Of a DNA stretch of 64,000 bases, positions 1 to 64,000 are shown one piece after another; the stretch's first letter is position 1, and the number at the start of each line of letters is the position of its first letter. A model generated the notes under the pieces. The model saw nothing but the letters and a program-made list of their open reading frames with translations, searched no databases and was not told the origin of the DNA. This DNA is from Rhizohabitans arisaemae. Lineage in GTDB: Bacteria; Actinomycetota; Actinomycetes; Streptosporangiales; Streptosporangiaceae. The stretch is taken from assembly GCF_025996515.1 (NCBI RefSeq), contig NZ_BLRH01000009.1:434001-498000 (forward strand), in the 5' to 3' direction. The position numbers and the translations under genes were made by a program.

Positions 1-1760
1 AACGCGGTCCAAAGATCATCGGAGCGATCCTCTCCGTCGTCAGCCTCGCCGTCGCGACCGGGATCATCGTGTACGCGAACAACCGCGCGGCGGCCTGCGC
101 CAGGGAGGGCACCCGGCTCACCCTGCTCACCTCCCCGGAGAAGGCCGGGCCGATGCGGCGGTTCGCGGAGGAGTTCGGCGCGCGTGAGTGTGTGCGGATC
201 CAGGTGGCGGTGAAGAACTCGGGCGAGGCGATGAGCGCGCTGGCCCGGGGCTGGAACGAGACCGCCGACGGCTCCCCCCGGCCGGACATCTGGTCCCCCG
301 CGAGCTCCGGCTGGGTCAACCTGCTCCGCCACCGCCTGGGGGGCGAGGGGGACGTCATCCCGGAGGAGAACCCCTCGATCGCGAACTCCCCGCTGGTCAT
401 CGCGATGCCCAAGCCGATGGCGGAGGTGCTGGGCTGGCCGGAGAAGAAGATCGGCTGGAGCGACGTGCTCAAGCTCGCCCAGGACCCGCTGGGCTGGGGC
501 CGCCACGGCCACGCCGAGTGGGGGAAGTTCCGGCTCGGCAAGACGAATCCCAACTTTTCCACGTCCGGACTGAACGCCACGATCGGCGCGTACTTCGCGG
601 CGACCCAGCGATCGCACGACCTGGCCAAGGAGGATCTGGACGACCCGCGGACGCAGTCGTTCGTCCGCGGGGTGGAGAGCTCGATCGTGCACTACGGCGA
701 CACCACCCTGACCTTCCTGTCCGCCCTGCTCAGAGCCGACGCGGAGGGCCGCGGGCCAAGCTACGTCTCGGCCGTCACCGTGGAGGAGCTCTCCGTCTGG
801 CACTACAACCAGGGCAACCCCACCGGGGACCCCGAACAGGCCGGTCGGCTCCCCAAACCGAAGACCCCCCTGGTGGCGATCTACCCCAAGGAGGGCACAC
901 TCGTCTCCGACCACCCGTTCGTCTCCTTCACCTGGGCCGACGCCACCCGGCGGAAGGTGGCCGCGAAGTTCCTCACCTTCCTGCGGGGCGAGAGCGCCCA
1001 GCGGGAGTTCGGGCGGAACGCCCTTCGGGACCACCGCAACCGGCCGACCGAGCTCATCACCCGGGAGAACGGCCTGCTGCCGGACGAGCCGGCCCAGACC
1101 CTCGCCGCGCCGGACCCCGCCGTCCTGGACACCGCCCTGCGCAACTGGGAGAAGCTCCGCAAACGGGCCAACGTCCTGGTGGTCCTGGACGTGTCGGGCT
1201 CGATGAACCAGGGCATCCCCCGTACCCGCAAAACCAAGCTGGCGTTCGCCAAGGAGTCCCTGGACGAGGTGTTCAGCCGGTTCATCGACGCCGACCGGGT
1301 CGGATTCTGGGTGTTCTCCACCAACCAGCGCGGCTCCGTCGACTGGCGGCAGATCACCTCGATCGGCCCCATGTCCGCGCGAACCGGGGAGCGAACCCGG
1401 CGGGACACGCTGAAACAGCGGCTCAAGGCGTTGTCGGCCCGGGGTGGCACCGGGCTCTACGACACCACGGCCGCCGCCCACGCCTACCTCGGGGAGAACC
1501 TCCGCGAGGACGCGATCAACTCCGTGGTGCTGCTGACCGACGGCCGGAACGAGGACGCCGCGGGCATCGACGTCGGCGCCCTGCTCAAACGGCTGCGCGG
1601 CGGTGAGAAGGAGGTGCGGATCTTTTCGATCGCCTACGGCCGGGACGCCGACCTGGACGTGCTCCGGCGGATCTCCGAGGCGACCGACGCCAAGGCCTAC
1701 GACTCCGGCGACGCGAGCAGCCTCACCAAGGTCCTCACCGCCGTCACCTCGAACTTCTGA
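1..1760 (+). CDS. Solute-binding / von Willebrand factor A domain protein, 5'-truncated
   Basis: The reading frame is open from base 3 at the window edge, so the true start lies upstream. The first codons encode a hydrophobic stretch (ILSVVSLAVATGIIVYA) that looks like a signal or anchor segment, so the GTG at 69 is probably internal. About 330 residues resembling an extracellular solute-binding fold follow. A C-terminal VWA domain begins near base 1170 with the MIDAS motif DVSGSMN and a later TDG turn. The architecture is known in actinobacteria as an extracytoplasmic binding protein fused to a metal-dependent adhesion domain; ligand and partner are unknown. The gene ends 6 bp from the convergent neighbour. 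Confidence 0.85.
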   Translation, partial: RGPKIIGAILSVVSLAVATGIIVYANNRAAACAREGTRLTLLTSPEKAGPMRRFAEEFGARECVRIQVAVKNSGEAMSALARGWNETADGSPRPDIWSPASSGWVNLLRHRLGGEGDVIPEENPSIANSPLVIAMPKPMAEVLGWPEKKIGWSDVLKLAQDPLGWGRHGHAEWGKFRLGKTNPNFSTSGLNATIGAYFAATQRSHDLAKEDLDDPRTQSFVRGVESSIVHYGDTTLTFLSALLRADAEGRGPSYVSAVTVEELSVWHYNQGNPTGDPEQAGRLPKPKTPLVAIYPKEGTLVSDHPFVSFTWADATRRKVAAKFLTFLRGESAQREFGRNALRDHRNRPTELITRENGLLPDEPAQTLAAPDPAVLDTALRNWEKLRKRANVLVVLDVSGSMNQGIPRTRKTKLAFAKESLDEVFSRFIDADRVGFWVFSTNQRGSVDWRQITSIGPMSARTGERTRRDTLKQRLKALSARGGTGLYDTTAAAHAYLGENLREDAINSVVLLTDGRNEDAAGIDVGALLKRLRGGEKEVRIFSIAYGRDADLDVLRRISEATDAKAYDSGDASSLTKVLTAVTSNF

Positions 1761-1766
1761 CCCGGG

Positions 1767-2519
1767 TCAGGCGAAGCAGCGGACCGCGGCCTTGATCTTG
1801 ACGTCCAAGGGATAGTCCTCGGGAAGCCGGCCCGCGGTGGCCTCAACGAAGGCCAGGGTGGACAGCTGGGCGCTCTGGCAGTGCGCCCGGACCCAGGTCT
1901 GCCCTTCGGTGATCTCCACCTGGGCGTCGGATTCCCGTTCGGCGAGGACGAACAGGGCGAGCTTCGCCCGCCACATGGTCCGGTCCGCCGCCTCCTCCTC
2001 CGATATCGGAACCCCGATGTCGTCCGCGTGGATGGCGTACTCGGAGGCGTAGTGAAACGTCTGCAGACCCACCGGGTACGGACCCGCGGAGGTCTGCACG
2101 ATCCCGTCCGCGCCAAGCTCACGCATGCGGCGGCGGGTCTCACCGTTCATGGTCCGCCACTCGTCCAGCACCTCCGCCACCGGCAGTCCCCGCATCCGCC
2201 GTACACACCACTCGTTGAACTCCTGCAGGTCCTCACCCACCCCCTCCCGCTGGAGCATGGCGATGAAGCCTTCGAGGTCGTCGTCGAGGACGGCGTGGTT
2301 GTAGATCTCCTCACCGGCCAGGTGGGCGAGGACGTCCCGGACCGACCAGTCCGTGCATCGCGACGGACTGTCCCAGGCCGCCTCGTTCAGCGTGCCGAGG
2401 AACCGGTCGATCCGCGCCGCCTCCGCGTCGTGAATGTCAAACGGGTCCAGTCCTTTAAGCGGGTCGTTGATATCGACAGCCATACTCCTCGCGCTACCCG
2501 CTGGAGCCACTAACCACAC
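1767..2519 (-). CDS. Maleylpyruvate isomerase family, mycothiol-dependent DinB-type protein
   Basis: A 250-residue protein with the N-terminal DinB/MDMPI four-helix pattern (CTDWSVRDVLAHLAG near residue 57) and the later segment HYASEYAIHADDIG. Members of the family are cytoplasmic, bind a divalent metal through histidines and use mycothiol as cofactor in thiol transfer or isomerisation. The substrate here cannot be told. The GTG start at 2519 is preferred because AGGTGGG lies 6 nt upstream; an internal ATG at 2483 has a ribosome-binding site that is too close. The gene is monocistronic and converges on the VWA gene. Confidence 0.8.
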   Translation of the reverse strand: MWLVAPAGSARSMAVDINDPLKGLDPFDIHDAEAARIDRFLGTLNEAAWDSPSRCTDWSVRDVLAHLAGEEIYNHAVLDDDLEGFIAMLQREGVGEDLQEFNEWCVRRMRGLPVAEVLDEWRTMNGETRRRMRELGADGIVQTSAGPYPVGLQTFHYASEYAIHADDIGVPISEEEAADRTMWRAKLALFVLAERESDAQVEITEGQTWVRAHCQSAQLSTLAFVEATAGRLPEDYPLDVKIKAAVRCFA

Positions 2520-2705
2520 AAATCACCCACCTATTGCGAAATCACCCATGGATCTGCGGATTTCACCGGCAATCCCCCATCCCTTTCCCCGGGCCACGAC
2601 ATAGCGGACGATACGGCCGTCCCGGTGGGCCCTGTCCGAGCGGCCTGAAGGCCGTACCGGCGCGCGCGCTCCTCACCGGGGACGGCCGAACGCGGCGGGC
2701 CTCGG

Positions 2706-4622
2706 TCAGGGGGACGGGGTGACGGTGCCCGAGGTGAGGGCGTCGTGGGCGAGGCGGACCAGGTCCGCCCCGGCGCGGGCGGCCTGGGTGAGGCGGTCGG
2801 CGAACTCGGCGAGACGCAGGAACTCGGCCCCGTACCGCCGCTGCTCGGCGAGCGGCAACCGGGGGATGAGCGCCCGGCGCGGGTCGAACCGGAGGCCGGC
2901 GCCGGAGCCCTTCACCGCCTGACGGGTGTTGACCTCGCTGCGGAGGAACCCGGCGACGAAGTGCGGGTCGAACAGCCCCGGGTCGCAGCGGAGCAGATGC
3001 CGGTCGTACGGCATGCGGCCGAGCCGGTGGCGGCGCGGTTCGCCGACGACGACCGGGAGCTCCTCGGAGTGGAGCGCGGGGACGAGGATGTCCCCCCGCC
3101 GGAGGACGACCTGGCCCCGCGCCAGCTCCCGGCCCGGGATGAGGACGACCGCCTCGGCCCGGATCAGCTCGGCGATCGACACCATGGGCCAGTCGGCCGG
3201 CGCCGCGGCCCGGTTCAGCGTCGGCGGCGTCCGCCGGGCGAGCCGGGTCAGCGTCGGGACCAGGCCACGCTCGGCGGCCTCGTAGGCGCCCGCCAGGTCC
3301 GGCCCGCCGCGGTGCACGTGGCGGGAGGGGGTGAGGTCGACGTCGTCGTCGAGCAGGTCGACGACGGGGATCTCGGCCGTGACGCCGGGCTCGTTGCGCA
3401 GCCGGTGCCACCAGTCCTCGTCGAGTTCCCGGAGCCGGGCCCGGTCGAAGCGGGACCCGTCGACCATCCGCACACCGCCGGGCACCCGCGTCTGGCCGCC
3501 GGAGTCCGGTCGGCCGAGGATCCACAGGTGCAGGCCGAGCCCGTGCGCCCCGAGACCCGGGGGGAGCGCGACGATCTCCCGTAGCGCGCCGCGCCGGAGT
3601 ATCTCGGCGCGGATCCGCCGTCCGGAGCGGCGGGAGGCGACCGCCACCGGCATGACCACGATCGCCGTGCCGCCGGGCCGCAGGTGCGCGTAGCAGTGCT
3701 GGAGCCAGGCGAGCTCGGGCTCGGTGCGGGACGGCAGGCCGAACTCCCAGCGGGAGTCGTAGGCGAGTTCGGCGAAACCCCAGTCCCGGTGGCCGGTCGG
3801 CGGGTCGCAGACGACCACCTGCGCGGTGGTCTCGGCGAACCGGTCGTCGCGGAGCGAGTCCCCCTGCCGGACGGTCTCCCCGCCCACGCCACACCAGACC
3901 ACCCGGAACCATGCGATACGGGCGAAAGCCGGGTCGAGCTCCTGCCCGGCCTCGGCGGACCCGAGGCCCCGCTTGTTGCCGACCACGCCGAGGAGGGTGC
4001 CGGTCCCGCAGGCCGGGTCGAGGATCGGACCGTCGATCACCGGGGGGACCATGGAGGCGACGAGGATGGCGAGCTCCAGCGAGGTCGTCCCCGCGGTCCG
4101 GCCGTGCGCGCCGACGAAACGGTCGTGGAGGTCGTCGAAGAGCCGTTCCGAGCCGAACTCCTCGGCGAGGCGGGCCACGGAGCGCCACACCGGGATCCGC
4201 TCGACGGAAAGCCCGTCGGCAAAGGGTACGCCGCCGGGGATCCGGTGGGTCGCCGTGTACGCGGCGAGCGCGTCGGGGAGCTCCTCGCAGAGCCGGTCGT
4301 CGGGGAGCGCGGCGAGCTCGTCCCAGATTCGCATGTCGACGAGACACAGCAGGACGGCGACGTCGGCGAGGGTTTCCACAAGACGGCGGTCCTCGGCGCG
4401 GAGTTCCTGCCAGAGGAGGTCCACCGTCGGGATGAACCGGACCTTTCCCTTGGCCTTCAGCCACTCCTCGACCGCCGTCAACGCGTAAAGCGGCCGGGAC
4501 GGGGTGCCGGCGCTCGGACTCGGGAAGTCCCGGTGCCGCCGGCGCCAGTTGCTGACGGCGGCCCGCTCCACCCGGGCGAGCCGGGCGATCTCCGCGGCAG
4601 AGACGGTGATCCGACCTGACAC
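2706..4622 (-). CDS. Orphan N6-adenine DNA methylase-like protein with N-terminal HTH
   Basis: A 638-residue protein. Residues 5-30 form a helix-turn-helix (VSAAEIARLARVERAAVSNW). The central domain looks like a type I HsdM: motif I is DPACGTGTL (202-210). Motif IV reads DPPT at 273-276 instead of the usual NPPF/NPPY, so the stacking aromatic is missing and catalysis is uncertain. The last ~170 residues contain segments such as RGDILVPAL that resemble an HsdS-like recognition region, suggesting fused modification and specificity. No restriction subunit is nearby. Start GTG with GGAGGG 4-5 nt upstream. A perfect palindrome immediately upstream suggests autoregulation through the HTH. Confidence 0.8.
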   Translation of the reverse strand: MSGRITVSAAEIARLARVERAAVSNWRRRHRDFPSPSAGTPSRPLYALTAVEEWLKAKGKVRFIPTVDLLWQELRAEDRRLVETLADVAVLLCLVDMRIWDELAALPDDRLCEELPDALAAYTATHRIPGGVPFADGLSVERIPVWRSVARLAEEFGSERLFDDLHDRFVGAHGRTAGTTSLELAILVASMVPPVIDGPILDPACGTGTLLGVVGNKRGLGSAEAGQELDPAFARIAWFRVVWCGVGGETVRQGDSLRDDRFAETTAQVVVCDPPTGHRDWGFAELAYDSRWEFGLPSRTEPELAWLQHCYAHLRPGGTAIVVMPVAVASRRSGRRIRAEILRRGALREIVALPPGLGAHGLGLHLWILGRPDSGGQTRVPGGVRMVDGSRFDRARLRELDEDWWHRLRNEPGVTAEIPVVDLLDDDVDLTPSRHVHRGGPDLAGAYEAAERGLVPTLTRLARRTPPTLNRAAAPADWPMVSIAELIRAEAVVLIPGRELARGQVVLRRGDILVPALHSEELPVVVGEPRRHRLGRMPYDRHLLRCDPGLFDPHFVAGFLRSEVNTRQAVKGSGAGLRFDPRRALIPRLPLAEQRRYGAEFLRLAEFADRLTQAARAGADLVRLAHDALTSGTVTPSP

Positions 4623-4635
4623 GTGGCCCTCCGTT

Positions 4636-4654
4636 TTCTCGATCTTATCGAGAA
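4636..4654. promoter_or_regulatory. Perfect inverted repeat, candidate operator of the methylase gene
   Basis: TTCTCGAT-CTT-ATCGAGAA is an 8-bp perfect inverted repeat with a 3-nt spacer, only a few bases upstream of the methylase ribosome-binding site and in the divergent region shared with the ROK gene. Its position fits repression of the methylase; which protein binds it is inferred. Confidence 0.55.
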
Positions 4655-4869
4655 CCTAGCGGATGGAACGTGTTTATGTAATGTCCGATAAAAAATGATG
4701 TGTACATCGCTAACAGGCGATGACGAATCCACACAAACCGGTCGATGACCGCGAAGTCAGACCGGGATTCCCCAGAGTGAACGGAGTCGCTTTCCAACCT
4801 CAAGAATGCGTGCCACGATGAGTCTCCTGCTCCGTTCGGAAGGCACGATTGAGAGTCGGGAGCGTCCCG

Positions 4870-6054
4870 ATGCCAAACGTCCGTTACCTGTTGAAGGACC
4901 GGGAAAGCTGCAGGAGTCGGATGCTTCGTGCGCTCATGGCACGTCCCGGTCACAACAGTGACATCGCGAAGCGGAGCGGGGTCTCCCCCTCCTCGGTGTC
5001 CCAGGTGGTAGGGAAGCTGAGGGCCCAGGGGATCGTCCTGGTCAAGCGGAGCGGGCGGGAGAACCGGGTCAGGCTCGCCAAGATCCCGGGGATCGCCGTC
5101 GGCGTGGAGGTCGGCTTTGGCCACACGGTCGTGGTGGCGCGGCGGTTCCACCAGGAGTACACCGAGGCCAAATTCAAGGACCGCCTCGACATCGGTGCCG
5201 ACTCGGGACTGCCCACCTGGGTGGACTGGGTCACCGAGACGATCGTGGACCTCGCCGAGGAGTTCGCGGACGGCACCCTGGACGTCGGCACGGTCGGCCT
5301 CGGCATCCCCCGCATCGTGAACCCCGAGGACCAGCGGCTGACACCACCGCTGCTACCGCCGTGGTCGGGCGATGACAATCCGGCTCTCGCCCTGCAGGAA
5401 CGGCTGCACGAGGTGCTCCCCGACAAGCAGGCCACCTGGCCACTGCCGAAGGTACAGGTGGACAACGACGCGAACCTAGGCGCGCTCGCGGAGAGCGTCT
5501 ACAAGCACGCGGACAAGGACACCCTGCTGTACATCAAGTCCTCGACAGGGATCGGGGCCGGCATCATCATCGGTGGAAAGGTGCACCGGGGCAAAACGGG
5601 CACTGCAGGGGAGATCGGCCACATGATGGTCGATCCCGGTGGGGCATTCTGCCAGTGCGGCGGCCGGGGCTGCCTGGAGACCCTGGCCGGGGCGAACGCC
5701 ATGCTCAGGCAGGCCGCGGCGGCACTGGGCCGGAGCCCCCAAGAACTCTCGCTCACCGAGTTGATCGACAAGGCTCGGAACGGGGACGCGGTCTGCGACC
5801 GGGTGCTCCGGGAGGCGGCCACCGCGCTCGGCCAGGCGGTGGGCAACCTGTGCAACGTGCTCAGCCTCGACGCCGTCGTGATCGGCGGGACGCTGGGGAC
5901 CGCGGGTGAGCTGGTGCTCGGCCCCTGCTGGGAGGGCGTACGGAGAACGGCGATGGCCGCGGCGTGCCAGGAGGGCTTCAAACTGGACGTAAGCCGGGTG
6001 GACAACGCCGTCGCCCACGGGGCGCTGCTTCTCGGCATCGACAAGATGGCGTAA
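4870..6054 (+). CDS. ROK family transcriptional regulator / sugar kinase-like
   Basis: About 394 residues. An N-terminal winged helix (NSDIAKRSGVSPSSVSQVVGKLRAQG) is followed by a ROK fold. The zinc site is intact: GEIGHMMVDPGG, then CQCGGRGCLE. The kinase-type VDNDANLGALAE segment is present, but the first phosphate loop reads GVEVGFGHT, with Glu where kinases usually have Asp, which favours a sugar-sensing regulator over a glucokinase. ATG at 4870 is chosen because GGGAG lies 7 nt upstream; a TTG at 4849 is possible. The gene is transcribed away from the methylase; no sugar-utilisation genes adjoin it. Confidence 0.85.
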   Translation: MPNVRYLLKDRESCRSRMLRALMARPGHNSDIAKRSGVSPSSVSQVVGKLRAQGIVLVKRSGRENRVRLAKIPGIAVGVEVGFGHTVVVARRFHQEYTEAKFKDRLDIGADSGLPTWVDWVTETIVDLAEEFADGTLDVGTVGLGIPRIVNPEDQRLTPPLLPPWSGDDNPALALQERLHEVLPDKQATWPLPKVQVDNDANLGALAESVYKHADKDTLLYIKSSTGIGAGIIIGGKVHRGKTGTAGEIGHMMVDPGGAFCQCGGRGCLETLAGANAMLRQAAAALGRSPQELSLTELIDKARNGDAVCDRVLREAATALGQAVGNLCNVLSLDAVVIGGTLGTAGELVLGPCWEGVRRTAMAAACQEGFKLDVSRVDNAVAHGALLLGIDKMA

Positions 6055-6141
6055 GAGCGCTGACCGTTCGATTTCAACCGTTCGCCGCCTCCCTCGAATA
6101 CCGTAATCCGCCACGGTCACCGCGAACACCGCACAGGGGTC

Positions 6142-6518
6142 ACGTCAAGTCCGATCCGGACCCGGCATCCGATCCCGGGAATCGCCGCCTGTCTGGCCCT
6201 TGTCGTCGCCGCGGGCCTGACCCGGCTTCCGTTCCGGCCGACTTATCGCCTGGTCAGGGCGGTGTACGGCCGATGGTGCGGGACGGTGCCGACTCCGGAG
6301 CGGGCCCGCCGTCGCGGCTGCGGTGGCGTGGGCTGTGCGCGGCTACCCGGGCCGCGCGGCGTGCCTGGAGACCTCCCTCGCCGCGGTGCTCCTGGCCGCC
6401 GTCTCCCGGAGACGGCTGGACCGGTGCCTGGGGTCACGCCTGGGTGGAGGCCGACGGGAGGTCGGCCGGAGTGCCCGGTGCGACCCCGGAGCAGCCAGGC
6501 TTCCGCAGAATCCTGTAG
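6142..6518 (+). pseudogene. Lasso-peptide B2-type (transglutaminase-like) protease relic, two frameshifts
   Basis: The family pattern is spread over three frames. Frame 1 (from ~6142) gives the N-terminal helix ending LTRLPFRPTYRLVRAVYG. Frame 2 (from ~6302) gives RGYPGRAACLETSLAAVLL, with the catalytic-Cys motif. Frame 3 gives GHAWVEADGRSAGV, with the catalytic-His motif, and a C-terminus ending PGFRRIL before the stop at 6516. Functional B2 proteins carry these in one frame with about ten more residues between the Cys and His blocks, so a small deletion accompanies the second shift. No in-frame ATG, GTG or TTG is seen for the first block. No lasso cyclase, recognition protein or precursor is nearby. 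Sequencing error cannot be excluded for either shift. Confidence 0.7.
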
Positions 6519-6751
6519 TCAGAACGGTCCGCGGGCACCGCGGCCCCGTGTGTGCCCCGATGGAACAATCCACCCTCGAACTCTTCCAATCGAATAATCC
6601 GGCTCCTCGTTTTACCGGCGACTCTATTATTTGCATCGTTGTCTTTTGTGATTGACGGCGCATAATTATTCCATCACCGCTTTTCCCTAGGCGTTGATCC
6701 CCACCGCAGTTTCCGCGGCACGCTCCCGTCGTCTCAATGAAGGAGATCGTC

Positions 6752-6889
6752 ATGGGAAGGATCAACCTCAACGTCAAGCTCGGAGGCGAGTTCAGCCCAC
6801 CTCCGGCCGGCTGGATCCTGCTCCTCGTCGTCCTGCTGGCCACGGTGCTCACCGGAGGGCCGGGCGAAATATCCCTCCAATTCGCCTGA
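6752..6889 (+). CDS. Small predicted membrane protein, 45 residues
   Basis: The ATG has an excellent ribosome-binding site (AAGGAG, 6 nt upstream) and the frame runs to TGA at 6887. Residues ~19-36 (AGWILLLVVLLATVLTGG) form one predicted membrane helix between a short polar N-terminus and the tail PGEISLQFA. A strong hairpin follows 16 nt later, so this looks like a complete transcription unit. No family is recognised. It lies just downstream of the B2 relic, but the sequence does not resemble a lasso precursor, so a link is only positional. Confidence 0.5.
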   Translation: MGRINLNVKLGGEFSPPPAGWILLLVVLLATVLTGGPGEISLQFA

Positions 6890-6905
6890 GCCGCGAGCCT
6901 GAATC

Positions 6906-6948
6906 CGGTAAGACCGTTCACCTTTCTGACGGGTGAGCGGCCTTACCG
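6906..6948 (+). terminator. Hairpin terminator after the small membrane gene
   Basis: A 17-bp stem: CGGTAAGACCGTTCACC pairs with GGTGAGCGGCCTTACCG with two G:U pairs, followed by TTGTTC. Confidence 0.7.
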
Positions 6949-7310
6949 TTGTTCAACCGTAGAATTCCGCCCGCCTGGGAGGCGAAAACCCTTCAATTCA
7001 ATCAATGGGCTCGGGTACGAGAGGACGAGAACGTTCATATTTCGATGCAAGGAGACCGGAGCCCCTCTCCGCACCTCGAACGGGATCAAGCCCGTCCGGC
7101 TACGGCCGTTCCGCCCCCGGCCGTACCCCTTCGATCCACCGGTGACAATGCCGCCGACACGACCCGTGCGGAACAGGCTCCGGCCGTACCCGACGCAAGC
7201 CCGTCGGCGCGGCGCCGGAAGGCCGTTGGCCGTCGGGGCTCGCGCGATGCGGATCTTGATCGCTTACAGCGAACAGGCGCAGGGTTGGGAACAAACATGG
7301 ACTCTTTTTA
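6949..7310. other. Region without a supported gene upstream of lon
   Basis: A frame from TTG 6949 runs 120 codons but is polar and low-complexity, has no ribosome-binding site, and matches no family. It is read as the untranslated and promoter region of lon. Confidence 0.4.
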
Positions 7311-7331
7311 ATTGAGCCCATCAGACTCAAC
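7311..7331. promoter_or_regulatory. HAIR-like operator (HspR site) upstream of lon
   Basis: TTGAG (7312-7316), nine bases, then CTCAA (7326-7330). This matches the core and spacing of the HspR-associated inverted repeat (CTTGAGT-N7-ACTCAAG); the outermost bases differ. It lies 63 bp before the lon start. HspR control of lon is known in streptomycetes, so heat-shock derepression is the likely role. Confidence 0.6.
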
Positions 7332-7393
7332 TTCGGGCGCATGATCGGGCAACCCCTCGTGCGGACGACAGGCCGCTACGCAAGGAGAGAGCT

Positions 7394-9793
7394 TTGAGCG
7401 AGAACGTGATCCTTCCGGTCCTGCCGCTGGACGACGAGGTCGTACTCCCCGGCATGGTGGTACCGCTGGACATGTCCGACGCCGAGGTCCGGGCCGCGAT
7501 CGAGGCGGCACGCGCCGACGCCGACCTGGGCGCCGGCTCCGCGCGGAACCCGGGCAAGGCCAAAGTGCTGCTGGTCCCCCGGCTCGACGGCCGGTACGGC
7601 CCGGTCGGCGTCGTCGCCGTCGTCGAACAGGTCGGCCGCCTGCCCGGCGGCGAACCCGCGGCGGTGGTCCGGGGAGCCTCCCGGGCCAGGGTCGGCTCGG
7701 GCACGACCGGACCCGGGGCCGCGCTCTGGGTCGAGGCCGCGGTGATCGAAACCGTGCCCGCCGGGGAACGCGCCGCCGAGCTCGCCCGCGACTACAAGGC
7801 GCTCGCCACCACGATCCTGCAGAAGCGCGGCGCCTGGCAGGTCGTGGACCAGCTGCAGACCATCGAGGACGCCTCGACGCTCGCCGACACCGCCGGATAC
7901 GCGCCGTGGCTGAGCACGTCGCGCAAGGTCGAGCTGCTGGAGGCGGCCGATCCGGCCGAACGGCTGGAGAAGCTCGTGGCCTGGGCGCGCGAGCACCTCG
8001 CCGAGCTGGACGTGGCGGAGACGATCCGCAAAGACGTCCAGGAGGGGATGGAGAAGCAGCAGCGGGAGTTCCTGCTGCGCCAGCAGCTGGCCGCGGTCCG
8101 CAAGGAGCTCGCCGAGCTGAACGGCGACCCGGCGGACGAGGAGGAGGACTACCGGGCCAGGATCGAGGCCGCGGACCTGCCGGAGAAGGTGCGCGAGGCC
8201 GCCCTCAAGGAGGTCGGCAAGCTGGAGCGGACCTCGGACCAGTCCCCGGAGACCGGCTGGATCCGCACCTGGCTGGACACCGTCCTGGACATCCCGTGGA
8301 ACAACCGGACCGAGGACTCCTACGACATCGCCGGGGCCCGCGCGATCCTGGACGAGGACCACGCCGGTCTGAGCGACGTCAAGGACCGCGTCATCGAGTA
8401 CCTCGCGGTCCGCAAACGCCGCGCCGACCAGGGTCTGGGGGTGATCGGCGGGCGGCGCAGCGGGGCGGTGCTGGCCCTGGCCGGTCCACCCGGGGTGGGC
8501 AAGACCTCGCTCGGGGAGTCGGTCGCCCGGGCCATGGGCCGTACCTTCGTCCGCGTCGCCCTCGGCGGGGTGCGCGACGAGGCGGAGATCCGCGGGCATC
8601 GCCGTACCTACGTCGGCGCCATGCCGGGCCGGATCGTCCGGGCCATCCGCGAGGCGGGGTCGATGAACCCGGTGGTCCTGCTGGACGAGGTGGACAAGGT
8701 CGGCGCCGACTACCGGGGCGACCCGACCGCGGCGCTGCTGGAGGTCCTGGACCCGGCGCAGAACCACACCTTCCGCGACCACTACCTGGAGGTCGAGCTC
8801 GACCTGTCCGACGTGCTCTTCCTGGCCACCGCCAACGTGATCGAGGCGATCCCCGGACCGCTGCTGGACCGGATGGAGGTCATCCAGCTCGACGGGTACA
8901 CCGAGGACGAGAAGATCGTGATCGCTCGCGATCATCTTCTCCCCCGCCAGCTGGAGAAGGCCGGCCTGACGGCCGAGGAGACGTCCTTCGCGGACGCGGC
9001 GCTGCGCAGCCTCGCCGGGGAGTACACCCGGGAGGCCGGGGTGCGCTCGCTGGAGCGCTCGATCGCCCGGGTGCTGCGTAAGATCACCGCAGCGGTCGCC
9101 CTGGAGACCGTCGCGCTGCCGGTGACCGTGGGCCGGGACGACCTCGTCGGCTACCTGGGACGGCCCCGCCACGTCCCCGAGTCGGCGCTGCCCGACCAGG
9201 CGCAGCGTACGGCGGTGCCGGGGGTCGCCACCGGGCTGGCGGTGACCGGCGCCGGGGGCGACGTGCTCTACATCGAGGCGTCGCTGGCCGATCCGGAGAC
9301 CGGCTCGACCGGGGTCACCCTCACCGGCCAGCTGGGCGAGGTGATGAAGGAGTCCGCGCAGATCGCGCTCTCCTACCTGCGCTCGCGCGGCGCCGAGCTG
9401 GAGCTGCCGGTCGGCGATCTGAAGGAGCGCGGCGTCCACGTCCACGTCCCGGCGGGGGCCGTGCCCAAGGACGGCCCGTCGGCGGGCATCACCATGACGA
9501 CCGCCCTCGCCTCCCTGCTGTCGGGCCGTCAGGTCCGCTCGGATGTGGCGATGACCGGTGAGGTCTCCCTGACGGGGCGGGTCCTGCCGATCGGCGGCGT
9601 CAAGCAGAAGCTGCTCGCCGCGCACCGCGCGGGGGTCACGACCGTGCTGATCCCGCAGCGCAACGAGCCGGATCTGGACGACGTCCCGGCCGAGGTCCGC
9701 GAGGCGCTGACCGTGCACACGGTGAGCGACGTCCGCGAGGTGCTGGAGATCGCGCTCACCCCGGCCACGACGGCGCAGCCCGCGGCCGCCTGA
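7394..9793 (+). CDS. lon: ATP-dependent protease Lon (LonA)
   Basis: 799 residues, normal for LonA. In order: N-terminal substrate-binding domain (~7-200), helical linker, AAA+ module with Walker A GPPGVGKT at 364-371 and Walker B region VVLLDEVDK, then the S16 protease domain with catalytic Ser696 in PKDGPSAG and Lys739 in GGVKQK. It is a cytosolic hexamer degrading damaged and regulatory proteins. TTG start, with AAGGAGAG just upstream. A HAIR-like repeat precedes it and a strong hairpin follows, so it is a monocistronic heat-shock gene. Confidence 0.97.
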   Translation: MSENVILPVLPLDDEVVLPGMVVPLDMSDAEVRAAIEAARADADLGAGSARNPGKAKVLLVPRLDGRYGPVGVVAVVEQVGRLPGGEPAAVVRGASRARVGSGTTGPGAALWVEAAVIETVPAGERAAELARDYKALATTILQKRGAWQVVDQLQTIEDASTLADTAGYAPWLSTSRKVELLEAADPAERLEKLVAWAREHLAELDVAETIRKDVQEGMEKQQREFLLRQQLAAVRKELAELNGDPADEEEDYRARIEAADLPEKVREAALKEVGKLERTSDQSPETGWIRTWLDTVLDIPWNNRTEDSYDIAGARAILDEDHAGLSDVKDRVIEYLAVRKRRADQGLGVIGGRRSGAVLALAGPPGVGKTSLGESVARAMGRTFVRVALGGVRDEAEIRGHRRTYVGAMPGRIVRAIREAGSMNPVVLLDEVDKVGADYRGDPTAALLEVLDPAQNHTFRDHYLEVELDLSDVLFLATANVIEAIPGPLLDRMEVIQLDGYTEDEKIVIARDHLLPRQLEKAGLTAEETSFADAALRSLAGEYTREAGVRSLERSIARVLRKITAAVALETVALPVTVGRDDLVGYLGRPRHVPESALPDQAQRTAVPGVATGLAVTGAGGDVLYIEASLADPETGSTGVTLTGQLGEVMKESAQIALSYLRSRGAELELPVGDLKERGVHVHVPAGAVPKDGPSAGITMTTALASLLSGRQVRSDVAMTGEVSLTGRVLPIGGVKQKLLAAHRAGVTTVLIPQRNEPDLDDVPAEVREALTVHTVSDVREVLEIALTPATTAQPAAA

Positions 9794-9805
9794 TCGCCCG
9801 GATTC

Positions 9806-9840
9806 GGGGCGCCGTGCCGGGACTCCCGGTACGGCGCCCC
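9806..9840 (+). terminator. Terminator hairpin after lon
   Basis: GGGGCGCCGTGCCGGG pairs with CCCGGTACGGCGCCCC across a 3-nt loop (16 bp with one G:U), 13 bp after the lon stop. It has no T-tract, as is usual in high-GC actinomycetes. Confidence 0.65.
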
Positions 9841-10079
9841 GTCCGTCGCCGCGCGGCCCGTACCGGATGGCTTTGCGGCCTTTCTCGGGATGGGACCGGG
9901 GTTTCATGACATCCTGTCGTTTACCGGTTGACGTGGCGGGCGGATCTCCGCGAGACTTCTTTAGCGACGCTATGTCGTGAAAAATCAGCACTTTGGGTAT
10001 CTCGATGGGGACAGGTCCGCGAAGGCGTCGCGGAACCGGGTTCCGGCGCGGACACCCTGCGGGCGGCGGGAGAAACGGC

Positions 10080-10748
10080 GTGACCGAGACGTTTTCCGAT
10101 CAGATCCGCACGGCGACCTGGACCGACCACGAGGAGGCCGAGGCCGACGGCTACCTCAAGGCCCTGATGGAAGGGCGGTTGAGCCGCGAGGGCTACGGCG
10201 AGATGGTGGCCCAGCACTACTTCGCCTACCTCGCCCTGGAAGCCGCGTCCCGGCACATGACGGGCGACCCGGTCGGCCGCGGGTTCGTCTTCCCCGAGCT
10301 CTACCGCGTCCCCGCCCTCGAACGTGACCTGCGGGTCCTGTACGGCGCCGCGTGGCGGGACCGGATCCGGCCCTCCAAACCGACCCTCACCTATGTCGCC
10401 CGGATCAACCAGGTGGGCGAGCGGGCCGGCGGCTACATCGCCCACCACTACACCCGCTACCTGGGCGACCTGTCCGGCGGGCAGTTCATCCGGCAGGGCC
10501 TGCAGAAGACCTACGGCTTCACCCCGGGTGAGGGCGGCGTCGACTTCTACGTCTTCGACGAGGTGGGCAGCCTGCCCCGGTTCAAGACCGAGTACCGCCG
10601 CCGCCTGGACGGGATCGCCGTCGACGAGGCGGAGAAGCGCCGCATCATCCGGGAGGTCAAGCTCGCCTACCTGCTCAACATGGAGGTGCTGGGCGAGCTG
10701 GACCGCGTCCTGGTCCCCGCGCGGGGCTCGGCCTCCCGCGCGTCCTGA
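10080..10748 (+). CDS. Biliverdin-producing heme oxygenase
   Basis: 222 residues, typical of bacterial HmuO/HO-1 enzymes, which cleave heme to biliverdin, iron and CO in the cytoplasm. The proximal heme ligand is His17 in TWTDHEEAE, and the flexible distal helix is seen as YLGDLSGGQ. GTG at 10080 is preferred: GGGAG lies 7 nt upstream and it matches the family N-terminus, whereas the longer frame adds an unrelated leader. No heme-uptake genes adjoin it, so a reductase must be encoded elsewhere. Confidence 0.93.
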   Translation: MTETFSDQIRTATWTDHEEAEADGYLKALMEGRLSREGYGEMVAQHYFAYLALEAASRHMTGDPVGRGFVFPELYRVPALERDLRVLYGAAWRDRIRPSKPTLTYVARINQVGERAGGYIAHHYTRYLGDLSGGQFIRQGLQKTYGFTPGEGGVDFYVFDEVGSLPRFKTEYRRRLDGIAVDEAEKRRIIREVKLAYLLNMEVLGELDRVLVPARGSASRAS

Positions 10749-10769
10749 CCGACGGGCCGCGCGCCGGGT

Positions 10770-11387
10770 TCACCCCGCGGCGACCGAGCCCGGGTCGACG
10801 CCGAGCGCGCGGAGCACGAAGCCGGTCACCAGCGTCTCCGCCCCCTCCGGGGAGATCTCGCCCCGGAGCAGTGGAACCCGCTCCGCGCCGAGCACGGCGA
10901 GGACCATGCGCGCCGTGGACCGCACGTCGGCGGCGTGGAAGTCGCCGGCCTCGATCCCGTCGGAGATGATCTCGCACAGGATGCGGTTCATGGGCGCGAC
11001 GTGGTCGGCGAGGGACTGGTACGCCTCGGGTCCGAGGGCCGCGGCGAGTTCCGCGGCTCCGGGGTGGGGGTGCGCGACCAGCCCGGCGAGCTGGAGGCGG
11101 ATGAACACGCCGAGCCGCTCCGCCGCGGAGGCGCCCTCCGGGAGCGCGCCCCGGTAGTCCTGGATGAAGTACGCGGTGACCCGTTCGGTGAAGGCGAGCA
11201 GGAGCGCGGCCTTGTCGGGAAAGTAGTTGTAGAGAACCGTCCGGGTGATACCCGCCTCCGCCGCGACGTCGGTCATGGAGATCGCGTCGATGCCCTGGGC
11301 TCTGGAAAGGCGGGAAAACGCCTGGAAGACCCGGTCGAGCGTCTGAGCGCGATGCTCACTGATGGTCGCCGCACTGATCCGAGGCAT
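10770..11387 (-). CDS. TetR family transcriptional regulator
   Basis: 205 residues. The N-terminal HTH is clear (ISMTDVAAEAGITRTVLYNYFPDKAALLLAF). The C-terminal ligand domain is divergent. ATG at 11387 is used; GGAGG lies only one base upstream, so a start slightly different from this is possible. It converges with the heme oxygenase gene and diverges from the epimerase gene across 286 bp, so the epimerase is a candidate target. The ligand is unknown. Confidence 0.88.
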   Translation of the reverse strand: MPRISAATISEHRAQTLDRVFQAFSRLSRAQGIDAISMTDVAAEAGITRTVLYNYFPDKAALLLAFTERVTAYFIQDYRGALPEGASAAERLGVFIRLQLAGLVAHPHPGAAELAAALGPEAYQSLADHVAPMNRILCEIISDGIEAGDFHAADVRSTARMVLAVLGAERVPLLRGEISPEGAETLVTGFVLRALGVDPGSVAAG

Positions 11388-11673
11388 ACCTCCATCGTCG
11401 CATACCGGGATGAGCCGCCACCTCGATTGCCCCGACCGCCTCTGAGAGTATCGGCCACCGCGCCGTACCAGGTGATCGTTGCGCTCTCCGCACCCCCGCC
11501 GGGCCACACACCACAACGATCACCCGACCGGCCGACACCCAAGACCCGTGCGGTCCGTACGGGCGCAGCCGGCTTCGCCCGTACCGGCACCTGCCTGACA
11601 AACCTGGGTAGGGAGCGCGTACGCCTCCGGCTAAATCCCTGGATTTCCCGAATGATTGGACAATCATGTGGAC

Positions 11674-12678
11674 ATGAGACTTCTGATCATCGGCGGATCG
11701 ATCTTCCTCGGCCGCGCCCTCACGGAGGAGGCGTTGCGGCGCGGAGACACGGTGACGACCTTCAACCGGGGACGTTCCGGCGTCGACCTGCCGGGGGTCG
11801 AAACCGTCCGGGGGGACCGGGAGGACGAGTCCGACCTGGCGCGGCTCGTCGACGGCCGCCACTGGGACGCGGTCGTGGACGTCTGCGGCTACACCCCGCG
11901 CGTGGTCGGCCGATCGGCGCACCACCTGTCCGGCCACGCCGACACCTACACCTTCGTCTCCACGATCAGCGTGTACCGGGATTTCGGCGAGGTCGAGGTG
12001 GACGAGCACGCCCGGCAGTTCGAGTGCGCCGTCGACGAAGGCCCGGGCGGCGAATACGGCGTCCTCAAGGCGGGCTGCGAGTACGCCGTGGAGCAGGCGT
12101 TCGCCGGCCGCGTCCTCATCGTCCAGCCGGGACTCATCCTCGGCCCGCACGAGAACGTCGGCCGCCTCCCCTGGTGGCTGCGGCGGATCGCCAAGGGCGG
12201 ACCGGTGCTCGCGCCCGGCGACCCCGACCTGCCCGTCCAGCTCATCGACGCCCGCGACATCGCCGCCTTCACCCTGGCGCGGATCGACGCCGGCGCGACC
12301 GGGCGGTACCTCACCGGGGGCGTGCGCGGGCGGGACACCTTCGGGAGCTGGCTGAACGAGTGCGTCCGGGCGACCGGCTCGGACGCCGAACTCGTCTGGG
12401 TGCCCGACGAGTACCTGCTGGAGAACGAGGTGGAGCCCTGGTCAGAGCTTCCGCTGTGGTCACTCGGCGGCACTGCCTGGCACACCTCCTCGGCGAAGGC
12501 CGCCGCGGAAGGACTGCGCTGCCGCCCGCTCGGCGAGACGGTCGACGACACGTGGGCGTGGCTGAAAGACCTGCCCGGCCCGGTCGATCGGGGCGACACG
12601 CCGCCCCACCGGCTGCGACACGGGATCGACCCGGAGAAGGAAGAACGGATACTGGCGGGATGGCGGCACCGTTCATAG
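11674..12678 (+). CDS. NAD-dependent epimerase/dehydratase family protein
   Basis: 334 residues of the extended short-chain dehydrogenase fold. The Rossmann start is MRLLIIGGSIFLGRALTEEA, followed by an NRG turn that usually marks NADP/NAD ribose recognition, and an FVSTISVY segment near the active site; the usual catalytic YxxxK is read as YGVLKAG. Substrate unknown; reductase or sugar epimerase are both possible. GTG at 11668 is an alternative start; no strong ribosome-binding site is visible. It ends 16 bp before the tricorn protease, so the two may be cotranscribed. Confidence 0.82.
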   Translation: MRLLIIGGSIFLGRALTEEALRRGDTVTTFNRGRSGVDLPGVETVRGDREDESDLARLVDGRHWDAVVDVCGYTPRVVGRSAHHLSGHADTYTFVSTISVYRDFGEVEVDEHARQFECAVDEGPGGEYGVLKAGCEYAVEQAFAGRVLIVQPGLILGPHENVGRLPWWLRRIAKGGPVLAPGDPDLPVQLIDARDIAAFTLARIDAGATGRYLTGGVRGRDTFGSWLNECVRATGSDAELVWVPDEYLLENEVEPWSELPLWSLGGTAWHTSSAKAAAEGLRCRPLGETVDDTWAWLKDLPGPVDRGDTPPHRLRHGIDPEKEERILAGWRHRS

Positions 12679-12694
12679 ATATTGTGCAGAACAT

Positions 12695-15600
12695 ATGAGC
12701 GGCTATCTGAGATTTCCCACTCTCTGTGGTGACACCATTGCGTTCGTCGCCGAGGACGATCTGTGGACGGTCTCCGTGGACGGGGGACGCGCGTGGCGCC
12801 TCACCGCCGGAGTGGCCGAGCCCGGGTCGCCACGGCTCTCGCCGGACGGGGCGCTCCTGGCGTTCGCGGGACGGGACGAGGGGCCCACCGAGGTCTACGT
12901 GATGCCCGCGACCGGCGGCATCGCCCACCGCCTCACCTACGAGGGCGCCACCTGCTCCGTCGTCGGCTGGGATCCGACCGGGGCGATCGTCTACTCCAGC
13001 GACGCCGGTCAGCCGTTCGAGCGATCGGGCCAGTGGCTGCACCGCGTCCGTCCCGGCACCGGCGAACCCGGCGGGGCGGCGGCCGGGTTCCCCGAGCGGC
13101 TGCCGTACGGGCCCGCGCGGACGATCTCGTACGGCCCCGGCGGCGGCGTCGTGCTCGGGCGGAACACCTCGGATCCGGCGCGGTGGAAGCGCTACCGGGG
13201 CGGCACGGTCGGGGTGCTCTGGATCGACCGGGAAGGCGACGGCGAGTTCCGCCCGCTGATCACCCTCCAGGGGAACCTCGCCGGTCCCTGCTGGACCGGC
13301 GACCGGATCTTCTTCCTCTCCGACCACGAGGGCGTCGGCAACGTCTACTCCTGCACCCCGGACGGCGCCGACCTGCGGCGGCACACCGACCACGAGGACT
13401 ACTACGCCCGGAACCTCACCGGCGACGGCAGCCGGCTGGTCTACCACGCGGGCGCCGACCTCTTCGTGCTGGAGCCCGGCCCCGACCCGGTCAAGGACGC
13501 TCCGCGCAAGCTCGACGTCCACCTGGGCAGCACCCGGAGCCAGCGGAACCGCAGGTTCGTCTCCGCCGCCCGCTACCTGGACAGCGCCACCGTCAACCCG
13601 GACGGGAGCGGCCTGGCGATCACCACCCGGGGCAAGGCGTACTCCTTCGGCGGGTGGGAGGGGCCGGTACGGCAGCACGGCGAGACCGACGGCGTGCGGT
13701 ACCGCCTGCTGACCTGGCTCGGCGACGCGAAACGGCTGGTCGCCGCGGCCGGGGACGACGGGCCCGAGGAGTCGCTGGTGATTCTCACCGCGGACGGGAG
13801 CGCCGAACCGCGCCGGCTCGACCTGCCCGCCGGCCGCATCGTCGAACTCGTCCTCTCCCCGCGCGAGGACCGGCTCGCACTCGTCAACCACCGGGGCGAG
13901 CTGCTCCTGGCCGACCTCGCGGACGGCGTGGCGGACGGCGACCGCCTCAAGATCGCCGACAGTGGTCCGTACGGGGCGATCTCGGATCCCACCTGGTCGG
14001 CCGACGGGCACTGGATCGCCTACACCTACCCGGACACGCCGCAGACCACGGCGATCAAGGTGTACGAGACGACGACCGGGGAGAGCCATGCGGTGACCCG
14101 GCCGGTGCTCGGCGACCACACCCCGGCCTGGGATCCGGAGGGCAAGTACCTCTACTTCATCGGCCGGCGGGTCTTCAACGCCGTCTACGACGCGCTCCAG
14201 TTCGACCTGGGTTTCCCCCGGGGCTCCCAGCTGTACGCGATCGCCCTGCGCGAGGACGTCCCCTCGCCGTTCGTCGCCGTACCGCGGCCGCTCAACGAGG
14301 AAGACGGCAAAGAGGAGAAGGAGCACGAGAAGGAGAACCCCGAGAAGGAGGCGAAGGAACCCGCCGAGGAGCCGGCGGCCGACGCCGAGTCCGCCGAGGA
14401 CGCCGAGTCGGCCGAGCCGCTGCGCATCCGGTTCGACGGCATCGAACGGCGGGTCGTCGCCTTCCCGCTCCCCGAGGCCCGCTACAACGGCCTCGCCGGA
14501 ATCAAAGGGAAGGTGCTCTACTCCTTCGCCCCGCTCCCGAGCGGCAAGGACGAGGACGAGGAGGACGAACCCGAGAGCACGCTCAGCGTCTTCGACCTGC
14601 AGACCCACGAGAGCGACCGGATCGTCACCGGCGTCTCCTCCTTCCAGGTCGGCCGGGACGGCCACACCCTCCTCTACCGCTCGGGCGGGCGCCTGCGCGT
14701 GATCAAGGCGGGGAAGGACGCCCCCGACGAGGACGAGACCGGGCGGGCGGGCGGCTGGATCGACCTCGACCGGGTCAAGGTCTCCGTCCGGCCCGGCGCG
14801 GAGTGGAAGCAGATGTTCCGCGAGGCGTGGCGGCTCCAGCGCGACCACTTCTGGACCGATGACATGTCGGGCGTGGACTGGTACGGGGTCTACGACCGGT
14901 ACCGTCCGCTGGTCGAGCGGGTCGCCACCCGCGCCGAGCTCTCCGACCTGCTCTGGGAGCTCCACGGCGAACTCGGCACCTCCCACGCCTACGAGATGGG
15001 CGGCGAGTACCGGCCGCGGCCGATCTACGCGCAGGGCTTCCTCGGGGTGGACTGGCGCCGCGACGCGGAAGGGCACCACATCGTCGAACGCATCGTCCAA
15101 GGCGACCCGTGGGACGCCGAATCGACCTCGCCGCTCAACCTGCCCGGCGTCGACATCGAGCCCGGAGACGCGGTGATCGCCGTCAACGGGCTCCCGCTCG
15201 ACGTCGCCGGGCCCGGGGAACGGCTGGTCAACCAGGCCGGGCAGGAGGTCTCCCTCACGGTACGGCGGGGCGCGGGGGAACCCCGTACCTTCACCGTCCG
15301 CGCGCTCAGGGACGAGACCCCCGGCCGCTACCGGGACTGGGTCGACGCCAACCGGGCCCACGTCCGGGAGAAGACCGGCGGCCGGGTCGGCTACCTGCAC
15401 GTCCCCGACATGGGGGCGGACGGCTACGCCGAGTTCCACCGGGGCTTCCTCGCCGAATACGACCACGACGGGCTCATCGTGGACGTGCGGTTCAACCGGG
15501 GCGGGCACGTCTCCGGGCTGCTCCTGCAGAAACTCTCCCGGCGCCGGGTCGGCTACGACTTCCCGCGCTGGGGACCGCCGCAGCCCTACCCGGCCGAGTC

Positions 15601-16006
15601 GCCGCGGGGTGTCCTGGTGGCGCTCACCAACGAGTGGTCCGGCTCCGACGGGGACATCTTCAGCCACACCTTCAAGCTGCTCCGGCTCGGACCGCTCATC
15701 GGGAAACGGACCTGGGGCGGGGTGATCGGCATCTCCCCGACCCACCGGCTCGCCGACGGGACCACGACCACCCAGCCGGAGTACTCGTTCACCTTCGACG
15801 ACGTGGGCTGGCGGGTGGAGAACTACGGCACCGACCCCGACATCGAGGTGGACATCGCCCCGCAGGACCACGCGCGGGGGGTGGACCCCCAGCTCGACCG
15901 GGCGATCGAGGTGGCCTTGGAGCAGCTGGACTCCCGGCCGCCGCACGTCCCGAACCCGGCCGACCGGCCGCGGCTCACCGTGCCCCGGCTGCCGCCGCGG
16001 AGCTGA
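12695..16006 (+). CDS. Tricorn protease homologue, S41 family
   Basis: 1103 residues, the normal tricorn length. WD-like beta-propeller blades fill the N-terminal half. A PDZ domain lies near 14990-15300, and the S41 core follows with nucleophile Ser984 in NEWSGSDGD. Tricorn is a cytosolic giant peptidase trimming proteasome products. An acidic Glu/Lys-rich insertion (about residues 532-570) separates propeller segments and is probably disordered. No signal peptide, which supports cytosolic location. Transcribed behind the epimerase and ends at a shared hairpin with glmS. Confidence 0.93.
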   Translation: MSGYLRFPTLCGDTIAFVAEDDLWTVSVDGGRAWRLTAGVAEPGSPRLSPDGALLAFAGRDEGPTEVYVMPATGGIAHRLTYEGATCSVVGWDPTGAIVYSSDAGQPFERSGQWLHRVRPGTGEPGGAAAGFPERLPYGPARTISYGPGGGVVLGRNTSDPARWKRYRGGTVGVLWIDREGDGEFRPLITLQGNLAGPCWTGDRIFFLSDHEGVGNVYSCTPDGADLRRHTDHEDYYARNLTGDGSRLVYHAGADLFVLEPGPDPVKDAPRKLDVHLGSTRSQRNRRFVSAARYLDSATVNPDGSGLAITTRGKAYSFGGWEGPVRQHGETDGVRYRLLTWLGDAKRLVAAAGDDGPEESLVILTADGSAEPRRLDLPAGRIVELVLSPREDRLALVNHRGELLLADLADGVADGDRLKIADSGPYGAISDPTWSADGHWIAYTYPDTPQTTAIKVYETTTGESHAVTRPVLGDHTPAWDPEGKYLYFIGRRVFNAVYDALQFDLGFPRGSQLYAIALREDVPSPFVAVPRPLNEEDGKEEKEHEKENPEKEAKEPAEEPAADAESAEDAESAEPLRIRFDGIERRVVAFPLPEARYNGLAGIKGKVLYSFAPLPSGKDEDEEDEPESTLSVFDLQTHESDRIVTGVSSFQVGRDGHTLLYRSGGRLRVIKAGKDAPDEDETGRAGGWIDLDRVKVSVRPGAEWKQMFREAWRLQRDHFWTDDMSGVDWYGVYDRYRPLVERVATRAELSDLLWELHGELGTSHAYEMGGEYRPRPIYAQGFLGVDWRRDAEGHHIVERIVQGDPWDAESTSPLNLPGVDIEPGDAVIAVNGLPLDVAGPGERLVNQAGQEVSLTVRRGAGEPRTFTVRALRDETPGRYRDWVDANRAHVREKTGGRVGYLHVPDMGADGYAEFHRGFLAEYDHDGLIVDVRFNRGGHVSGLLLQKLSRRRVGYDFPRWGPPQPYPAESPRGVLVALTNEWSGSDGDIFSHTFKLLRLGPLIGKRTWGGVIGISPTHRLADGTTTTQPEYSFTFDDVGWRVENYGTDPDIEVDIAPQDHARGVDPQLDRAIEVALEQLDSRPPHVPNPADRPRLTVPRLPPRS

Positions 16007-16014
16007 GCCCGTAC

Positions 16015-16047
16015 GGCCCCGTGCACGGTTACGACGTGCACGGGGCC
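16015..16047. terminator. Bidirectional terminator between tricorn and glmS
   Basis: GGCCCCGTGCAC and GTGCACGGGGCC form a perfect 12-bp stem with a 9-nt loop between two convergent stop codons. Confidence 0.7.
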
Positions 16048-16053
16048 ACGCGT

Positions 16054-17856
16054 TCACTCCACCGTCACGCTCTTGGCGAGGTTGCGCGGGCGATCCACGT
16101 CCCGGCCCAGCGCGACCGCGGCGTGATAGGCGAAGAGCTGAAGCGGGATCGAGAGCAGAATCGGGTCGAGCTCGGGCTCGTTCGCCGGGACGAGGAGGAC
16201 GTCGTCCGCCGCGTCGGTCCGCCGGTGCCCGACCATGAGCACCCGGCCGCGCCTGGCCCGTACCTCCCCCAGGGTGGTGAGGTTCTTGTCCAGCAGCTCG
16301 TCGTCGGGGACGACGGCGATCACGGGCAGCTCCGGGCCGACCAGGGCGAGGGGCCCGTGCTTCAGCTCGCTCGCCGGATAGGCCTCGGCGTGCAGGTAGG
16401 AGACCTCCTTGAGCTTCTGCGCGCCCTCCCTGGCCACCGGGTAGCCGCGGACCCGGCCGATGAAGAGCATGCCGGGGTACCGGACGTACTCGGCGGCCAG
16501 GGCGGCGATCCGCTCCTCCTCCGCCAGGATCCCGGCGATCTGGCCGGGCAGGGCCTTGAGGCCCTCGGTGATCCGGCGGCCGTCCGCGGGCGACAGGTCG
16601 TGGAGCCGCCCCAGATGCTGGGCGAGGAGCGCGAAGACCACCGCCGTCGCGGTGAAGGACTTGGTGGAGGCGACCGAGACCTCCGGGCCCGCGTGCAGGT
16701 AGACCCCGCCGTCGCACTCGCGGGCGATCGCGCTGCCGACGCCGTTGACGATGCCGAGCACCCGCCCGCCCTTGCGCCGCAGCTCCTGGACGGCGGCGAG
16801 GGTGTCGTAGGTCTCCCCCGACTGGCTCACCGCGATGTAGAGGGTGTCGGACTCGACGACCGGGTTGCGGTACCGGAACTCCGAGGCCGGTTCGGCGTCG
16901 GCGGGGATCCGCGCCAGCTCCTCGATCAGCTGCGCCCCGATCTGCCCGGCGTAGTAGGCCGAACCGCAGCCGAGCACCTTCACCCGGCGGAACCCGCGGA
17001 TCTCCCGCGCGTCCAGGTTGAGCCCGCCCAGCCGCGCGGTGTGGAACCGCTCGTCGAGCCGCCCGCGCAGCGCCCGCCCGACCGCGGCCGGCTGCTCGTG
17101 GATCTCCTTGCGCAGGAAGTGCTCGAACCCGGCGCGGTCGTAGTGGACCGGCTCCACCTCCAGCGTGGCGGGCTCCTTGGCGGTGTCGGTACGGAAGCCG
17201 TCGGCGCGGATGGTGGCGAGTTCGCCGTCGTCGAGGTGGACGACCTGCCGGGTGTACCGGACCAGGGCGGCGACGTCGGAGGCGGCGAACATCTCCTTCT
17301 CGCCGATGCCGAGCACGATCGGGCTGCCGTTGCGCGCCACCACGATCCGGTCCGGGCGCTCCGCGTCGAGCACGGCGATGCCGTAGGTGCCGACGACCTC
17401 GCGCAGCGCCCGCCGTACCGCGTCCTCCAGCTCCCCGCCCTGCGCCACGGCGGCGGCGATCAGGTGGGCGAGCACCTCGGTGTCGGTCTCCGAGCGGAAC
17501 TCCACGCCCCGGCCCTTGAGGGTGTCCTTGAGCTCGTCGGCGTTCTCGATGATCCCGTTGTGCACGACGGCGATCCGCTCGGCGGCGTCGAGGTGGGGAT
17601 GGGCGTTCTCGTCGCTCGGCTCGCCGTGGGTGGCCCACCGGGTGTGCCCGATGCCGAGACCGCCTTTGAGCCGCGCGGGCAGGGCTTTGGCGAGGTCGGC
17701 GACCCGGCCTTTGACCTTGCGGTGCCCGATTCCGCCGTTCTTGGTGCCGACGGCGATTCCCGCGGAGTCATAGCCGCGGTACTCCAGCCGCTGGAGCCCT
17801 TCGAGCAGGATCGGCACCGCATCCTTTGGCCCGATGTAGGCAACGATGCCACACAT
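16054..17856 (-). CDS. glmS: Glutamine--fructose-6-phosphate aminotransferase (isomerizing)
   Basis: 600 residues. The N-terminal glutaminase begins MCGIVAYIG with Cys2 as nucleophile and has the RLEYRGYDSAG and HTRWATHG motifs. Two SIS domains follow (GCGSAYYAG; SQSGETYDT) and the conserved C-terminal RPRNLAKSVTVE. It makes glucosamine-6-phosphate for peptidoglycan and mycothiol synthesis. ATG start with AAGGAG about 11 nt upstream. It lies 65 bp behind a small conserved gene with which it is probably cotranscribed. No glmS ribozyme is recognised. Confidence 0.97.
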   Translation of the reverse strand: MCGIVAYIGPKDAVPILLEGLQRLEYRGYDSAGIAVGTKNGGIGHRKVKGRVADLAKALPARLKGGLGIGHTRWATHGEPSDENAHPHLDAAERIAVVHNGIIENADELKDTLKGRGVEFRSETDTEVLAHLIAAAVAQGGELEDAVRRALREVVGTYGIAVLDAERPDRIVVARNGSPIVLGIGEKEMFAASDVAALVRYTRQVVHLDDGELATIRADGFRTDTAKEPATLEVEPVHYDRAGFEHFLRKEIHEQPAAVGRALRGRLDERFHTARLGGLNLDAREIRGFRRVKVLGCGSAYYAGQIGAQLIEELARIPADAEPASEFRYRNPVVESDTLYIAVSQSGETYDTLAAVQELRRKGGRVLGIVNGVGSAIARECDGGVYLHAGPEVSVASTKSFTATAVVFALLAQHLGRLHDLSPADGRRITEGLKALPGQIAGILAEEERIAALAAEYVRYPGMLFIGRVRGYPVAREGAQKLKEVSYLHAEAYPASELKHGPLALVGPELPVIAVVPDDELLDKNLTTLGEVRARRGRVLMVGHRRTDAADDVLLVPANEPELDPILLSIPLQLFAYHAAVALGRDVDRPRNLAKSVTVE

Positions 17857-17921
17857 TTCAGAGTTTCTCCTTCTGCGAGGGACGGCGGTGGGTACGGCGG
17901 CCGCGGCGCGATCCGCCCGCG

Positions 17922-18188
17922 TCAGCCGTACACGATCCGCCGGAGTTGGCGGAGGGACAGGTCGGGCGCGCTGACCCTGCGCAGCGGCAGTTCGGCCGCG
18001 ACCACCTGGAAGATCTGATCGTTGGTGAGCCCGCGCGCCTGGAGCTCGGTGTGGCGGCGCCGGACGAAGTCCTCGGCGGACTCGCCGAAGTAGCTGAGCA
18101 CATCGGCCACGACCCTGGCCGCCTCACCCTCGCCCAGCGGGGTCGTCCTGGTCAGATGCGCGATCAGATCCTCATGGTGATGCCTCAC
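17922..18188 (-). CDS. Small uncharacterised protein upstream of glmS
   Basis: 88 residues from GTG 18188 (VRHHHEDLIAHLTRTTPLGEGEAARVV begins the protein; a start at 18212 would add eight residues). It is helical and charged, has no signal peptide or membrane segment, and ends SLRQLRRIVYG. Looks like a conserved actinobacterial small protein; the function is not known to me. Its position 65 bp before glmS suggests cotranscription. Confidence 0.7.
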   Translation of the reverse strand: MRHHHEDLIAHLTRTTPLGEGEAARVVADVLSYFGESAEDFVRRRHTELQARGLTNDQIFQVVAAELPLRRVSAPDLSLRQLRRIVYG

Positions 18189-18225
18189 GACCCCGGACAG
18201 TAGCCGGGCCACCCCCGGAAAACCA

Positions 18226-18255
18226 AGAATCCTGCCCGAAATCGGGCAGGATTCT
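18226..18255 (-). terminator. Terminator downstream of the hotdog protein gene
   Basis: AGAATCCTGCCCGA pairs perfectly with TCGGGCAGGATTCT across 2 nt. On the minus strand it is followed by TTGGTTTTCC, giving a near-canonical intrinsic terminator 30 bp after the stop of the 18286-19035 gene. Confidence 0.75.
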
Positions 18256-18285
18256 CGTTGTACAGCTCAGTGATCTCGCCTGTGA

Positions 18286-19035
18286 TCAGGATCGGTCCGT
18301 CGCGATCCAGGTGGCGCGGGCGGACGCGATCAAGGTGCCGTTGCCCTCGTAGAGCGCGCTCTCGCCGTACAGCTTCCGTCCCTCGCCTCCGCCGGAACGC
18401 GCGACGACCACGTAGGTGCCGCCCGGGTAGACCGGCCGGTGGACCTGGGCGGTCAGGCGCCCGAGCAGCGCGGTGCGGCCCTCCTGGAGGTGAACCCAGC
18501 CCGACGGGCAGTCCAGCGCGGCCCAGATCGCGGCCTCGGGGACCTCGCCGCTCTCCGTGGTCACCGACGGGGAGACCATCCAGCAGGCGGCGATCAGATC
18601 GGTGCCCGCGACCGGACCGGGGAAGATCCGCATACCGCTGCCGGGCTCCCGGAGTCCGCAGACGAAACATCCCGGATAGGGGTGGACGGCCCGGCCCGCG
18701 TACCCCTCCTCGGCCCGGCCCGCGTACCCCTCCTCGGCCCGGGCCGCGCGCACCACCGAGACGAACGGCGGCGGGACCGGCGCGGACTCCACCACCTTGG
18801 CCTCGACCAGCAGCTCACCGTCCCGGGTGAGCCGGGCCTCGCCTTCGGCGGTGGCCACGGTCAGCGGAACGTCGAGGGGGGTGCCGGCGCGGAGGGTGAC
18901 TTCGACGGCCGTACCTTGGGGTCTGACCAGGCCGCTCGCGAGGGTGCCGGCGATCCACCCGCCGTTGGCTCTCCCCTCCGGGCCACGGAATCGCTCCGCG
19001 ACGGTCAGCTCACCCAGGGCGACGGCAATCGTCAT
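18286..19035 (-). CDS. Hotdog-fold thioesterase-like protein
   Basis: 249 residues that read as a duplicated hotdog fold. The N-terminal half contains RANGGWIAGTLA. The C-terminal half begins with YPGCFVCGLREPGSGMRIF, a motif common in actinobacterial acyl-CoA thioesterase-like proteins. The substrate is unknown. ATG start with AGGAG 8 nt upstream. Between the halves lies an exact 24-bp tandem duplication that encodes AEEGYAGR twice. Monocistronic, with its own terminator. Confidence 0.72.
   Translation of the reverse strand: MTIAVALGELTVAERFRGPEGRANGGWIAGTLASGLVRPQGTAVEVTLRAGTPLDVPLTVATAEGEARLTRDGELLVEAKVVESAPVPPPFVSVVRAARAEEGYAGRAEEGYAGRAVHPYPGCFVCGLREPGSGMRIFPGPVAGTDLIAACWMVSPSVTTESGEVPEAAIWAALDCPSGWVHLQEGRTALLGRLTAQVHRPVYPGGTYVVVARSGGGEGRKLYGESALYEGNGTLIASARATWIATDRS
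18693..18740. repeat. Exact 24-bp tandem duplication inside the hotdog gene
   Basis: The 24-bp unit at 18693-18716 is repeated without change at 18717-18740, adding eight residues (AEEGYAGR) to the interdomain linker in frame. Confidence 0.9.
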
Positions 19036-19233
19036 CTGTCATCTCCTGACGCAACGTATTCATGTCCATTTTATGCGTTATGGACGTCCGCGGATCGTAT
19101 CGGGAGGGGCGGCCAGGGCAGGCAACGGGGGGTCTTCTCCTCCGTGAAACACCGAATTCTCGGTGGTCTCGCGACCCGCCCGGCGGATTGGATGACCTTA
19201 CCGTGAGATTGGCCCCAGATCATCCACCTGGCC

Positions 19234-19259
19234 GAAAGAAGATCCTTACATCTTCTTTC
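19234..19259. terminator. Inverted repeat after corA
   Basis: GAAAGAAGAT and ATCTTCTTTC form a perfect 10-bp stem around CCTTAC, 46 bp past the corA stop. It lacks a T-tract, so an mRNA 3' hairpin or a weak terminator are both possible. Confidence 0.45.
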
Positions 19260-19304
19260 CGGACTCCGGACGCAGGGGTACGGCGACGCGGCCCGGGCGG
19301 CGGG

Positions 19305-20279
19305 TCACAGCCAGCCGTTCCGCCGGAAAAGCCGGTAAAGGATGAAGCACACGACGACCATGACGGTCAGGACGAGCGGATATCCGAAGGTCCAGCCGAG
19401 TTCCGGCATGTACTCGAAGTTCATCCCGTACAGTCCGGCGATCATGGTCGGCACCGCGATGATCGCGACCACGGCGGAGATCCGGCGCATATCCTCGTTC
19501 ATCCGGGAGTTGGCCTGGGTCAGATTGGCGTTGAGCACCGAGGTGAGCAGTTCGTTGGAGGCGTCCACGCTTCCGGTGACCCGGAGCAGATGGTCGTTGA
19601 TGTCCCGGAAGTAATGCAGCATCTCCGTGGGCACGACCTCGACCCCGCCGCCGGCGAGTTCCCGCACCACCGGCACGAGCGGCTGAACCGCGCCGCGGAA
19701 CTCCAGCACCTCGCGCTTGAGCGAGTAGATCGCCTCGACCGGTTTGCCGCGCGTGCTGGAGAAGACCAGGTTCTCCAGGTCGATGATGTCGGAGTCGACC
19801 TCCTGGGCGATGGAGACGTAGTTGTCGACCACCTCGTCCAGCACCGCGTACAGGACCCCGCTCGGACCCATCCGCTTGAGCTCGTGGTGCTTCTCGAAGC
19901 GCTTTCGCGCCCGGGTCAGCGGGTTGCCCTGCCCGTGCCGCACGCTGACCACGAATCCCCGGCCGACGAAAAGCATGATCTCACCGACGGTGATGTCGGA
20001 CTTCTCCTCCTCGTAGTGCAGTGACTTCAATACAATGAAGAGGGTGTCGTCGTAGCGCTCGAGCTTGGGGCGCTGGTGGGCGTGGACCGCGTCCTCGACC
20101 GCGAGCGGGTGCAGCCCGAACTCCTCGGCGACGAGATCAAACTCCGAGGTGTCGGGTTCGTGGAGCCCGATCCAGATGAATCCGCCTTCGACGGACCGGG
20201 CGTGATCCAGCGCGTCACTGAGATCCCCATCGACCCGTTCGTCCTTTTCACCGTTGTAGAAGACGCAGTTGACGATCAC
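19305..20279 (-). CDS. corA: Magnesium/cobalt transport protein CorA
   Basis: 324 residues with a long cytosolic alpha/beta funnel, then two C-terminal membrane helices. The selectivity motif YGMNFEYMPE lies between them, and the positively charged tail FRRNGWL closes the protein. It forms a pentameric inner-membrane Mg2+ channel. GTG start (VIVNCVFYNGEKD). Monocistronic; no Mg-sensing riboswitch is recognised in the short leader. Confidence 0.95.
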   Translation of the reverse strand: MIVNCVFYNGEKDERVDGDLSDALDHARSVEGGFIWIGLHEPDTSEFDLVAEEFGLHPLAVEDAVHAHQRPKLERYDDTLFIVLKSLHYEEEKSDITVGEIMLFVGRGFVVSVRHGQGNPLTRARKRFEKHHELKRMGPSGVLYAVLDEVVDNYVSIAQEVDSDIIDLENLVFSSTRGKPVEAIYSLKREVLEFRGAVQPLVPVVRELAGGGVEVVPTEMLHYFRDINDHLLRVTGSVDASNELLTSVLNANLTQANSRMNEDMRRISAVVAIIAVPTMIAGLYGMNFEYMPELGWTFGYPLVLTVMVVVCFILYRLFRRNGWL

Positions 20280-20446
20280 GGGGACATTTTCTCCCAGAAG
20301 AGACTTTCAGCATCAGACTCGTCGACAGCACCGCGCCACAATGCGTGGACTCGCCGTTGAGCGACGATCATATGTGTCCGTGTTTCCGGTGAACACCACT
20401 TCAGTCATCACGGAAAATTACCGGCTTGTACCGGTTTGCCGTATCG

Positions 20447-20812
20447 CTACATTCTCGGATTAGGCGACAAATGCCACAAATGCTCTCGGCTCAGTTCAAG
20501 CAGCATCCGGACATGGGAGTCGGCGAGCCGGTAGTAGATCATCCGGCCGGAGCGACGGCTCGCGACGATCTTCGCGGTCCGCAGCAGCCGCAGCGCGTGG
20601 GACACGGCGGTGTCCGTCACCTCCACCATCGCCACCAGATCGCAGACGCACAGCTCCCCCGCCTCCAGCAGGGCGTACAGCAGCCGGGCCCGGGTCGGGT
20701 CCCCGAGCAGACGGAACAGCTCCGCCAGTCGCGCGGCCTCCGCGGCCGTGACCGTCGTCCCACGGATCTCCGCACGCTCCGCGTGGGGGCGGTGGTCAAG
20801 CATGTCCACCAT
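20447..20812 (-). CDS. ArsR/SmtB family metal-sensing repressor
   Basis: About 121 residues from ATG 20812; the frame is open to ATG 20917, which would add 35 residues, and neither start has a clear ribosome-binding site. The winged helix is clear (LLGDPTRARLLYALLEAGELCVCDLVAMVEVTD is the helical core, followed by SHALRLLR). ELCVCDL resembles the alpha3 Cys site of ArsR/CadC-like sensors, while DSHVRMLLELSREHL supplies an alpha5 Asp/His pair typical of zinc or nickel sensors. The metal is therefore undecided. A ZIP-like transporter lies 1.6 kb away on the other strand. Confidence 0.85.
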   Translation of the reverse strand: MVDMLDHRPHAERAEIRGTTVTAAEAARLAELFRLLGDPTRARLLYALLEAGELCVCDLVAMVEVTDTAVSHALRLLRTAKIVASRRSGRMIYYRLADSHVRMLLELSREHLWHLSPNPRM

Positions 20813-21009
20813 TTCTGAATAGCTGGTCAAGTTTTCGAGCCGCCCTTTCGATGCCGCGTACCCGCCCAGGGCGTGCGTCCAAACCTGCCCGACACCCCGG
20901 ATCTCCGGAGATTCCATCGCGACATCACCGAGAGCAATTAATTCGTTACCCAGAGTACGTTTGCCGTCGGTTTGCCGCTGGCATAACCACTCTTGTCACA
21001 CACAGCAAC

Positions 21010-21023
21010 TGAGCAATTGCTCA
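21010..21023. promoter_or_regulatory. 14-bp perfect palindrome between ArsR and SH3 genes
   Basis: TGAGCAATTGCTCA lies in the divergent intergenic region, 46 bp before the SH3 protein start. It is a candidate operator, possibly for the ArsR-family protein (inference from position only). Confidence 0.4.
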
Positions 21024-21068
21024 TCTGTTAGCAGCCCCGCGATGTATGGCGAGAGAGGAAGAATCCCG

Positions 21069-21398
21069 ATGAAGCCTCTGACAACCGTAGCCGCCCTGCT
21101 GACCACCGCGGCAATCACCGTGGTGTCGGCGCCGGCCGCCGCCGGCGCCGACACCGGTCCCCGGCGGACGGCGCGCCCGGCCGCCGTCACGGTCTGCCAC
21201 TACAAGGTGGTCAAAGTCGACCGGGGCAGCCACCTCAACATCCGCAAAGGCCGGTCGCTCAACACCCGGGTCATCGGCCGGTTCCACCGCGGAGCCCGGA
21301 TCAGCGGCTCCTGCGTGAAGAGCCGCGGCTGGGTCCTGGTCCCGGCCGCCAAGGGGAGATTCGGCTGGTCCTCGGCGCGCTACCTCAGGCGCATCTGA
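21069..21398 (+). CDS. Secreted bacterial SH3-domain protein
   Basis: 109 residues. A Sec signal peptide covers ~1-28 (LTTVAALLTTAAITVVSAPAAAGA). A single SH3b domain follows: LNIRKGRSLNTRVIGRFHRGARI, then GWVLVPAAKGRFGWSSARYL. Two cysteines may form a disulfide. SH3b domains usually bind cell-wall peptides. ATG start with a purine-rich GAGAGAGGAAG upstream. Monocistronic or joined to the DivIVA-like gene downstream. Confidence 0.85.
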   Translation: MKPLTTVAALLTTAAITVVSAPAAAGADTGPRRTARPAAVTVCHYKVVKVDRGSHLNIRKGRSLNTRVIGRFHRGARISGSCVKSRGWVLVPAAKGRFGWSSARYLRRI

Positions 21399-21514
21399 CC
21401 CCCACCCGTCCGTCCACCCCGGGCCACCGCCGCCGGCCGCCCCCGGTCGCGGTGGCCCGGACCCGCCCCGCGGGGCATCGCGACCACTCACAGGAGAACT
21501 CGGGGAGAGAGGCC

Positions 21515-22255
21515 ATGTTCGAAGGACACGAGGAACACGACAGCGACGCCGCGCCCGGGGAGACACCGGGCGGGCGGCTCAGCCCACGCCCGGCGACCGG
21601 GCTGCTCACCCCCGCCGACGTGCGGGGAAAGGTCTTCACCACCGTCCGGCTCCGGGAAGGCTACGACCTCGGCGAGGTGGACGCCTTCCTCCGCCAGGTC
21701 GAAACGGCCCTCACCCTGCTGATCCGGGAGAACGCCGACCTCAACGACCGCCTGGCGGGGTCGGCGGCCGGCTCCCCCGACGTCTCGCCGCCGGCGAATC
21801 GAGCCTTATGGATCATCACGCTCGCCCAGGAGACCGCCGACAAGGCGGTGACCGCCGCACGCGAGGAGGCGTGCGGGATCGTCGCGGCCGCCCGCGCGCA
21901 CGCCGAGGAGATCTCGCGGCACGCCCGCGACGTCCACCACGCGGAGCGGGAACGGGAACGGGCCGGTGAAGAGGCGCGGCGCCTCTTCGCCGAACACGGG
22001 GCCAGGCTTCGGGACGCCCTGGAGGATCAGATTCACCGGCTTCGCGCGGTCCTGACCGAGCTCGACGGAGAACAGACCGCTCTGACGGCCCTGACCTCGC
22101 CCCAGCCGGCGTCCCCACCCGCCGAGACGGATCCACGGCGTTCGCCGACCGGGCGGCCGGCCAGGCCCGCAAGACCGTCCGGACCCGCGGAGCCGCCCAC
22201 GCTTGAGGACGTCCTCGCCGAAGGTCACGTATCCCGGCCTCGGACGGCACCGTGA
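21515..22255 (+). CDS. DivIVA-domain protein
   Basis: 246 residues. After a ~30-residue polar N-terminus the DivIVA/Wag31 motif appears: TPADVRGKVFTTVRLREGYDLGEVDAFLRQVE is the family block (~33-64). A long coiled coil (to ~190) and a Pro-rich tail follow. DivIVA-like proteins bind curved membrane at poles and septa and recruit growth machinery. It differs from the essential Wag31 by the N-terminal extension, so it is a paralogue. ATG 21515 follows GGGAGAG. Confidence 0.82.
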   Translation: MFEGHEEHDSDAAPGETPGGRLSPRPATGLLTPADVRGKVFTTVRLREGYDLGEVDAFLRQVETALTLLIRENADLNDRLAGSAAGSPDVSPPANRALWIITLAQETADKAVTAAREEACGIVAAARAHAEEISRHARDVHHAERERERAGEEARRLFAEHGARLRDALEDQIHRLRAVLTELDGEQTALTALTSPQPASPPAETDPRRSPTGRPARPARPSGPAEPPTLEDVLAEGHVSRPRTAP

Positions 22256-22427
22256 ACCCGCGCAACCCGGCCGTACCCCGCCGGACCGCCGGGCCGGACC
22301 GGACCGTGGACGCCTCACCCGATCAAGCGGCCCCGCCGTACCGGCCCGGTCTCCCCCACCGGCGGCCGCGGCAGGCGGCCCGGAAAAGCCCGGCGTCTTC
22401 CTCAACGCCTCGACGGAAGGCCGCCCC

Positions 22428-23447
22428 ATGCCCGTCGTGAACTGGACCCAGGTCGCCGCGGCGCCGACGGGCTGGTCGGTCCCCGGTGGCGCCTGGTCCG
22501 CGACCCTCCTGATCTGCCTGTCGACGCTCGCCGGGGCGTGGCTGGCCCGGCGGGACTCCGCCCGGGTGGCGACCTGGCTCGCCATCGCGTCCGCGATCAT
22601 GCTCACCGTCGCCGTCGCGGACCTGCTCCCCCACGCCTGGATGGACGCGGTTGAGGCCGGCGTGCCGATCTGGCTGGTCGCGATCGCGGCCGTCACCGGT
22701 TTTCTCGTGCTCAGCTACTTCACCCGCGACGGCTGCGGCGACGAGAACCCGGGGGGACGCCGGGTCGGCGAGCACGCGCCCGGACGTCACCGCCGGCTGC
22801 GGAAGGTTCTGGGCGCCGCACTCTTCGGCGGCGCCGGCACGGCGATCGCGCTCACCGCGCATCGGGCGATCGAAGGCGCGACGGTGGCGCTGAGTCTGTC
22901 CGTCGTGATGACGATCGCCCTGGTGATCCACTCGGCGGGTGAGGGACTCGCGCTCACGGCACTGCTCACCGTGGCGAAGCAGCGGGTGAGCCCGTGGCTG
23001 GCGACGGCATGTCTAAGCCCGGCCGTCGGGGCTCTCGTCGCCACGGTCGCCCCCATTCCGGCCGGGGCGGTGCCGATACTCCTCGGAGTGGTGGGCGGCG
23101 TCCTCCTGCGGACCGCGATGGTCGGCATCAAACTCGCCGCGCACGGGGAGCGCGGCGGACGGCTCTCCCGAAGCCAGCTCGCGATCGCGGTCGTCGTCGC
23201 GGTCACCGTCGGCGCGCTCCTGGCCAGCACCGCCCACGGGGTCTCGCGACAGGATCCCGCCGTCACCGGCGGACCCGCGGAGCCGACGTCGGGGCCGCCG
23301 CGCCCCGGCGGCTCGGGGCCGACCCTGGACGTCGAGCCGATACGGCCCTCCCGGGAAACGATTCGCCGATCGGTAAACGGATGCCCAGAAAGCGGCGTGA
23401 AACAGCGCGTCGCATGCCGAAGCCGTCCCCCGGGTCGCACAGGCTGA
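22428..23447 (+). CDS. ZIP-like metal transporter / membrane protein
   Basis: 339 residues with about eight predicted membrane helices. The paired motifs AHRAIEGATVALSL and IHSAGEGLALTALL match the HxxxEG signatures of ZIP helices IV and V, and DLLPHAWMDA gives a third metal-ligand helix; a charged Cys/His-containing loop (DGCGDENPGG) lies between. The C-terminal ~60 residues are Pro/Gly/Arg-rich and not family-like. Zinc or related divalent uptake is inferred. ATG start with GGAAGG 7 nt upstream. A nearby ArsR-family gene could regulate it. Confidence 0.65.
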   Translation: MPVVNWTQVAAAPTGWSVPGGAWSATLLICLSTLAGAWLARRDSARVATWLAIASAIMLTVAVADLLPHAWMDAVEAGVPIWLVAIAAVTGFLVLSYFTRDGCGDENPGGRRVGEHAPGRHRRLRKVLGAALFGGAGTAIALTAHRAIEGATVALSLSVVMTIALVIHSAGEGLALTALLTVAKQRVSPWLATACLSPAVGALVATVAPIPAGAVPILLGVVGGVLLRTAMVGIKLAAHGERGGRLSRSQLAIAVVVAVTVGALLASTAHGVSRQDPAVTGGPAEPTSGPPRPGGSGPTLDVEPIRPSRETIRRSVNGCPESGVKQRVACRSRPPGRTG

Positions 23448-23552
23448 GTATCGCTCCATCGGTGACGGGTCCCGGCAGACGCCGGCCTCCCTCCGCCGCC
23501 CGGCGGCCGCCGGTGGCGGAGCGCCCCGCCGTGGGGAGGCCGGGAGGAAGCC

Positions 23553-24236
23553 ATGCGATTCACCAGAACCTTCCTTGTGACCCTGCTCGTGGTCACCCCA
23601 CCGCTCCTCGCGGCCGCGGACCACGCGGCCGGTGAGGAGTCCGGCCCGCCCATGGCCCGGCGGCTCCTCGACGAGGTCGCCGAATGCGCCCAGATCTCCA
23701 CCGGCCGCTACCGGCGGGACGCCGGAGGCACCGCGACCGTTCCGATCTGCGGAGGGGAAGGGGTGGTCCACTGGACCGCCGACATGGACATCGACTGCGA
23801 CGGGAAACGGACGCCGGAGTGCAACAAGCGCAGCGACTGCTGCTACCAGCCGCACACCGCCTGCCGGCAGTCCGACGGACGGCACCTGGACGCCTCCTCC
23901 CTGCCGTTCGTCGTCCTGCCTTATCCGAGCCGGCTCTTCGACTACCGGGACTGGGGGCTCGGCTGCCGTACCGTGGCCGCGGTGATCTACGAAGGGAAGG
24001 TGGCGTACGCCGTGGTCGGCGACATCGGGCCGAGCAGGGTCATCGGCGAGGCCTCCTACCGGGCGGCGGTCAACCTCGGGATCGACCCCGACCCCCGAAC
24101 CGGTGGGGCGGCCTCGGGGGTGACCTACATCCTGTTCACCGGACCCGAGGCCCGGATCCAGGTGATCGAAGATCACGCGCAGGCGGTCGCCCTCGGGCGG
24201 CGACTCGCCCGGAGGTTCCTCTCCGCCGGCCGGTGA
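23553..24236 (+). CDS. Secreted chitosanase, glycoside hydrolase family 75
   Basis: 227 residues with an N-terminal signal peptide (FLVTLLVVTPPLLAAADHAAG). The GH75 core has the acidic motif HWTADMDIDCDG, a cluster of cysteines (CNKRSDCCYQPHTAC) and the VVGDIGPSRVIGEAS segment. GH75 enzymes hydrolyse chitosan outside the cell. The paired Cys residues suggest disulfides. ATG start with GGGAGGAAG directly upstream. Complements the GH18 chitinase at 51.5 kb. Confidence 0.85.
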   Translation: MRFTRTFLVTLLVVTPPLLAAADHAAGEESGPPMARRLLDEVAECAQISTGRYRRDAGGTATVPICGGEGVVHWTADMDIDCDGKRTPECNKRSDCCYQPHTACRQSDGRHLDASSLPFVVLPYPSRLFDYRDWGLGCRTVAAVIYEGKVAYAVVGDIGPSRVIGEASYRAAVNLGIDPDPRTGGAASGVTYILFTGPEARIQVIEDHAQAVALGRRLARRFLSAGR

Positions 24237-24601
24237 CGGCATACGGCCCGCGGTTTGGAATCCGCCGGTGAAGGCCGCCCGCCGACCTCCGTGCGCCGAT
24301 CAGGCCGGCTCCCGGTATCCCTACTGAACCATGTGCGCGACCACGCCGTCTGGCAGAATCGACCGCGGGCGGCCGATCCGCCGGCCACGCAAGCAGACGA
24401 TCACCGCTCTCCCCTGGAACTCAGCACGGATCCCGGCCACCGGCCGGGAAGCCCACCCTCCGTCTCCCGGTATCGCGCTCTCCCGACACCCGCCGACCGG
24501 GACCGGAGTTCCCCGCACCGACTACGGACAGGATTCGGAAGGTGACGAGATCGTCCCGGCCCGTGCCGCACCGGCGTCCCCCCGCCGCATGCCGTACCGG
24601 T
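24237..24601. other. Gene-free stretch between GH75 and a methyltransferase
   Basis: Two convergent genes end here. The open frames are short and unlike any family; no strong hairpin or repeat is apparent. Confidence 0.4.
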
Positions 24602-25408
24602 TCAGGGCTTGAAGGCCACCCCGCAGAGGATCAGGGTGCTGTGCTGGTCGACGGGGTCGTCCTGCGGGTCCGGATGCCACTCGTGGATGAACACGACCCC
24701 CGGCTCACTCAGGTCGCAGCCCTCGAAGAACCTGCTGATCTCCGTCCGGGAACGCGCCACGGCCGCCGTCGTCGAACGCGCCGAGAGCTGCTCGAACGCC
24801 TCGAACGTGCCGTACGGGTCCTCGTTGGTGAGATGCGAGACGACCACCGCGCTGCCGGGGGCGACCGCGTCGCGCAGACCGTGGACCAGCCCGTAGGGGT
24901 CGTCGTCCTCGGGAATGGCGTGCAGCACCGCGAGAAGCAGCACGCCCACCGGCTCGCTCAGATCGAGCGTCTTGCGCACCGCCGGGTCCGCCAGAATCTC
25001 CCCGGGGCGGCGCATGTCCGCCTGGATCACGATCGCGTTCGGGTCGTCCCCGAGAATGGCCCGGCTGTGCGCGACGGCGACCGGGTCGATGTCCACGTAG
25101 ACGACCCGCGCGTCTTCGTCGGCTTCGCGGGCGATCTGATGAACGTTGCCCTGCGTCGGGATACCCGATCCGAGATCGAGGAACTGACGGATGCCCTGGG
25201 CGCTCAACCGGCGAATCGCCCTGCGGAGAAACGCCCGGTTCGCCGCGGCGACCGAGCGAGCCTGCGGCTCGACTTTGAGCAACCCGTGGGCAAGGTCACG
25301 ATCGACGCCGAAATTGTGCGTGCCACCCAGCAGGTAGTCGTAAACCCTGGCCAGGGTCGGCCGTTCCGCGTCGACGCCCAGCGTCCAGTCGGATTCCACA
25401 GTCGCCAT
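24602..25408 (-). CDS. SAM-dependent methyltransferase, DUF574 family
   Basis: 268 residues from ATG 25408 (MATVESDWTLGVDAERPTLA is the family N-terminus; the ribosome-binding site is weak and starts up to 25471 are possible). Family marks: RVYDYLLGGTHNFGVDRDLA, the SAM-binding FLDLGSGIPTQGNVH, VYVDIDPVAVAHSR and DLSEPVGVLLL. This family is expanded in Streptosporangiales and streptomycetes; the methyl acceptor is unknown. It diverges from the SpoIIE phosphatase gene. A paralogue lies at 43239. Confidence 0.88.
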   Translation of the reverse strand: MATVESDWTLGVDAERPTLARVYDYLLGGTHNFGVDRDLAHGLLKVEPQARSVAAANRAFLRRAIRRLSAQGIRQFLDLGSGIPTQGNVHQIAREADEDARVVYVDIDPVAVAHSRAILGDDPNAIVIQADMRRPGEILADPAVRKTLDLSEPVGVLLLAVLHAIPEDDDPYGLVHGLRDAVAPGSAVVVSHLTNEDPYGTFEAFEQLSARSTTAAVARSRTEISRFFEGCDLSEPGVVFIHEWHPDPQDDPVDQHSTLILCGVAFKP

Positions 25409-25582
25409 CCCCACAGACTCGGCATGAAGATTTTTCCCGAGCTTATTCCGAAACCACGTTTCCCGAAACATCGAAATGGTGTTGTATCGGCGAGAGTCAG
25501 TGGTAATTAGTCGTCGCCTTCGGTACGGTCCGTGCTTCCACCTTAAAGCGCGCGTCAACACGAAAGCCGGTCTGCCATCAGA

Positions 25583-27220
25583 ATGCACACCAGGACGGAT
25601 GAATCACTGGCGATCGGCGTTCACGACCTGATGCCGGCCACCGGGGTCGTCCTCGACCGGCGGGCGCACGTGACGGGCTGGAGCCGAGGGGCGGCCCGGC
25701 TGCTCGGCCACGACGAACGGAACGCACTCGGCCGCGCCGTCGTAGACCTCTTCCCCCGCCCGACCGCAGGCGCGGTGGCCCGCGCCTGCCAAGCCGTCGC
25801 CGCAGGCCGTACCTGGCGGGAGACGACCGAGCTGTTCTGCGCCGACGGCCGGATCCGCCCCGTCGAAATCCACCTCGAACCGCTCGCCGGTGACGCCGGA
25901 GCCTCGCTCCTCACCCTCACCCCCACCGAGACGCGGGGGCTGCCCACCCAGTTCCACGAAGCCGGACGCCGCATCGGAACGACCCTCGACCTCCAGCGCA
26001 CCGCCGCCGAACTGACCGACGCCGCCATCCCCCTCCTCGCCGACGCCGTCGCCGTGTACCTCCTGGAGCAGATGCTCGCCGACGACCACGGCGAACGCGA
26101 AGCCGACGAGCGGACCGTCCTACGGCGCCTCGCCGTCGCCGTCGCCGACACCACGGAAGCCCCCTGCACCCGCGCCTTCCCCGTCGACGAGGCCATGGTC
26201 TACCTGCCGAACTCGCCGTACGCCGTCTGCGTCGCCACCGGCCAGCCCCTCCTCTTCGACGCCGAGGACGGACGGCAGTGGACCGTCCACGACGCCATCA
26301 GGGAGGAGGACGAAGGCGGTGACGACCGGTCAGGCCACACCAACCTGCTCATCATTCCCTTGATCGCCCGCGGGAGCACCCTCGGGTTCACCGTCTTCGC
26401 CCGGCGCCCCGGACGCGCGCCCATCACCACCGCGGACGTCCACCCCGCCCTCGACCTCGTCGGCCGCGCCGCCGTCTGCATCGACAACGCCCGGCTCTAC
26501 CGGCGGCAGGCGCGCACCGCCCAATCCCTGCAGCGGGCCCTCCTCCCCCGCCGCCTCGTCCCGCCGCCGGGGATCACCCTGGCCCACCGCTACATCCCGG
26601 CCCGGGGCACCGAGGTCGGCGGCGACTGGTACGACGTCGTCACCCACCGGGACGACCGCTGTGCCCTGCTCATCGGCGACGCCATGGGACACGGCTTCAC
26701 CGCCGCCGCGGCGATGGGCCAGCTCCGCACCGCCGCGCGCACCCTCGCCACCCTCGACATGTCCCCGAACGAGGTCCTGCGGCGCCTGGACGAGATCGCC
26801 GACGACCTCGACGACGCCCAGTTCGCCACCTGCCTCTACCTTCTGTACGACCCGCGGGAACGGATCTGCGACATCAGCGTCGCCGGGCACCCGCCGCCCA
26901 TCCTGCTCCTCCCCGAAGGCGGCACCCGGCTCCTGGACGTGCACACCGGTCTCCCCCTCGGGGTCGCCAGCACCGCCCTCCCCGCCACCTTCCGCGCCAG
27001 CCGTCACTCCGTCCCGCCGGGCGCGACGCTGCTCCTCTACACCGACGGCCTGGTGGAGAAGCGCGACGCCGACATCGACCACGGCATCGCCCGGATCCGG
27101 GAAATCCTCGAAAAGCCCTGCCGGTCCCTCGACGCCATCTGCGACTCGCTCATCGCCACGCTGCCCAACGGAGCCGACCACGACGACGTCGCGATCCTCC
27201 TGGCCCGGACCACCCCCTGA
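25583..27220 (+). CDS. PAS-GAF-SpoIIE protein serine/threonine phosphatase
   Basis: 545 residues. A PAS-like fold (~14-115) is followed by a GAF domain (~130-305) and a C-terminal PP2C/SpoIIE domain (~330-540). The last has the metal-binding motifs EVGGDWYDVV, LLIGDAMGHGFTAAAAMGQL and LLYTDGLVEKRD. Such proteins dephosphorylate anti-anti-sigma factors in partner-switching cascades; no anti-sigma kinase domain is fused here. The stimulus is sensed by PAS/GAF but is unknown. ATG 25583 has no obvious ribosome-binding site. Monocistronic, upstream of a tRNA. Confidence 0.9.
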   Translation: MHTRTDESLAIGVHDLMPATGVVLDRRAHVTGWSRGAARLLGHDERNALGRAVVDLFPRPTAGAVARACQAVAAGRTWRETTELFCADGRIRPVEIHLEPLAGDAGASLLTLTPTETRGLPTQFHEAGRRIGTTLDLQRTAAELTDAAIPLLADAVAVYLLEQMLADDHGEREADERTVLRRLAVAVADTTEAPCTRAFPVDEAMVYLPNSPYAVCVATGQPLLFDAEDGRQWTVHDAIREEDEGGDDRSGHTNLLIIPLIARGSTLGFTVFARRPGRAPITTADVHPALDLVGRAAVCIDNARLYRRQARTAQSLQRALLPRRLVPPPGITLAHRYIPARGTEVGGDWYDVVTHRDDRCALLIGDAMGHGFTAAAAMGQLRTAARTLATLDMSPNEVLRRLDEIADDLDDAQFATCLYLLYDPRERICDISVAGHPPPILLLPEGGTRLLDVHTGLPLGVASTALPATFRASRHSVPPGATLLLYTDGLVEKRDADIDHGIARIREILEKPCRSLDAICDSLIATLPNGADHDDVAILLARTTP

Positions 27221-27309
27221 CCGGGTGACTCGGGAGACCGCCGTCGGTAACCGAATACGCATCAAGGCCCGGTGTGCGCTATGGTTATCACGTCCGTCAC
27301 GACGGGCAC

Positions 27310-27383
27310 CGGGACGTAGCGCAGTTTGGCAGCGCACTTGACTGGGGGTCAAGGGGTCGCAGGTTCAAATCCTGTCGTCCCGA
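27310..27383 (+). tRNA. tRNA-Pro (GGG anticodon)
   Basis: 74 nt. Acceptor arms CGGGACG / CGTCCCG, anticodon arm CTTGA-CTGGGGG-TCAAG with anticodon GGG, T-loop GGTTCAAATCC, discriminator A. CCA is not encoded. A terminator hairpin follows 9 nt later. Confidence 0.96.
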
Positions 27384-27392
27384 CGGTGCACC

Positions 27393-27435
27393 AAGGCCCG
27401 ATGAAGGGGAGTAAATCCCCAACTCATCGGGCCTT
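27393..27435 (+). terminator. Terminator after tRNA-Pro
   Basis: AAGGCCCGATGA and TCATCGGGCCTT form a perfect 12-bp stem with an inner GGGG/CCCC pairing, followed by TACTTATG. Confidence 0.8.
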
Positions 27436-27541
27436 TACTTATGCCCTGGTGGCTCCTTCGCCCGACCTACGATGATCGCTGTGTAAAAGCTTGATCTACG
27501 GTGGAAGCTCTTGATGATCCTCAATGTGCTGGAGTGATCTA

Positions 27542-27580
27542 CAAGCCGTTTCCCAGTACCGGCCCCTAGCCTCGTCACCA
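27542..27580 (+). promoter_or_regulatory. Shared upstream element of LRR gene 1
   Basis: About 31 of 39 bases match 31220-31258 upstream of the second LRR gene, outside the coding sequence. It contains TAGCCT, a plausible -10 element. It is probably the promoter duplicated with the gene. Confidence 0.5.
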
Positions 27581-27640
27581 GCCCCCGCATCCGGCGCGAC
27601 AGACCGAGCCCGGAAACACCGGCAACGACGAGGAGAGGAC

Positions 27641-28510
27641 ATGGTCAGGTCCGAAGACGGCCAGGCGGTCGCCGCCGAACGGATCGGCAAGTGCCTGCGA
27701 GACGGATCGGCCACACTCGACCTGTCCCGTCTCCGCCTGGAGACGATTCCCGAATCGCTCACCGCCCTCACTCACCTGACCGCACTCAACCTGAGCGGCA
27801 ACAAGCTGACGGTCCTGCCCGAGTCACTGGGCAACCTCACTCACCTGACCGGGCTCGACCTGTTCGGTAACGAACTGACCGCCCTGCCCGACTCACTGGG
27901 CAACCTCACCGCCCTCACCGAGCTAGACCTGGAAGAGACCGAGCTGACCGCCCTGCCCGAGTGGCTGGGCAACCTCACTCACCTGACCGATCTCCATCTG
28001 TGCGACAGCAGGCTGACCGATCTACCCGAATCAGTGGGCAAGCTCACCGCCCTCAAAAGCCTCAACCTGGCCGGCAACAAACTGACCGCCCTTCCCGAGA
28101 CCTTGGGCAACCTCACCGCCCTCACCATGCTCAGCCTGTTGGGCAACCGGCTGACCGCCCTTCCCGAGTCACTGGGCAACCTCACCGCCCTGACCTGGTT
28201 CCACCTGGGTTTCAACGAACTGACCGCTCTACCTGAGTCGCTGGGCAACCTCACCGCCCTCGAAAAGCTCGCACTGGAAAACAACCGGCTGACCGCGCTA
28301 CCCGACACGTTCGGCAACCTCACCGCCCTCACCACACTCAGCCTGAGCGGTAACCGGCTGACCACCCTTCCCGAGTGGCTGAGTGACCTCACCGCCCTCA
28401 CCTTCCTCGACCTGAGCGGCAACGAGCTGAGCGTCCCGCCCGAAGCGTTGGAGAGCCTCGCGGCCCTCCACGAGCTACACCGGGACGGCTACCGGCTGAT
28501 CTCCAGGTGA
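27641..28510 (+). CDS. Cytoplasmic leucine-rich repeat protein 1
   Basis: 289 residues from ATG 27641 (GAGGAGAGG upstream). No signal peptide or membrane helix. After an N-terminal cap (RIGKCLRDGSATLDLSRLRL) it holds ten 23-residue LRR units of the form SLGNLTALTxLxLxxNxLTALPE, plus a partial last unit. LRR arcs bind proteins; the partner is unknown. Third-base agreement between units is high, so 69-bp DNA repeats run through the gene. A paralogue with the same cap lies at 31350. Confidence 0.85.
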   Translation: MVRSEDGQAVAAERIGKCLRDGSATLDLSRLRLETIPESLTALTHLTALNLSGNKLTVLPESLGNLTHLTGLDLFGNELTALPDSLGNLTALTELDLEETELTALPEWLGNLTHLTDLHLCDSRLTDLPESVGKLTALKSLNLAGNKLTALPETLGNLTALTMLSLLGNRLTALPESLGNLTALTWFHLGFNELTALPESLGNLTALEKLALENNRLTALPDTFGNLTALTTLSLSGNRLTTLPEWLSDLTALTFLDLSGNELSVPPEALESLAALHELHRDGYRLISR

Positions 28511-28568
28511 CAGCGGACCGGAGACGTGGCGCTCTGTTGCTTTCCCGCCTCGCCGGTCACGGCTCGAA

Positions 28569-29417
28569 TCACTCGGTGGACGGTGGGCCGGGTCTGGGCA
28601 GCAGGCAGCCGGGCCGGTTCAGGTCGATCTTGTTTCCGGCCGCGACGCACGTGGTGAGCCAGTACGTCTGGGTGCCGTAGCCGGCGGCCTTGCGGGCGGT
28701 GACGACGCCGTCGCGGCTCATCTCACACGGGTTGTCCAGTGTGCACCTGCCGCCGTCGCGGTTGCTGGTGCTGTTGATCCCGACGACCTCGCCGCTCACC
28801 GCGTCGAGGACCGGGGAGCCCGAGGTGCCGGGGCCGGTCTTGCAGGCCGACGTGTAGCGCAGGACGTCCTTGGTCATGTAGCCCGTCTCCAGGACGCGGT
28901 ACGTGAGCCAGTCGACGGCGCACGAGTAGACCTTCTTCAGGCTGCCGGATACCACCCGGATCTTCTTCCCCGGCTCGGGGCGCTGCGCCGAGATCGTGAG
29001 CGGCCGGATGCGGTGGTCCCGCTCCAGTTGCCGGTAGGTCGTGCCGAGCCGGTACAACGCGATGTCGGTGCCGGTCATGGTCACATAGAGCGCTCTGGCG
29101 GCGTGCAGGGCGGCCACGGGTTTGCCGTCGGCGCCGAGCAGCTCGAACAGGCGGTGGGAGGGCTGGTCCACCAGAACCTCGTCGGGGACCGGCCACGCGC
29201 CCTCGTAGCAGTGTCCGTTCGTCAGGACGAGGGCCGGGTCGTCAGGTGTGGAGGCCGGCAACCGTACCAGCGCTCCCGAGCAGCCGTTGACGTCGACGCT
29301 GCCGGCCAGGTCCACGGTCGCGGCCTGCGCCGGGTGCGTCATCGGCGACAGGCCGAGGAGGGCGGCGGCGAGCACCGCGCCGATTCGCCGAAATCCGCGC
29401 ATCTGAAGTCCGTTCAT
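28569..29417 (-). CDS. Secreted trypsin-like serine protease (S1 family)
   Basis: 282 residues from ATG 29417 (ATG 29402 also possible; neither has a clear ribosome-binding site). The signal peptide spans ~10-32 (IGAVLAAALLGLSPMTHPAQA). The triad is visible: His69 in LTNGHC, Asp118 in TGTDIALYR, Ser199 in GTSGSPV. Six or more cysteines suggest disulfides. It starts 14 bp after the stop of the S33 peptidase gene on the same strand, so translational coupling is likely, and the pair forms an exported-protease operon between the two LRR genes. Confidence 0.87.
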   Translation of the reverse strand: MNGLQMRGFRRIGAVLAAALLGLSPMTHPAQAATVDLAGSVDVNGCSGALVRLPASTPDDPALVLTNGHCYEGAWPVPDEVLVDQPSHRLFELLGADGKPVAALHAARALYVTMTGTDIALYRLGTTYRQLERDHRIRPLTISAQRPEPGKKIRVVSGSLKKVYSCAVDWLTYRVLETGYMTKDVLRYTSACKTGPGTSGSPVLDAVSGEVVGINSTSNRDGGRCTLDNPCEMSRDGVVTARKAAGYGTQTYWLTTCVAAGNKIDLNRPGCLLPRPGPPSTE

Positions 29418-29431
29418 GGGAGGGGGCTGGG

Positions 29432-30907
29432 TCACTGCACGCCGGGGCAGGTGCCCCCGCTGGTGCGTCCGGTACGGAAGAAGTCGATCGCCTTCGCGGC
29501 GCAGGGCAGCCGGCGCAGCGAGCCGTGCGCGGCGTCCTGGATCGTCAGCAGGGTTCCGCCGACGGCGTTCCCGGCGTCCACGGCCCAGCTGTACGGTGTG
29601 GTGGATTCGCCGACGTGGCCGGACAGTTGCAGCGGGCTGCTCCCCTTGACCGGCTGCCACGGGCGTGCGGGCCACGGCCATCCCGCGCACCAGCCGGTGA
29701 ACTCGATTCTGCCGCCGGTGCCCGGGAAGCGTTGCCGGCGATCCTGCGCATCGGCCCACACCTGTTCGAAGTCGCGCCCGCCGGTCCCCTCGTTGCAGAA
29801 GATCGCGTTGTACTGGGTGGTGTTCATGCCCAAGGGCGTGTCGTCGAAGCCGAACACCTGCGCGGCGGCCGGGTCCGGCCGCGCCGACCGTGGAATGCCG
29901 CCCTCCCGGACGGTGGCCAGATCCCTGGCGGAGGCGGCCCAGCCGCCGGCGTCCATACCGAGCAGCCCTCTGACCCAGCCGCCGTCCAGCCGGGTCTCCT
30001 TGCCGACCGCCAGCGGCTTGCGGTCGAGCCGGTCACGCAGGGCGAAGATCGTCGTGCGGACCGCGGCGGCGGTCGTCCCGAAGTGGTACTCGTGGTCGCG
30101 CCCGGCCAGCCAGGTGAGGAACCCCTCGAAGAGTTTCTCGCCGACCGCGTCGGCGTCGGCGTCCATGGCGGCGAGGTCCATGACGGGTGGCATCACCGAG
30201 TCCACCCACATTCGGTCCACCCGGTCGTCGAACATCGACCGGTAGGTCAAGCCCACCGCGGTGCCGTACGACACCCCGTAGAAACCGATCTTCGGTGCGC
30301 CGAGCGCCGCGCGGATCGCATCGACGTCACGGGCGATGTTCGTGGTGGTCAACTGCCGGACGAAGCCGGGATCCATCGCGGTGCACCGCTTGTTGGAGGC
30401 GGCCATCGCGTCGAAGACGGCCTTCGCCCTGGCCTTGGCGGACGCGCCGGGTGACGGCTCCCCGGGGGAACCCTCCTGGCATTTGATCTTGTCGCTGTAG
30501 CCCACGCCTCTGGGGTCGAACCCGATCAGGTCGTGGTCGCCGGCCAGCGTGCCGAGGCCGCCCTCGGCATACGACGCAGGGGCGGTGATGTTGGAGATGC
30601 CGGGACCGCCAGGGCTGATCACCAACACACCGCGGCGCTTGCCGGGGTCGGTGGCCTTGAGCCGGCTCACCGCGATCTTGATCGTCCGGCCTCGCGGGTT
30701 CGCGTAGTCCATCGGGACCGTCAGCATCGCGCATTCGGTCCCGGGGTCGTTCTCGACGGGCCAGTCCTTGGCTGTCGTGGCGCATCTCTTCCAGTCCAGC
30801 GACTCCGTCGCCGCGCCCGCCGTACCGGCCTCAGCCGGCAGGCCGGTCAGGCACACGGTCGCGGCCAGCGTCAGCGCGGCACGTGAGAGATGACGAGTGC
30901 TGAGCAT
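29432..30907 (-). CDS. Secreted tripeptidyl aminopeptidase-like alpha/beta hydrolase (S33)
   Basis: 491 residues. Signal peptide ~1-30. The alpha/beta-hydrolase core shows the oxyanion motif SPGGPG (~98-103), HDLIGFDPRGVGYS and nucleophile Ser213 in YGVSYGTA; a TAP-like C-terminal domain follows. Relatives release N-terminal tripeptides from secreted proteins and act outside the cell. ATG start, AAGGG about 7 nt upstream. First gene of the two-gene protease operon. Confidence 0.9.
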   Translation of the reverse strand: MLSTRHLSRAALTLAATVCLTGLPAEAGTAGAATESLDWKRCATTAKDWPVENDPGTECAMLTVPMDYANPRGRTIKIAVSRLKATDPGKRRGVLVISPGGPGISNITAPASYAEGGLGTLAGDHDLIGFDPRGVGYSDKIKCQEGSPGEPSPGASAKARAKAVFDAMAASNKRCTAMDPGFVRQLTTTNIARDVDAIRAALGAPKIGFYGVSYGTAVGLTYRSMFDDRVDRMWVDSVMPPVMDLAAMDADADAVGEKLFEGFLTWLAGRDHEYHFGTTAAAVRTTIFALRDRLDRKPLAVGKETRLDGGWVRGLLGMDAGGWAASARDLATVREGGIPRSARPDPAAAQVFGFDDTPLGMNTTQYNAIFCNEGTGGRDFEQVWADAQDRRQRFPGTGGRIEFTGWCAGWPWPARPWQPVKGSSPLQLSGHVGESTTPYSWAVDAGNAVGGTLLTIQDAAHGSLRRLPCAAKAIDFFRTGRTSGGTCPGVQ

Positions 30908-31219
30908 CGTCGCACCCTTCGGTGGTCTTGCCCGCGTGCCCTACGGCACACGAGGCACGCCGTCAGGCGTACTCCGGCCATCCTGGGCACCACATGTATC
31001 CACCCCGTATCAGCCGCCACGCAGTCGTCCATCCGATTCACCGGCGTCGGTCAGCCGGCCCCGTTCATCCCATCGCCCGCTTCCGGGGATGAGAACGGGT
31101 GGGCGTGCCACCCGCCGACGTCGGTACTGCGTCTCGCTGCTCGTCGGCTCCGGGCGTACCGCCGACGACGGCCGACAGGTCGATGACGGCCGTCTGCGGC
31201 CGGGCCGTCCCACGACGTG

Positions 31220-31258
31220 CAAGTCGTTCTCCAGTGCCGGTCTCTAGCGTCGTCGCCG
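31220..31258 (+). promoter_or_regulatory. Shared upstream element of LRR gene 2
   Basis: Homologous to 27542-27580 (about 79% identity over 39 nt), with TAGCGT in the place of TAGCCT. The rest of the 442-bp divergent region 30908-31349 holds no gene that can be supported. Confidence 0.5.
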
Positions 31259-31349
31259 ACCCTCGTGCCCGAGCGGCCGAGGAGACGACGAAGACCGGTA
31301 CGGCGCAGGGGCGGGCCCAGGCTCGCGGGCGACAAGGGGAAGGCAGACC

Positions 31350-31997
31350 ATGACGAACTCCGAGGCGGACCAGGCGATCGCCGTCACACGGATCACCGAG
31401 TGCCTGGAGAACGGATCGGCCGACCTCGACCTGTCCGGTCTCCAGCTGAGCACGGTACCCGAGTCACTCGCCCGGCTCACCACCATCAAATCGCTCGACC
31501 TGTCCGCCAACCGGTTGACCGCTCTACCCGAATGGCTGGGGAACCTCACCACCCTGGATTGGCTCGACCTGAGGGGCAACCGGTTGACCGCTCTCCCCGA
31601 GTGGCTGGGGAACCTCACCGCACTCACCTGGCTCGGACTAAGCGGCAACCAGTTGACCGCCCTACCCGACTCTCTGGGAAACCTCACCGCACTCACCTGG
31701 TTCTACCTGTATGACAACAAGCTAACCGCTCTACCCGACTCGCCTGGGAACCTGACCACACTCACCTGGCTCGGACTGAGCAGCAACCAGTTGACCGACC
31801 TACCCGAATGGCTGGGAAACCTCACCACCCTCAAATCGCTCGACTTGCGCCGCAACCGGTTGACCGTCCTACCCGACTCGCTGGGAAACCTCACCACCCT
31901 CGAACTGCTCGACCTGGAAGGCAACGGGTTGACCGCTCTGCCCGAGTCCTTGGGGAACCTCACCGATGTCGCCTGGTTCGGCTCCGACGGTCGCTAA
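31350..31997 (+). CDS. Cytoplasmic leucine-rich repeat protein 2
   Basis: 215 residues. Same cap as the first paralogue (RITECLENGSADLDLSGLQL) followed by seven complete 23-residue LRR units and a degenerate eighth. No signal peptide. Start ATG after GGGAAGG. The repeat number differs from the first copy (ten), as expected for unequal recombination among 69-bp units. Partner unknown. Confidence 0.85.
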   Translation: MTNSEADQAIAVTRITECLENGSADLDLSGLQLSTVPESLARLTTIKSLDLSANRLTALPEWLGNLTTLDWLDLRGNRLTALPEWLGNLTALTWLGLSGNQLTALPDSLGNLTALTWFYLYDNKLTALPDSPGNLTTLTWLGLSSNQLTDLPEWLGNLTTLKSLDLRRNRLTVLPDSLGNLTTLELLDLEGNGLTALPESLGNLTDVAWFGSDGR

Positions 31998-32084
31998 CCG
32001 ATTGCGGGCCCGCGCCTCCTGCGCGCCTTGGCCAGGACATCGCCACCCCAGAAGGCGGCCATCCGGTCGAAGGCCGGAACGGTT

Positions 32085-33284
32085 TCAGGTCGCGCCGAGG
32101 GCCACCGTCGGGGAGAGACGGGCCGCGCGTACGGCCGGGTAGAGCCCGGCGAGTGAGCCGATCACCAGCGTCGCGGCCAGGCCGCCGCCCACCGCCCAGA
32201 ACGGCAGCACGGTGGGAAAGCCGCCTGCCAGCGCGTATCCGGACGTCACCGCGGCGCCGAGCACCAGACCGGCCAGCCCGCCGAGCCCGGACAGCAGCAG
32301 CGACTCGGTGAGGAACTGCAGCCGGATGTGGCCGCGGGTCGCGCCGAGCGCCCGGCGCAGCCCGATCTCCCCGCGCCGCTCCAGCACCGAGACGACCATG
32401 GTGTTGGCCACGCCGACCCCGCCGACCAGCAGGGCGACCGCGCCGAGACCGAGCAGCAGGCCGGTGAACGCGCCCGACGCGGCGGCCCGGGCGGCCAGCG
32501 CGTCCGAGGGCCGACTGACCGTCACCTCCTCCGGGTGCTCCGGGTTGACCGTGCGCGGCAGCACCGCGCGGACCGCCTCGACCTCCTCGGGCGTCGACCG
32601 CTCGTACAGGGTGGTCGGGTGGCCGTCGAATCCGAGCAGGTCACGCGCCGCGGTCCAGCCGACCAGCGCGGCCCGGTCGATGCCCGGGGCGAGCGGTACC
32701 GGCTTCAGGACGCCGAGGACGGTGAACCGGCGCCCACCTAGCCAGACCGTGCCGCCGGGCGCGCGGACGCCCAGCCGGGCGGCCGCCAGATCGCCCAGGA
32801 CGACCGTGGGATGGCGCTCGGTGGCGGCGGTGAACCACCGACCGGCCGCCACCTCGCCTTGGACGGTGGTCAGCAGGGTCAGGCCCGCGGCCCGTACCGA
32901 GATTCCGCGGGTCTGGTCGGCGGGGATGCGGTCGGTCCGGTAGACACCCATGGTGAGGTCACCGGTGGCGGCGACGGCGTACACGGAGGAGATCCTGCCG
33001 ACCATGGCCACCGATTCGGCGGGCAGCTTGGCGTCCTTGCCCAGCAGGGTCTGCCCGGCCTTGACGGTGAGCAGGTTGGTGCCCAGTTCGTCCAGCCGAC
33101 GCAGCAGGTCGGCCTGGCCGGAGGAGGAGACACCGACGACGGCGAGGACCGTGGCGATGCCGATCGCGATGCCGAGCGAGGCGAGCAGGACCCTGAGCCT
33201 GCGCACCCGGAGATTCGCCGCCCCGACGCGGAGCAGATCGGACGGCCTCAGCCGCGACACGGGGAAAGCGGCGGGATCCGTCAT
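32085..33284 (-). CDS. MacB-like ABC transporter permease
   Basis: 399 residues. One N-terminal membrane helix (~residues 30-55: LLASLGIAIGIATVLAVVGVSS), a large extracytoplasmic domain, then three C-terminal helices with the FtsX pattern. The ALGATRGHI coupling-helix motif is present (RRALGATRGHIRLQFL). Start ATG overlaps the ATPase stop by 4 nt (ATGA). It is the last gene of a four-gene efflux operon; substrate unknown. Confidence 0.9.
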   Translation of the reverse strand: MTDPAAFPVSRLRPSDLLRVGAANLRVRRLRVLLASLGIAIGIATVLAVVGVSSSGQADLLRRLDELGTNLLTVKAGQTLLGKDAKLPAESVAMVGRISSVYAVAATGDLTMGVYRTDRIPADQTRGISVRAAGLTLLTTVQGEVAAGRWFTAATERHPTVVLGDLAAARLGVRAPGGTVWLGGRRFTVLGVLKPVPLAPGIDRAALVGWTAARDLLGFDGHPTTLYERSTPEEVEAVRAVLPRTVNPEHPEEVTVSRPSDALAARAAASGAFTGLLLGLGAVALLVGGVGVANTMVVSVLERRGEIGLRRALGATRGHIRLQFLTESLLLSGLGGLAGLVLGAAVTSGYALAGGFPTVLPFWAVGGGLAATLVIGSLAGLYPAVRAARLSPTVALGAT

Positions 33285-33967
33285 GGCCCGCCTCCGGGCA
33301 CGTCCGCGACGATGTGCCCGTCGTGCACCCGTACCTGGCGGCCCGCGGCCGCGGCCACCTCCTGCTCGTGGGTGATGATCACAATCGTGGTGCCGTCGGC
33401 GTGCAGGTCGCGCAGGACGTCGAGCACCTCGGCGCCGGCCACGCTGTCCAGGTTGCCGGTCGGCTCGTCGGCGTACAGGACCAGCGGGCGACGCGCGACG
33501 GCCCGGGCCACCGCGACCCGCTGCTGTTCGCCGCCGGACAGCTCGTGCGGCCGGTGCGTGACGCGTCCGCCGAGCCCGACCCGTTCCAGCGCGGCGGCCG
33601 CCCGTTCGCGTCGTTCCCGCAGCGGCACCCCGGCGTACAGCATGCCGTCTGCGACGTTGTCCAGCGCCGGCACGCCGGCCGCGAGGTGGAACCGCTGGAA
33701 CACGAAGCCGATCAGCGAGGCGCGCAGCCCGGACAGTCTCCGGTCGGGGAGCGCGGCCACGTCGTGGCCCGCCAGCAGGACCCGGCCGGAGGTCGGCCGG
33801 TCCAGCGCGCCCATCATGTGCAGCAGCGTGGACTTGCCCGAGCCGGACGGACCGACGACGGCCAGCAGCTCGCCTCGGTGGATCTCCAGGTTCACGCCGC
33901 GCAGCGCGCAGACCCCGCCCGGGTAGGTCTTCACCACGTTCTCCAGGCAGACGATGGGGGTGGTCAC
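33281..33967 (-). CDS. ABC transporter ATP-binding protein (MacB/LolD type)
   Basis: 228 residues. Walker A GPSGSGKST, Q-loop FVFQRFHLAAGV, signature LSGGEQQR, Walker B LVLYADEPTGNLDS, and the H-loop ITHEQEVA. Start GTG overlaps the adaptor stop by 4 nt, and its own stop overlaps the permease start, so translation is coupled. It powers the adjoining permease at the membrane. Confidence 0.94.
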   Translation of the reverse strand: MTTPIVCLENVVKTYPGGVCALRGVNLEIHRGELLAVVGPSGSGKSTLLHMMGALDRPTSGRVLLAGHDVAALPDRRLSGLRASLIGFVFQRFHLAAGVPALDNVADGMLYAGVPLRERRERAAAALERVGLGGRVTHRPHELSGGEQQRVAVARAVARRPLVLYADEPTGNLDSVAGAEVLDVLRDLHADGTTIVIITHEQEVAAAAGRQVRVHDGHIVADVPGGGP

Positions 33968-35010
33968 GGCGCGGGCACCCCCACGAGCACACCTTCGCGG
34001 AGCCCGGTGCCGGACACCTCGACCCGCCCGGAGGCGAACACGCCCACGGTCACCGGGATCGTCCGTACGGCGACGCCTTCGACCACCTCCAGGCCGTAAC
34101 CGCCCGCGCGGAGCGCGAGCAGCGCCTCGATCGGTACGGACAGCACGTCGCGGCGGGTCCGGCCGCGGAGCTCCACGCTGACGGGGGCCTGGTCCAGGCC
34201 GCGTGTCGTGCTCAAATCGTCCATGGTGACCTCCACGTCCACGGTGGCTCCGCCGTCCTCGTCGGTCTTGGCCACGGTGCCGACCTTGGCGATCTTCCCC
34301 GCCACGACGACCTCGCCGGGGAGCTCGACCTTGACCGGGGCGCCCTTGCCGACCAGGTTCTGTCGTCCCGCGTCCAGGGCGACGGTGACGACCGGCCGGG
34401 TCCCGGTGACGGTCAGCACGGTCTGCCCGGGCCGGGCCGCCGCCCCCACCGCCGCAACCGGCTCCCGTACCCGGACCTCCCCGGGGAGGAACACCACCTG
34501 GGCGCGGGTGACCTCGCCGGTCACCGGTAGGCCGGCGTCCTTCTGCCAAGCGCGCACGGCGGCCACGGTGGCCGGGTCGAAGCGCTCGTCCACGTCGACC
34601 TTGTGGCCGAGCGCCCGCAGATTGGCCTCCAGGTGCCGTACGTCGGCGCCGCCGGGGACGCCGTACCGGAGCGTGCGGTGCATGGGTTTCGGCGCGTACA
34701 TCAGCACGACCGGCTCCCGGTCGACCTCGTACAGGTGCGCGCCGCGCCGGACGACCGCGCCCGCGGCGGGCAGCGCGGTGAGCGTGCCGGCGGCCGCGTT
34801 GACCACCGGGCGGTGCGTGCCGTGGCCGAGGGTGCCGCCGACGGTCACCGTGTCGACGAGGTCGCCGCGCTCGACGGCGACGGTGGCGGGCGTCGCTGCG
34901 GCGGCCTCCCCCGCGACACCGCCGCCCTCGGTGCCGAGGACCGCGGCCGCGGCGACTCCGCCGAGCACGGCCACCCCCAAACCCGACGCGATCAACGTCC
35001 GCCGTCTCAC
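33964..35010 (-). CDS. Efflux adaptor protein with peptidoglycan-binding domain
   Basis: 348 residues, GTG start overlapping the upstream lipoprotein stop. A single N-terminal anchor (TLIASGLGVAVLGGVAAAAVLG) precedes a HlyD-like biotinyl-lipoyl fold (VERGDLVDTVTVGGTL). A peptidoglycan-binding 1 domain is inserted at ~125-170 (VRHLEANLRALGHKVDVDERFD; AAVRAWQKDAGLP). Beta-barrel domains follow. In monoderms such adaptors link a MacB-type permease to the cell wall. Confidence 0.85.
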   Translation of the reverse strand: MRRRTLIASGLGVAVLGGVAAAAVLGTEGGGVAGEAAAATPATVAVERGDLVDTVTVGGTLGHGTHRPVVNAAAGTLTALPAAGAVVRRGAHLYEVDREPVVLMYAPKPMHRTLRYGVPGGADVRHLEANLRALGHKVDVDERFDPATVAAVRAWQKDAGLPVTGEVTRAQVVFLPGEVRVREPVAAVGAAARPGQTVLTVTGTRPVVTVALDAGRQNLVGKGAPVKVELPGEVVVAGKIAKVGTVAKTDEDGGATVDVEVTMDDLSTTRGLDQAPVSVELRGRTRRDVLSVPIEALLALRAGGYGLEVVEGVAVRTIPVTVGVFASGRVEVSGTGLREGVLVGVPAP

Positions 35011-35513
35011 CGGGGCCCGCTCCCCCCACCCGGCTTCTTCCCCTCGCACGCCTTCTCCGCCTTGACGTACTGCGGCGAGTCGGTCGCGGCCCCCGGCTTC
35101 AGCACGATCTCCCCGGCGGCGTCGGGGGCCGGGTCGGGCAGGTCGACGCCGTTCTCGCGCATGCAGGCGGCGTAGGCGAGGTATGCGTCCAGCACCCCGG
35201 GGTCCCCGGCGCCCGGCCGGTCCCCCGCCGCGGACTGCACATACCGGCGGCACGCCTCCTGCGCCTTCTCCAGCACGTCCGCGCCGACCCCCGTCTCGGC
35301 GGCGTTGTACCTGCCGCTCTCCCGCGGGTCCTCGACCGGCACGCCGTTCTCCCGCATGCAGGTCATCCAGTCGGCCAGGCTCTCCTCGGTGCCGCCGCTC
35401 GCGCTCGCCCGCGCGGCGTTCCCGGCCGGTACGGCCTGCGACGCGCAGCCCGCGAGCAGGAGCGCCACCGCCAGAACGGCACCGCCGTGGATCGTGGACC
35501 TCCGTGGTCCCAT
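35007..35513 (-). CDS. Lipoprotein with duplicated CMRENGV motif
   Basis: 168 residues. Signal and lipobox LLLAGC place Cys23 or so as the lipidated residue. Two similar blocks, WMTCMRENGVPVEDP and YAACMRENGVDLPDP, suggest an internal duplication with conserved cysteines. First gene of the efflux operon, with a full-length ribosome-binding site (GGAGGTGATC). Such lipoproteins commonly precede MacAB-like cassettes in actinobacteria; the role is unknown. Confidence 0.82.
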   Translation of the reverse strand: MGPRRSTIHGGAVLAVALLLAGCASQAVPAGNAARASASGGTEESLADWMTCMRENGVPVEDPRESGRYNAAETGVGADVLEKAQEACRRYVQSAAGDRPGAGDPGVLDAYLAYAACMRENGVDLPDPAPDAAGEIVLKPGAATDSPQYVKAEKACEGKKPGGGSGPR

Positions 35514-35655
35514 CGTCGATCACCTCCGTGTCGGATGTGCGGCCAATCTCCCGGCCGAACCTGACCGCGACGGCGCTCCTGGCGGAAAACCCGCAGAATG
35601 TTCCCGGGCGTCCGGTCTTGCTTTGGAGGGTGTACGGCTGGCAGGGGCCGATCGG

Positions 35656-37004
<1,349 letters not shown>

Positions 37005-37008
<4 letters not shown>

Positions 37009-37712
37009 CGCGGCGGCCTGAGCACGTAGCCGACCCCGCGCAGGGTGTGGATCAGCCGCGGGTCGCGGTGGTCGACCTTGCGGCGGAGCGCGGAGACGTA
37101 CTTCTCCACGATGCCGTCGTCGCCGCGGAAGTCGTACGCCCAGACGTGGTCCAGGATCTGCGGCTTGGACAGCACGCGCCCGACGTTGAGCATGAAGTAG
37201 CGCAGAAGTTTGAACTCGGTCGGCGAGAGCTGGATCGGCTGACCGCCGCGCCAGGTCTGGTGGCTCACCTCGTCCAGCTCGATGTCGGCGAAGCTGAGCC
37301 GTGGCGGCGGCTCGACGGACCCGTCGTGGGAGCGCCGCAGTACGGCCCTGATCCTGGCCACCACCTCGTCGAGGCTGAACGGCTTGCTGACGTAGTCGTC
37401 GCCGCCGAGCGTCAGGCCTTTGATCCGGTCGTCGACCGAGTGGCGGGCGGTGAGGAAGAGCACCGGGGTCCGGTCGCCACCCGAACGCAGCCGCCGGATC
37501 ACCTCGAACCCATCCATGTCAGGCAGCATGACGTCCAGGACGATCAGGTCCGGCCGGTGCCGCAGCACCGCCTCCACCGCGCCCACCCCCCTCGGCAGAC
37601 CGACGACCTCGAAGCCGGTGAAGCGGAGGCTGGCCGACAGCAGTTCGAGGATGTCCGGCTCGTCCTCCACCACGAGCAGTCGCGCCTCCGGCGTCCGTCG
37701 GATCTCGACCAC
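37005..37712 (-). CDS. OmpR/PhoB-family response regulator
   Basis: 235 residues from GTG 37712 (GGGGG upstream; a longer frame to 37832 adds an unrelated leader). The receiver has acidic pocket EDEPD, phospho-acceptor Asp60 in LIVLDVMLPDMDG and Lys in SKPFSLDE. The C-terminal winged helix ends RGVGYVLRPPR. Partner of the overlapping kinase; direct targets probably include the efflux operon. Confidence 0.95.
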
Positions 37713-37934
37713 CCCTGCCCCCTTCGTGAGCGACCCCGGAACGCCATCGTGCGCAGCGCGGCTGAGTGCGAGCTGAACGGCCGCCGACCGCAGGATCAGG
37801 ATCGCGCGGGTACGGCCCGGCGTGCCTATCACGGTACTTCGGCGGGCTCATCGCCGCCCTGGCCGACCGGGCACGTTCGCCGTGTCGAGGTGGCGGGTGC
37901 ACGGCTCCTCGCCGTCGTCCCGGCGGAGTATCGG

Positions 37935-37963
37935 GTACGGGCGTTCGCCGGAACCCTGCGACC
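37935..37963 (+). repeat. 29-nt dispersed repeat, copy 1
   Basis: 27 of 29 bases match 39221-39249. In one frame both encode VRAFAGTLRP. Just upstream here the frame reads RLLAVVPAEYR, which resembles the start of the decayed frame at 39046, so this looks like an internally deleted copy. Confidence 0.5.
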
Positions 37964-38011
37964 ATGCGCGCCGCGGAAGTCCCGGCCGACGCCGTGGGAG
38001 AGACTAGGGGG

Positions 38012-38458
38012 GTGAGCATCGACGACGGCCGCCCCACCCCGCCCGTGACAAGCGCCTCCATCGTGGTGCTCACCTTGGCACGACGGGTCGAGACCGAGCT
38101 CAACGGCGCCCTCGCGCCGTTGGACCTCACGGTCGGCAGGCTCGGCCTGCTGGGTCACATCGCGGGCGTGCCCGGAGTGTCGTTCAGCGACCTGGCGCGG
38201 ATGTCGGGGACCACGGTCCAAAGCGTGCACGGCGCGGTGAAGGCCCTCGTCGTCGCCGGGCTGGTGCGCGACCACACCGCCCGGGCCGGGGCCGCCTCGG
38301 CGATCGAGGTCACCCCCCAGGGCGCCCGTCTCCTGAACGAGGCCAGGAAGGCGGTGGCCGAGGTCGACGATCGCCTGTTCGGACCGGACGCCGACCCCGT
38401 CCTGCGGGAGGTCGGCCGGACCGTCCGCAGCGCGTTCGCCGGCGAGCAGACACCCTGA
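38012..38458 (+). CDS. MarR family transcriptional regulator
   Basis: 148 residues from GTG 38012. Winged-helix core: GVSFSDLARMSGTTVQSVHGAVKALVVAGLV, then the wing RAGAASAIEVTPQGARLL. It begins 299 bp from the divergent response regulator. Twin palindromes lie directly after it, in front of the membrane protein gene, making that gene and itself likely targets. Ligand unknown. Confidence 0.87.
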   Translation: MSIDDGRPTPPVTSASIVVLTLARRVETELNGALAPLDLTVGRLGLLGHIAGVPGVSFSDLARMSGTTVQSVHGAVKALVVAGLVRDHTARAGAASAIEVTPQGARLLNEARKAVAEVDDRLFGPDADPVLREVGRTVRSAFAGEQTP

Positions 38459-38481
38459 CCCCTTGGCGAATTCGCCCCAAC

Positions 38482-38526
38482 CTTCAAGGCGCCTGAAGTA
38501 TTGATTATGCTTCAGGCAGCCTGAAG
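38482..38526. promoter_or_regulatory. Twin 17-bp palindromes, candidate MarR operators
   Basis: CTTCAAGGCGCCTGAAG (38482-38498) and CTTCAGGCAGCCTGAAG (38510-38526) share the same arms and lie 28 bp apart centre to centre, between the MarR stop and the next gene's ribosome-binding site. They flank a TATTGATTATG segment that could hold the -10 element. Confidence 0.6.
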
Positions 38527-38546
38527 GTTCTGGAGAAGGGTCCGCC

Positions 38547-39011
38547 ATGGAACACGTCCTGCTGTCGCTGCACGTGCTCGCAAGCATTGTGTTCGTCGGC
38601 GGCTCGGCCGTCGCGACGAGCCTGTTTCCCCGCTACGCACCGGTCGCCGCCGGCTCCCCCGCGGGCACGTCGTCGCCGGACCCGGGAGAGCGCAACCGGG
38701 CGACCGCGGTCGCCCTGCATCGCATCACCCGGGGATACAGCCTCTTCGGGCTGGTCGTCCCCGCCGCCGGCATCGTCCTCGCCACGGCCCAAGGACGCAT
38801 GGGCGAGATCTGGATCACCGTCTCGATGGTCCTCACCGCCGTCGCGGGCGGACTTCTTGCCACCCAGATCTACCCGAAGCAGCGCGAAGCGCTTGGCGAA
38901 CCCGACGACGGGCGGCGACTGCGCACTCTCTCCATGCTCGCCGGAATCTACAACCTGCTCTGGGCGATCGTCGTGGTACTCATGATCGTCCGCCCCGGCT
39001 CCGCCGTGTGA
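38547..39011 (+). CDS. Four-helix membrane protein
   Basis: 154 residues with four predicted membrane helices (starts VLLSLHVLASIVFVGGSAVA; later YSLFGLVVPAAGIVLA, ITVSMVLTAVAGGLLA, YNLLWAIVVVLMIV). Conserved-looking His in helix 1 recalls DUF2269/CopD-like small membrane proteins, but the family is uncertain. ATG follows GGAGAAGGG. Probably controlled by the adjacent MarR protein. Confidence 0.75.
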   Translation: MEHVLLSLHVLASIVFVGGSAVATSLFPRYAPVAAGSPAGTSSPDPGERNRATAVALHRITRGYSLFGLVVPAAGIVLATAQGRMGEIWITVSMVLTAVAGGLLATQIYPKQREALGEPDDGRRLRTLSMLAGIYNLLWAIVVVLMIVRPGSAV

Positions 39012-39045
39012 TCCCGCGCCGGGGCGCGGGTCGCCCGGGAACGGT

Positions 39046-39270
39046 GTGCGGAGGAAGTGGGCGAAGAGAGTGCTCGTCGCGGTGCCGAACCGCCGAGCCT
39101 CATCGGGCGAGTGGGAAGGTGTACCGCGGCGAAAACCTCTGGGTGATCGACGCCTTGGTCGTGCCGGCGACCCCACGGGCCACCGCCGAACTGCCCGTCA
39201 CCGACCTGGCGGAACATCTCGTACGGGCGTTCGCCGGAACACTCCGACCGTACGGAGTGATCGGTGATCG
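39046..39270 (+). pseudogene. Decayed coding element, frameshifted
   Basis: Frame from 39046 reads KRVLVAVPNRRASSGEWEGV, then the pattern continues in another frame as YRGENLWVIDALVVPATPRA and VTDLAEHLVRAFAGTLRPYG. The first block recurs near 40261 and the last near 37935. Not assigned to a family; probably a broken small gene with relic copies on both sides. Confidence 0.4.
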
Positions 39271-39523
39271 CCACAGCACGTGCCATGAATTCCCCATTAT
39301 CCGACACACCATATTATCCACTAGCGGCCTCTAGGATGGATTAAGTCCCGCCTACATATTCCAATCTTGGCCTCCCAATAGATATTCAGCAGACCAGAAG
39401 TCAAAACTGTAGAAATTTGACACGCCACGAGCGGGGCACAATCGACACGAACCCTGGCCACCCTCATCCGACCCACCCATAATGTTGCTCGGAAATGGAT
39501 GAGAGCATCGGAGGGAAGCAAGA
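39271..39523. other. AT-rich intergenic stretch
   Basis: Base composition is visibly lower in GC than the surroundings. No supported gene. It leads into the similarly lower-GC inhibitor gene, which suggests that both arrived together. Confidence 0.4.
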
Positions 39524-39976
39524 ATGTCAACCCCCGCAGGCCGCAAACCTGGCTGGCGCATCCTTGGAGCCGTCGTACTCACCATCGGGTCCGCAGCGGT
39601 GATGGCGACCACGCCAAGCCAGGCTTCCGGCTCAGCTTTGGTGAAGAGCTCTTCCTCCATCATGGCGAACCAGGATGGTATCTGCAGTGGCGGTGAGATC
39701 TGCTTTGCCGCTCAGTCCGTCGGCAACCAGAGCCTGTCCGACTTCTCCACCAACGACGCTAATCTAAACAACAACCAGTACCTTTCACCGGGCGTAAACC
39801 GGGGACTCACCGTCGGAAACACTGCCCGCTGGGCCTGGAATTACGACAGCGTCAGAACCGCCGTCATCTGCACCGGCGTCAATTACACCGGTAGTTGCGC
39901 AGGAATCCCACCAAACTCCGGCGGGCAGTTGAACGTCACCTATCGCGCCAACGTCGAATCGGTTTACTGGCAATAA
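39524..39976 (+). CDS. Secreted peptidase inhibitor family I36-like protein
   Basis: 150 residues. Signal peptide ~10-35 (WRILGAVVLTIGSAAVMATTPSQA). The mature part starts with DGICSGGEICFAAQS, the entry of the I36 (Streptomyces metalloproteinase inhibitor) crystallin-like fold, and ends CTGVNYTGSCAGIP...VESVYWQ, with four cysteines. Asn- and Ser-rich and lower in GC than its neighbours. ATG follows GAGGGAAG. May restrain secreted peptidases; the target is unknown. Confidence 0.75.
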   Translation: MSTPAGRKPGWRILGAVVLTIGSAAVMATTPSQASGSALVKSSSSIMANQDGICSGGEICFAAQSVGNQSLSDFSTNDANLNNNQYLSPGVNRGLTVGNTARWAWNYDSVRTAVICTGVNYTGSCAGIPPNSGGQLNVTYRANVESVYWQ

Positions 39977-40260
39977 TTTGCCCACACCGGCTTGTCGGGG
40001 AGCGTTCGGAAATCCGGGCGCTCCCCTCGCGATGTTCGCGCGTCTCGCACACGCCTGAAACAAAGAACCCGGAAATCGCGGATAAGGCCGGACCCGCCCG
40101 TACTCTCGGTAGACGACAGGGGTGTGGCACGGGTTGGCCGTCGAGCCACCTGAGACAGTCCAGGCGGCGGCCCGGCCGGCCGATATGGCCGGCGGCCGTG
40201 CCAAAACACCCTAACAGGTCGACTCCACTGCGCCAGGGTCCGCGCTCTCCCGAGAGCGGA

Positions 40261-40330
40261 GTACGAATGAGGTGGCCGCGCAGGGTACTTGTGGTGGTAC
40301 CGAATCGCCGGGTGTCGGCGGCTGAAGGGA
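40261..40330 (+). repeat. Decayed copy of the 39046 element
   Basis: Encodes MRWPRRVLVVVPNRRVSAAEG, clearly similar to the frame at 39046 in protein and partly in DNA, with no continuation. The remainder of 39977-40402 holds nothing else that can be supported. Confidence 0.4.
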
Positions 40331-40402
40331 GCAGGTCGGGACGGCCACGGCGAGCCGCGGCAGGCCTTGCCAGACTCGGCTCGGGGCGAGCCGGGCCGGG
40401 CG

Positions 40403-41095
40403 TCAGGACGAGCCGGAGCCCGCGGCGAGACGAACCTCGGTGTGTCCGGCGTCGGGGAGTTCCCGGCGATCGCCGGTCGGCCGCCGTCCGCGATCCTCGC
40501 CGCCGGGCTCCGCGGGGAACAGGCGGGTGAACAGCGCGCCGGTCGCCTCGCCGAACCGCCGGGCGTCCGCGGCGGGCGGAAGCAGGTCGGGGACGGCCGC
40601 GGTGAGCTGAAGCAGGCCGACCCAGAGCGCGTACGCCTGCAGCGCGCCGTCGGTGGCCTCCTCCTCGGCCAGGCCGATCTCGCGGAGGCAGGCGGCCATG
40701 AATCCGAGGCGCCGATGGCCCGCCTCGCGAACGGCGCGGGAGACCCGGGGGTCGCCCACCTTCCCCAGGAGGTCGATCTCGGCCCGCGCCCAGGAGCTCA
40801 GGTGATGCACGATGCCGAACAGCTCCTGAAGCCGGTGCCGCGGATCGTCGATCCCCTCCAGCCGGTCGATGATCTCCTCGGTGCCCCGGAGCCAGCGGTC
40901 CAGGACCGCCTGAACCAGTTCACCGCGGTCCTTGAAGTGCCAGTAGAAACTGCCCTTGGTGGTGCCGAGCCGTTTGGCGACGGGTTCGACCGCCACCGCG
41001 TCGAGGCCCCCTTCCATGAACGCCTGGTAGGCGGACTCGGTCCAGTCCCCGGTGGAGAGGCGTTTGCTGGTTGCCCGTACGGCCGACATGTCCAT
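40403..41095 (-). CDS. TetR family regulator of the adjacent SRPBCC gene
   Basis: 230 residues. HTH region: GGLDAVAVEPVAKRLGTTKGSFYWHFKDRGELVQA. The C-terminal ~30 residues are Arg/Gly/Asp-rich and look disordered. ATG 41095 (or 41089) lies inside a perfect palindrome and has no ribosome-binding site, so the mRNA is probably leaderless. Divergent from the SRPBCC gene across 57 bp containing two operators. Confidence 0.88.
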   Translation of the reverse strand: MDMSAVRATSKRLSTGDWTESAYQAFMEGGLDAVAVEPVAKRLGTTKGSFYWHFKDRGELVQAVLDRWLRGTEEIIDRLEGIDDPRHRLQELFGIVHHLSSWARAEIDLLGKVGDPRVSRAVREAGHRRLGFMAACLREIGLAEEEATDGALQAYALWVGLLQLTAAVPDLLPPAADARRFGEATGALFTRLFPAEPGGEDRGRRPTGDRRELPDAGHTEVRLAAGSGSS

Positions 41096-41132
41096 ACGGT
41101 ACCGTATGCGACCGACCATACGGGTGCGTATG
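41093..41132. promoter_or_regulatory. Twin TetR operators
   Basis: CATACGGTACCGTATG (41093-41108, perfect palindrome) and CATACGGGTGCGTATG (41117-41132, arms CATACG/CGTATG) lie 24 bp apart on centres in the divergent promoter. The first overlaps the TetR start codon. Confidence 0.75.
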
Positions 41133-41152
41133 GATACCGGGGAGGTTACGTC

Positions 41153-42103
41153 GTGATCGTCAACGTACATGAGCGGGCCATTCCCGTACCCCCACAACAG
41201 CTGGGCGACATGCTGGAGACCTTGGGCACGGTACGGGATGAGATCTGGCATTCGGACCTGGTGCAGCCGATCGCCCTGAACAACGGACTCCAGGTCGGGT
41301 CACGCGGCGGGCACGGCCCCGTCCGCTACACCGTGGTCGAGCACACTCCCTGCAGATTCATCCGGTTCCGGTTCGAACCCGGCGTCGGGCTGGTCGGACA
41401 CCACTGGTTCGAGGTCGTCGAATCGGCGGACCCCGAAAGCGGCGCCCCGCGGACCGTCCTCCGGCACACGATCAAAGCCCGGCCCACCCTCTGGGGCCGG
41501 ATCAGCTGGCCGCTGCTGATCCGCCCCATCCACGAAGGGGCGGTCCAGGACATGCTCGACCACATCGAGCGCACCGTGACCGGCACCGCCAACCGCGGCA
41601 AACCCACCACGCGATGGGCGCGGTGGCTCGCCCCGCGCCTGCGCCGCCGCCACGTCACCCGGCGCCGGATCGATCCCGGTCCCCTCCTCTCCTCGGCGCT
41701 GGAGCCCACCGCCGCCGGCGACTCCTACGCGACCCCGCTGCTCCCCTCCGACAGCGTCGACCCGGCGGCCTGGGCCCGCGTGCTCCTCGGCGGGACGACC
41801 CGGCTCAGGCGGCTCCACGACGCCCTGGCCGGACCGGCCCCGGATCCGGCGACCGGCTTCCCGGTGCTCGCCACCGCCGAGGACGAGCTGGTCCTGGGCC
41901 TGGACCTCCGGCACCTGTCCTTGCGGATCGGCGTCCGCGTCGTCGACTCCCGGGTCCGCCTCACCACCACGGTGCGGGCCCACTCGCGGGCCGGCGCCCT
42001 TCGCTGGGCGGTCCTGCGGCGGCTGTACCCGTCCGCCGTACGGCACACCATGGCGACCGCACCCGCCGTGGCCGACCGGGCCGGGACGGCGCTGTCCCGC
42101 TGA
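41153..42103 (+). CDS. SRPBCC-domain protein
   Basis: 316 residues from GTG 41153, GGGAGG upstream. The N-terminal ~150 residues form a START/SRPBCC-like ligand pocket (VHERAIPVPPQQLGDMLETLG; HTPCRFIRFRFEPG; GHHWFEV). The C-terminal half (from ~residue 185: DSYATPLLPSDSVDPAAWARVLL) resembles a DUF2867-type module with the same general fold. Ligand unknown. The twin operators indicate TetR repression. Confidence 0.75.
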   Translation: MIVNVHERAIPVPPQQLGDMLETLGTVRDEIWHSDLVQPIALNNGLQVGSRGGHGPVRYTVVEHTPCRFIRFRFEPGVGLVGHHWFEVVESADPESGAPRTVLRHTIKARPTLWGRISWPLLIRPIHEGAVQDMLDHIERTVTGTANRGKPTTRWARWLAPRLRRRHVTRRRIDPGPLLSSALEPTAAGDSYATPLLPSDSVDPAAWARVLLGGTTRLRRLHDALAGPAPDPATGFPVLATAEDELVLGLDLRHLSLRIGVRVVDSRVRLTTTVRAHSRAGALRWAVLRRLYPSAVRHTMATAPAVADRAGTALSR

Positions 42104-42113
42104 AGGATGCCGC

Positions 42114-42545
42114 TCAGGGGTGCTTCCACGCCCCTTTGAGGATCTTGTCCACCGCGTTGCGCGGGCCGTGGACGGCCAGTCCGACCAGGTCCAGGCGGTC
42201 ACGGCCCACCGCGCGGACGGCGGCCCGGTTGCTCCGGTCGTCGCCGGTGGCGAACAGGTCCGCGGTGAAGATCGACAAATGGACGCCCCGGCCGAGCGCG
42301 CGGGAGTGCGCCGCGGTCAGCAGCTCCTTCGTCCCCTCGAACACCATCACCGGCTGCCGGAACATCCGCAGGTAGCCGGTACCGTCGGCGTCCTGGTACG
42401 GCTCCCCCACGACCTCGGGGGCCTCGGTGCCGAACCCGCTCACCAGAAAGGCGGTGACGTTGAGCCGCTGCCAGGCCGGCATGTCCTCGCGGAGCAGCAC
42501 CGCGATCTTCGTGTCGAAGCGGACGGGCATCTCGTCGGTTTCCAT
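42114..42545 (-). CDS. DUF2000 family protein
   Basis: 143 residues: KIAVLLREDMPAWQRLNVTAFLVSG and VFEGTKELLTAAHSRAL match the DUF2000 pattern, distantly related to peptidyl-tRNA hydrolase folds. Function unknown. In actinobacteria it is commonly paired with a divergent AraC regulator, and the relic of one lies 51 bp upstream. No clear ribosome-binding site at 42545; ATG 42530 is an alternative. Confidence 0.8.
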   Translation of the reverse strand: METDEMPVRFDTKIAVLLREDMPAWQRLNVTAFLVSGFGTEAPEVVGEPYQDADGTGYLRMFRQPVMVFEGTKELLTAAHSRALGRGVHLSIFTADLFATGDDRSNRAAVRAVGRDRLDLVGLAVHGPRNAVDKILKGAWKHP

Positions 42546-42595
42546 GCGGGAGATTCTGTCCCCGGCCCGCGACCGGGGTCTTGTACGATTTTTGC

Positions 42596-42838
42596 GTGGT
42601 CGCCCGCCAGGAGGTCACCGCATGGCGGCCCGCGATCGCCGGGGTCAGCGAGGTCTTCCACGCGCGTTTCGTCGACCACGTCTATCCGATGCACGCCCAT
42701 GCGGCTTCCACGACCAGCCCCACCTCACCCGGCACTTCACCCGGATCGTCGGCGTGGGTCCGGGAGCCTACGCCCGGTTCTTCGCCCGGCATCTGGGCCG
42801 GCCGCGGCCGGCCCCGCCGTCAGGCCGGCGGCCGGTAG
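42596..42838 (+). pseudogene. AraC family regulator relic with internal deletion
   Basis: GTG 42596 opens a normal AraC N-terminus (ARQEVTAWRPAIAGVSEVFHARFVDHVYPMHAH). After ~34 residues the sequence jumps, in another frame, to the extreme end of the AraC HTH (GFHDQPHLTRHFTRIVGVGPGAYARFF). About 200 codons, including most of both domains, are missing, so the gene is dead. It diverges from the DUF2000 gene it presumably regulated. Confidence 0.75.
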
Positions 42839-43238
42839 GCGGTGCCGGCCAGGAGACGGGGCTTGAGCAGCACCGAACGGCCCGTGAAGGAGCCCGGTGG
42901 ACTTCTCCTATCGTGACCGGCCGTTCCAATGCGGATGGCGTCTTCGACAGACCGTGCCATGGCGTTCATACATCAGATAATCCGGCTAATAGCTCCACAA
43001 AACACCCTTTTAGCCAGCTACAGCCTGGCGGGTTCTAGAAACCCGGACGCCTTTTCCCGGGGTCGGACGATCCCGCTGGTCAGGGCCGCCATCCGGTCCT
43101 CTTTGGCACGGCCGGAGCGAATTCCTGGACGTCTTCCCAACTTCTCCTGAAAATATCCGAAATACCGGTAGGGGTAGCTCTCTCCACCAGTTAATGTGTC
43201 ATCAACCGATGAATCCCCTTCACAAGTGGAAGATGCCT
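42839..43238. other. Gene-free stretch upstream of a methyltransferase
   Basis: A lower-GC segment (42950-43030) and short frames without family resemblance. No strong hairpin or repeat; it must hold the methyltransferase promoter. Confidence 0.4.
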
Positions 43239-44054
43239 GTGACTGGTACTTCACCCGAGTTCCCCGGAGAGCAGTGGACCGCCTTGGACACCGGAGTCGC
43301 CCACACGGCACGTGTCTGGAACTACTGGCTGGGCGGCAAGGACAACTACGCCGCCGATCGCCAGGTGGGTGAACAGATCCGGGAAGTCATTCCCGACATC
43401 ATCACCTCGGCCCGGGCGGACCGCGCCTTTCTCGGGCGAGCCGTCCGCTATCTGGTGGCCGACGCGGGGATCCGGCAGTTTCTGGACCTCGGCACCGGCC
43501 TGCCCACCGCGGGAAACACCCATGAGGTCGCCCAGGAGCTGGCACCCGAGAGCCGCATCGTCTATGTGGACAACGACCCGCTCGTCCTGATTCACGCCCG
43601 CGCCCTGCTCAACGGGACCCCGGAAGGGGCGACCGACTACATCGAGGCCGACGCGCGAAACACCGAGCAGGTCGTCCAGGCCGCCTCCCGGACGCTCGAC
43701 CTCGGCCGGCCCGTCGGGCTGATGCTGCTGGGGATCCTGAACTTCATCACCGACGACGACGAAGCCGTCGAGATCATCGACCGGCTCGTCGCCGCCGTCC
43801 CCTCGGGGAGCCACCTGGCGATCGCCCACCCCACCAGCGAGGTCAACACCGAGGCCGCGCTGGAGTCCCTGCGCCTGTGGAACGAGCACGGCGAACCGAA
43901 GATCTGCTTCCGCAGCCGCGAGGAGCTCATCCGGCTCTTCGACGGACTGGAGCTCCTGGAACCGGGTGTGGTCAGCTGCTCCCTGTGGCGGCCCGAGGCG
44001 GGCGAGACGCCCGCGCCCGTCTACCAGTTCTGCGGCCTCGCCCGCAAACCCTGA
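43239..44054 (+). CDS. SAM-dependent methyltransferase, DUF574 family (second copy)
   Basis: 271 residues from GTG 43239 (GGAAG 6 nt upstream; ATG 43233 is possible). Family marks in order: RVWNYWLGGKDNYAADR, RQFLDLGTGLPTAGNTHEVA, VYVDNDPLVLIHARALL, DLGRPVGLMLLGILNFI. Only moderately similar to the copy at 24602, so not a recent duplication. Acceptor unknown. Ends at a hairpin shared with the convergent hydrolase. Confidence 0.88.
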   Translation: MTGTSPEFPGEQWTALDTGVAHTARVWNYWLGGKDNYAADRQVGEQIREVIPDIITSARADRAFLGRAVRYLVADAGIRQFLDLGTGLPTAGNTHEVAQELAPESRIVYVDNDPLVLIHARALLNGTPEGATDYIEADARNTEQVVQAASRTLDLGRPVGLMLLGILNFITDDDEAVEIIDRLVAAVPSGSHLAIAHPTSEVNTEAALESLRLWNEHGEPKICFRSREELIRLFDGLELLEPGVVSCSLWRPEAGETPAPVYQFCGLARKP

Positions 44055-44059
44055 TCGCC

Positions 44060-44082
44060 CGGGCCGGCTCCCCGCCGGCCCG
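44060..44082. terminator. Bidirectional hairpin
   Basis: CGGGCCGGC and GCCGGCCCG form a perfect 9-bp stem around TCCCC between two convergent stop codons. Confidence 0.6.
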
Positions 44083-44085
44083 CGC

Positions 44086-44925
44086 TCACCCCTCCCGCAG
44101 CTCGAATCCGCGGTCCGACCGGCACACCACCCCCGACCGGGAGAAGTGCGAGGCGAGGAGCACGGCCCCGCGATCGGCCAGATCGCCGAGGGTCGTCAGG
44201 CGCGTCCGCGCCGCCTCCCGGTCGCTCCCGCACAGCATCGAGGAGAGGTCGGGCCGGGTCAGCTGCAGCGGATGGTGGAGCAGGTCCCCCGTGATCGCCA
44301 CCGTCCGGCCCCCTCCGACGACCTCGACGATCAGGTGCCCCGGGGTGTGGCCGGGCGCGGGCGTCAGCCGTACCGCCTGGTCGATGTGGTGCTCGCCGCG
44401 CACCCGATCCAGCAGACCGGCCGCCTCGATCGGCAGCACGCTGTCGGCGACCCGGGCCGCGTGCCGGATCCGGCCGCTGCGCAGGTGTTCGTACTCCGCG
44501 GCGCCGACGAGGTAGCGGGCCTCGGGAAACATGGGCTTGAGGTCGTCGGTGGTGTTCCACCCGACGTGGTCGTGGTGGAGATGGGTGTTGACCACGGTGT
44601 CCACGGTCTCGGGTGCGATCCCCGCCGCGGCGAGGGTGGCCGGCCAGCGTGAGGTGAACCCGGGGAAGGGCCCCTTTCCCCGCTTCCGTCCGCCGAGGCA
44701 GGTGTCCACGACGATCGTCCGGCCCGCGCCGACGATCGCGAACCCCTGAACGATCATCGGGGCGGACCGGTCCGCCTCGGCGATCAGCGCGGTGAGCTCG
44801 TCCTCGGCCACCTGCGGGAACAGCCGGGCGGGCGGCAGGACGTCACCGGCGGCGTCCACGAGCGGGATCACCCGACGTTCGCCGACCACGACGGGCTCCG
44901 GCTGGGTCGGGGTGTGCAACGGCAT
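44086..44925 (-). CDS. MBL-fold metallo-hydrolase
   Basis: 279 residues from ATG 44925 (GAGGAG 5 nt upstream). The metal site is THLHHDHVG, with further ligands in APGHTPGH and ITGDLLHH. Quorum-quenching lactonase-like enzymes share this layout, but the substrate is not evident. No signal peptide. Downstream of a TetR gene on the same strand, with 159 bp between them. Confidence 0.88.
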   Translation of the reverse strand: MPLHTPTQPEPVVVGERRVIPLVDAAGDVLPPARLFPQVAEDELTALIAEADRSAPMIVQGFAIVGAGRTIVVDTCLGGRKRGKGPFPGFTSRWPATLAAAGIAPETVDTVVNTHLHHDHVGWNTTDDLKPMFPEARYLVGAAEYEHLRSGRIRHAARVADSVLPIEAAGLLDRVRGEHHIDQAVRLTPAPGHTPGHLIVEVVGGGRTVAITGDLLHHPLQLTRPDLSSMLCGSDREAARTRLTTLGDLADRGAVLLASHFSRSGVVCRSDRGFELREG

Positions 44926-45084
44926 ACGGGCTCCTCGGCGGCGTGGTGAAAGACCGGGCGGCGGGGGGTGACGGCCAAGGATGCGCACAGCCCGTACCGG
45001 AGCGTCAATCGATAGACCTCACCTGACCAGCCAATACCGGACAGATGCCGACCTTTCATCAGGAAACCACATCCGGTACGGCCG

Positions 45085-45756
45085 TCAGCCGGAGCTCCCC
45101 CGGCCACGGGGATTCCGGTCCGGTACGGCCGACGCGGTCCGGAGGAGGGCGGACACGCCCGGTCCGAGCGTGGTGTGGAAGGCGGCGTTCAGCTGAGCGG
45201 GCGTCTCCACGACGTCTTCGTCCACACAGCGGGCGATCAGCCCCATGAAGGCGCCGACGACGCAGGTCACGGTCAGGTCGAGGTCGGGCGGCGGAGCGGC
45301 CCCCGCCGGGAGCGCGGCGAGCAGTTCGGCCCGGACCACCTCGGCGAGGATCTCGCGGATCCGGCCCTGGATGGCCGTCCCGCTGTGCCGCCCCAGCAGG
45401 GCTCGGACCAGGTGCCGCTCCTGATCGATGTGCTCCAGGAGCGGCAGGCTGAAGGCGAACACCCGGCCCGGCCTGAGCGGCACCTTGCTGCCGAAGGCCT
45501 CCCCGAGGTCTTCCAGGATGTCCAGGAACACCTCCTCCTTGCCGGCGAAGTGGGAGTAGAAGGTGGAGCGCCCGACGTCGGCGTCGTTGATGATGTCGGT
45601 GACGGTGACCCCGTCGTAGCCCTTCCGCAGCATCAGTTCGATCAGGGCGTGGCGGATGGCCTGTTTGGTCCGCCGGACCCGCCGATCAAGCCGCTCCGCC
45701 GGGACGTTTGCCGGAATCGCCGGGTCACGGTCATCGATATCAAACATGTCGTTCAT
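45085..45756 (-). CDS. TetR family transcriptional regulator
   Basis: 223 residues. HTH: GYDGVTVTDIINDADVGRSTFYSHFAGKEEVF. The start ATG lies within a perfect palindrome and has no ribosome-binding site, which points to a leaderless, self-repressed transcript. The metallo-hydrolase downstream on the same strand is a likely target. The stop of the large P-loop gene is only 24 bp upstream. Confidence 0.9.
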   Translation of the reverse strand: MNDMFDIDDRDPAIPANVPAERLDRRVRRTKQAIRHALIELMLRKGYDGVTVTDIINDADVGRSTFYSHFAGKEEVFLDILEDLGEAFGSKVPLRPGRVFAFSLPLLEHIDQERHLVRALLGRHSGTAIQGRIREILAEVVRAELLAALPAGAAPPPDLDLTVTCVVGAFMGLIARCVDEDVVETPAQLNAAFHTTLGPGVSALLRTASAVPDRNPRGRGSSG

Positions 45757-45771
45757 TAATGAACAGCATGT
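45744..45771. promoter_or_regulatory. TetR operator overlapping its start codon
   Basis: Core GTTCATTAATGAAC (45751-45764) is a perfect 14-bp palindrome, flanked symmetrically by ACATG and CATGT to give a 28-bp imperfect palindrome. Confidence 0.7.
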
Positions 45772-45780
45772 CGGAACCTG

Positions 45781-47964
45781 TCAACCCGGATCCGGCTCCT
45801 CGCCGAGCTCGGTGAGGAGCCACCGGGTGAGGGCCCGAAACCGGCGGGCCTCCGCGGACGGGCCGCCGCCGGGGCCCGATCGCGTGGTCCGATCGGCGTC
45901 GGCGGCCAGGTCGTGCAGAACCTGCCGGGCCCGGGGATGCCGAGACTCGAGCGCGTTCCGCCACAGGAGCACGATCGGCAGGCGGAGCTCCGGCCGCTCG
46001 TCCGCCAGCTCCATGAGCACCGGCAAGCCGGGCCGGTCGCCGCGCCGGGTGGCCAGCCTGACCAGGCAGTCCGCCGCGGCCTTGCGCCACGGCGGGTGCC
46101 GCCGGCCGGCCCATTCGGCCAGCGTCCAGACGACCTCCGCCTGCGCGCCTGCGGCGAAGAGGTCCAGCAGCGAGCGCCGGACGATGCCGATGATCGCTTC
46201 TTCATCCCGTTCCGTCATGGCTTCGTCTCCTCCGTCGAATCGTCCGAGCCGCCGTTCGACGACCCGGCGCATCCCGGCGAACGCGTCGCCGGGGTAACGC
46301 GCGCCGAGGAAGGTGCCGTACGCGGCGAGCGCCGTCGCCCGGCACCGGACGTCGGCGCCGCCCGCCCAGTCGCCGACGAGGCGGCGCACCCGGTCCGCGA
46401 GGACCCCGTCGTCGGCGAAGGCGAGCGCCTCGAGGGCCCACGCCACGACCTGCCGGGGCCGAAGCCTCCCGTCCCGTGCCCCCACGTCGAGCACGGCGCG
46501 CAGCACGGCCGGGAAGTCGTGCCGGGCCCATTCGGCGACGGCCTGGGCGACCTTGACCCGGACCCGGACGTCCGGGTGGCCGGCCAGGCCGTGGATCCAG
46601 GTGAGCACCGGGTCCCGCAGACCGGGACGAGCCCGCCACACCGAGCGCAGGATCGGCTCCCGCAGCCCGGGGTGACGCAGGCGGGCGACCAGGCCCCGGC
46701 CCGGCCCGTTCTCTTGTTCGGCCACCCCGACCAGCGGCGACCACCGGCCGGCCGGCCCGCCGAAGGTGTCCGGCGGTTCCGCTTCCCGGCGCGGCAGCAG
46801 CCCGTACAGGTCCTCGGCCGCGCGGACGACCGTCGGCAGCGGCATGGCGTCCAGTACGGCGACGGCGACGGCGAACGTCCGCCGCCACCCGGGCGAGGCG
46901 CCGAACCCGGTCTGCCAGGCCGCCAGCTCCTCGGCGAGCACCGGCTCGGCCAGGACCTCCGCCACCGGCAGGCCGTCGAGGAACCCGGCGGCCAGGCGTT
47001 CGGCGAGCCCGGCCGCCTCGCGCAGGGATCGGCACCGCCGGATCTCGGCGGCGACGCCGGGGGCGGCCCGGACCGCCGCGCCGCCGACGGGGCCGAGCCA
47101 GGCCCTCAGGTGGGCGTCGAACACCTCGTCCGGCCCCGGCGGGGTGTGCCGGACGAGGCGGCCGGCGTCGGCCGTGGGCGCCGTGTCGGCGACGATCACC
47201 AGGACGCCGCGCCGCTCGGCGAGGGTCCGGGCCAGGTCGGCGAGCGGTCCCCGGCCCGGCGGTCCGGCCGCCGCGCGAAGGACCAGGACCAGCCCTGAGT
47301 TCGCGGGGAGGCCGGCGGCGTGGCGCGGATCGGGCGGCAGCCCCTCGATCAGGTGGACCCGGCCGGTCGGATCGGTCCCCCGGGGTACCGCGTGCCGGGC
47401 GACCGCGGCGAGCGCGGTGACGGTACGGCCGGTTCCCGGCGCGCCGGCCAGGATCCGGACGGGGTCGCGGGAGAGGCCGCGGACGAGTTCGCGTTCGGCG
47501 GGGGTCTCCACCAGGGTGGCCTGGAGCCGCCGGACCTGCCACGGGGTGAGCGGGCCCGCCCGGGGGAGGTCGGGACCGCCGCCCGTGAAGAAGGCCGCCC
47601 GTCCACGCGGCCGGTCGCCGGGCCGTTCGCCGAGGACGCCGTCGCGGGTACCGAATCCTTGGGTCCTGGCGTGCAACGCGACCTCGGATTCGTGTTCCGG
47701 CTCCTCGGGGGCGCCCTCCAGGGTTCGGCCCGAGCCCGGCTCGGTCCCGCGGCGCGGGGGTTTGCCGTCGTCACCGGCCGGGGCCTCCCGATCGGGTGGC
47801 CGGCCGGCCGCGTCCGGGTGCCTGGCCGGATCCCCGCCGGGTCCGGTGGGTACGGCCTGCGGCGGCTCGGCCGTGGCCGGATCCGGGACCGACCTCTCCG
47901 GCAGGCGGCGGAGCACGACGGGGCCGGTGGCCGCCGGGGCGGCCGCTCCCCCGCTGCCGCTCAC
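45781..47964 (-). CDS. P-loop NTPase-like protein with helical-repeat C-terminus
   Basis: 727 residues from GTG 47964, overlapping the cyclase-like stop by 4 nt. Residues ~1-125 are Pro/Gly/Arg-rich and probably disordered. A P-loop domain follows with Walker A GAPGTGRT at 174-181, where Arg replaces the essential Lys; the likely Walker B (GLVLVLRAA) lacks the acidic residue. The C-terminal ~350 residues are helical with HEAT-like periodicity (HPGLREPILRSVW; HPDVRVRVKVAQAVAEWA). It may be a regulatory or scaffold relative of STAND NTPases. Partner of the overlapping cyclase-like gene. Function unknown. Confidence 0.75.
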   Translation of the reverse strand: MSGSGGAAAPAATGPVVLRRLPERSVPDPATAEPPQAVPTGPGGDPARHPDAAGRPPDREAPAGDDGKPPRRGTEPGSGRTLEGAPEEPEHESEVALHARTQGFGTRDGVLGERPGDRPRGRAAFFTGGGPDLPRAGPLTPWQVRRLQATLVETPAERELVRGLSRDPVRILAGAPGTGRTVTALAAVARHAVPRGTDPTGRVHLIEGLPPDPRHAAGLPANSGLVLVLRAAAGPPGRGPLADLARTLAERRGVLVIVADTAPTADAGRLVRHTPPGPDEVFDAHLRAWLGPVGGAAVRAAPGVAAEIRRCRSLREAAGLAERLAAGFLDGLPVAEVLAEPVLAEELAAWQTGFGASPGWRRTFAVAVAVLDAMPLPTVVRAAEDLYGLLPRREAEPPDTFGGPAGRWSPLVGVAEQENGPGRGLVARLRHPGLREPILRSVWRARPGLRDPVLTWIHGLAGHPDVRVRVKVAQAVAEWARHDFPAVLRAVLDVGARDGRLRPRQVVAWALEALAFADDGVLADRVRRLVGDWAGGADVRCRATALAAYGTFLGARYPGDAFAGMRRVVERRLGRFDGGDEAMTERDEEAIIGIVRRSLLDLFAAGAQAEVVWTLAEWAGRRHPPWRKAAADCLVRLATRRGDRPGLPVLMELADERPELRLPIVLLWRNALESRHPRARQVLHDLAADADRTTRSGPGGGPSAEARRFRALTRWLLTELGEEPDPG

Positions 47965-48767
47965 GACCGGTCCAAGCCCTCGGTGAAGGTCATCGAATCG
48001 GCCTGATAGCCCCGGGCGTGCCGCCCGGTCAGCCGCATGGTGAAACGCGGCCCCCACTCCGGCCCCTTCCGGATCTCCGGCTCCTGGGCCCGGGAGCGGA
48101 ACGGATCGGGGTACCCGGCCGCCTCCGGGCCCGGCGCCGCAGCCTCCGGCCCGTACCCGATCTCGTCCGGGAGGGTGAAGGTCCGCATGTCGTACCCCGG
48201 GATGTGCAGGTAGGCGGGCACGTTGAAGGCTTTCGCGGGGATCCGCACGCCGATCTCGCGGAACTGCTCGCTCCGCAGGCCGTCCAGCTCCGAGCAGACG
48301 ACCTGCCGGTAGACCGGCTCGGAGACGAGCAGGGCCAGCTGGGCTCGGTCGCCGAGGACGAGGGCCCGCCGGAGCGGGGCGCAGTCCAGCAGCCGGCCCA
48401 GGGTGATGAGCGCGTGCCCGGCGAAGGAATGCGTCCGGAGGGTGTCCAGGTGCATGGCGACCCGGAGCCGGATCTGCATGTCCGGGACCCGGTCCCGGTT
48501 GTGCGTCGCCAGCCGGGCGTCGAGTTCGCGGACGAAGCGCCCGACCATCGTGACGAGATCGACGTCGGGTGGGAGGACGGCGAGTTCGCCGTCGCCGGTG
48601 GGACGCTTGAGCCACAGTTCCCGGTCCATGCCCAACGATGCGGCGACCTCGCCGAGCATCCGATTTCCATCGAGTTTGATCTCTTCCTGCCGGCGGGTGC
48701 TGCGCTCGCTGTACTTCTGGACGTCGAATCCGCAGACCAGCCGGGCGACAAGCGCGGAATTGGGCAT
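47961..48767 (-). CDS. Class III nucleotidyl cyclase-like protein
   Basis: 268 residues from ATG 48767 (GGGAGG 5 nt upstream). The catalytic fold reads in order: Asp15 in GFDVQKYSERS, Asp59 in RPTGDGELAVLPP (the two metal-binding aspartates), RLRVAMHLDTLRT (99-111), then FAGHALITLGRLLDCAP with the transition-state Arg at 125, and SEPVYRQVV. The Asn usually paired with that Arg is replaced by Thr/Leu, so activity needs proof. ATP, GTP, CTP or UTP could be the substrate; pyrimidine cyclases of Pycsar systems belong to the same superfamily. The C-terminal ~70 residues are unrelated. Start of a two-gene unit with the P-loop protein. Confidence 0.72.
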   Translation of the reverse strand: MPNSALVARLVCGFDVQKYSERSTRRQEEIKLDGNRMLGEVAASLGMDRELWLKRPTGDGELAVLPPDVDLVTMVGRFVRELDARLATHNRDRVPDMQIRLRVAMHLDTLRTHSFAGHALITLGRLLDCAPLRRALVLGDRAQLALLVSEPVYRQVVCSELDGLRSEQFREIGVRIPAKAFNVPAYLHIPGYDMRTFTLPDEIGYGPEAAAPGPEAAGYPDPFRSRAQEPEIRKGPEWGPRFTMRLTGRHARGYQADSMTFTEGLDRS

Positions 48768-49405
48768 GAAGCCTCCCATTACTTGAATTCGGAAAGAAAC
48801 GTGGTTCCCCGGACCGTTTCGGGTCTCCGGTGCCGAGGGATACGTCCACGGCGGCCCGGCCTGAGGAATAGGCCGGACCGTCCGGGATATGGAGATTGCC
48901 GTACGGCGATTGCGCGGGCCGGCCGCTTCCGGGGCCCGGGCCTTGAGTCACGCTCACCGCCGCGAAGGGGCGACCTCTTCGTGGTGGGCCCGTCACGGGT
49001 CGTGACCCGTTCCCGGCCTGCGCCGCCTACCGGCGTCTACACCAAATGATCATATGCATAGAATCTCGCACTATTCCGTGGTCATACATCTTTGTATCAC
49101 CCCAGAGCCAGCCCAAGCAGGAAGAATCCGACACTTCCTCTTAGGTTAGGAATTCTGGACACATCACCATAAAGCGGTTTCTGGTTATTCGGTTGGCGGG
49201 GACCAAACGAGCCAGCGCTCCAACTATGCCCCAAACTCCGGAATCCCAATGTCCAGAAATAGACGTTCAAGGCATCAAATTCCAAGACATAGAATGATCA
49301 TTAAGAGAAGAACTGAAATAGGCGCATAGCAACACCAGGTGCTGGGAAAGCAGTCATCCGGCCCCCAAACCGCACCGCCGTACGGCGCCGGCTCCGTCCC
49401 CGCCC
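48768..49405. other. AT-rich gap between Crp and the cyclase-like gene
   Basis: 638 bp. From ~49030 to ~49340 GC is clearly lower than in flanking genes. A 62-codon minus-strand frame (49097-49285) ends SVGFFLLGLALG but has no good ribosome-binding site and no family, so it is not called. The region must contain the promoter of the cyclase operon. Confidence 0.45.
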
Positions 49406-50086
49406 TCACCGGGACGGAGCCTTGGCCTCCGCGATCCGCCTCAGCCTGGCCAGGTCGTAAATGATGATTCGGTTGCGTTCGGTGTCCAGGACCCGCTCGT
49501 CCCGGAGCCGCTGCAGCACCTTCGCGACGGCGCTCCGGGACAGTCCGACCGTCCCCCCGAGCTCGGTCTGATTGAGCGGGATCTCGGCCGTGTTCGGCGC
49601 GCCCCGCTCGGACGACCGCGGCAGGCAGGACTCGGCGAGCCACACCAGCATGCGGGCGACCTTGAGGGGCGAGGGGAGCGTGAGGATCGAGGTCCGCAGA
49701 TCCTGGCCTTCCAGCACCCGGCTCGCCAGGTGACCGCAGATGGCCGCGGTGAGCCCGTTCTGCTCGCACAGCTCGGTGAAGCGGGGACCGGAGATCTTCC
49801 TGACCGTGCAGACCTCGGTCGCCGTCACCGTGGCCGAACGGCGGCGGGGACCCAGGAGTGCCAGCTCCCCCAGCAGCTCGTACGGCCGCCTCAGCGCGAG
49901 GACGACCTTGTGCCCTTCGGAATCCACATGGGTGACCTTGACCAGGCCTCGGAGCAGCACAAGCACGCTGTCCTCTTCGGCGCCTTGATGCAGCAGCACG
50001 TCACCGGGTTGGTAGCCGCCGGGAGCCCCCGCTGTGACAAGCACGTTCCAGGTCTCGGGTGGGAGGGTCGAGCCGTTAAGGTCCAT
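49406..50086 (-). CDS. Crp/Fnr family transcriptional regulator
   Basis: 226 residues. Cyclic-nucleotide-binding jelly roll with a complete phosphate-binding cassette (LLGELALLGPRRRSATV: Glu and Arg both present), dimerisation helix, then winged helix with recognition segment ELGGTVGLSRSAVAKVLQRLRDE. No Fnr-type Cys cluster. Effector probably cAMP/cGMP-like. ATG after AGGACGG. Same strand as cas6 (upstream) and the cyclase unit (downstream). Confidence 0.92.
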   Translation of the reverse strand: MDLNGSTLPPETWNVLVTAGAPGGYQPGDVLLHQGAEEDSVLVLLRGLVKVTHVDSEGHKVVLALRRPYELLGELALLGPRRRSATVTATEVCTVRKISGPRFTELCEQNGLTAAICGHLASRVLEGQDLRTSILTLPSPLKVARMLVWLAESCLPRSSERGAPNTAEIPLNQTELGGTVGLSRSAVAKVLQRLRDERVLDTERNRIIIYDLARLRRIAEAKAPSR

Positions 50087-50424
50087 GGGCCGTCCTGTTT
50101 ACGGAATCCATTCCTGCGAATCTGGCACGGTCCCGCCCCCGGCTTGGGCGGCATCTTATATCTCCGATCGTGCCGTCACATGGGCTTCATCGGCTTCCCG
50201 ACGATCTCTTTTGCACCGAGGTGCCCGTCCGCACGTCGCCCCCGTGGTCCGGGTGGCTCACGACCTCGTGGACGGGAAATCCGGATGCCCGGCGAGCCGG
50301 TGATCCGGCGCGATGGCCGTCATGGCGTCGACGGTGACCGGGCCTGCGGCGAGCGTGCCGGCGGACAGGGAGTGAGCTTCCGGGTCGGCGACGCGGTCTT
50401 GCTCGTACTCCGAAACCCACCCGA
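50087..50424. other. Gene-free stretch between cas6 and crp
   Basis: No supported gene and no CRISPR repeat. It contains the crp promoter region. Confidence 0.4.
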
Positions 50425-51114
50425 TCAGCGGATCCAGCCGAAGCCTTCGATGGTGGACAGGCCGAGCCCCCAGGCGTGCAGGGCGTCGAGCAGCTCGGGG
50501 GCCGCACCGACCCGGACCCGGGCGCAGGCGCCGATGCGCCACCCCTTGGGCATGTCGAAGCGGCGCCTCGGTCCCTGCTCCAGGACCTCCACCTCGACCT
50601 CGTTCGGCAGGCCGAGACAGTCGGCCTTGTGGCGGATGTTGTGCCGGAGCCGCTCGGCGAAGGGCTCGTCGTCCGGGAGGAGGTACCGGCCCTCGTGCTT
50701 GAGGAGCACCGGGGAGAGCGTGCCGAACTCGGCGACCCCCGAGGAGTGCTCGGACGGGGCGCCGACCCGTACGCCGAGCAGGGTCATCCAGGTGCCGCCC
50801 CAGCGGATCCGCTCCCGGCCGGCGAGCCCGGCGAGGAGGCACCCGGCGATCCTGGGGACGGGCGACCCCATCCAGACATGCCCCTTGCCGCCGGTGGCGT
50901 AGACGCCTTTGCGCCGCTCCACCCCGTCGAAGAGCGGGGGTGAGATCCCGATCGGCCGGAGCGGCGTCCCCGCCCAGCCGGAGTTGTGGAGTTCCTCCGA
51001 CAGTGCCGGGTCCTGTCCCTCCAGCAGGTCGTAGAGGACCCCGCGCGCCGGCCCGTGGACGTCGGCCCAGCTCATCTCCGGTACGTTCACCGCCACATCC
51101 ACCCGGAACCGCAC
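50425..51114 (-). CDS. cas6: CRISPR-associated endoribonuclease Cas6, orphan
   Basis: 229 residues from GTG 51114 (GGGTGGG ~8 nt upstream). Typical double-ferredoxin pattern: strand VRFRVDVAVNVPEM, helix, putative catalytic His43 in SEELHNSGWAGTPLRPIGIS, central EHSSGVAEFGTLSPVLLK, and the C-terminal Gly-rich loop WGLGLSTIEGFGWIR. Cas6 cleaves pre-crRNA in repeats. No other cas gene or CRISPR array is found in this window, so it is either a remnant or acts in trans. Confidence 0.82.
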   Translation of the reverse strand: MRFRVDVAVNVPEMSWADVHGPARGVLYDLLEGQDPALSEELHNSGWAGTPLRPIGISPPLFDGVERRKGVYATGGKGHVWMGSPVPRIAGCLLAGLAGRERIRWGGTWMTLLGVRVGAPSEHSSGVAEFGTLSPVLLKHEGRYLLPDDEPFAERLRHNIRHKADCLGLPNEVEVEVLEQGPRRRFDMPKGWRIGACARVRVGAAPELLDALHAWGLGLSTIEGFGWIR

Positions 51115-51464
51115 GTGCGCCGACCCACCCTGTCCTGTTGTCGCGGAAGCCGTCCCCCAACGACTAACACCTCGGCGCGACCGGCGACCGGGGAACGGAC
51201 GGTCCTGTGATCGACTCGATACACTCCGGGCTCCCCACGTGACACACCGTTTCACCAGCACGCAGGGCCTATCTACTGACATAAGCCCTTTTGGCGAGCT
51301 TTTGGGTCTTGACTCCAGGTTAGGCCGGTTCTAACGTCCGAAACTAATAAGAAACTTTACTAAGAGTTTATCCTGGTAAGTGTCCACCCTGCCTTCACCT
51401 CTGAAGTGTCACGACCCCAGGCGGCCGTGACTCCACCCCCCACCTTCACGAGAGGAAGCAACCG
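51115..51464. promoter_or_regulatory. Intergenic control region of cas6 and chitinase
   Basis: 350 bp between divergent genes. Near the chitinase side it is AT-rich and holds two inverted repeats: GTTAG-N7-CTAAC (51319-51335) and AAACT-N8-AGTTT (51352-51369). The latter resembles elements seen before secreted hydrolase genes in related actinomycetes; the binding protein is unknown. No CRISPR repeats here. Confidence 0.45.
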
Positions 51465-54400
51465 ATGACCCGTCTCCGCCGATGGAGATCACTGATCGTG
51501 GGCGTCGCCTTGGCGACGGCCTCGCTCGGTGCGGTCGTGACCGCCACCCCCGCCAACGCCGCGGCCTCGCTGACCGCGCACTTCAGCGCGGCGGACCGCG
51601 GGAGCTGGTGGCTCGGCTCCTACGAGGTCCGCAACTCCGGCACCACCGCATCGACCACCTGGACCCTCGAGTTCGACCTGGCCGCCGGGCAGACCGTGAC
51701 CAACCCCTGGAACGGCACCGTCACCCAGACCGGCAACCACGTGCGGGTCACCCCGGCCTACTACAACCAGAGCGTGCCCGCCGGCGGGTCGACCGCCCCG
51801 CACAGCTTCTCCTTCATCGGCGGCGGCCCGACCACACCGCCGACGAACTGCACGATCAACGGCAACCCGTGCAGCGGAGCTCCCCCGGTCGACAACCCGC
51901 CCACGGCGCCCGGAACCCCCACCGGCACCTCCACGGACACGACGGTGTCGCTGAGCTGGGCCGCCTCCACCGACGACCACGGGATCAACGGGTACGACGT
52001 GTACCAGGGCGAGAGCATGGTCAAGCAGGTCGCCGCCACGCCGACCTCCACCGTCATCACGGGTCTCACCCCCGACACGCCCTACACCTTCAAGCTGAAG
52101 GCCCGCGACACCATCAACCAGCAGTCCCCCTTCTCCGGGACGCTGAGCATCCGCACCCAGATCGCGCTGCCGCCGGACACCCAGGCGCCCACGACGCCCG
52201 GCACCCCGACGGTCGGCTCGAAGACGAGCTCGTCGGTCACCCTCAACTGGACGGCCTCCACCGACAACCGCGGGGTCACCGAGTACCAGATCTACCGGGT
52301 CACCGCCACGGGTGACGTCTCCGCGGGCACCGTGACCGGCGCTCCTCCGGCCCCGACCAGCCAGATCACCGGGCTCGCCGCGGACACCGAGTACACCTTC
52401 AAGGTCCGGGCCAAGGACGGGGCGAACAACCTCTCCCCCTTCTCCGGCACGGTGACCGTACGGACCGACGTCCAGCCGACCGACCACGAGGCGTGCCGAC
52501 CCGACGGCCTGTACAAGACGCCCGGGGTCAACGTGCCGTACTGCACGGTCTACGACACAGGCGGCCGGGAGAAGATGGGCGCCGACCATCCGCGCCGGGT
52601 GATCGGCTACTTCGCCAGCTGGCGGCACGGCAAGAACGGCCGTCCCGCGTACCTGGCGAAGGACATCCCGTGGACCAAGATGACCCACATCAACTACGCG
52701 TTCGCGCACGTCGACCCGCAGAACCGGATCTCGGTCGGCGCGAACACCCCGACCAACCCCCACACGGGCATCGACTGGCCGGGCGTGCCGGGTGCGGAGC
52801 TTGACGCGAATCTTCCGTACAAGGGGCACTTCAACCTGCTCAACAAGTACAAGCGCCAGCACGGCGTGAAGTCCCTCATCTCGGTCGGCGGCTGGGCCGA
52901 GTCCGGCGGCTACATCAACGATGCGGGCACGCGGATCCCGAGCGGCGGCTTCTACACGATGACCAGCACGCAGGCGGGCATCAACACCTTCGCCGACTCG
53001 GCGGTGCAGTTCATCCGCACCTACGGGTTCGACGGCGTGGACATCGACTACGAGTACGCCACCTCCGCCCCGAACGCCGGGCACCCGGACGACTTCCAGC
53101 ACGCCACCCCGCGCCGGGCCACCCTGGTCGCCGGTTACGTGAACCTGATGAAGACGCTCCGGGAGAAGCTGGACGCGGCGAGCGCGGCGGACGGCAAGCA
53201 CTACATGCTCACCGTGGCGGCCACCGCCTCCGGCTGGATCCTGCGGGGCAGCGAGACCTACCAGGTCACCCAGTACCTGGACTACCTCAACATGATGACC
53301 TACGACTTCCACGGCGCGTGGAACGACATGGTCGGCCCGCAGATGGCGCTGTACGACGACGGCACCGACGCCGAGATGCTGTACTGGAACGTCTACGGCC
53401 TGTACGGCGGGATCGGCTACCTCAACGGCGACTGGGCGGCGCACTACTTCCGCGGCGCCATGCAAGCCGGCCGGATCAACCTGGGCGTCGGCTACTACAG
53501 CCGGGGCTGGCAGGGGGTCAACGGCGGAACCGACGGACTGTGGGGTAGGGCCCCGCTGCCCAACCAGACCCAATGCCCGCCGGGCACGGGCAGCCACGTC
53601 GGCTCGCAGATCCCCTGCGGCAACGGGTCGATCGGCATCGACAACCTCTGGTACGACACCGACGCGAACGGCAACGAGGTCTCCGGCGGCCAGAACCCGA
53701 TCTGGCACATCAAGAACCTGGCCGAGGGCAAGGCCGGAAGCTACCGCGAGGCGTACGGGCTGACGCCGACGACCGACCCGGCCGACCGGCTCTCGGGCAC
53801 CTACGCCGCCAGGTACTCCGCCTCCATGGCGGCCCCGTGGCTGTGGAACGCCACCAAGAAGGTGTTCCTCACCTACGACGACGACCAGTCGATCCAGACC
53901 AAGGCCAACTACGTGGCGAGCAAGGGCCTGGGCGGGATCATGATCTGGGAGCTCGCCGGCGACTACGCCTACCACCCGACCCGGGACAACGGGGCGGGCG
54001 AGTACTACTTCGGCGACACGCTCACCACCAAGATCTACGACACCTTCAAGACCGCCGCGCCGTACGGGGCGACCAAGGCCAACCGGACGATGCCGACCGG
54101 GGTGCTGAACGTCAAGGCCGACGTGCACGGCTTCGCGGTGGGTGACGCGAACTACCCGATCAGCCCCAAGCTGAAGTTCACCAACAACTCGACCACCACC
54201 ATCCCCGGCGGTGCGGTGTTCGAGTTCGACATCGCCGTCTCCGGCCCGCCCACCATGACCCAGCAGACCGGCTGGACCCTGGCCGTCACACCTGGACACA
54301 CCGGGAACAACCGGGGTGGCTTCCGGGGTGAGTTCCATCGGGTCCGGCTGACCCTGCCCACCTGGGAACCGATAGCCCCCGGAGCCTCCAAGGAGGTCCA

Positions 54401-54503
54401 GCTCCGGTACGACCTGCCGATCTCGACACCGTCGAACTACACGGTGACCTTCGGCGGGACCTCCTACCGCCTGTCCACCGACAACCCGCGGACCACGCCA
54501 TAG
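51465..54503 (+). CDS. Secreted multidomain chitinase, GH18
   Basis: 1012 residues. Signal peptide (~1-33), then a CBM2-like binding module (~34-125: GSWWLGSYEVRNSGTT), two fibronectin III domains (~148-232 and ~243-335) with PPTAPGTP and APTTPGTP linkers, then GH18 from ~360. Catalytic motif FDGVDIDYE with general acid Glu530. A C-terminal Ig-like/chitinase domain (~890-1012) ends the protein. It degrades chitin outside the cell. ATG with GAGAGGAAG upstream; terminator after it. Confidence 0.95.
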   Translation: MTRLRRWRSLIVGVALATASLGAVVTATPANAAASLTAHFSAADRGSWWLGSYEVRNSGTTASTTWTLEFDLAAGQTVTNPWNGTVTQTGNHVRVTPAYYNQSVPAGGSTAPHSFSFIGGGPTTPPTNCTINGNPCSGAPPVDNPPTAPGTPTGTSTDTTVSLSWAASTDDHGINGYDVYQGESMVKQVAATPTSTVITGLTPDTPYTFKLKARDTINQQSPFSGTLSIRTQIALPPDTQAPTTPGTPTVGSKTSSSVTLNWTASTDNRGVTEYQIYRVTATGDVSAGTVTGAPPAPTSQITGLAADTEYTFKVRAKDGANNLSPFSGTVTVRTDVQPTDHEACRPDGLYKTPGVNVPYCTVYDTGGREKMGADHPRRVIGYFASWRHGKNGRPAYLAKDIPWTKMTHINYAFAHVDPQNRISVGANTPTNPHTGIDWPGVPGAELDANLPYKGHFNLLNKYKRQHGVKSLISVGGWAESGGYINDAGTRIPSGGFYTMTSTQAGINTFADSAVQFIRTYGFDGVDIDYEYATSAPNAGHPDDFQHATPRRATLVAGYVNLMKTLREKLDAASAADGKHYMLTVAATASGWILRGSETYQVTQYLDYLNMMTYDFHGAWNDMVGPQMALYDDGTDAEMLYWNVYGLYGGIGYLNGDWAAHYFRGAMQAGRINLGVGYYSRGWQGVNGGTDGLWGRAPLPNQTQCPPGTGSHVGSQIPCGNGSIGIDNLWYDTDANGNEVSGGQNPIWHIKNLAEGKAGSYREAYGLTPTTDPADRLSGTYAARYSASMAAPWLWNATKKVFLTYDDDQSIQTKANYVASKGLGGIMIWELAGDYAYHPTRDNGAGEYYFGDTLTTKIYDTFKTAAPYGATKANRTMPTGVLNVKADVHGFAVGDANYPISPKLKFTNNSTTTIPGGAVFEFDIAVSGPPTMTQQTGWTLAVTPGHTGNNRGGFRGEFHRVRLTLPTWEPIAPGASKEVQLRYDLPISTPSNYTVTFGGTSYRLSTDNPRTTP

Positions 54504-54528
54504 CGGTCCCCTGACCCCCTCCGCCGAC

Positions 54529-54564
54529 GCCGATCGCCCGGGGCACACGTTCCGGGCGATCGGC
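54529..54564 (+). terminator. Terminator after chitinase
   Basis: GCCGATCGCCCGG and CCGGGCGATCGGC form a perfect 13-bp stem with a 10-nt loop. Confidence 0.7.
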
Positions 54565-54618
54565 CCCCGGCACCACCCGCACCGCAAGTCCCAAACCCTT
54601 GGAAAGGGGCCCTAATCC

Positions 54619-55803
54619 ATGTCGGAGAGCCTCATGTCCCGTCGCATCGTCGTCCTTGGGGGTGTCGCGCTGCTCGGCGCCGCTCTCCCCGCCACCCCCG
54701 CGACGGCGCAGGCCGGCCCTGCGCGGGCCGCGTGGCAGGCGCCGCCGACCGGCGACATCCGGCTTCCCGCCCCGACGGGCCCGCTCCCCGTCGGCACCTC
54801 GATCGCCCACCTGATCGACCACGATCGGACGGACCCCTACGCGGGGGACGGGCGGTCACGGGAGCTGATGGCGCAGATCTGGTACCCGGCCCGGCGCCGG
54901 CACGGCCTGCCGACGGCCCCGTACATGGCCCCGGGCTCGCTCGCGGCCCTGGAGCGCAGCCTCGACGCCGCTCCCGGGTCGCTCAGCCGCCTGGTCCCGC
55001 ACGCCCGGCTGGACGCGCCGCCGTCGCACCGGCCGGGCGGCTGGCCGGTGATCCTGTTCAGCCACGGGTGGGGCGGTGGCCGGTCGAACGCCACGGCGCT
55101 CGTGGAGGACCTGGTCAGCCACGGCTACGTGGTGATCGCCGTGGACCACACCTACGACGCCGGGACGGTGGAGTTCCCGCGGGGACGGCTGGTGGCCTCG
55201 GTGCTGCCCCGCGTGCCGACGGAGGCCGACGACCGGCTGAACATCGAGACCCGGGTGGCCGACCTCGCCTTCACCCTGGAGTGGTTCCTCCGCCGGCGTA
55301 CCGGGCGGTCCCGCCACATCCTGGACGCGACGCGGGTCGGCGTGCTGGGCCATTCCATGGGCGGCTCGGCGGCGGGCGAGCTGATGCTGACCGACGAGCG
55401 GATCCGCGCCGGGGTCAACCTGGACGGCGCCTTCTTCGGCTCCCGGTTCCCCGAGTCCGGTTTGGACCGCCCGTTCCTGCTGTCCACGGCGGACGGGGAG
55501 CACACGACCTGGACCCGGCTGCAGGCCAACCACCGGGGCTGGGGGCGGCACCTGGCCGTTCTGGGCTCCGGCCACTACAGCCAGGTCGACGGGCCGTTCT
55601 TCGTGGAGCCGGCCGAACTGTGGAAACTGCCCGCCGACCAGTTCGCCGCGCTCTTCGGCACGCTGGGGGCCAGACGCGCCGCGACGATCACCCGTTCCTA
55701 CGTGCGGGCCTTCTTCAACATGCACCTGCGCGGCGAGTCGAGCCCGCTGCTCGACGGCCCGTCCACCGCTTTCCCCGAGGTGGCGTTCCGCTGGACCACG
55801 TGA
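54619..55803 (+). CDS. Exported alpha/beta hydrolase (PAF-acetylhydrolase-like)
   Basis: 394 residues. A Sec signal follows an Arg pair (MSRRIVVLGGVALLGAALPATPATAQ). Oxyanion-hole region PVILFSHGWGGGRSN, nucleophile in GVLGHSMGGSAAGE, and a late GSGHYSQVD with the catalytic His. The layout matches platelet-activating-factor acetylhydrolase/dienelactone-type esterases; substrate unknown. ATG start 10 nt after GGAAAGGGG. Confidence 0.85.
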   Translation: MSESLMSRRIVVLGGVALLGAALPATPATAQAGPARAAWQAPPTGDIRLPAPTGPLPVGTSIAHLIDHDRTDPYAGDGRSRELMAQIWYPARRRHGLPTAPYMAPGSLAALERSLDAAPGSLSRLVPHARLDAPPSHRPGGWPVILFSHGWGGGRSNATALVEDLVSHGYVVIAVDHTYDAGTVEFPRGRLVASVLPRVPTEADDRLNIETRVADLAFTLEWFLRRRTGRSRHILDATRVGVLGHSMGGSAAGELMLTDERIRAGVNLDGAFFGSRFPESGLDRPFLLSTADGEHTTWTRLQANHRGWGRHLAVLGSGHYSQVDGPFFVEPAELWKLPADQFAALFGTLGARRAATITRSYVRAFFNMHLRGESSPLLDGPSTAFPEVAFRWTT

Positions 55804-55911
55804 CGGGTGATGTCCGCCGAGGCCGGTGATGTGTTACATGGCATCCGTTGAACATGGGGTCAAAATGGGATATTGCTGACTTTTGTGGTTGATCACTCCA
55901 GGAGGCAGCAT

Positions 55912-57909
55912 TTGTCATCCATAACCCCCCGACGCGGATCACGGAGCGCACAACGCATCCTCGCCGCGGCCACCGCAGCGCTTGTCACCACGAGCCTGGC
56001 CGTCCTCCCGATCGGCGGCCAGGCCCTCGCCCAGGTCTCCCCGCAGATCAAGGTGGTCGACGGGCGCACCCAGCCCGTCTTCTCCTACGGGGACGCGATC
56101 CGGGAGAGCGTCCGTGTGCAGACCACGATCGACAGCGACGCCGACGGACAGCTCGACCGGGTCAACGTCGACATCATCCGCCCCAGGGAGACCGAGCGGG
56201 GCCTGAAGGTCCCCGTGATCATCGACGAGAGCCCGTACTTCGACAACCTGGGCCGGGGCAACGAATCCGAGCGCAAGGCGTACGAGGCCGACGGCACCCC
56301 CGCCAAGTTCCCGATGCACTACGACAACTACTTCGTCCCCCGCGGCTACGCGGTCCTCCTCGTCGACATGGTCGGCACCAACAAGTCCGACGGCTGCCCC
56401 GACCTCGGCGGGCAGGCCGACGTCATCGGCGGCGTCGCCGTCATCGACTGGCTGGGCGGCCGGGTCAAGGGCTACCGGGCCGACGGCACCGAGGTCAAGG
56501 CCACCTGGGCCACCGGAAAAGCCGGAATGATCGGCAAATCCTATGACGGCACCCTGCCCAACGCCGTCGCGGCCACCGGGGTGCGCGGTCTGGAGACGAT
56601 CGTCCCGATCGCGGCGATCAGCAGCTGGTACAAGTACACCCGGATGAACGGGGTGCTCTACAACCGCAACTACGCGCAGTACCTCACCAACGTGGTGGAC
56701 ACCGACCCCGACGCCAAATGCCAGGCGGTGCGCGACCGGCTCGGCGTCGAGCAGGAGGACGCCACCGGGAACCACAACGCCTTCTGGGCCCAGCGCGACT
56801 ACATCAAGGACGCGGCCAAGGTACGGGCGAGCGTGTTCGCCGTACACGGCCTGGGCGAGACCAACGTCAAGGCCGACCACTTCTCCGAGTGGTGGAAGGC
56901 GCTGGCCAGGAACGGCGTGCCCCGCAAGCTCTGGCTCTCCCAGTACGGGCACTCCGACCCGTTCGACTACCGCCGGGAGGAGTGGGCCGACACCCTGCAC
57001 GGCTGGTTCGACCGCTGGCTCTACAAGATCGACAACGAGATCATGCGCGAGCCCCGCGTCGACCTGCAGACCGGTCCGTCCACCTGGATCACCCAGCGCG
57101 ACTGGCCCGCGCCCGCGCTCCCCCTACCCCTGTGGCCGAACAAGGACGGCAAACTCGGGCTGATGCCCGCATTCTCCGGCTCCGCCACCATCACCGACAA
57201 CCCCAACCAGACCGAAGGGCAGATGGTCTCCGACCCGACGGTCCCCAAAGCCGACCGCCTCGCCTTCGTCAGCACCCCGCTCAAGAAGGGGATCCGGCTC
57301 AGCGGCACCCCGACCGTCGAACTGCGCGCCTCCGTCGACCAGCCCCAGGTCAACCTGACCGCGCTTCTCGTCGACTACGGCGAGGACGAGCGCGTCGACT
57401 GGACCCGCGGCGGCGGCCTCACCACCCTCCCCGAGGAGAGCTGCGTCGGCGAAAGCAGCACCCTCGACGACGCCTGCTACCGGCGCCAGGCCACCATCAC
57501 CCGGCGCGCCCCCGTGGAGATCATCGCCCGCGGCTGGATCGACATCACCAACCGCTCCTCACTCACCGCCAACACCCCCGCCGTCCCCGGCCAGGTCTAC
57601 AAGGTGCGCTGGAACACCCTGCCCCTGGACTACACGGTGAAGGCCGGGCACCGGCTCGCCCTCGTCCTGGCCGCCTCCGACCGCTCCTACACCTCCGTCG
57701 ACCGGTACACCCCGCCGCCGACCGTGACCGTCCAGTTCCTGGGCAGCCGGGTCAACGTCCCGTTCGCCGGCCTCAGCGCCGAGGTGAACACCTCCGGCGA
57801 CGCCCCGGCCGCCCGCTCGGGTGACCTCCAGTTCACCCCCGAACCGGGCGGCGTCTGGCGCGGCCCGTCCGACGTCGAAATCCCCGTCCCCGACGTCGAA
57901 TTCAAGTAA
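55912..57909 (+). CDS. Secreted S15-family X-prolyl dipeptidyl peptidase/CocE-like
   Basis: 665 residues from TTG 55912, chosen because AGGAGG lies 6 nt upstream; a TTG at 55873 lacks one. Signal peptide ~16-42. Hydrolase domain with RGYAVLLVDMVGTNKSDG, nucleophile GMIGKSYDGTLPN, and the late HSDPFDYRREEW acid/base region; then the C-terminal jelly roll of the S15/CocE family (VELRASVDQPQVNLTALL). Cleaves X-Pro dipeptides or esters outside the cell. Confidence 0.9.
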   Translation: MSSITPRRGSRSAQRILAAATAALVTTSLAVLPIGGQALAQVSPQIKVVDGRTQPVFSYGDAIRESVRVQTTIDSDADGQLDRVNVDIIRPRETERGLKVPVIIDESPYFDNLGRGNESERKAYEADGTPAKFPMHYDNYFVPRGYAVLLVDMVGTNKSDGCPDLGGQADVIGGVAVIDWLGGRVKGYRADGTEVKATWATGKAGMIGKSYDGTLPNAVAATGVRGLETIVPIAAISSWYKYTRMNGVLYNRNYAQYLTNVVDTDPDAKCQAVRDRLGVEQEDATGNHNAFWAQRDYIKDAAKVRASVFAVHGLGETNVKADHFSEWWKALARNGVPRKLWLSQYGHSDPFDYRREEWADTLHGWFDRWLYKIDNEIMREPRVDLQTGPSTWITQRDWPAPALPLPLWPNKDGKLGLMPAFSGSATITDNPNQTEGQMVSDPTVPKADRLAFVSTPLKKGIRLSGTPTVELRASVDQPQVNLTALLVDYGEDERVDWTRGGGLTTLPEESCVGESSTLDDACYRRQATITRRAPVEIIARGWIDITNRSSLTANTPAVPGQVYKVRWNTLPLDYTVKAGHRLALVLAASDRSYTSVDRYTPPPTVTVQFLGSRVNVPFAGLSAEVNTSGDAPAARSGDLQFTPEPGGVWRGPSDVEIPVPDVEFK

Positions 57910-57927
57910 CCCCGCACCTTTCTCGCC

Positions 57928-57957
57928 CGGGGGCGGGTCCATTCGGACCCGCCCCCG
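57928..57957 (+). terminator. Terminator after the S15 peptidase
   Basis: CGGGGGCGGGTCC pairs perfectly with GGACCCGCCCCCG around ATTC, 18 bp after the stop. Confidence 0.75.
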
Positions 57958-58082
57958 CCGGTGCTTGCCGGTCGAGCGAAAGCGGATCTCCCCTTCGTCC
58001 GGAAACTTGATATCGCCGTGAACGCCGACGGAGGTCTGCTCGCCCGCCGAGGCGCCGTCGGCCAACCGGCCGGATTCGCGCC

Positions 58083-58472
58083 CTACTCCGCTCCAGGCCG
58101 ACGGCAGAGGCCCCGAAGCCGGTGAGCCAGGTCTGGGATGTCGTCCGGCTCGCCCTTCGCAAGCGAAACGACGAGGCTCTCGGCCTCGTCCACATCCTGG
58201 TACGCCAGGGTCTCCCCGTTGTCCTCCAGGAAGGCGACGGCAGCGGCCCAGCCGAGTCGCTTGTTGCCGTCCACCAAGGGATGGTCCAGGACGATGCTGT
58301 GCATCAGCGCGGCCGCCTTCTCCCACCGGCCCGGATAGGCGTCCTTACCGAAAACCGACGTCTGCGGACCCAGCACCGCCGCGTGCAGCTGACCGCCGTC
58401 GCGCACGTCGACTGGCTGGAGCACGGCGCCGGCCAGAGCGAGGATGTCCTCCGTCGTTGGGAACGAGGTCAT
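58083..58472 (-). CDS. Doc/Fic-family toxin
   Basis: 129 residues, Doc-sized. The Fic motif reads HPLVDGNKRLGWAA: catalytic His, then DGNKR for phosphate binding. Doc toxins phosphorylate EF-Tu; Fic relatives AMPylate. ATG overlaps the antitoxin stop by 4 nt (ATGA), the usual antitoxin-first order. Confidence 0.9.
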   Translation of the reverse strand: MTSFPTTEDILALAGAVLQPVDVRDGGQLHAAVLGPQTSVFGKDAYPGRWEKAAALMHSIVLDHPLVDGNKRLGWAAAVAFLEDNGETLAYQDVDEAESLVVSLAKGEPDDIPDLAHRLRGLCRRPGAE

Positions 58473-58672
58473 CGCGCCAGGCGGTCCAGCAATTCCCGAT
58501 CGCGTTGCGCGATCTTCCGACCCATGACCTCGTAGCGCTCACGTCGGCGCCGGATGATGTACTCCTCAATCGCGACGACCATCGTGGAATTGACGCTTTG
58601 AGCGTCCCCACCGGCTATCTGCTTGATCTGCTCGTAGGTCTCGTCCGGGAGACGCAGCAGGGTCTCAGCCAT
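58469..58672 (-). CDS. Antitoxin of the Doc-type pair (ribbon-helix-helix-like)
   Basis: 67 residues starting MAETLLRLPDETYEQIKQIA, a strand-helix opening like RHH antitoxins, with a basic C-terminal half (EEYIIRRRRERYEVMGRK). It should neutralise the downstream toxin and repress the operon. Two direct repeats lie just upstream of its start. ATG at 58672; no clear ribosome-binding site, so a leaderless start is possible. Confidence 0.8.
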   Translation of the reverse strand: MAETLLRLPDETYEQIKQIAGGDAQSVNSTMVVAIEEYIIRRRRERYEVMGRKIAQRDRELLDRLAR

Positions 58673-58678
58673 ACGCGA

Positions 58679-58701
58679 ATTGATACCACTGATTGATACC
58701 A
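58679..58701 (-). promoter_or_regulatory. Tandem operator repeats of the toxin-antitoxin operon
   Basis: ATTGATACCA occurs at 58679-58688 and again at 58692-58701, a 13-nt period, within 30 bp of the antitoxin start. RHH antitoxins typically bind such tandem sites. Confidence 0.65.
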
Positions 58702-58922
58702 AACTATGGTCACGCGCCCGTCGTCGCCGTGCTTCTTCCGCTTGGGGGGATCCGGAAAGGCGTCCAAGCCCCGGGACCACGCCGACAAGGCCGCCCTCAC
58801 CATCGCGCCTTGACCCTGCCTCAATGGTATGACTAAGCACTATTACCACTCTGTTCACTTTTGCGTCAGAATCGCGCTGATCGGCCGTGGACCCCGTACG
58901 GCCATTGGAGCGAGGAGATCCG

Positions 58923-60317
58923 TTGCCCACCTGGAAGACACGAATCCTCCCTGTCCTGCTCGTGCCCGCTCTCGCGGGGACGATCGGGCTCACCGCCACC
59001 CCCGCGCAGGCAGGTGACATCGCCGACGAACTCGCCGTGATCCCCGGCCTGACGGTCGTCTCGGAGACCCAGCCCTCCCCCGGTTTCCGCCTGTTCTTCC
59101 TGGAGTACCGGCAGCCCGCCGACCATCGGCGCCCGTCGCAGGGCACCTTCGGCCAGCGGCTGCAGCTGCTGCACAGGTCGGCCGACGCGCCGATGGTGCT
59201 GCACACCACCGGGTACAACATGCCGACCTACGCGTTCCGCTCCGAGCCGACCCGGCTGGTGGACGGGAACCAGATCTCGGTGGAGCACCGTTTCTTCCTG
59301 CCGTCCCGCCCCGACCCCGCGGACTGGCGCAAGCTCGACATCTGGCAGGCCGCGTCCGACCACCACCGGATCGTCCGGGCGCTGAAGCCGCTCTACCCGG
59401 CCAAGTGGATCTCCACGGGGGCCAGCAAAGGCGGCATGGCCTCGGTCTACCACCGCCGGTTCTACCCGGGTGACGTCGACGGGACGGTCGCCTACGTGGC
59501 GCCGAACGACGTGATCGACCGGGAGGACCACGCCTACGATCGCTTCTTCGCGCAGGTCGGCACCGACCCGGCCTGCCGGGCCGCGCTGAACGACCTCCAG
59601 CGGGAGGCGCTGCTGCGACGGGAGGAGCTGGTACGGCGTTCCGAGGCCGCCGCGGCCGAGCAGGGGCTGACCTTCACCGAGGTCTTCGGCACCGCGGACA
59701 AGGCGTTCGAGATGACGGTGCTCGACACGGCTTGGGCGTTCTGGCAGTACTCCACCCAGACTGACTGCGCGAGCGTGCCCGCGACCACGGCCACGACCGA
59801 CGAGATCTACGCGTTCATCGACCGGATCACCGGCTTCTCGTTCTACTCCGACCAGGGGATCACCCCGTACGCCCCGTACTTCTACCAGGCGGCGACCCAG
59901 CTGGGGGCGCCGGGCCTGAAGTTCCGGCACCTGCGCGGTCTGCTCCGCTACCCGGGCCTCTACCAGGCCAACTCCAGTCTGCCGCCGGCGCTGCGCCGCG
60001 GCCACGACCCACGGCCGATGATCGACGTCGACCACTGGGTCCGTACCCGTTCCGGTCAGATGCTCTTCGTCAACGGGGCGAACGACCCGTGGAGCGCCGA
60101 GCCGTTCCACCCGAGCCGCCGGGACTCGTTCACCTTCACCGCGCCGGGGTCCAACCACGGGGCGAGCATCGCCCGGCTCACCGCGGCCGACCAGGCCTCG
60201 GCGACGACGGCGCTGCGGCGCTGGGCACAGACCGGCCCGGCGCTGGACGCCAGGGCCCCCTCGTTCATCCCCGAGCTCGACCGGCGTGACCCGCGGGACG
60301 AGCGCCGTCCTCTCTGA
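58923..60317 (+). CDS. Secreted S28-family-like tripeptidyl aminopeptidase
   Basis: 464 residues from TTG 58923 (GAGGAG 6 nt upstream). Signal peptide ~1-30 (ILPVLLVPALAGTIGLTATPAQA). Nucleophile Ser168 in STGASKGGMASVYHRRF; catalytic Asp in NGANDPWSAEPF and His in GSNHGASI. The PS-10/S28 type acts on N-terminal tripeptides or prolyl bonds outside the cell. The second exported peptidase in this stretch with a TTG start. It converges on the 148-residue gene across a strong hairpin. Confidence 0.9.
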   Translation: MPTWKTRILPVLLVPALAGTIGLTATPAQAGDIADELAVIPGLTVVSETQPSPGFRLFFLEYRQPADHRRPSQGTFGQRLQLLHRSADAPMVLHTTGYNMPTYAFRSEPTRLVDGNQISVEHRFFLPSRPDPADWRKLDIWQAASDHHRIVRALKPLYPAKWISTGASKGGMASVYHRRFYPGDVDGTVAYVAPNDVIDREDHAYDRFFAQVGTDPACRAALNDLQREALLRREELVRRSEAAAAEQGLTFTEVFGTADKAFEMTVLDTAWAFWQYSTQTDCASVPATTATTDEIYAFIDRITGFSFYSDQGITPYAPYFYQAATQLGAPGLKFRHLRGLLRYPGLYQANSSLPPALRRGHDPRPMIDVDHWVRTRSGQMLFVNGANDPWSAEPFHPSRRDSFTFTAPGSNHGASIARLTAADQASATTALRRWAQTGPALDARAPSFIPELDRRDPRDERRPL

Positions 60318-60467
60318 CCGGGAAAGGTGTGAACGACCCGGGTCTGCGGAAGAATCTCAGCGTACGGGCGGAGCCCGGTCCGGACGAAGCCTCAGCCGCC
60401 GCTCCCGGCTGTGCCGAAGCGGCGTGTGGCCCGGCCGGGCCCGGGGAAGCGGGCCCGGCCGGTACCA

Positions 60468-60505
60468 CGTCCCCACGCGGATGATGCGTCATCCGCGTGG
60501 GGACG
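60468..60505. terminator. Strong bidirectional hairpin in a gene-free stretch
   Basis: Arms CGTCCCCACGCGGATGA and TCATCCGCGTGGGGACG pair perfectly (17 bp, loop TGCG) between convergent genes. There is no T-tract. The rest of 60318-60703 holds no supported gene. Confidence 0.65.
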
Positions 60506-60703
60506 CGATCCGGCGCGGCACGCGGGTCCGCCGATCGGGCCGCGGGGAAGCAGGGTCCGATCGGCCGCGACCCGGCGGCGCGCGGATCGGATCCGGGTCG
60601 TCGAGGCGCCACCCGGCGAGAGGGGCGGGGTGACCCGGCGCGGACACCGGTTCGGCATCCCCGGAACAGCCGGGTCGAAACCCCGCCGGGCGGAGCGGGC
60701 CGG

Positions 60704-61150
60704 TCAGACGGTGACCCAGTCGGTGACGACGAGCAGGTCCCGGCTGGAGGAGCAGCGGAGGCTGATCGGCCCTCGGGAGAGCGGACCCGTGGTGAAACGT
60801 CCCATGTCATCGGCTTGCACGGCGATCGTGGCCGAGACCTGGCGGATGTCCACGGTGGCCGGCTGGGGCGGGATGAGCTGCCCGACGAGCGCGCGTTCCT
60901 CGGTGATCTCCAGCTCGATGCCGATCGCGTCCGATTCGAAGGTGAGCAGCCGGGGCTCCGCGCCGCGGACCAGCGCGAGCGGCTGTTCGGCGAACGAGTC
61001 GAAGGTCAGTTCCGCGAGTTCCTCGTCGACCCTGCGCCAGGCGAACGCGTCGAGCGCGGCCTGGAACAACTCGGGCGGGAGCGGGTCGCGCCGGGCGACG
61101 ACCCCCCTGAGCTCCGCCTCGAGGGCGTTGTCCTGGATCTCCTCATACAC
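60704..61150 (-). CDS. Uncharacterised protein of the CHAT/sigma module
   Basis: 148 residues from GTG 61150 (AGGAG ~10 nt upstream). Helical N-terminus (PPELFQAALDAFAWRRVDEELAELTFDS) and a beta-rich C-terminus (VGQLIPPQPATVDIR; MGRFTTGPLSRGPISLRC) that resembles a small Ig-like or regulatory beta-sandwich. No membrane segment. It follows the ECF sigma gene by 62 bp on the same strand, and I recall similar proteins beside sigma/CHAT genes in other actinobacteria. An anti-sigma-like or signalling role is inferred only. Confidence 0.7.
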   Translation of the reverse strand: MYEEIQDNALEAELRGVVARRDPLPPELFQAALDAFAWRRVDEELAELTFDSFAEQPLALVRGAEPRLLTFESDAIGIELEITEERALVGQLIPPQPATVDIRQVSATIAVQADDMGRFTTGPLSRGPISLRCSSSRDLLVVTDWVTV

Positions 61151-61212
61151 GGCCGGCCACTCCTGTCGTCAAGCCCACGTCATTATGAGCGTCAGGGCCG
61201 CTCCCTGATACG

Positions 61213-61794
61213 TCACGGGGTGAGCTTTCTTCTCAGCCGGTCGAAGCAGCGCGCCCGGGTGGGGCCGATGCTGCCGATGGGGATGCTCAACGTCTCGGCG
61301 ATCTCGGCGTAGCTCGGCTGCGGGGAGCTGAGCATGACCCGGATGAGCTCGCCGCACCGGCCCGGCATCTCCCGGAGCGCCTCCCAGAGGCGGCGTTCCC
61401 GATCCTGTGTCGCCGCCTGGTGTTCGGCTTCCACCACGACGTCTTCGGCGGAGTCGTCGCGCAGGTTGTGTTCGAGGAACGTGATGTCGGCGGTGGGTGT
61501 CACCCGCCGTATGGCCCGCAGGACCTTCGCGCACTCCCTGCGGGTGGTGGTCGCGAGCCAGGCCCCGAGGCGTTCGGGGTGCTCGATCCGGCCGAGGTGT
61601 TCGGCGAGCCGGAGCCAGGTGGTCTGGAAGACGTCGGCGGCGTCGGCGTTGTCGAGTCCGTGTCCCCGGGTGATCGACCAGACCAGTCCGCTGAACCGCT
61701 CCACGATTCTCTGCCAGGCTCCTGGATCGCCGTCGGCGGCTTTGAGGAGGTCGGCGGCCTCTTCAGGGTGCACGTTGAGGGCTTCCGTCGTCAT
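61213..61794 (-). CDS. ECF-type sigma-70 factor
   Basis: 193 residues. Region 2 (WQRIVERFSGLVWSITRGHGLDNADAADVFQTTWLRLAEHL) and region 4 (MPGRCGELIRVMLSSPQPSYAEIAETLSIPIGSIGPTRARCFDRLRRKL). The region 4 HTH is complete. No classical anti-sigma gene adjoins it; the TPR-CHAT gene upstream and the small gene downstream on the same strand are the candidates for control. Confidence 0.92.
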   Translation of the reverse strand: MTTEALNVHPEEAADLLKAADGDPGAWQRIVERFSGLVWSITRGHGLDNADAADVFQTTWLRLAEHLGRIEHPERLGAWLATTTRRECAKVLRAIRRVTPTADITFLEHNLRDDSAEDVVVEAEHQAATQDRERRLWEALREMPGRCGELIRVMLSSPQPSYAEIAETLSIPIGSIGPTRARCFDRLRRKLTP

Positions 61795-61890
61795 GGGTGG
61801 CGGGACCTTATGGTACTCAGGTCGATGGTCGCCGACATCATAGTGCCCACCTTCATCCAGACATCAAATGCTATTCCGGATGAACAACTC

Positions 61891-64000
61891 TCAGTCGGCG
61901 CCCAGGGCCAGGAAGGACGCCGCCGTCGCGGCACCCAGCGGAAACCCGCCCAGCTCACGGCGGGCGTCCCGGAGCGACTCGGCCAAGCCGAGCCCCGTCC
62001 GCAGCCCCCGGTGCAGGGCGAGCATCAGATCCACCGACGCCTCGTCGTTCACCGGGACCACGCTGGCCACGATCCCCGCCGTCCCCAGCGGGGCGAGGCT
62101 GCTGGTCAGGCCGAGCAGCTCGTCCGCCCCGGCCGAGGCCAGCCGCCCGGAGTCGCAGCTGGGCAGGACCAGCCGGTACGGGGCCCGCCCGAGCAGCTCG
62201 AAGTCGTGCACCGTGAGCGGCCCGTCGTCCATGCGCAGCGACGAGAAGAGCGGGCTGTCCGAGCGGAACGTGCCGTGGGCGGCGATGTGCGCGAGCCACG
62301 CTCCGTCGATCGCCTCCAGCACCGCCTTGGCCGTCGCCGTGCCGTCGCCGAGCGAGGTGGCGTCGCCGTACTCGGCCATCAGCTTGGGTACCTCGGCCGC
62401 GCCGCTGCCCAGCCCCGGCCCGTGCACCAGGACGACGTCGCGCCGGACCGGCGCGGGCACCCCCCGCGACCGCAGCCACGCCGTCGCCGACGGCGCCACG
62501 CTGAACACCCGGCCGGTCAGGGCGGGCAGCAGCGCCCACGGGATCGAGAGCAGCTTGGCGGGCGGCACGACCACGATCGGTCCCTCGCCGAGCTCCCGGA
62601 CGGCCGGGCCGAGCAGGATCCGCTCCAGCCGCGCCCCGGTGGCGTTCAGCACCGACAGGTCGGCCGACCGGTTGTGCGCCAGCCGGACGAGCCGCGACCG
62701 CGCGAACTCGATCTCCCGCGCCGCGTCCGCGGCCCGGCCGGCGCTCAGCCGCCGTACCCGGCCGTCCCCGCACACCAGCACGTGCAGCTCGCCGTCGATC
62801 TCGGCGATCTCCAGGAGCCGGGCGTCGCCGAGCCGGTCCAGCAGCGCGGGGACCGTGAACACGCCGTCGTCGCGGCGCCCGGTCCCGCGGGTCCGCAGCA
62901 GCCGCTCCCGGATCGCCGCCTCCAGCCGCTGCTGCTCGCGGTGGAGTGTGCCCGGCCCGCCCCGCAGGGCACCCCCGCGGGGGCTCACCGGGCTCCCGCT
63001 CCGCTCCAGGCGGCTGGTCACATCCCGCAGCGCGGTGAGCTCGGCCCGCAGTTCCCGGTCGTCGGGCGGGCGGACCGGGGGGATGCGCAGCGCGGTGGCC
63101 CGCCAGCGTTCGCTCCAGAGGAGCAGGTCGCGGGGACCTCCCGTCTCCAGCGCCTGCCGCTGGGCGAGCGCCGCCAGCTCGGCGCCCTGCGCGGTGGCCT
63201 GCGCCCTCAGCTCGGTGGCGCCCAGGGTCAGCAGATGGCTGTCCAGGACGTCCAGGCCGCGTCGGCACGCGTGCAGCAGCCGGCGCGGGCTCCGGGCCGC
63301 CCGGGCGCGGAGCGCCTCGGCGAGCCAGCCGCTGGACCGGGAGAGGGCCGCGCCGCTCCCCCGGGTCCGCGCCGCGGTGGCGAGATGGGCGTCGGCGTCG
63401 GCAGCCCGGCCGAGCGCGAGGGCCACCCGCCCGGCCAGCAGGTGCGCCCTGGCCGCGTCGCCCGACCCCAGCCGGTCCAGGCTCTGCGCGGCGCGGCCCA
63501 CCTCGTGCAGCAGGCGGGCGCCGACCTGGCCGCTCGCGTACTTGGCCTCGGCGAGGACGAGCCGCGCCTGCGCCTGCCACCAGGGCCGCCGCTGCGCGCC
63601 GAACAGCCGGGCCGCCGCCTGCGCCCGCTCCCACGCCGATCGCGGGTCGCCGGTGGCGAGGGCGACGTGCGCGGCCGTGAGCATCAGCTCGGCCTTCTTG
63701 GTCGCCTGCCCGCGCACCTGGTCGAAGGATTCCACCGCGGCGGACGCCTCCAGCAGTGCGTCGCCGGAGAGCCCGGCGGCGAGGTAGACGGCGCAGCGGT
63801 CGATGCTGAGGTCGGCCATCGGGGCGTTCAGCGCCTGGTAGCGCGGGGCGGCGTCGTCCAGCCGGGTCAGCGCCGTCGGCAGGTCCCCGGACCGGAACGC
63901 GGCGAGTCCCCGGTTGTGGATCGCCGCCGCCTGCTCCAGCTCCTGACGGGTCTCGGCGTAGAGCCGTTCGCAGGCCCGGAAGTCGGCGTCGGCGCGTTCG
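61891..64000 (-). CDS. TPR-CHAT domain caspase-like protein, 5' end outside the window
   Basis: The frame is open to the window edge, so at least 703 residues are present and the start lies beyond. The N-terminal two-thirds are helical TPR-like repeats (GLAAFRSGDLPTALTRLDDA; LAEAKYASGQVGARLL). The C-terminal CHAT protease has the catalytic dyad His in WLAHIAAHGTF and Cys in LVLPSCDSGR, and ends with GFPLGAATAASFLALG. CHAT proteases are caspase relatives used in signalling and defence. The sigma gene begins 96 bp downstream; one operon is likely. Confidence 0.92.
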   Translation of the reverse strand, partial: ERADADFRACERLYAETRQELEQAAAIHNRGLAAFRSGDLPTALTRLDDAAPRYQALNAPMADLSIDRCAVYLAAGLSGDALLEASAAVESFDQVRGQATKKAELMLTAAHVALATGDPRSAWERAQAAARLFGAQRRPWWQAQARLVLAEAKYASGQVGARLLHEVGRAAQSLDRLGSGDAARAHLLAGRVALALGRAADADAHLATAARTRGSGAALSRSSGWLAEALRARAARSPRRLLHACRRGLDVLDSHLLTLGATELRAQATAQGAELAALAQRQALETGGPRDLLLWSERWRATALRIPPVRPPDDRELRAELTALRDVTSRLERSGSPVSPRGGALRGGPGTLHREQQRLEAAIRERLLRTRGTGRRDDGVFTVPALLDRLGDARLLEIAEIDGELHVLVCGDGRVRRLSAGRAADAAREIEFARSRLVRLAHNRSADLSVLNATGARLERILLGPAVRELGEGPIVVVPPAKLLSIPWALLPALTGRVFSVAPSATAWLRSRGVPAPVRRDVVLVHGPGLGSGAAEVPKLMAEYGDATSLGDGTATAKAVLEAIDGAWLAHIAAHGTFRSDSPLFSSLRMDDGPLTVHDFELLGRAPYRLVLPSCDSGRLASAGADELLGLTSSLAPLGTAGIVASVVPVNDEASVDLMLALHRGLRTGLGLAESLRDARRELGGFPLGAATAASFLALGAD

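What the first reader, a model, noticed from the sequence alone, without database searches (positions are those of the whole stretch)
47961..48767. Cyclase-like gene overlapping a P-loop/HEAT-like gene: possible second-messenger conflict cassette
The class III cyclase landmarks are present (Asp15, Asp59, Arg125), but the Asn position is changed and the protein carries a non-family C-terminal tail. The next gene starts inside its stop codon, so the two are translated together. Cyclase-plus-effector pairs of this kind (for example Pycsar) are antiphage systems, yet the partner here is not a known TM or TIR effector.
Basis: partly seen in the sequence, partly recalled or inferred. Interest (0 to 1): 0.75.

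Follow-up and report, generated by a model that had tools for sequence, protein, structure and literature searches.

The report
Immune-like receptor wired to nucleotide cyclase
The gene is a nucleotide-cyclase-like enzyme that, in many relatives, sits between a gene for a cyclic-nucleotide-responsive regulator and a gene for an immune-receptor-like protein, and the cyclase and receptor usually carry matching short motifs, suggesting a bacterial alarm pathway from receptor to second messenger to gene control.

Summary
The gene is real but lies on the minus strand (47961-48767). The 268-residue protein has the class III cyclase fold, with Asp15, Asp59, Arg125 and Lys179 kept and Ile at the Asn position. 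The next gene overlaps its stop codon by 4 bp and encodes a STAND/AAA-like domain (Walker A Lys to Arg) plus HEAT repeats.

Two features were missed. (1) A CRP-like gene (cNMP-binding domain plus HTH, 49406-50086 minus) lies directly upstream, as in 63 of 83 cyclase/P-loop pairs. CRP-like genes occur in 66 of the 83 pairs, but in 1 of 31 P-loop loci without an adjacent cyclase. (2) In relatives the cyclase's 'non-family tail' carries a ~29-residue Asn/Gly-rich motif matching its own partner's N-terminus (62-63 of 83 pairs, p<=0.01), the layout of bacterial NLR amyloid-signalling (BASS) pairs. Elsewhere SARP/BTAD or TIR proteins fill the cyclase's slot.

In the window itself, only the cyclase-side motif is detectable, and only with a profile from relatives (0 of 1000 shuffles reach it). 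The direct pair test is negative.

Most likely route: receptor, motif templating, cyclase, cNMP, CRP-type regulator. It is not Pycsar. A new variant of a known kind; function untested.

The parts
47961..48767 (-). Class III nucleotide-cyclase-like protein (P0002, 268 aa); core about residues 1-200, disordered tail about 202-268
   Evidence: class III fold; D15, D59, R125, K179 kept; I121 at the Asn position
47964..48047 (-). C-terminal motif of the cyclase (last ~28 residues), divergent effector-side signalling motif
   Evidence: profile of relatives' motifs gives 16.1 bits, 0 of 1000 shuffles reach it, rank 10 of 2545 ORF C-ends; pairwise tests against its own partner and against all other tails were negative
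45781..47964 (-). P-loop/HEAT protein (P0003, 727 aa): disordered N-terminus about 1-133, STAND/AAA-like domain about 123-339 with Walker A GAPGTGRT (Lys to Arg), HEAT repeats about 340-727
   Evidence: homologues
47961..47964 (-). 4-bp overlap GTGA of cyclase stop and P-loop start (probable translational coupling)
   Evidence: same overlap in 56 of 83 pairs
49406..50086 (-). CRP/FNR-like regulator (P0004, 226 aa): cNMP-binding domain with GE...RSA residues plus HTH_Crp_2
   Evidence: directly upstream on the same strand in 63 of 83 paired loci
48768..49405 (.). 638-bp gap between the CRP-like gene and the cyclase, partly AT-rich; in relatives 49 of 63 gaps are 15-173 bp

Best explanation
A three-gene signalling module: CRP-like regulator, cyclase, NLR-like receptor. 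The P-loop/HEAT protein acts as a receptor: HEAT repeats sense an unknown trigger and the degenerate STAND-like domain holds or releases its N-terminus. In most family members that N-terminus carries a short Asn/Gly-rich motif that is matched at the C-terminus of its own cyclase. Activation would let the receptor motif nucleate and template the cyclase tails, clustering cyclases. Class III active sites form at dimer interfaces, so clustering would switch them on. The cyclic nucleotide made (base unknown) would be read by the CRP-like protein, which changes transcription. Shown: gene order, fold, conserved active-site residues, cognate motif sharing in the family, CRP linkage. Inferred: receptor role, templating, catalysis, messenger identity, CRP as reader, defence role. 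In the window copy only the effector-side motif is detectable.
For: Pair: 83 of 115 loci with a P-loop hit have the cyclase directly upstream (84 with L195). Residues in the 83: D15 81, D59 80, R100 82, R102 83, R125 79, Asn 24, K179 76. Motif: cyclase tail vs own partner N-terminus mean 63.1 vs 33.0 non-cognate; best of 20,000 re-pairings 37.7; cyclase-core control 25.3 vs 25.5; 63 of 83 pairs p<=0.01, 62 of 83 with another N-terminal cut; 38 of 51 clusters at 45% identity hold a significant pair. Motif segments are Asn 4.0x and Gly 2.2x enriched over the core, Leu 0.1x. [quoted passage not shown] CRP-like gene in 66 of 83 paired loci vs 2 of 32 without (Fisher p 2e-13); with L195 put right 67 of 84 vs 1 of 31 (p 2e-14). 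CRP positions in 66 proteins: G 66, E/D 66, R 64, S/T 49. Slot swap: SARP/BTAD (L052, L188, L189, L210) and TIR (L200) by Pfam; 9 of 19 tested upstream genes match their P-loop partner at p<=0.01. Window tail: profile from relatives 16.1 bits, p 0.001.
Against: The window pair fails the direct test: tail vs own partner p 0.67-0.71, and its receptor N-terminus matches no motif profile (p 0.28-0.84). The second pair in the same genome (L109) also fails (p 0.81-0.83) and has no CRP hit. The TIR pair L200 is not significant (p 0.27). The Walker A Lys is missing in 69 of 83, so ATP-driven switching is doubtful. No CRP operator was established. The window gap to the CRP gene is 626-638 bp, longer than usual. 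No defence model matched the window proteins, and family members gave only weak matches to unrelated models. A RHIM-like tetrad occurs in only 12 of 62 motif segments, 6 expected from shuffles. Amyloid formation, catalysis and phage defence were not and could not be tested.
Confidence: 0.55

Rival explanations
1. A regulatory rather than defensive module: a split, AfsR-like transcription switch. The receptor senses a metabolic or developmental cue and controls transcription, directly through a SARP partner in some loci and through cyclase plus CRP in others.
For: In several loci without the cyclase the slot holds SARP/BTAD proteins, many with motif-like tails; the cyclase version carries a CRP-type regulator, so both outputs look transcriptional. 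AfsR is a SARP with a nucleotide-binding oligomerisation domain and TPRs (PMC10936776, start of the abstract in the listing).
Against: TIR in the same slot at least once (L200); patchy distribution (89 of 297 family genomes), which fits accessory functions better than core regulation. Neither excludes it.
Confidence: 0.25
2. The cyclase core is catalytically dead and only binds a nucleotide or scaffolds; the CRP-like gene responds to a cyclic nucleotide made elsewhere and merely controls the operon.
For: The catalytic Asn is missing in 59 of 83; Kaur et al. report that several vWA-fused cNMP cyclase domains in conflict systems are catalytically inactive (PMC7159879 passages).
Against: Both metal Asp, Arg125 and the C-terminal Lys179 are strongly kept, and an Asn-lacking cyclase with activity is described (Rv1900c, His for Asn, PMC4886424 section 4 part 1).
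Confidence: 0.15
3. A Pycsar system: the cyclase makes cCMP or cUMP and the second gene is the effector.
For: Class III cyclase in an operon with a conflict-type partner.
Against: No PADLOC model matched the window cyclase and none of 9 family members matched a Pycsar model; no CNBD, TM or TIR family was found in the partner by Pfam; the CNBD sits in a DNA-binding protein.
Confidence: 0.05

Closest known systems
Bacterial NLR amyloid signalosomes (BASS motifs with Bell, CHAT or TIR effectors; PMC7889193 and PMC8086366, passages read)
   Same: Adjacent or overlapping genes; motif at the receptor N-terminus and effector C-terminus; pair-specific similarity; filamentous actinobacteria
   Different: Effector is a class III cyclase with a linked CRP-type gene; receptor is a degenerate STAND/AAA-like plus HEAT protein; match to BASS1-10 models was not tested; amyloid formation unproven
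Conflict systems with cNMP cyclase domains and EAD coupling (Kaur et al. 2020, PMC7159879, passages read)
   Same: cNMP cyclase domain as a module in actinobacterial NTPase conflict systems; EADs of adjacent genes resemble each other; CRP-like genes noted near some systems
   Different: Coupling here is by short Asn/Gly-rich motifs; the window pair matched no model of another component; this CRP/cyclase/HEAT triad was not in the passages read
Pycsar (PMC11224242, passages read)
   Same: Class III cyclase with two metal Asp in a small gene set, likely cyclic-nucleotide signal
   Different: No CNBD-TIR or TM effector found; the cyclic-nucleotide-binding protein is a CRP-type DNA binder
DUF2652 nucleotide-cyclase-like proteins (PMC4886424, abstract and section 4 part 1 read)
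   Same: About 250 aa; metal Asp and Arg kept and Asn replaced by Ile in the mycobacterial set
   Different: No Pfam match of the window protein or of 9 family members to that family; a HEAT partner is not mentioned in the part read
AfsR-type SARP-NOD-TPR regulators (PMC10936776, listing only)
   Same: Nucleotide-binding oligomerisation domain plus repeats controlling transcription; SARP proteins occupy the cyclase slot in some loci
   Different: Here split into separate genes, with cyclase plus CRP in the window version

Membership tests
Class III nucleotide cyclase | Class III catalytic-domain fold | tested here: met
   Foldseek E 1.1e-7 (5d0h_B), VIA Z 15.7, rmsd 2.9 over 166 residues (3mr7_A)
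Class III nucleotide cyclase | Two metal-binding Asp | tested here: met
   D15 and D59 in the window; 81 and 80 of 83 in the family
Class III nucleotide cyclase | Transition-state Asn and Arg | tested here: inconclusive
   R125 kept (79 of 83); Asn is Ile in the window and Asn in only 24 of 83; an active cyclase without this Asn is described
Class III nucleotide cyclase | Cyclase activity | not testable with these tools
   needs an assay
Pycsar | PycC-type cyclase | tested here: inconclusive
   no PADLOC match for the window protein; one of 9 members matched only an unrelated model at E 0.049; clade not tested by phylogeny
Pycsar | Effector with cyclic-nucleotide-binding domain plus TIR, or a TM effector | tested here: not met
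   partner is STAND/AAA-like plus HEAT with no such Pfam match; the CNBD is in a CRP-type HTH protein
[quoted passage not shown]
BASS amyloid signalosome | Shared motif at receptor N-terminus and effector C-terminus | tested here: inconclusive
   met in most of the family (62-63 of 83 pairs); in the window effector side detected, receptor side and direct pair test negative
BASS amyloid signalosome | NLR-type receptor: STAND NTPase plus repeats | tested here: inconclusive
   weak nSTAND3 hit in 3 of 9 members, best E 0.001; AAA-like fold for 123-339, Z 10.3, and HEAT repeats; Walker A Lys kept in 14 of 83
BASS amyloid signalosome | Motif forms amyloid | not testable with these tools
   only composition shown
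CRP/FNR regulator (third gene) | cNMP-binding domain plus Crp-type HTH | tested here: met
   PF00027 70.2 bits (cut-off 27.5), PF13545 51.1 bits (cut-off 27)

The most novel reading that the evidence does not exclude
A prokaryotic NLR-like receptor that transmits its alarm by motif templating (amyloid-type) to a class III cyclase, whose cyclic nucleotide switches a dedicated CRP-type transcription factor. It would be an NLR, prion-like contact, second messenger and transcription in one three-gene operon, with the cyclase interchangeable with SARP or TIR effectors.
Probability: 0.4. Interest if true: 0.85.

Novelty: new variant of a known kind. Interest (0 to 1): 0.7.

Why it matters
If true it joins two known themes, NLR amyloid signalling and nucleotide second messengers, in one operon, and gives bacterial NLR-type pairs a measurable output (a cNMP and a CRP regulon) in place of an unknown one. 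[quoted passage not shown] The swap of cyclase for SARP or TIR proteins beside the same receptor family makes modularity directly testable.

Tried and rejected
Two-gene Pycsar reading: rejected as membership (see table).

Shared motif in the window pair itself: pairwise tests of tail against own partner were negative, and so were tail or N-terminus against all other tails or N-termini. Only a profile from relatives found the effector side. I chose those relatives after seeing that L181 and L183 rank high for all three window genes, and added motif-like tails of SARP loci by eye. Three models and two window segments were scored, six tests in all; the three with the tail were positive (p 0.001, 0.002, 0.001), the three with the N-terminus negative.

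CRP operator search: the best TGTGA-N6-TCACA match upstream of 62 CRP genes had on average 3.44 mismatches against 3.48 in shuffles; 10 of 62 had two or fewer, against 6% of shuffles. A weak excess, not followed.

Other conserved neighbours: in 39 long paired loci no gene family beyond the three was found in more than 7 loci. The crude ORF caller and single-linkage BLAST recovered even the three known genes in only 26, 15 and 14 of 39 as families, so this is insensitive.

Plasmids and phages: the P-loop protein gave 2 weak records of 72,556 plasmid records, the cyclase none of 50,697 phage records.

PDB profile searches gave no significant match (best E 0.21 with A2, to cyclase 3mr7_A, and 0.02 with A1).

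Literature: a search for 'amyloid signaling' with 'nucleotide cyclase' returned one paper, PMC8195603, where 'amyloid' occurs only in the reference list. 'cyclase' has no occurrence in the main texts held of PMC8086366, PMC12261475 and PMC7889193. The original BASS paper (Dyrka 2020) and the original Pycsar paper were not read.

Rows dropped and corrected: of 121 loci (window included) scanned (L060, L061, L062, L064-L066, fetched for their cyclase) had no P-loop hit and were left out. Of the 32 counted as unpaired, 2 had a P-loop frame too short to use (L056, L125), 2 hold only about 0.1 kb upstream (L110, L208), and L195 has a cyclase 465 bp upstream that my limit missed; L209 and L210 have a cyclase hit on the other strand. 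All motif statistics are for the 83. In one search, 19 of the 32 were tested, those with a plausible upstream gene; L195 was among them by mistake, L174 and L175 are near-identical, and L198 looks like low complexity.
Full report
OBSERVATION. The ORF at 47961-48767 is on the minus strand. The partner P0003 (minus 45781-47964, 727 aa) starts with a GTG that overlaps the TGA stop (GTGA). P0002 has no match at E<=1 in Pfam, NCBIfam or PADLOC; P0003 has four Pfam matches, all below cut-off (best HEAT_2, E 0.0005), and none in NCBIfam or PADLOC.

FOLD. An AlphaFold2 model of P0002, made from 9 sequences (window plus L138-L145), is confident for about residues 1-200 and disordered for 202-268. The 50 Foldseek rows shown are all nucleotide cyclases, best E 1.1e-7; VIA-align gives Z 15.7, rmsd 2.9, over 166 residues to 3mr7_A. 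P0003 is disordered for 1-133 and is then modelled as an alpha/beta domain and a long helical repeat. The repeat resembles HEAT proteins such as PP2A A subunits (Z about 12, rmsd about 10), and residues 123-339 resemble AAA domains (PAN, Z 10.3, rmsd 3.8, 184 residues). By the tool's own note such Z values are not high for repeats. Foldseek's first row is the STAND protein Avs3 at E 4.4e-4 with TM-score 0.16, which is weak. Of 9 family members, 5 hit HEAT_2, 3 hit HEAT (best E 1.8e-7) and 3 hit nSTAND3 weakly (best E 0.001). Walker A of the window protein reads GAPGTGRT; in the family its Lys position is Arg in 58 of 83, Lys in 14 and others in 11.

THE PAIR IN OTHER GENOMES. Counts include the own genome. 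A search with the cyclase matched 50 of 120 relatives at E 1e-10. The P-loop protein matched 12 of 120 at E 1e-10, and a profile of its family 40 of 394 class genomes at 1e-15 and 89 of 297 family genomes at 1e-20. I fetched stretches. In 115 loci with a P-loop hit, window included, 83 have a cyclase hit directly upstream on the same strand, 56 with a 4-bp overlap. A recheck adds L195, whose cyclase lies 465 bp upstream, so 84 of 115. Two of the 83 (L063, L067) were fetched for their cyclase. Eight named loci, from Microbispora siamensis and catharanthi, Planobispora takensis, Sinosporangium siamense, Streptosporangium minutum and three Actinomadura, all hold cyclase, P-loop and CRP-like genes.

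ACTIVE SITE. Across the 83: D15 in 81, D59 in 80, R100 in 82, R102 in 83, R125 in 79 and K179 in 76. The Asn position is Val in 44, Asn in 24, Ile in 9 and others in 6. So the Asn change is common in the family and both metal ligands are under strong constraint.

THE TAIL. In the first alignments the tails of several cyclases looked like the N-termini of their own partners. Test: last 60 residues of each cyclase against the first 170 of every partner, Smith-Waterman with BLOSUM62. Cognate mean 63.1, non-cognate 33.0; the best of 20,000 random re-pairings was 37.7; the same test with a piece of cyclase core gave 25.3 against 25.5. Against 1000 shuffles of each tail, 63 of 83 pairs have p<=0.01 and 52 have p<=0.001. 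The cognate partner ranks first for 37 of 83 tails and among the first three for 53. Cutting the N-terminus before Walker A instead gives 62 of 83. With P-loop proteins clustered at 45% identity, 38 of 51 clusters hold a significant pair. Motifs have a median length of 29 and end a median 6 residues from the cyclase C-terminus. Segments under 40 residues are enriched over the core in Asn (4.0x), Gly (2.2x), Ile (1.8x) and Gln (1.5x) and poor in Leu (0.1x), Pro and Glu (0.4x); a RHIM-like tetrad is in 12 of 62, against 6 in shuffles. This is the layout described for BASS motifs (PMC7889193), some of which were also found by local pairwise alignment of neighbouring proteins (PMC8086366). That these motifs form amyloid is inference.

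THE WINDOW'S OWN TAIL. The window pair fails the pair test (p 0.67 to 0.71) and a search against all other tails. The loci that rank high for all three window genes are L181 and L183; their motifs resemble those of SARP-type proteins L052, L174, L188, L189 and L194. A profile of effector- and receptor-side motifs of these seven loci, chosen partly by eye, scores the window tail at 16.1 bits; none of 1000 shuffles reached it (best 5.4). Among 2545 ORF C-ends the window tail ranks tenth, after the seven tails used in the model, the near-identical L175, and L056, which was not used. The window's receptor N-terminus does not match any of three profiles (p 0.28 to 0.84). So the effector-side motif is probably present but divergent; the receptor side is diverged beyond detection or lost.

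THE THIRD GENE. P0004 (minus 49406-50086) is a CRP-type protein: cNMP_binding 70.2 bits, HTH_Crp_2 51.1 bits. Homologues occur in 66 of 83 paired loci, 63 of them directly upstream on the same strand, 49 of those with gaps of 15-173 bp; the other three (L067, L108, L120) are not adjacent. As first counted they occur in 2 of 32 P-loop loci without the cyclase (Fisher p 2e-13). One of these, L195, does have the cyclase; corrected, 67 of 84 against 1 of 31 (p 2e-14), the one (L056) lying several kb away. None of the 6 loci with cyclase but no P-loop gene has one. In the 66 CRP proteins the positions G, E/D, R and S/T are kept in 66, 66, 64 and 49; that these are cAMP-binding residues in CRP is recalled knowledge. 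The window has G, E, R, S, A. The CRP-like gene thus goes with cyclase plus receptor, the pattern expected if it reads the cyclase's product. The window's gap of 626-638 bp is unusual and partly AT-rich.

SLOT SWAP. Where the cyclase is missing, several loci hold another gene in the same place: SARP/BTAD proteins (L052, L188, L189, L210) and one TIR protein (L200, TIR_2 30.4 bits, cut-off 28) by Pfam, and small unassigned proteins (L132, L205). Of 19 such genes tested, 9 tails match their partner's N-terminus at p<=0.01 and 14 at p<=0.05; the TIR pair does not (p 0.27). L174 and L175 are near-identical, L198 looks like low complexity, and L195 should not have been in this set. L209 and L210 also have a cyclase hit nearby on the other strand.

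MECHANISM. Shown: operon order, fold, constraint on catalytic residues, pair-specific motifs, CRP linkage, slot swap. Inferred: HEAT repeats sense; the receptor N-terminus templates the cyclase tail; clustering activates the cyclase; a cNMP goes to the CRP-like protein; transcription changes. Whether this is defence or physiology is open: SARP and CRP outputs suggest transcription, TIR and patchy distribution suggest conflict.

NOVELTY. Each part has known relatives. The combination of receptor, cyclase with cognate motif, and CRP was not found in the passages read of Kaur et al. (PMC7159879), in the passages read of the amyloid-signalling papers, or by the search for amyloid signaling with nucleotide cyclase. 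The library is limited to open-licence papers, so this is not proof that it is unpublished.

Noticed in passing
window 50425-51162 (minus): Cas6-type protein (Cas_Cas6_C 34.4 bits, cut-off 23) next to the CRP-like gene; a repeat scan of the window shows no CRISPR-like array of spaced short repeats.
   Followed up: partly
window 27524-28510 and about 31440-31970 (plus): Two blocks of 69-nt repeats, about 3 kb apart; the first, and by its similarity the second, encodes 23-residue leucine-rich repeats.
   Followed up: no
G000:C33, locus L109: A second cyclase/P-loop pair in the same genome; a motif match is visible by eye but not significant, and no CRP-like gene was found there.
   Followed up: partly
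locus L002 (G000:C33:1435139-1435618): A paralogous cyclase with a longer C-terminal part, TPR-like by eye, lies near a gene that looks like a CHAT/caspase-like protease by eye.
   Followed up: no
locus L003 (G000:C34:821871-822443): Another paralogous cyclase reading frame contains an internal TGA.
   Followed up: no
loci L052, L188, L189, L210: SARP/BTAD regulators with motif-like tails directly upstream of the same P-loop/HEAT family: a possible split AfsR-like switch.
   Followed up: partly
loci L209 and L210: A cyclase hit lies on the opposite strand near a P-loop gene whose own slot holds a different gene (SARP/BTAD in L210), so both kinds of effector may sit side by side.
   Followed up: no
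window 43194-44054 (plus), 44086-44988 and 45085-45756 (minus): Neighbours on the other side are an S-adenosyl methyltransferase (PF04672), a metallo-beta-lactamase-fold protein and a TetR regulator; no link to the module was tested.
   Followed up: partly
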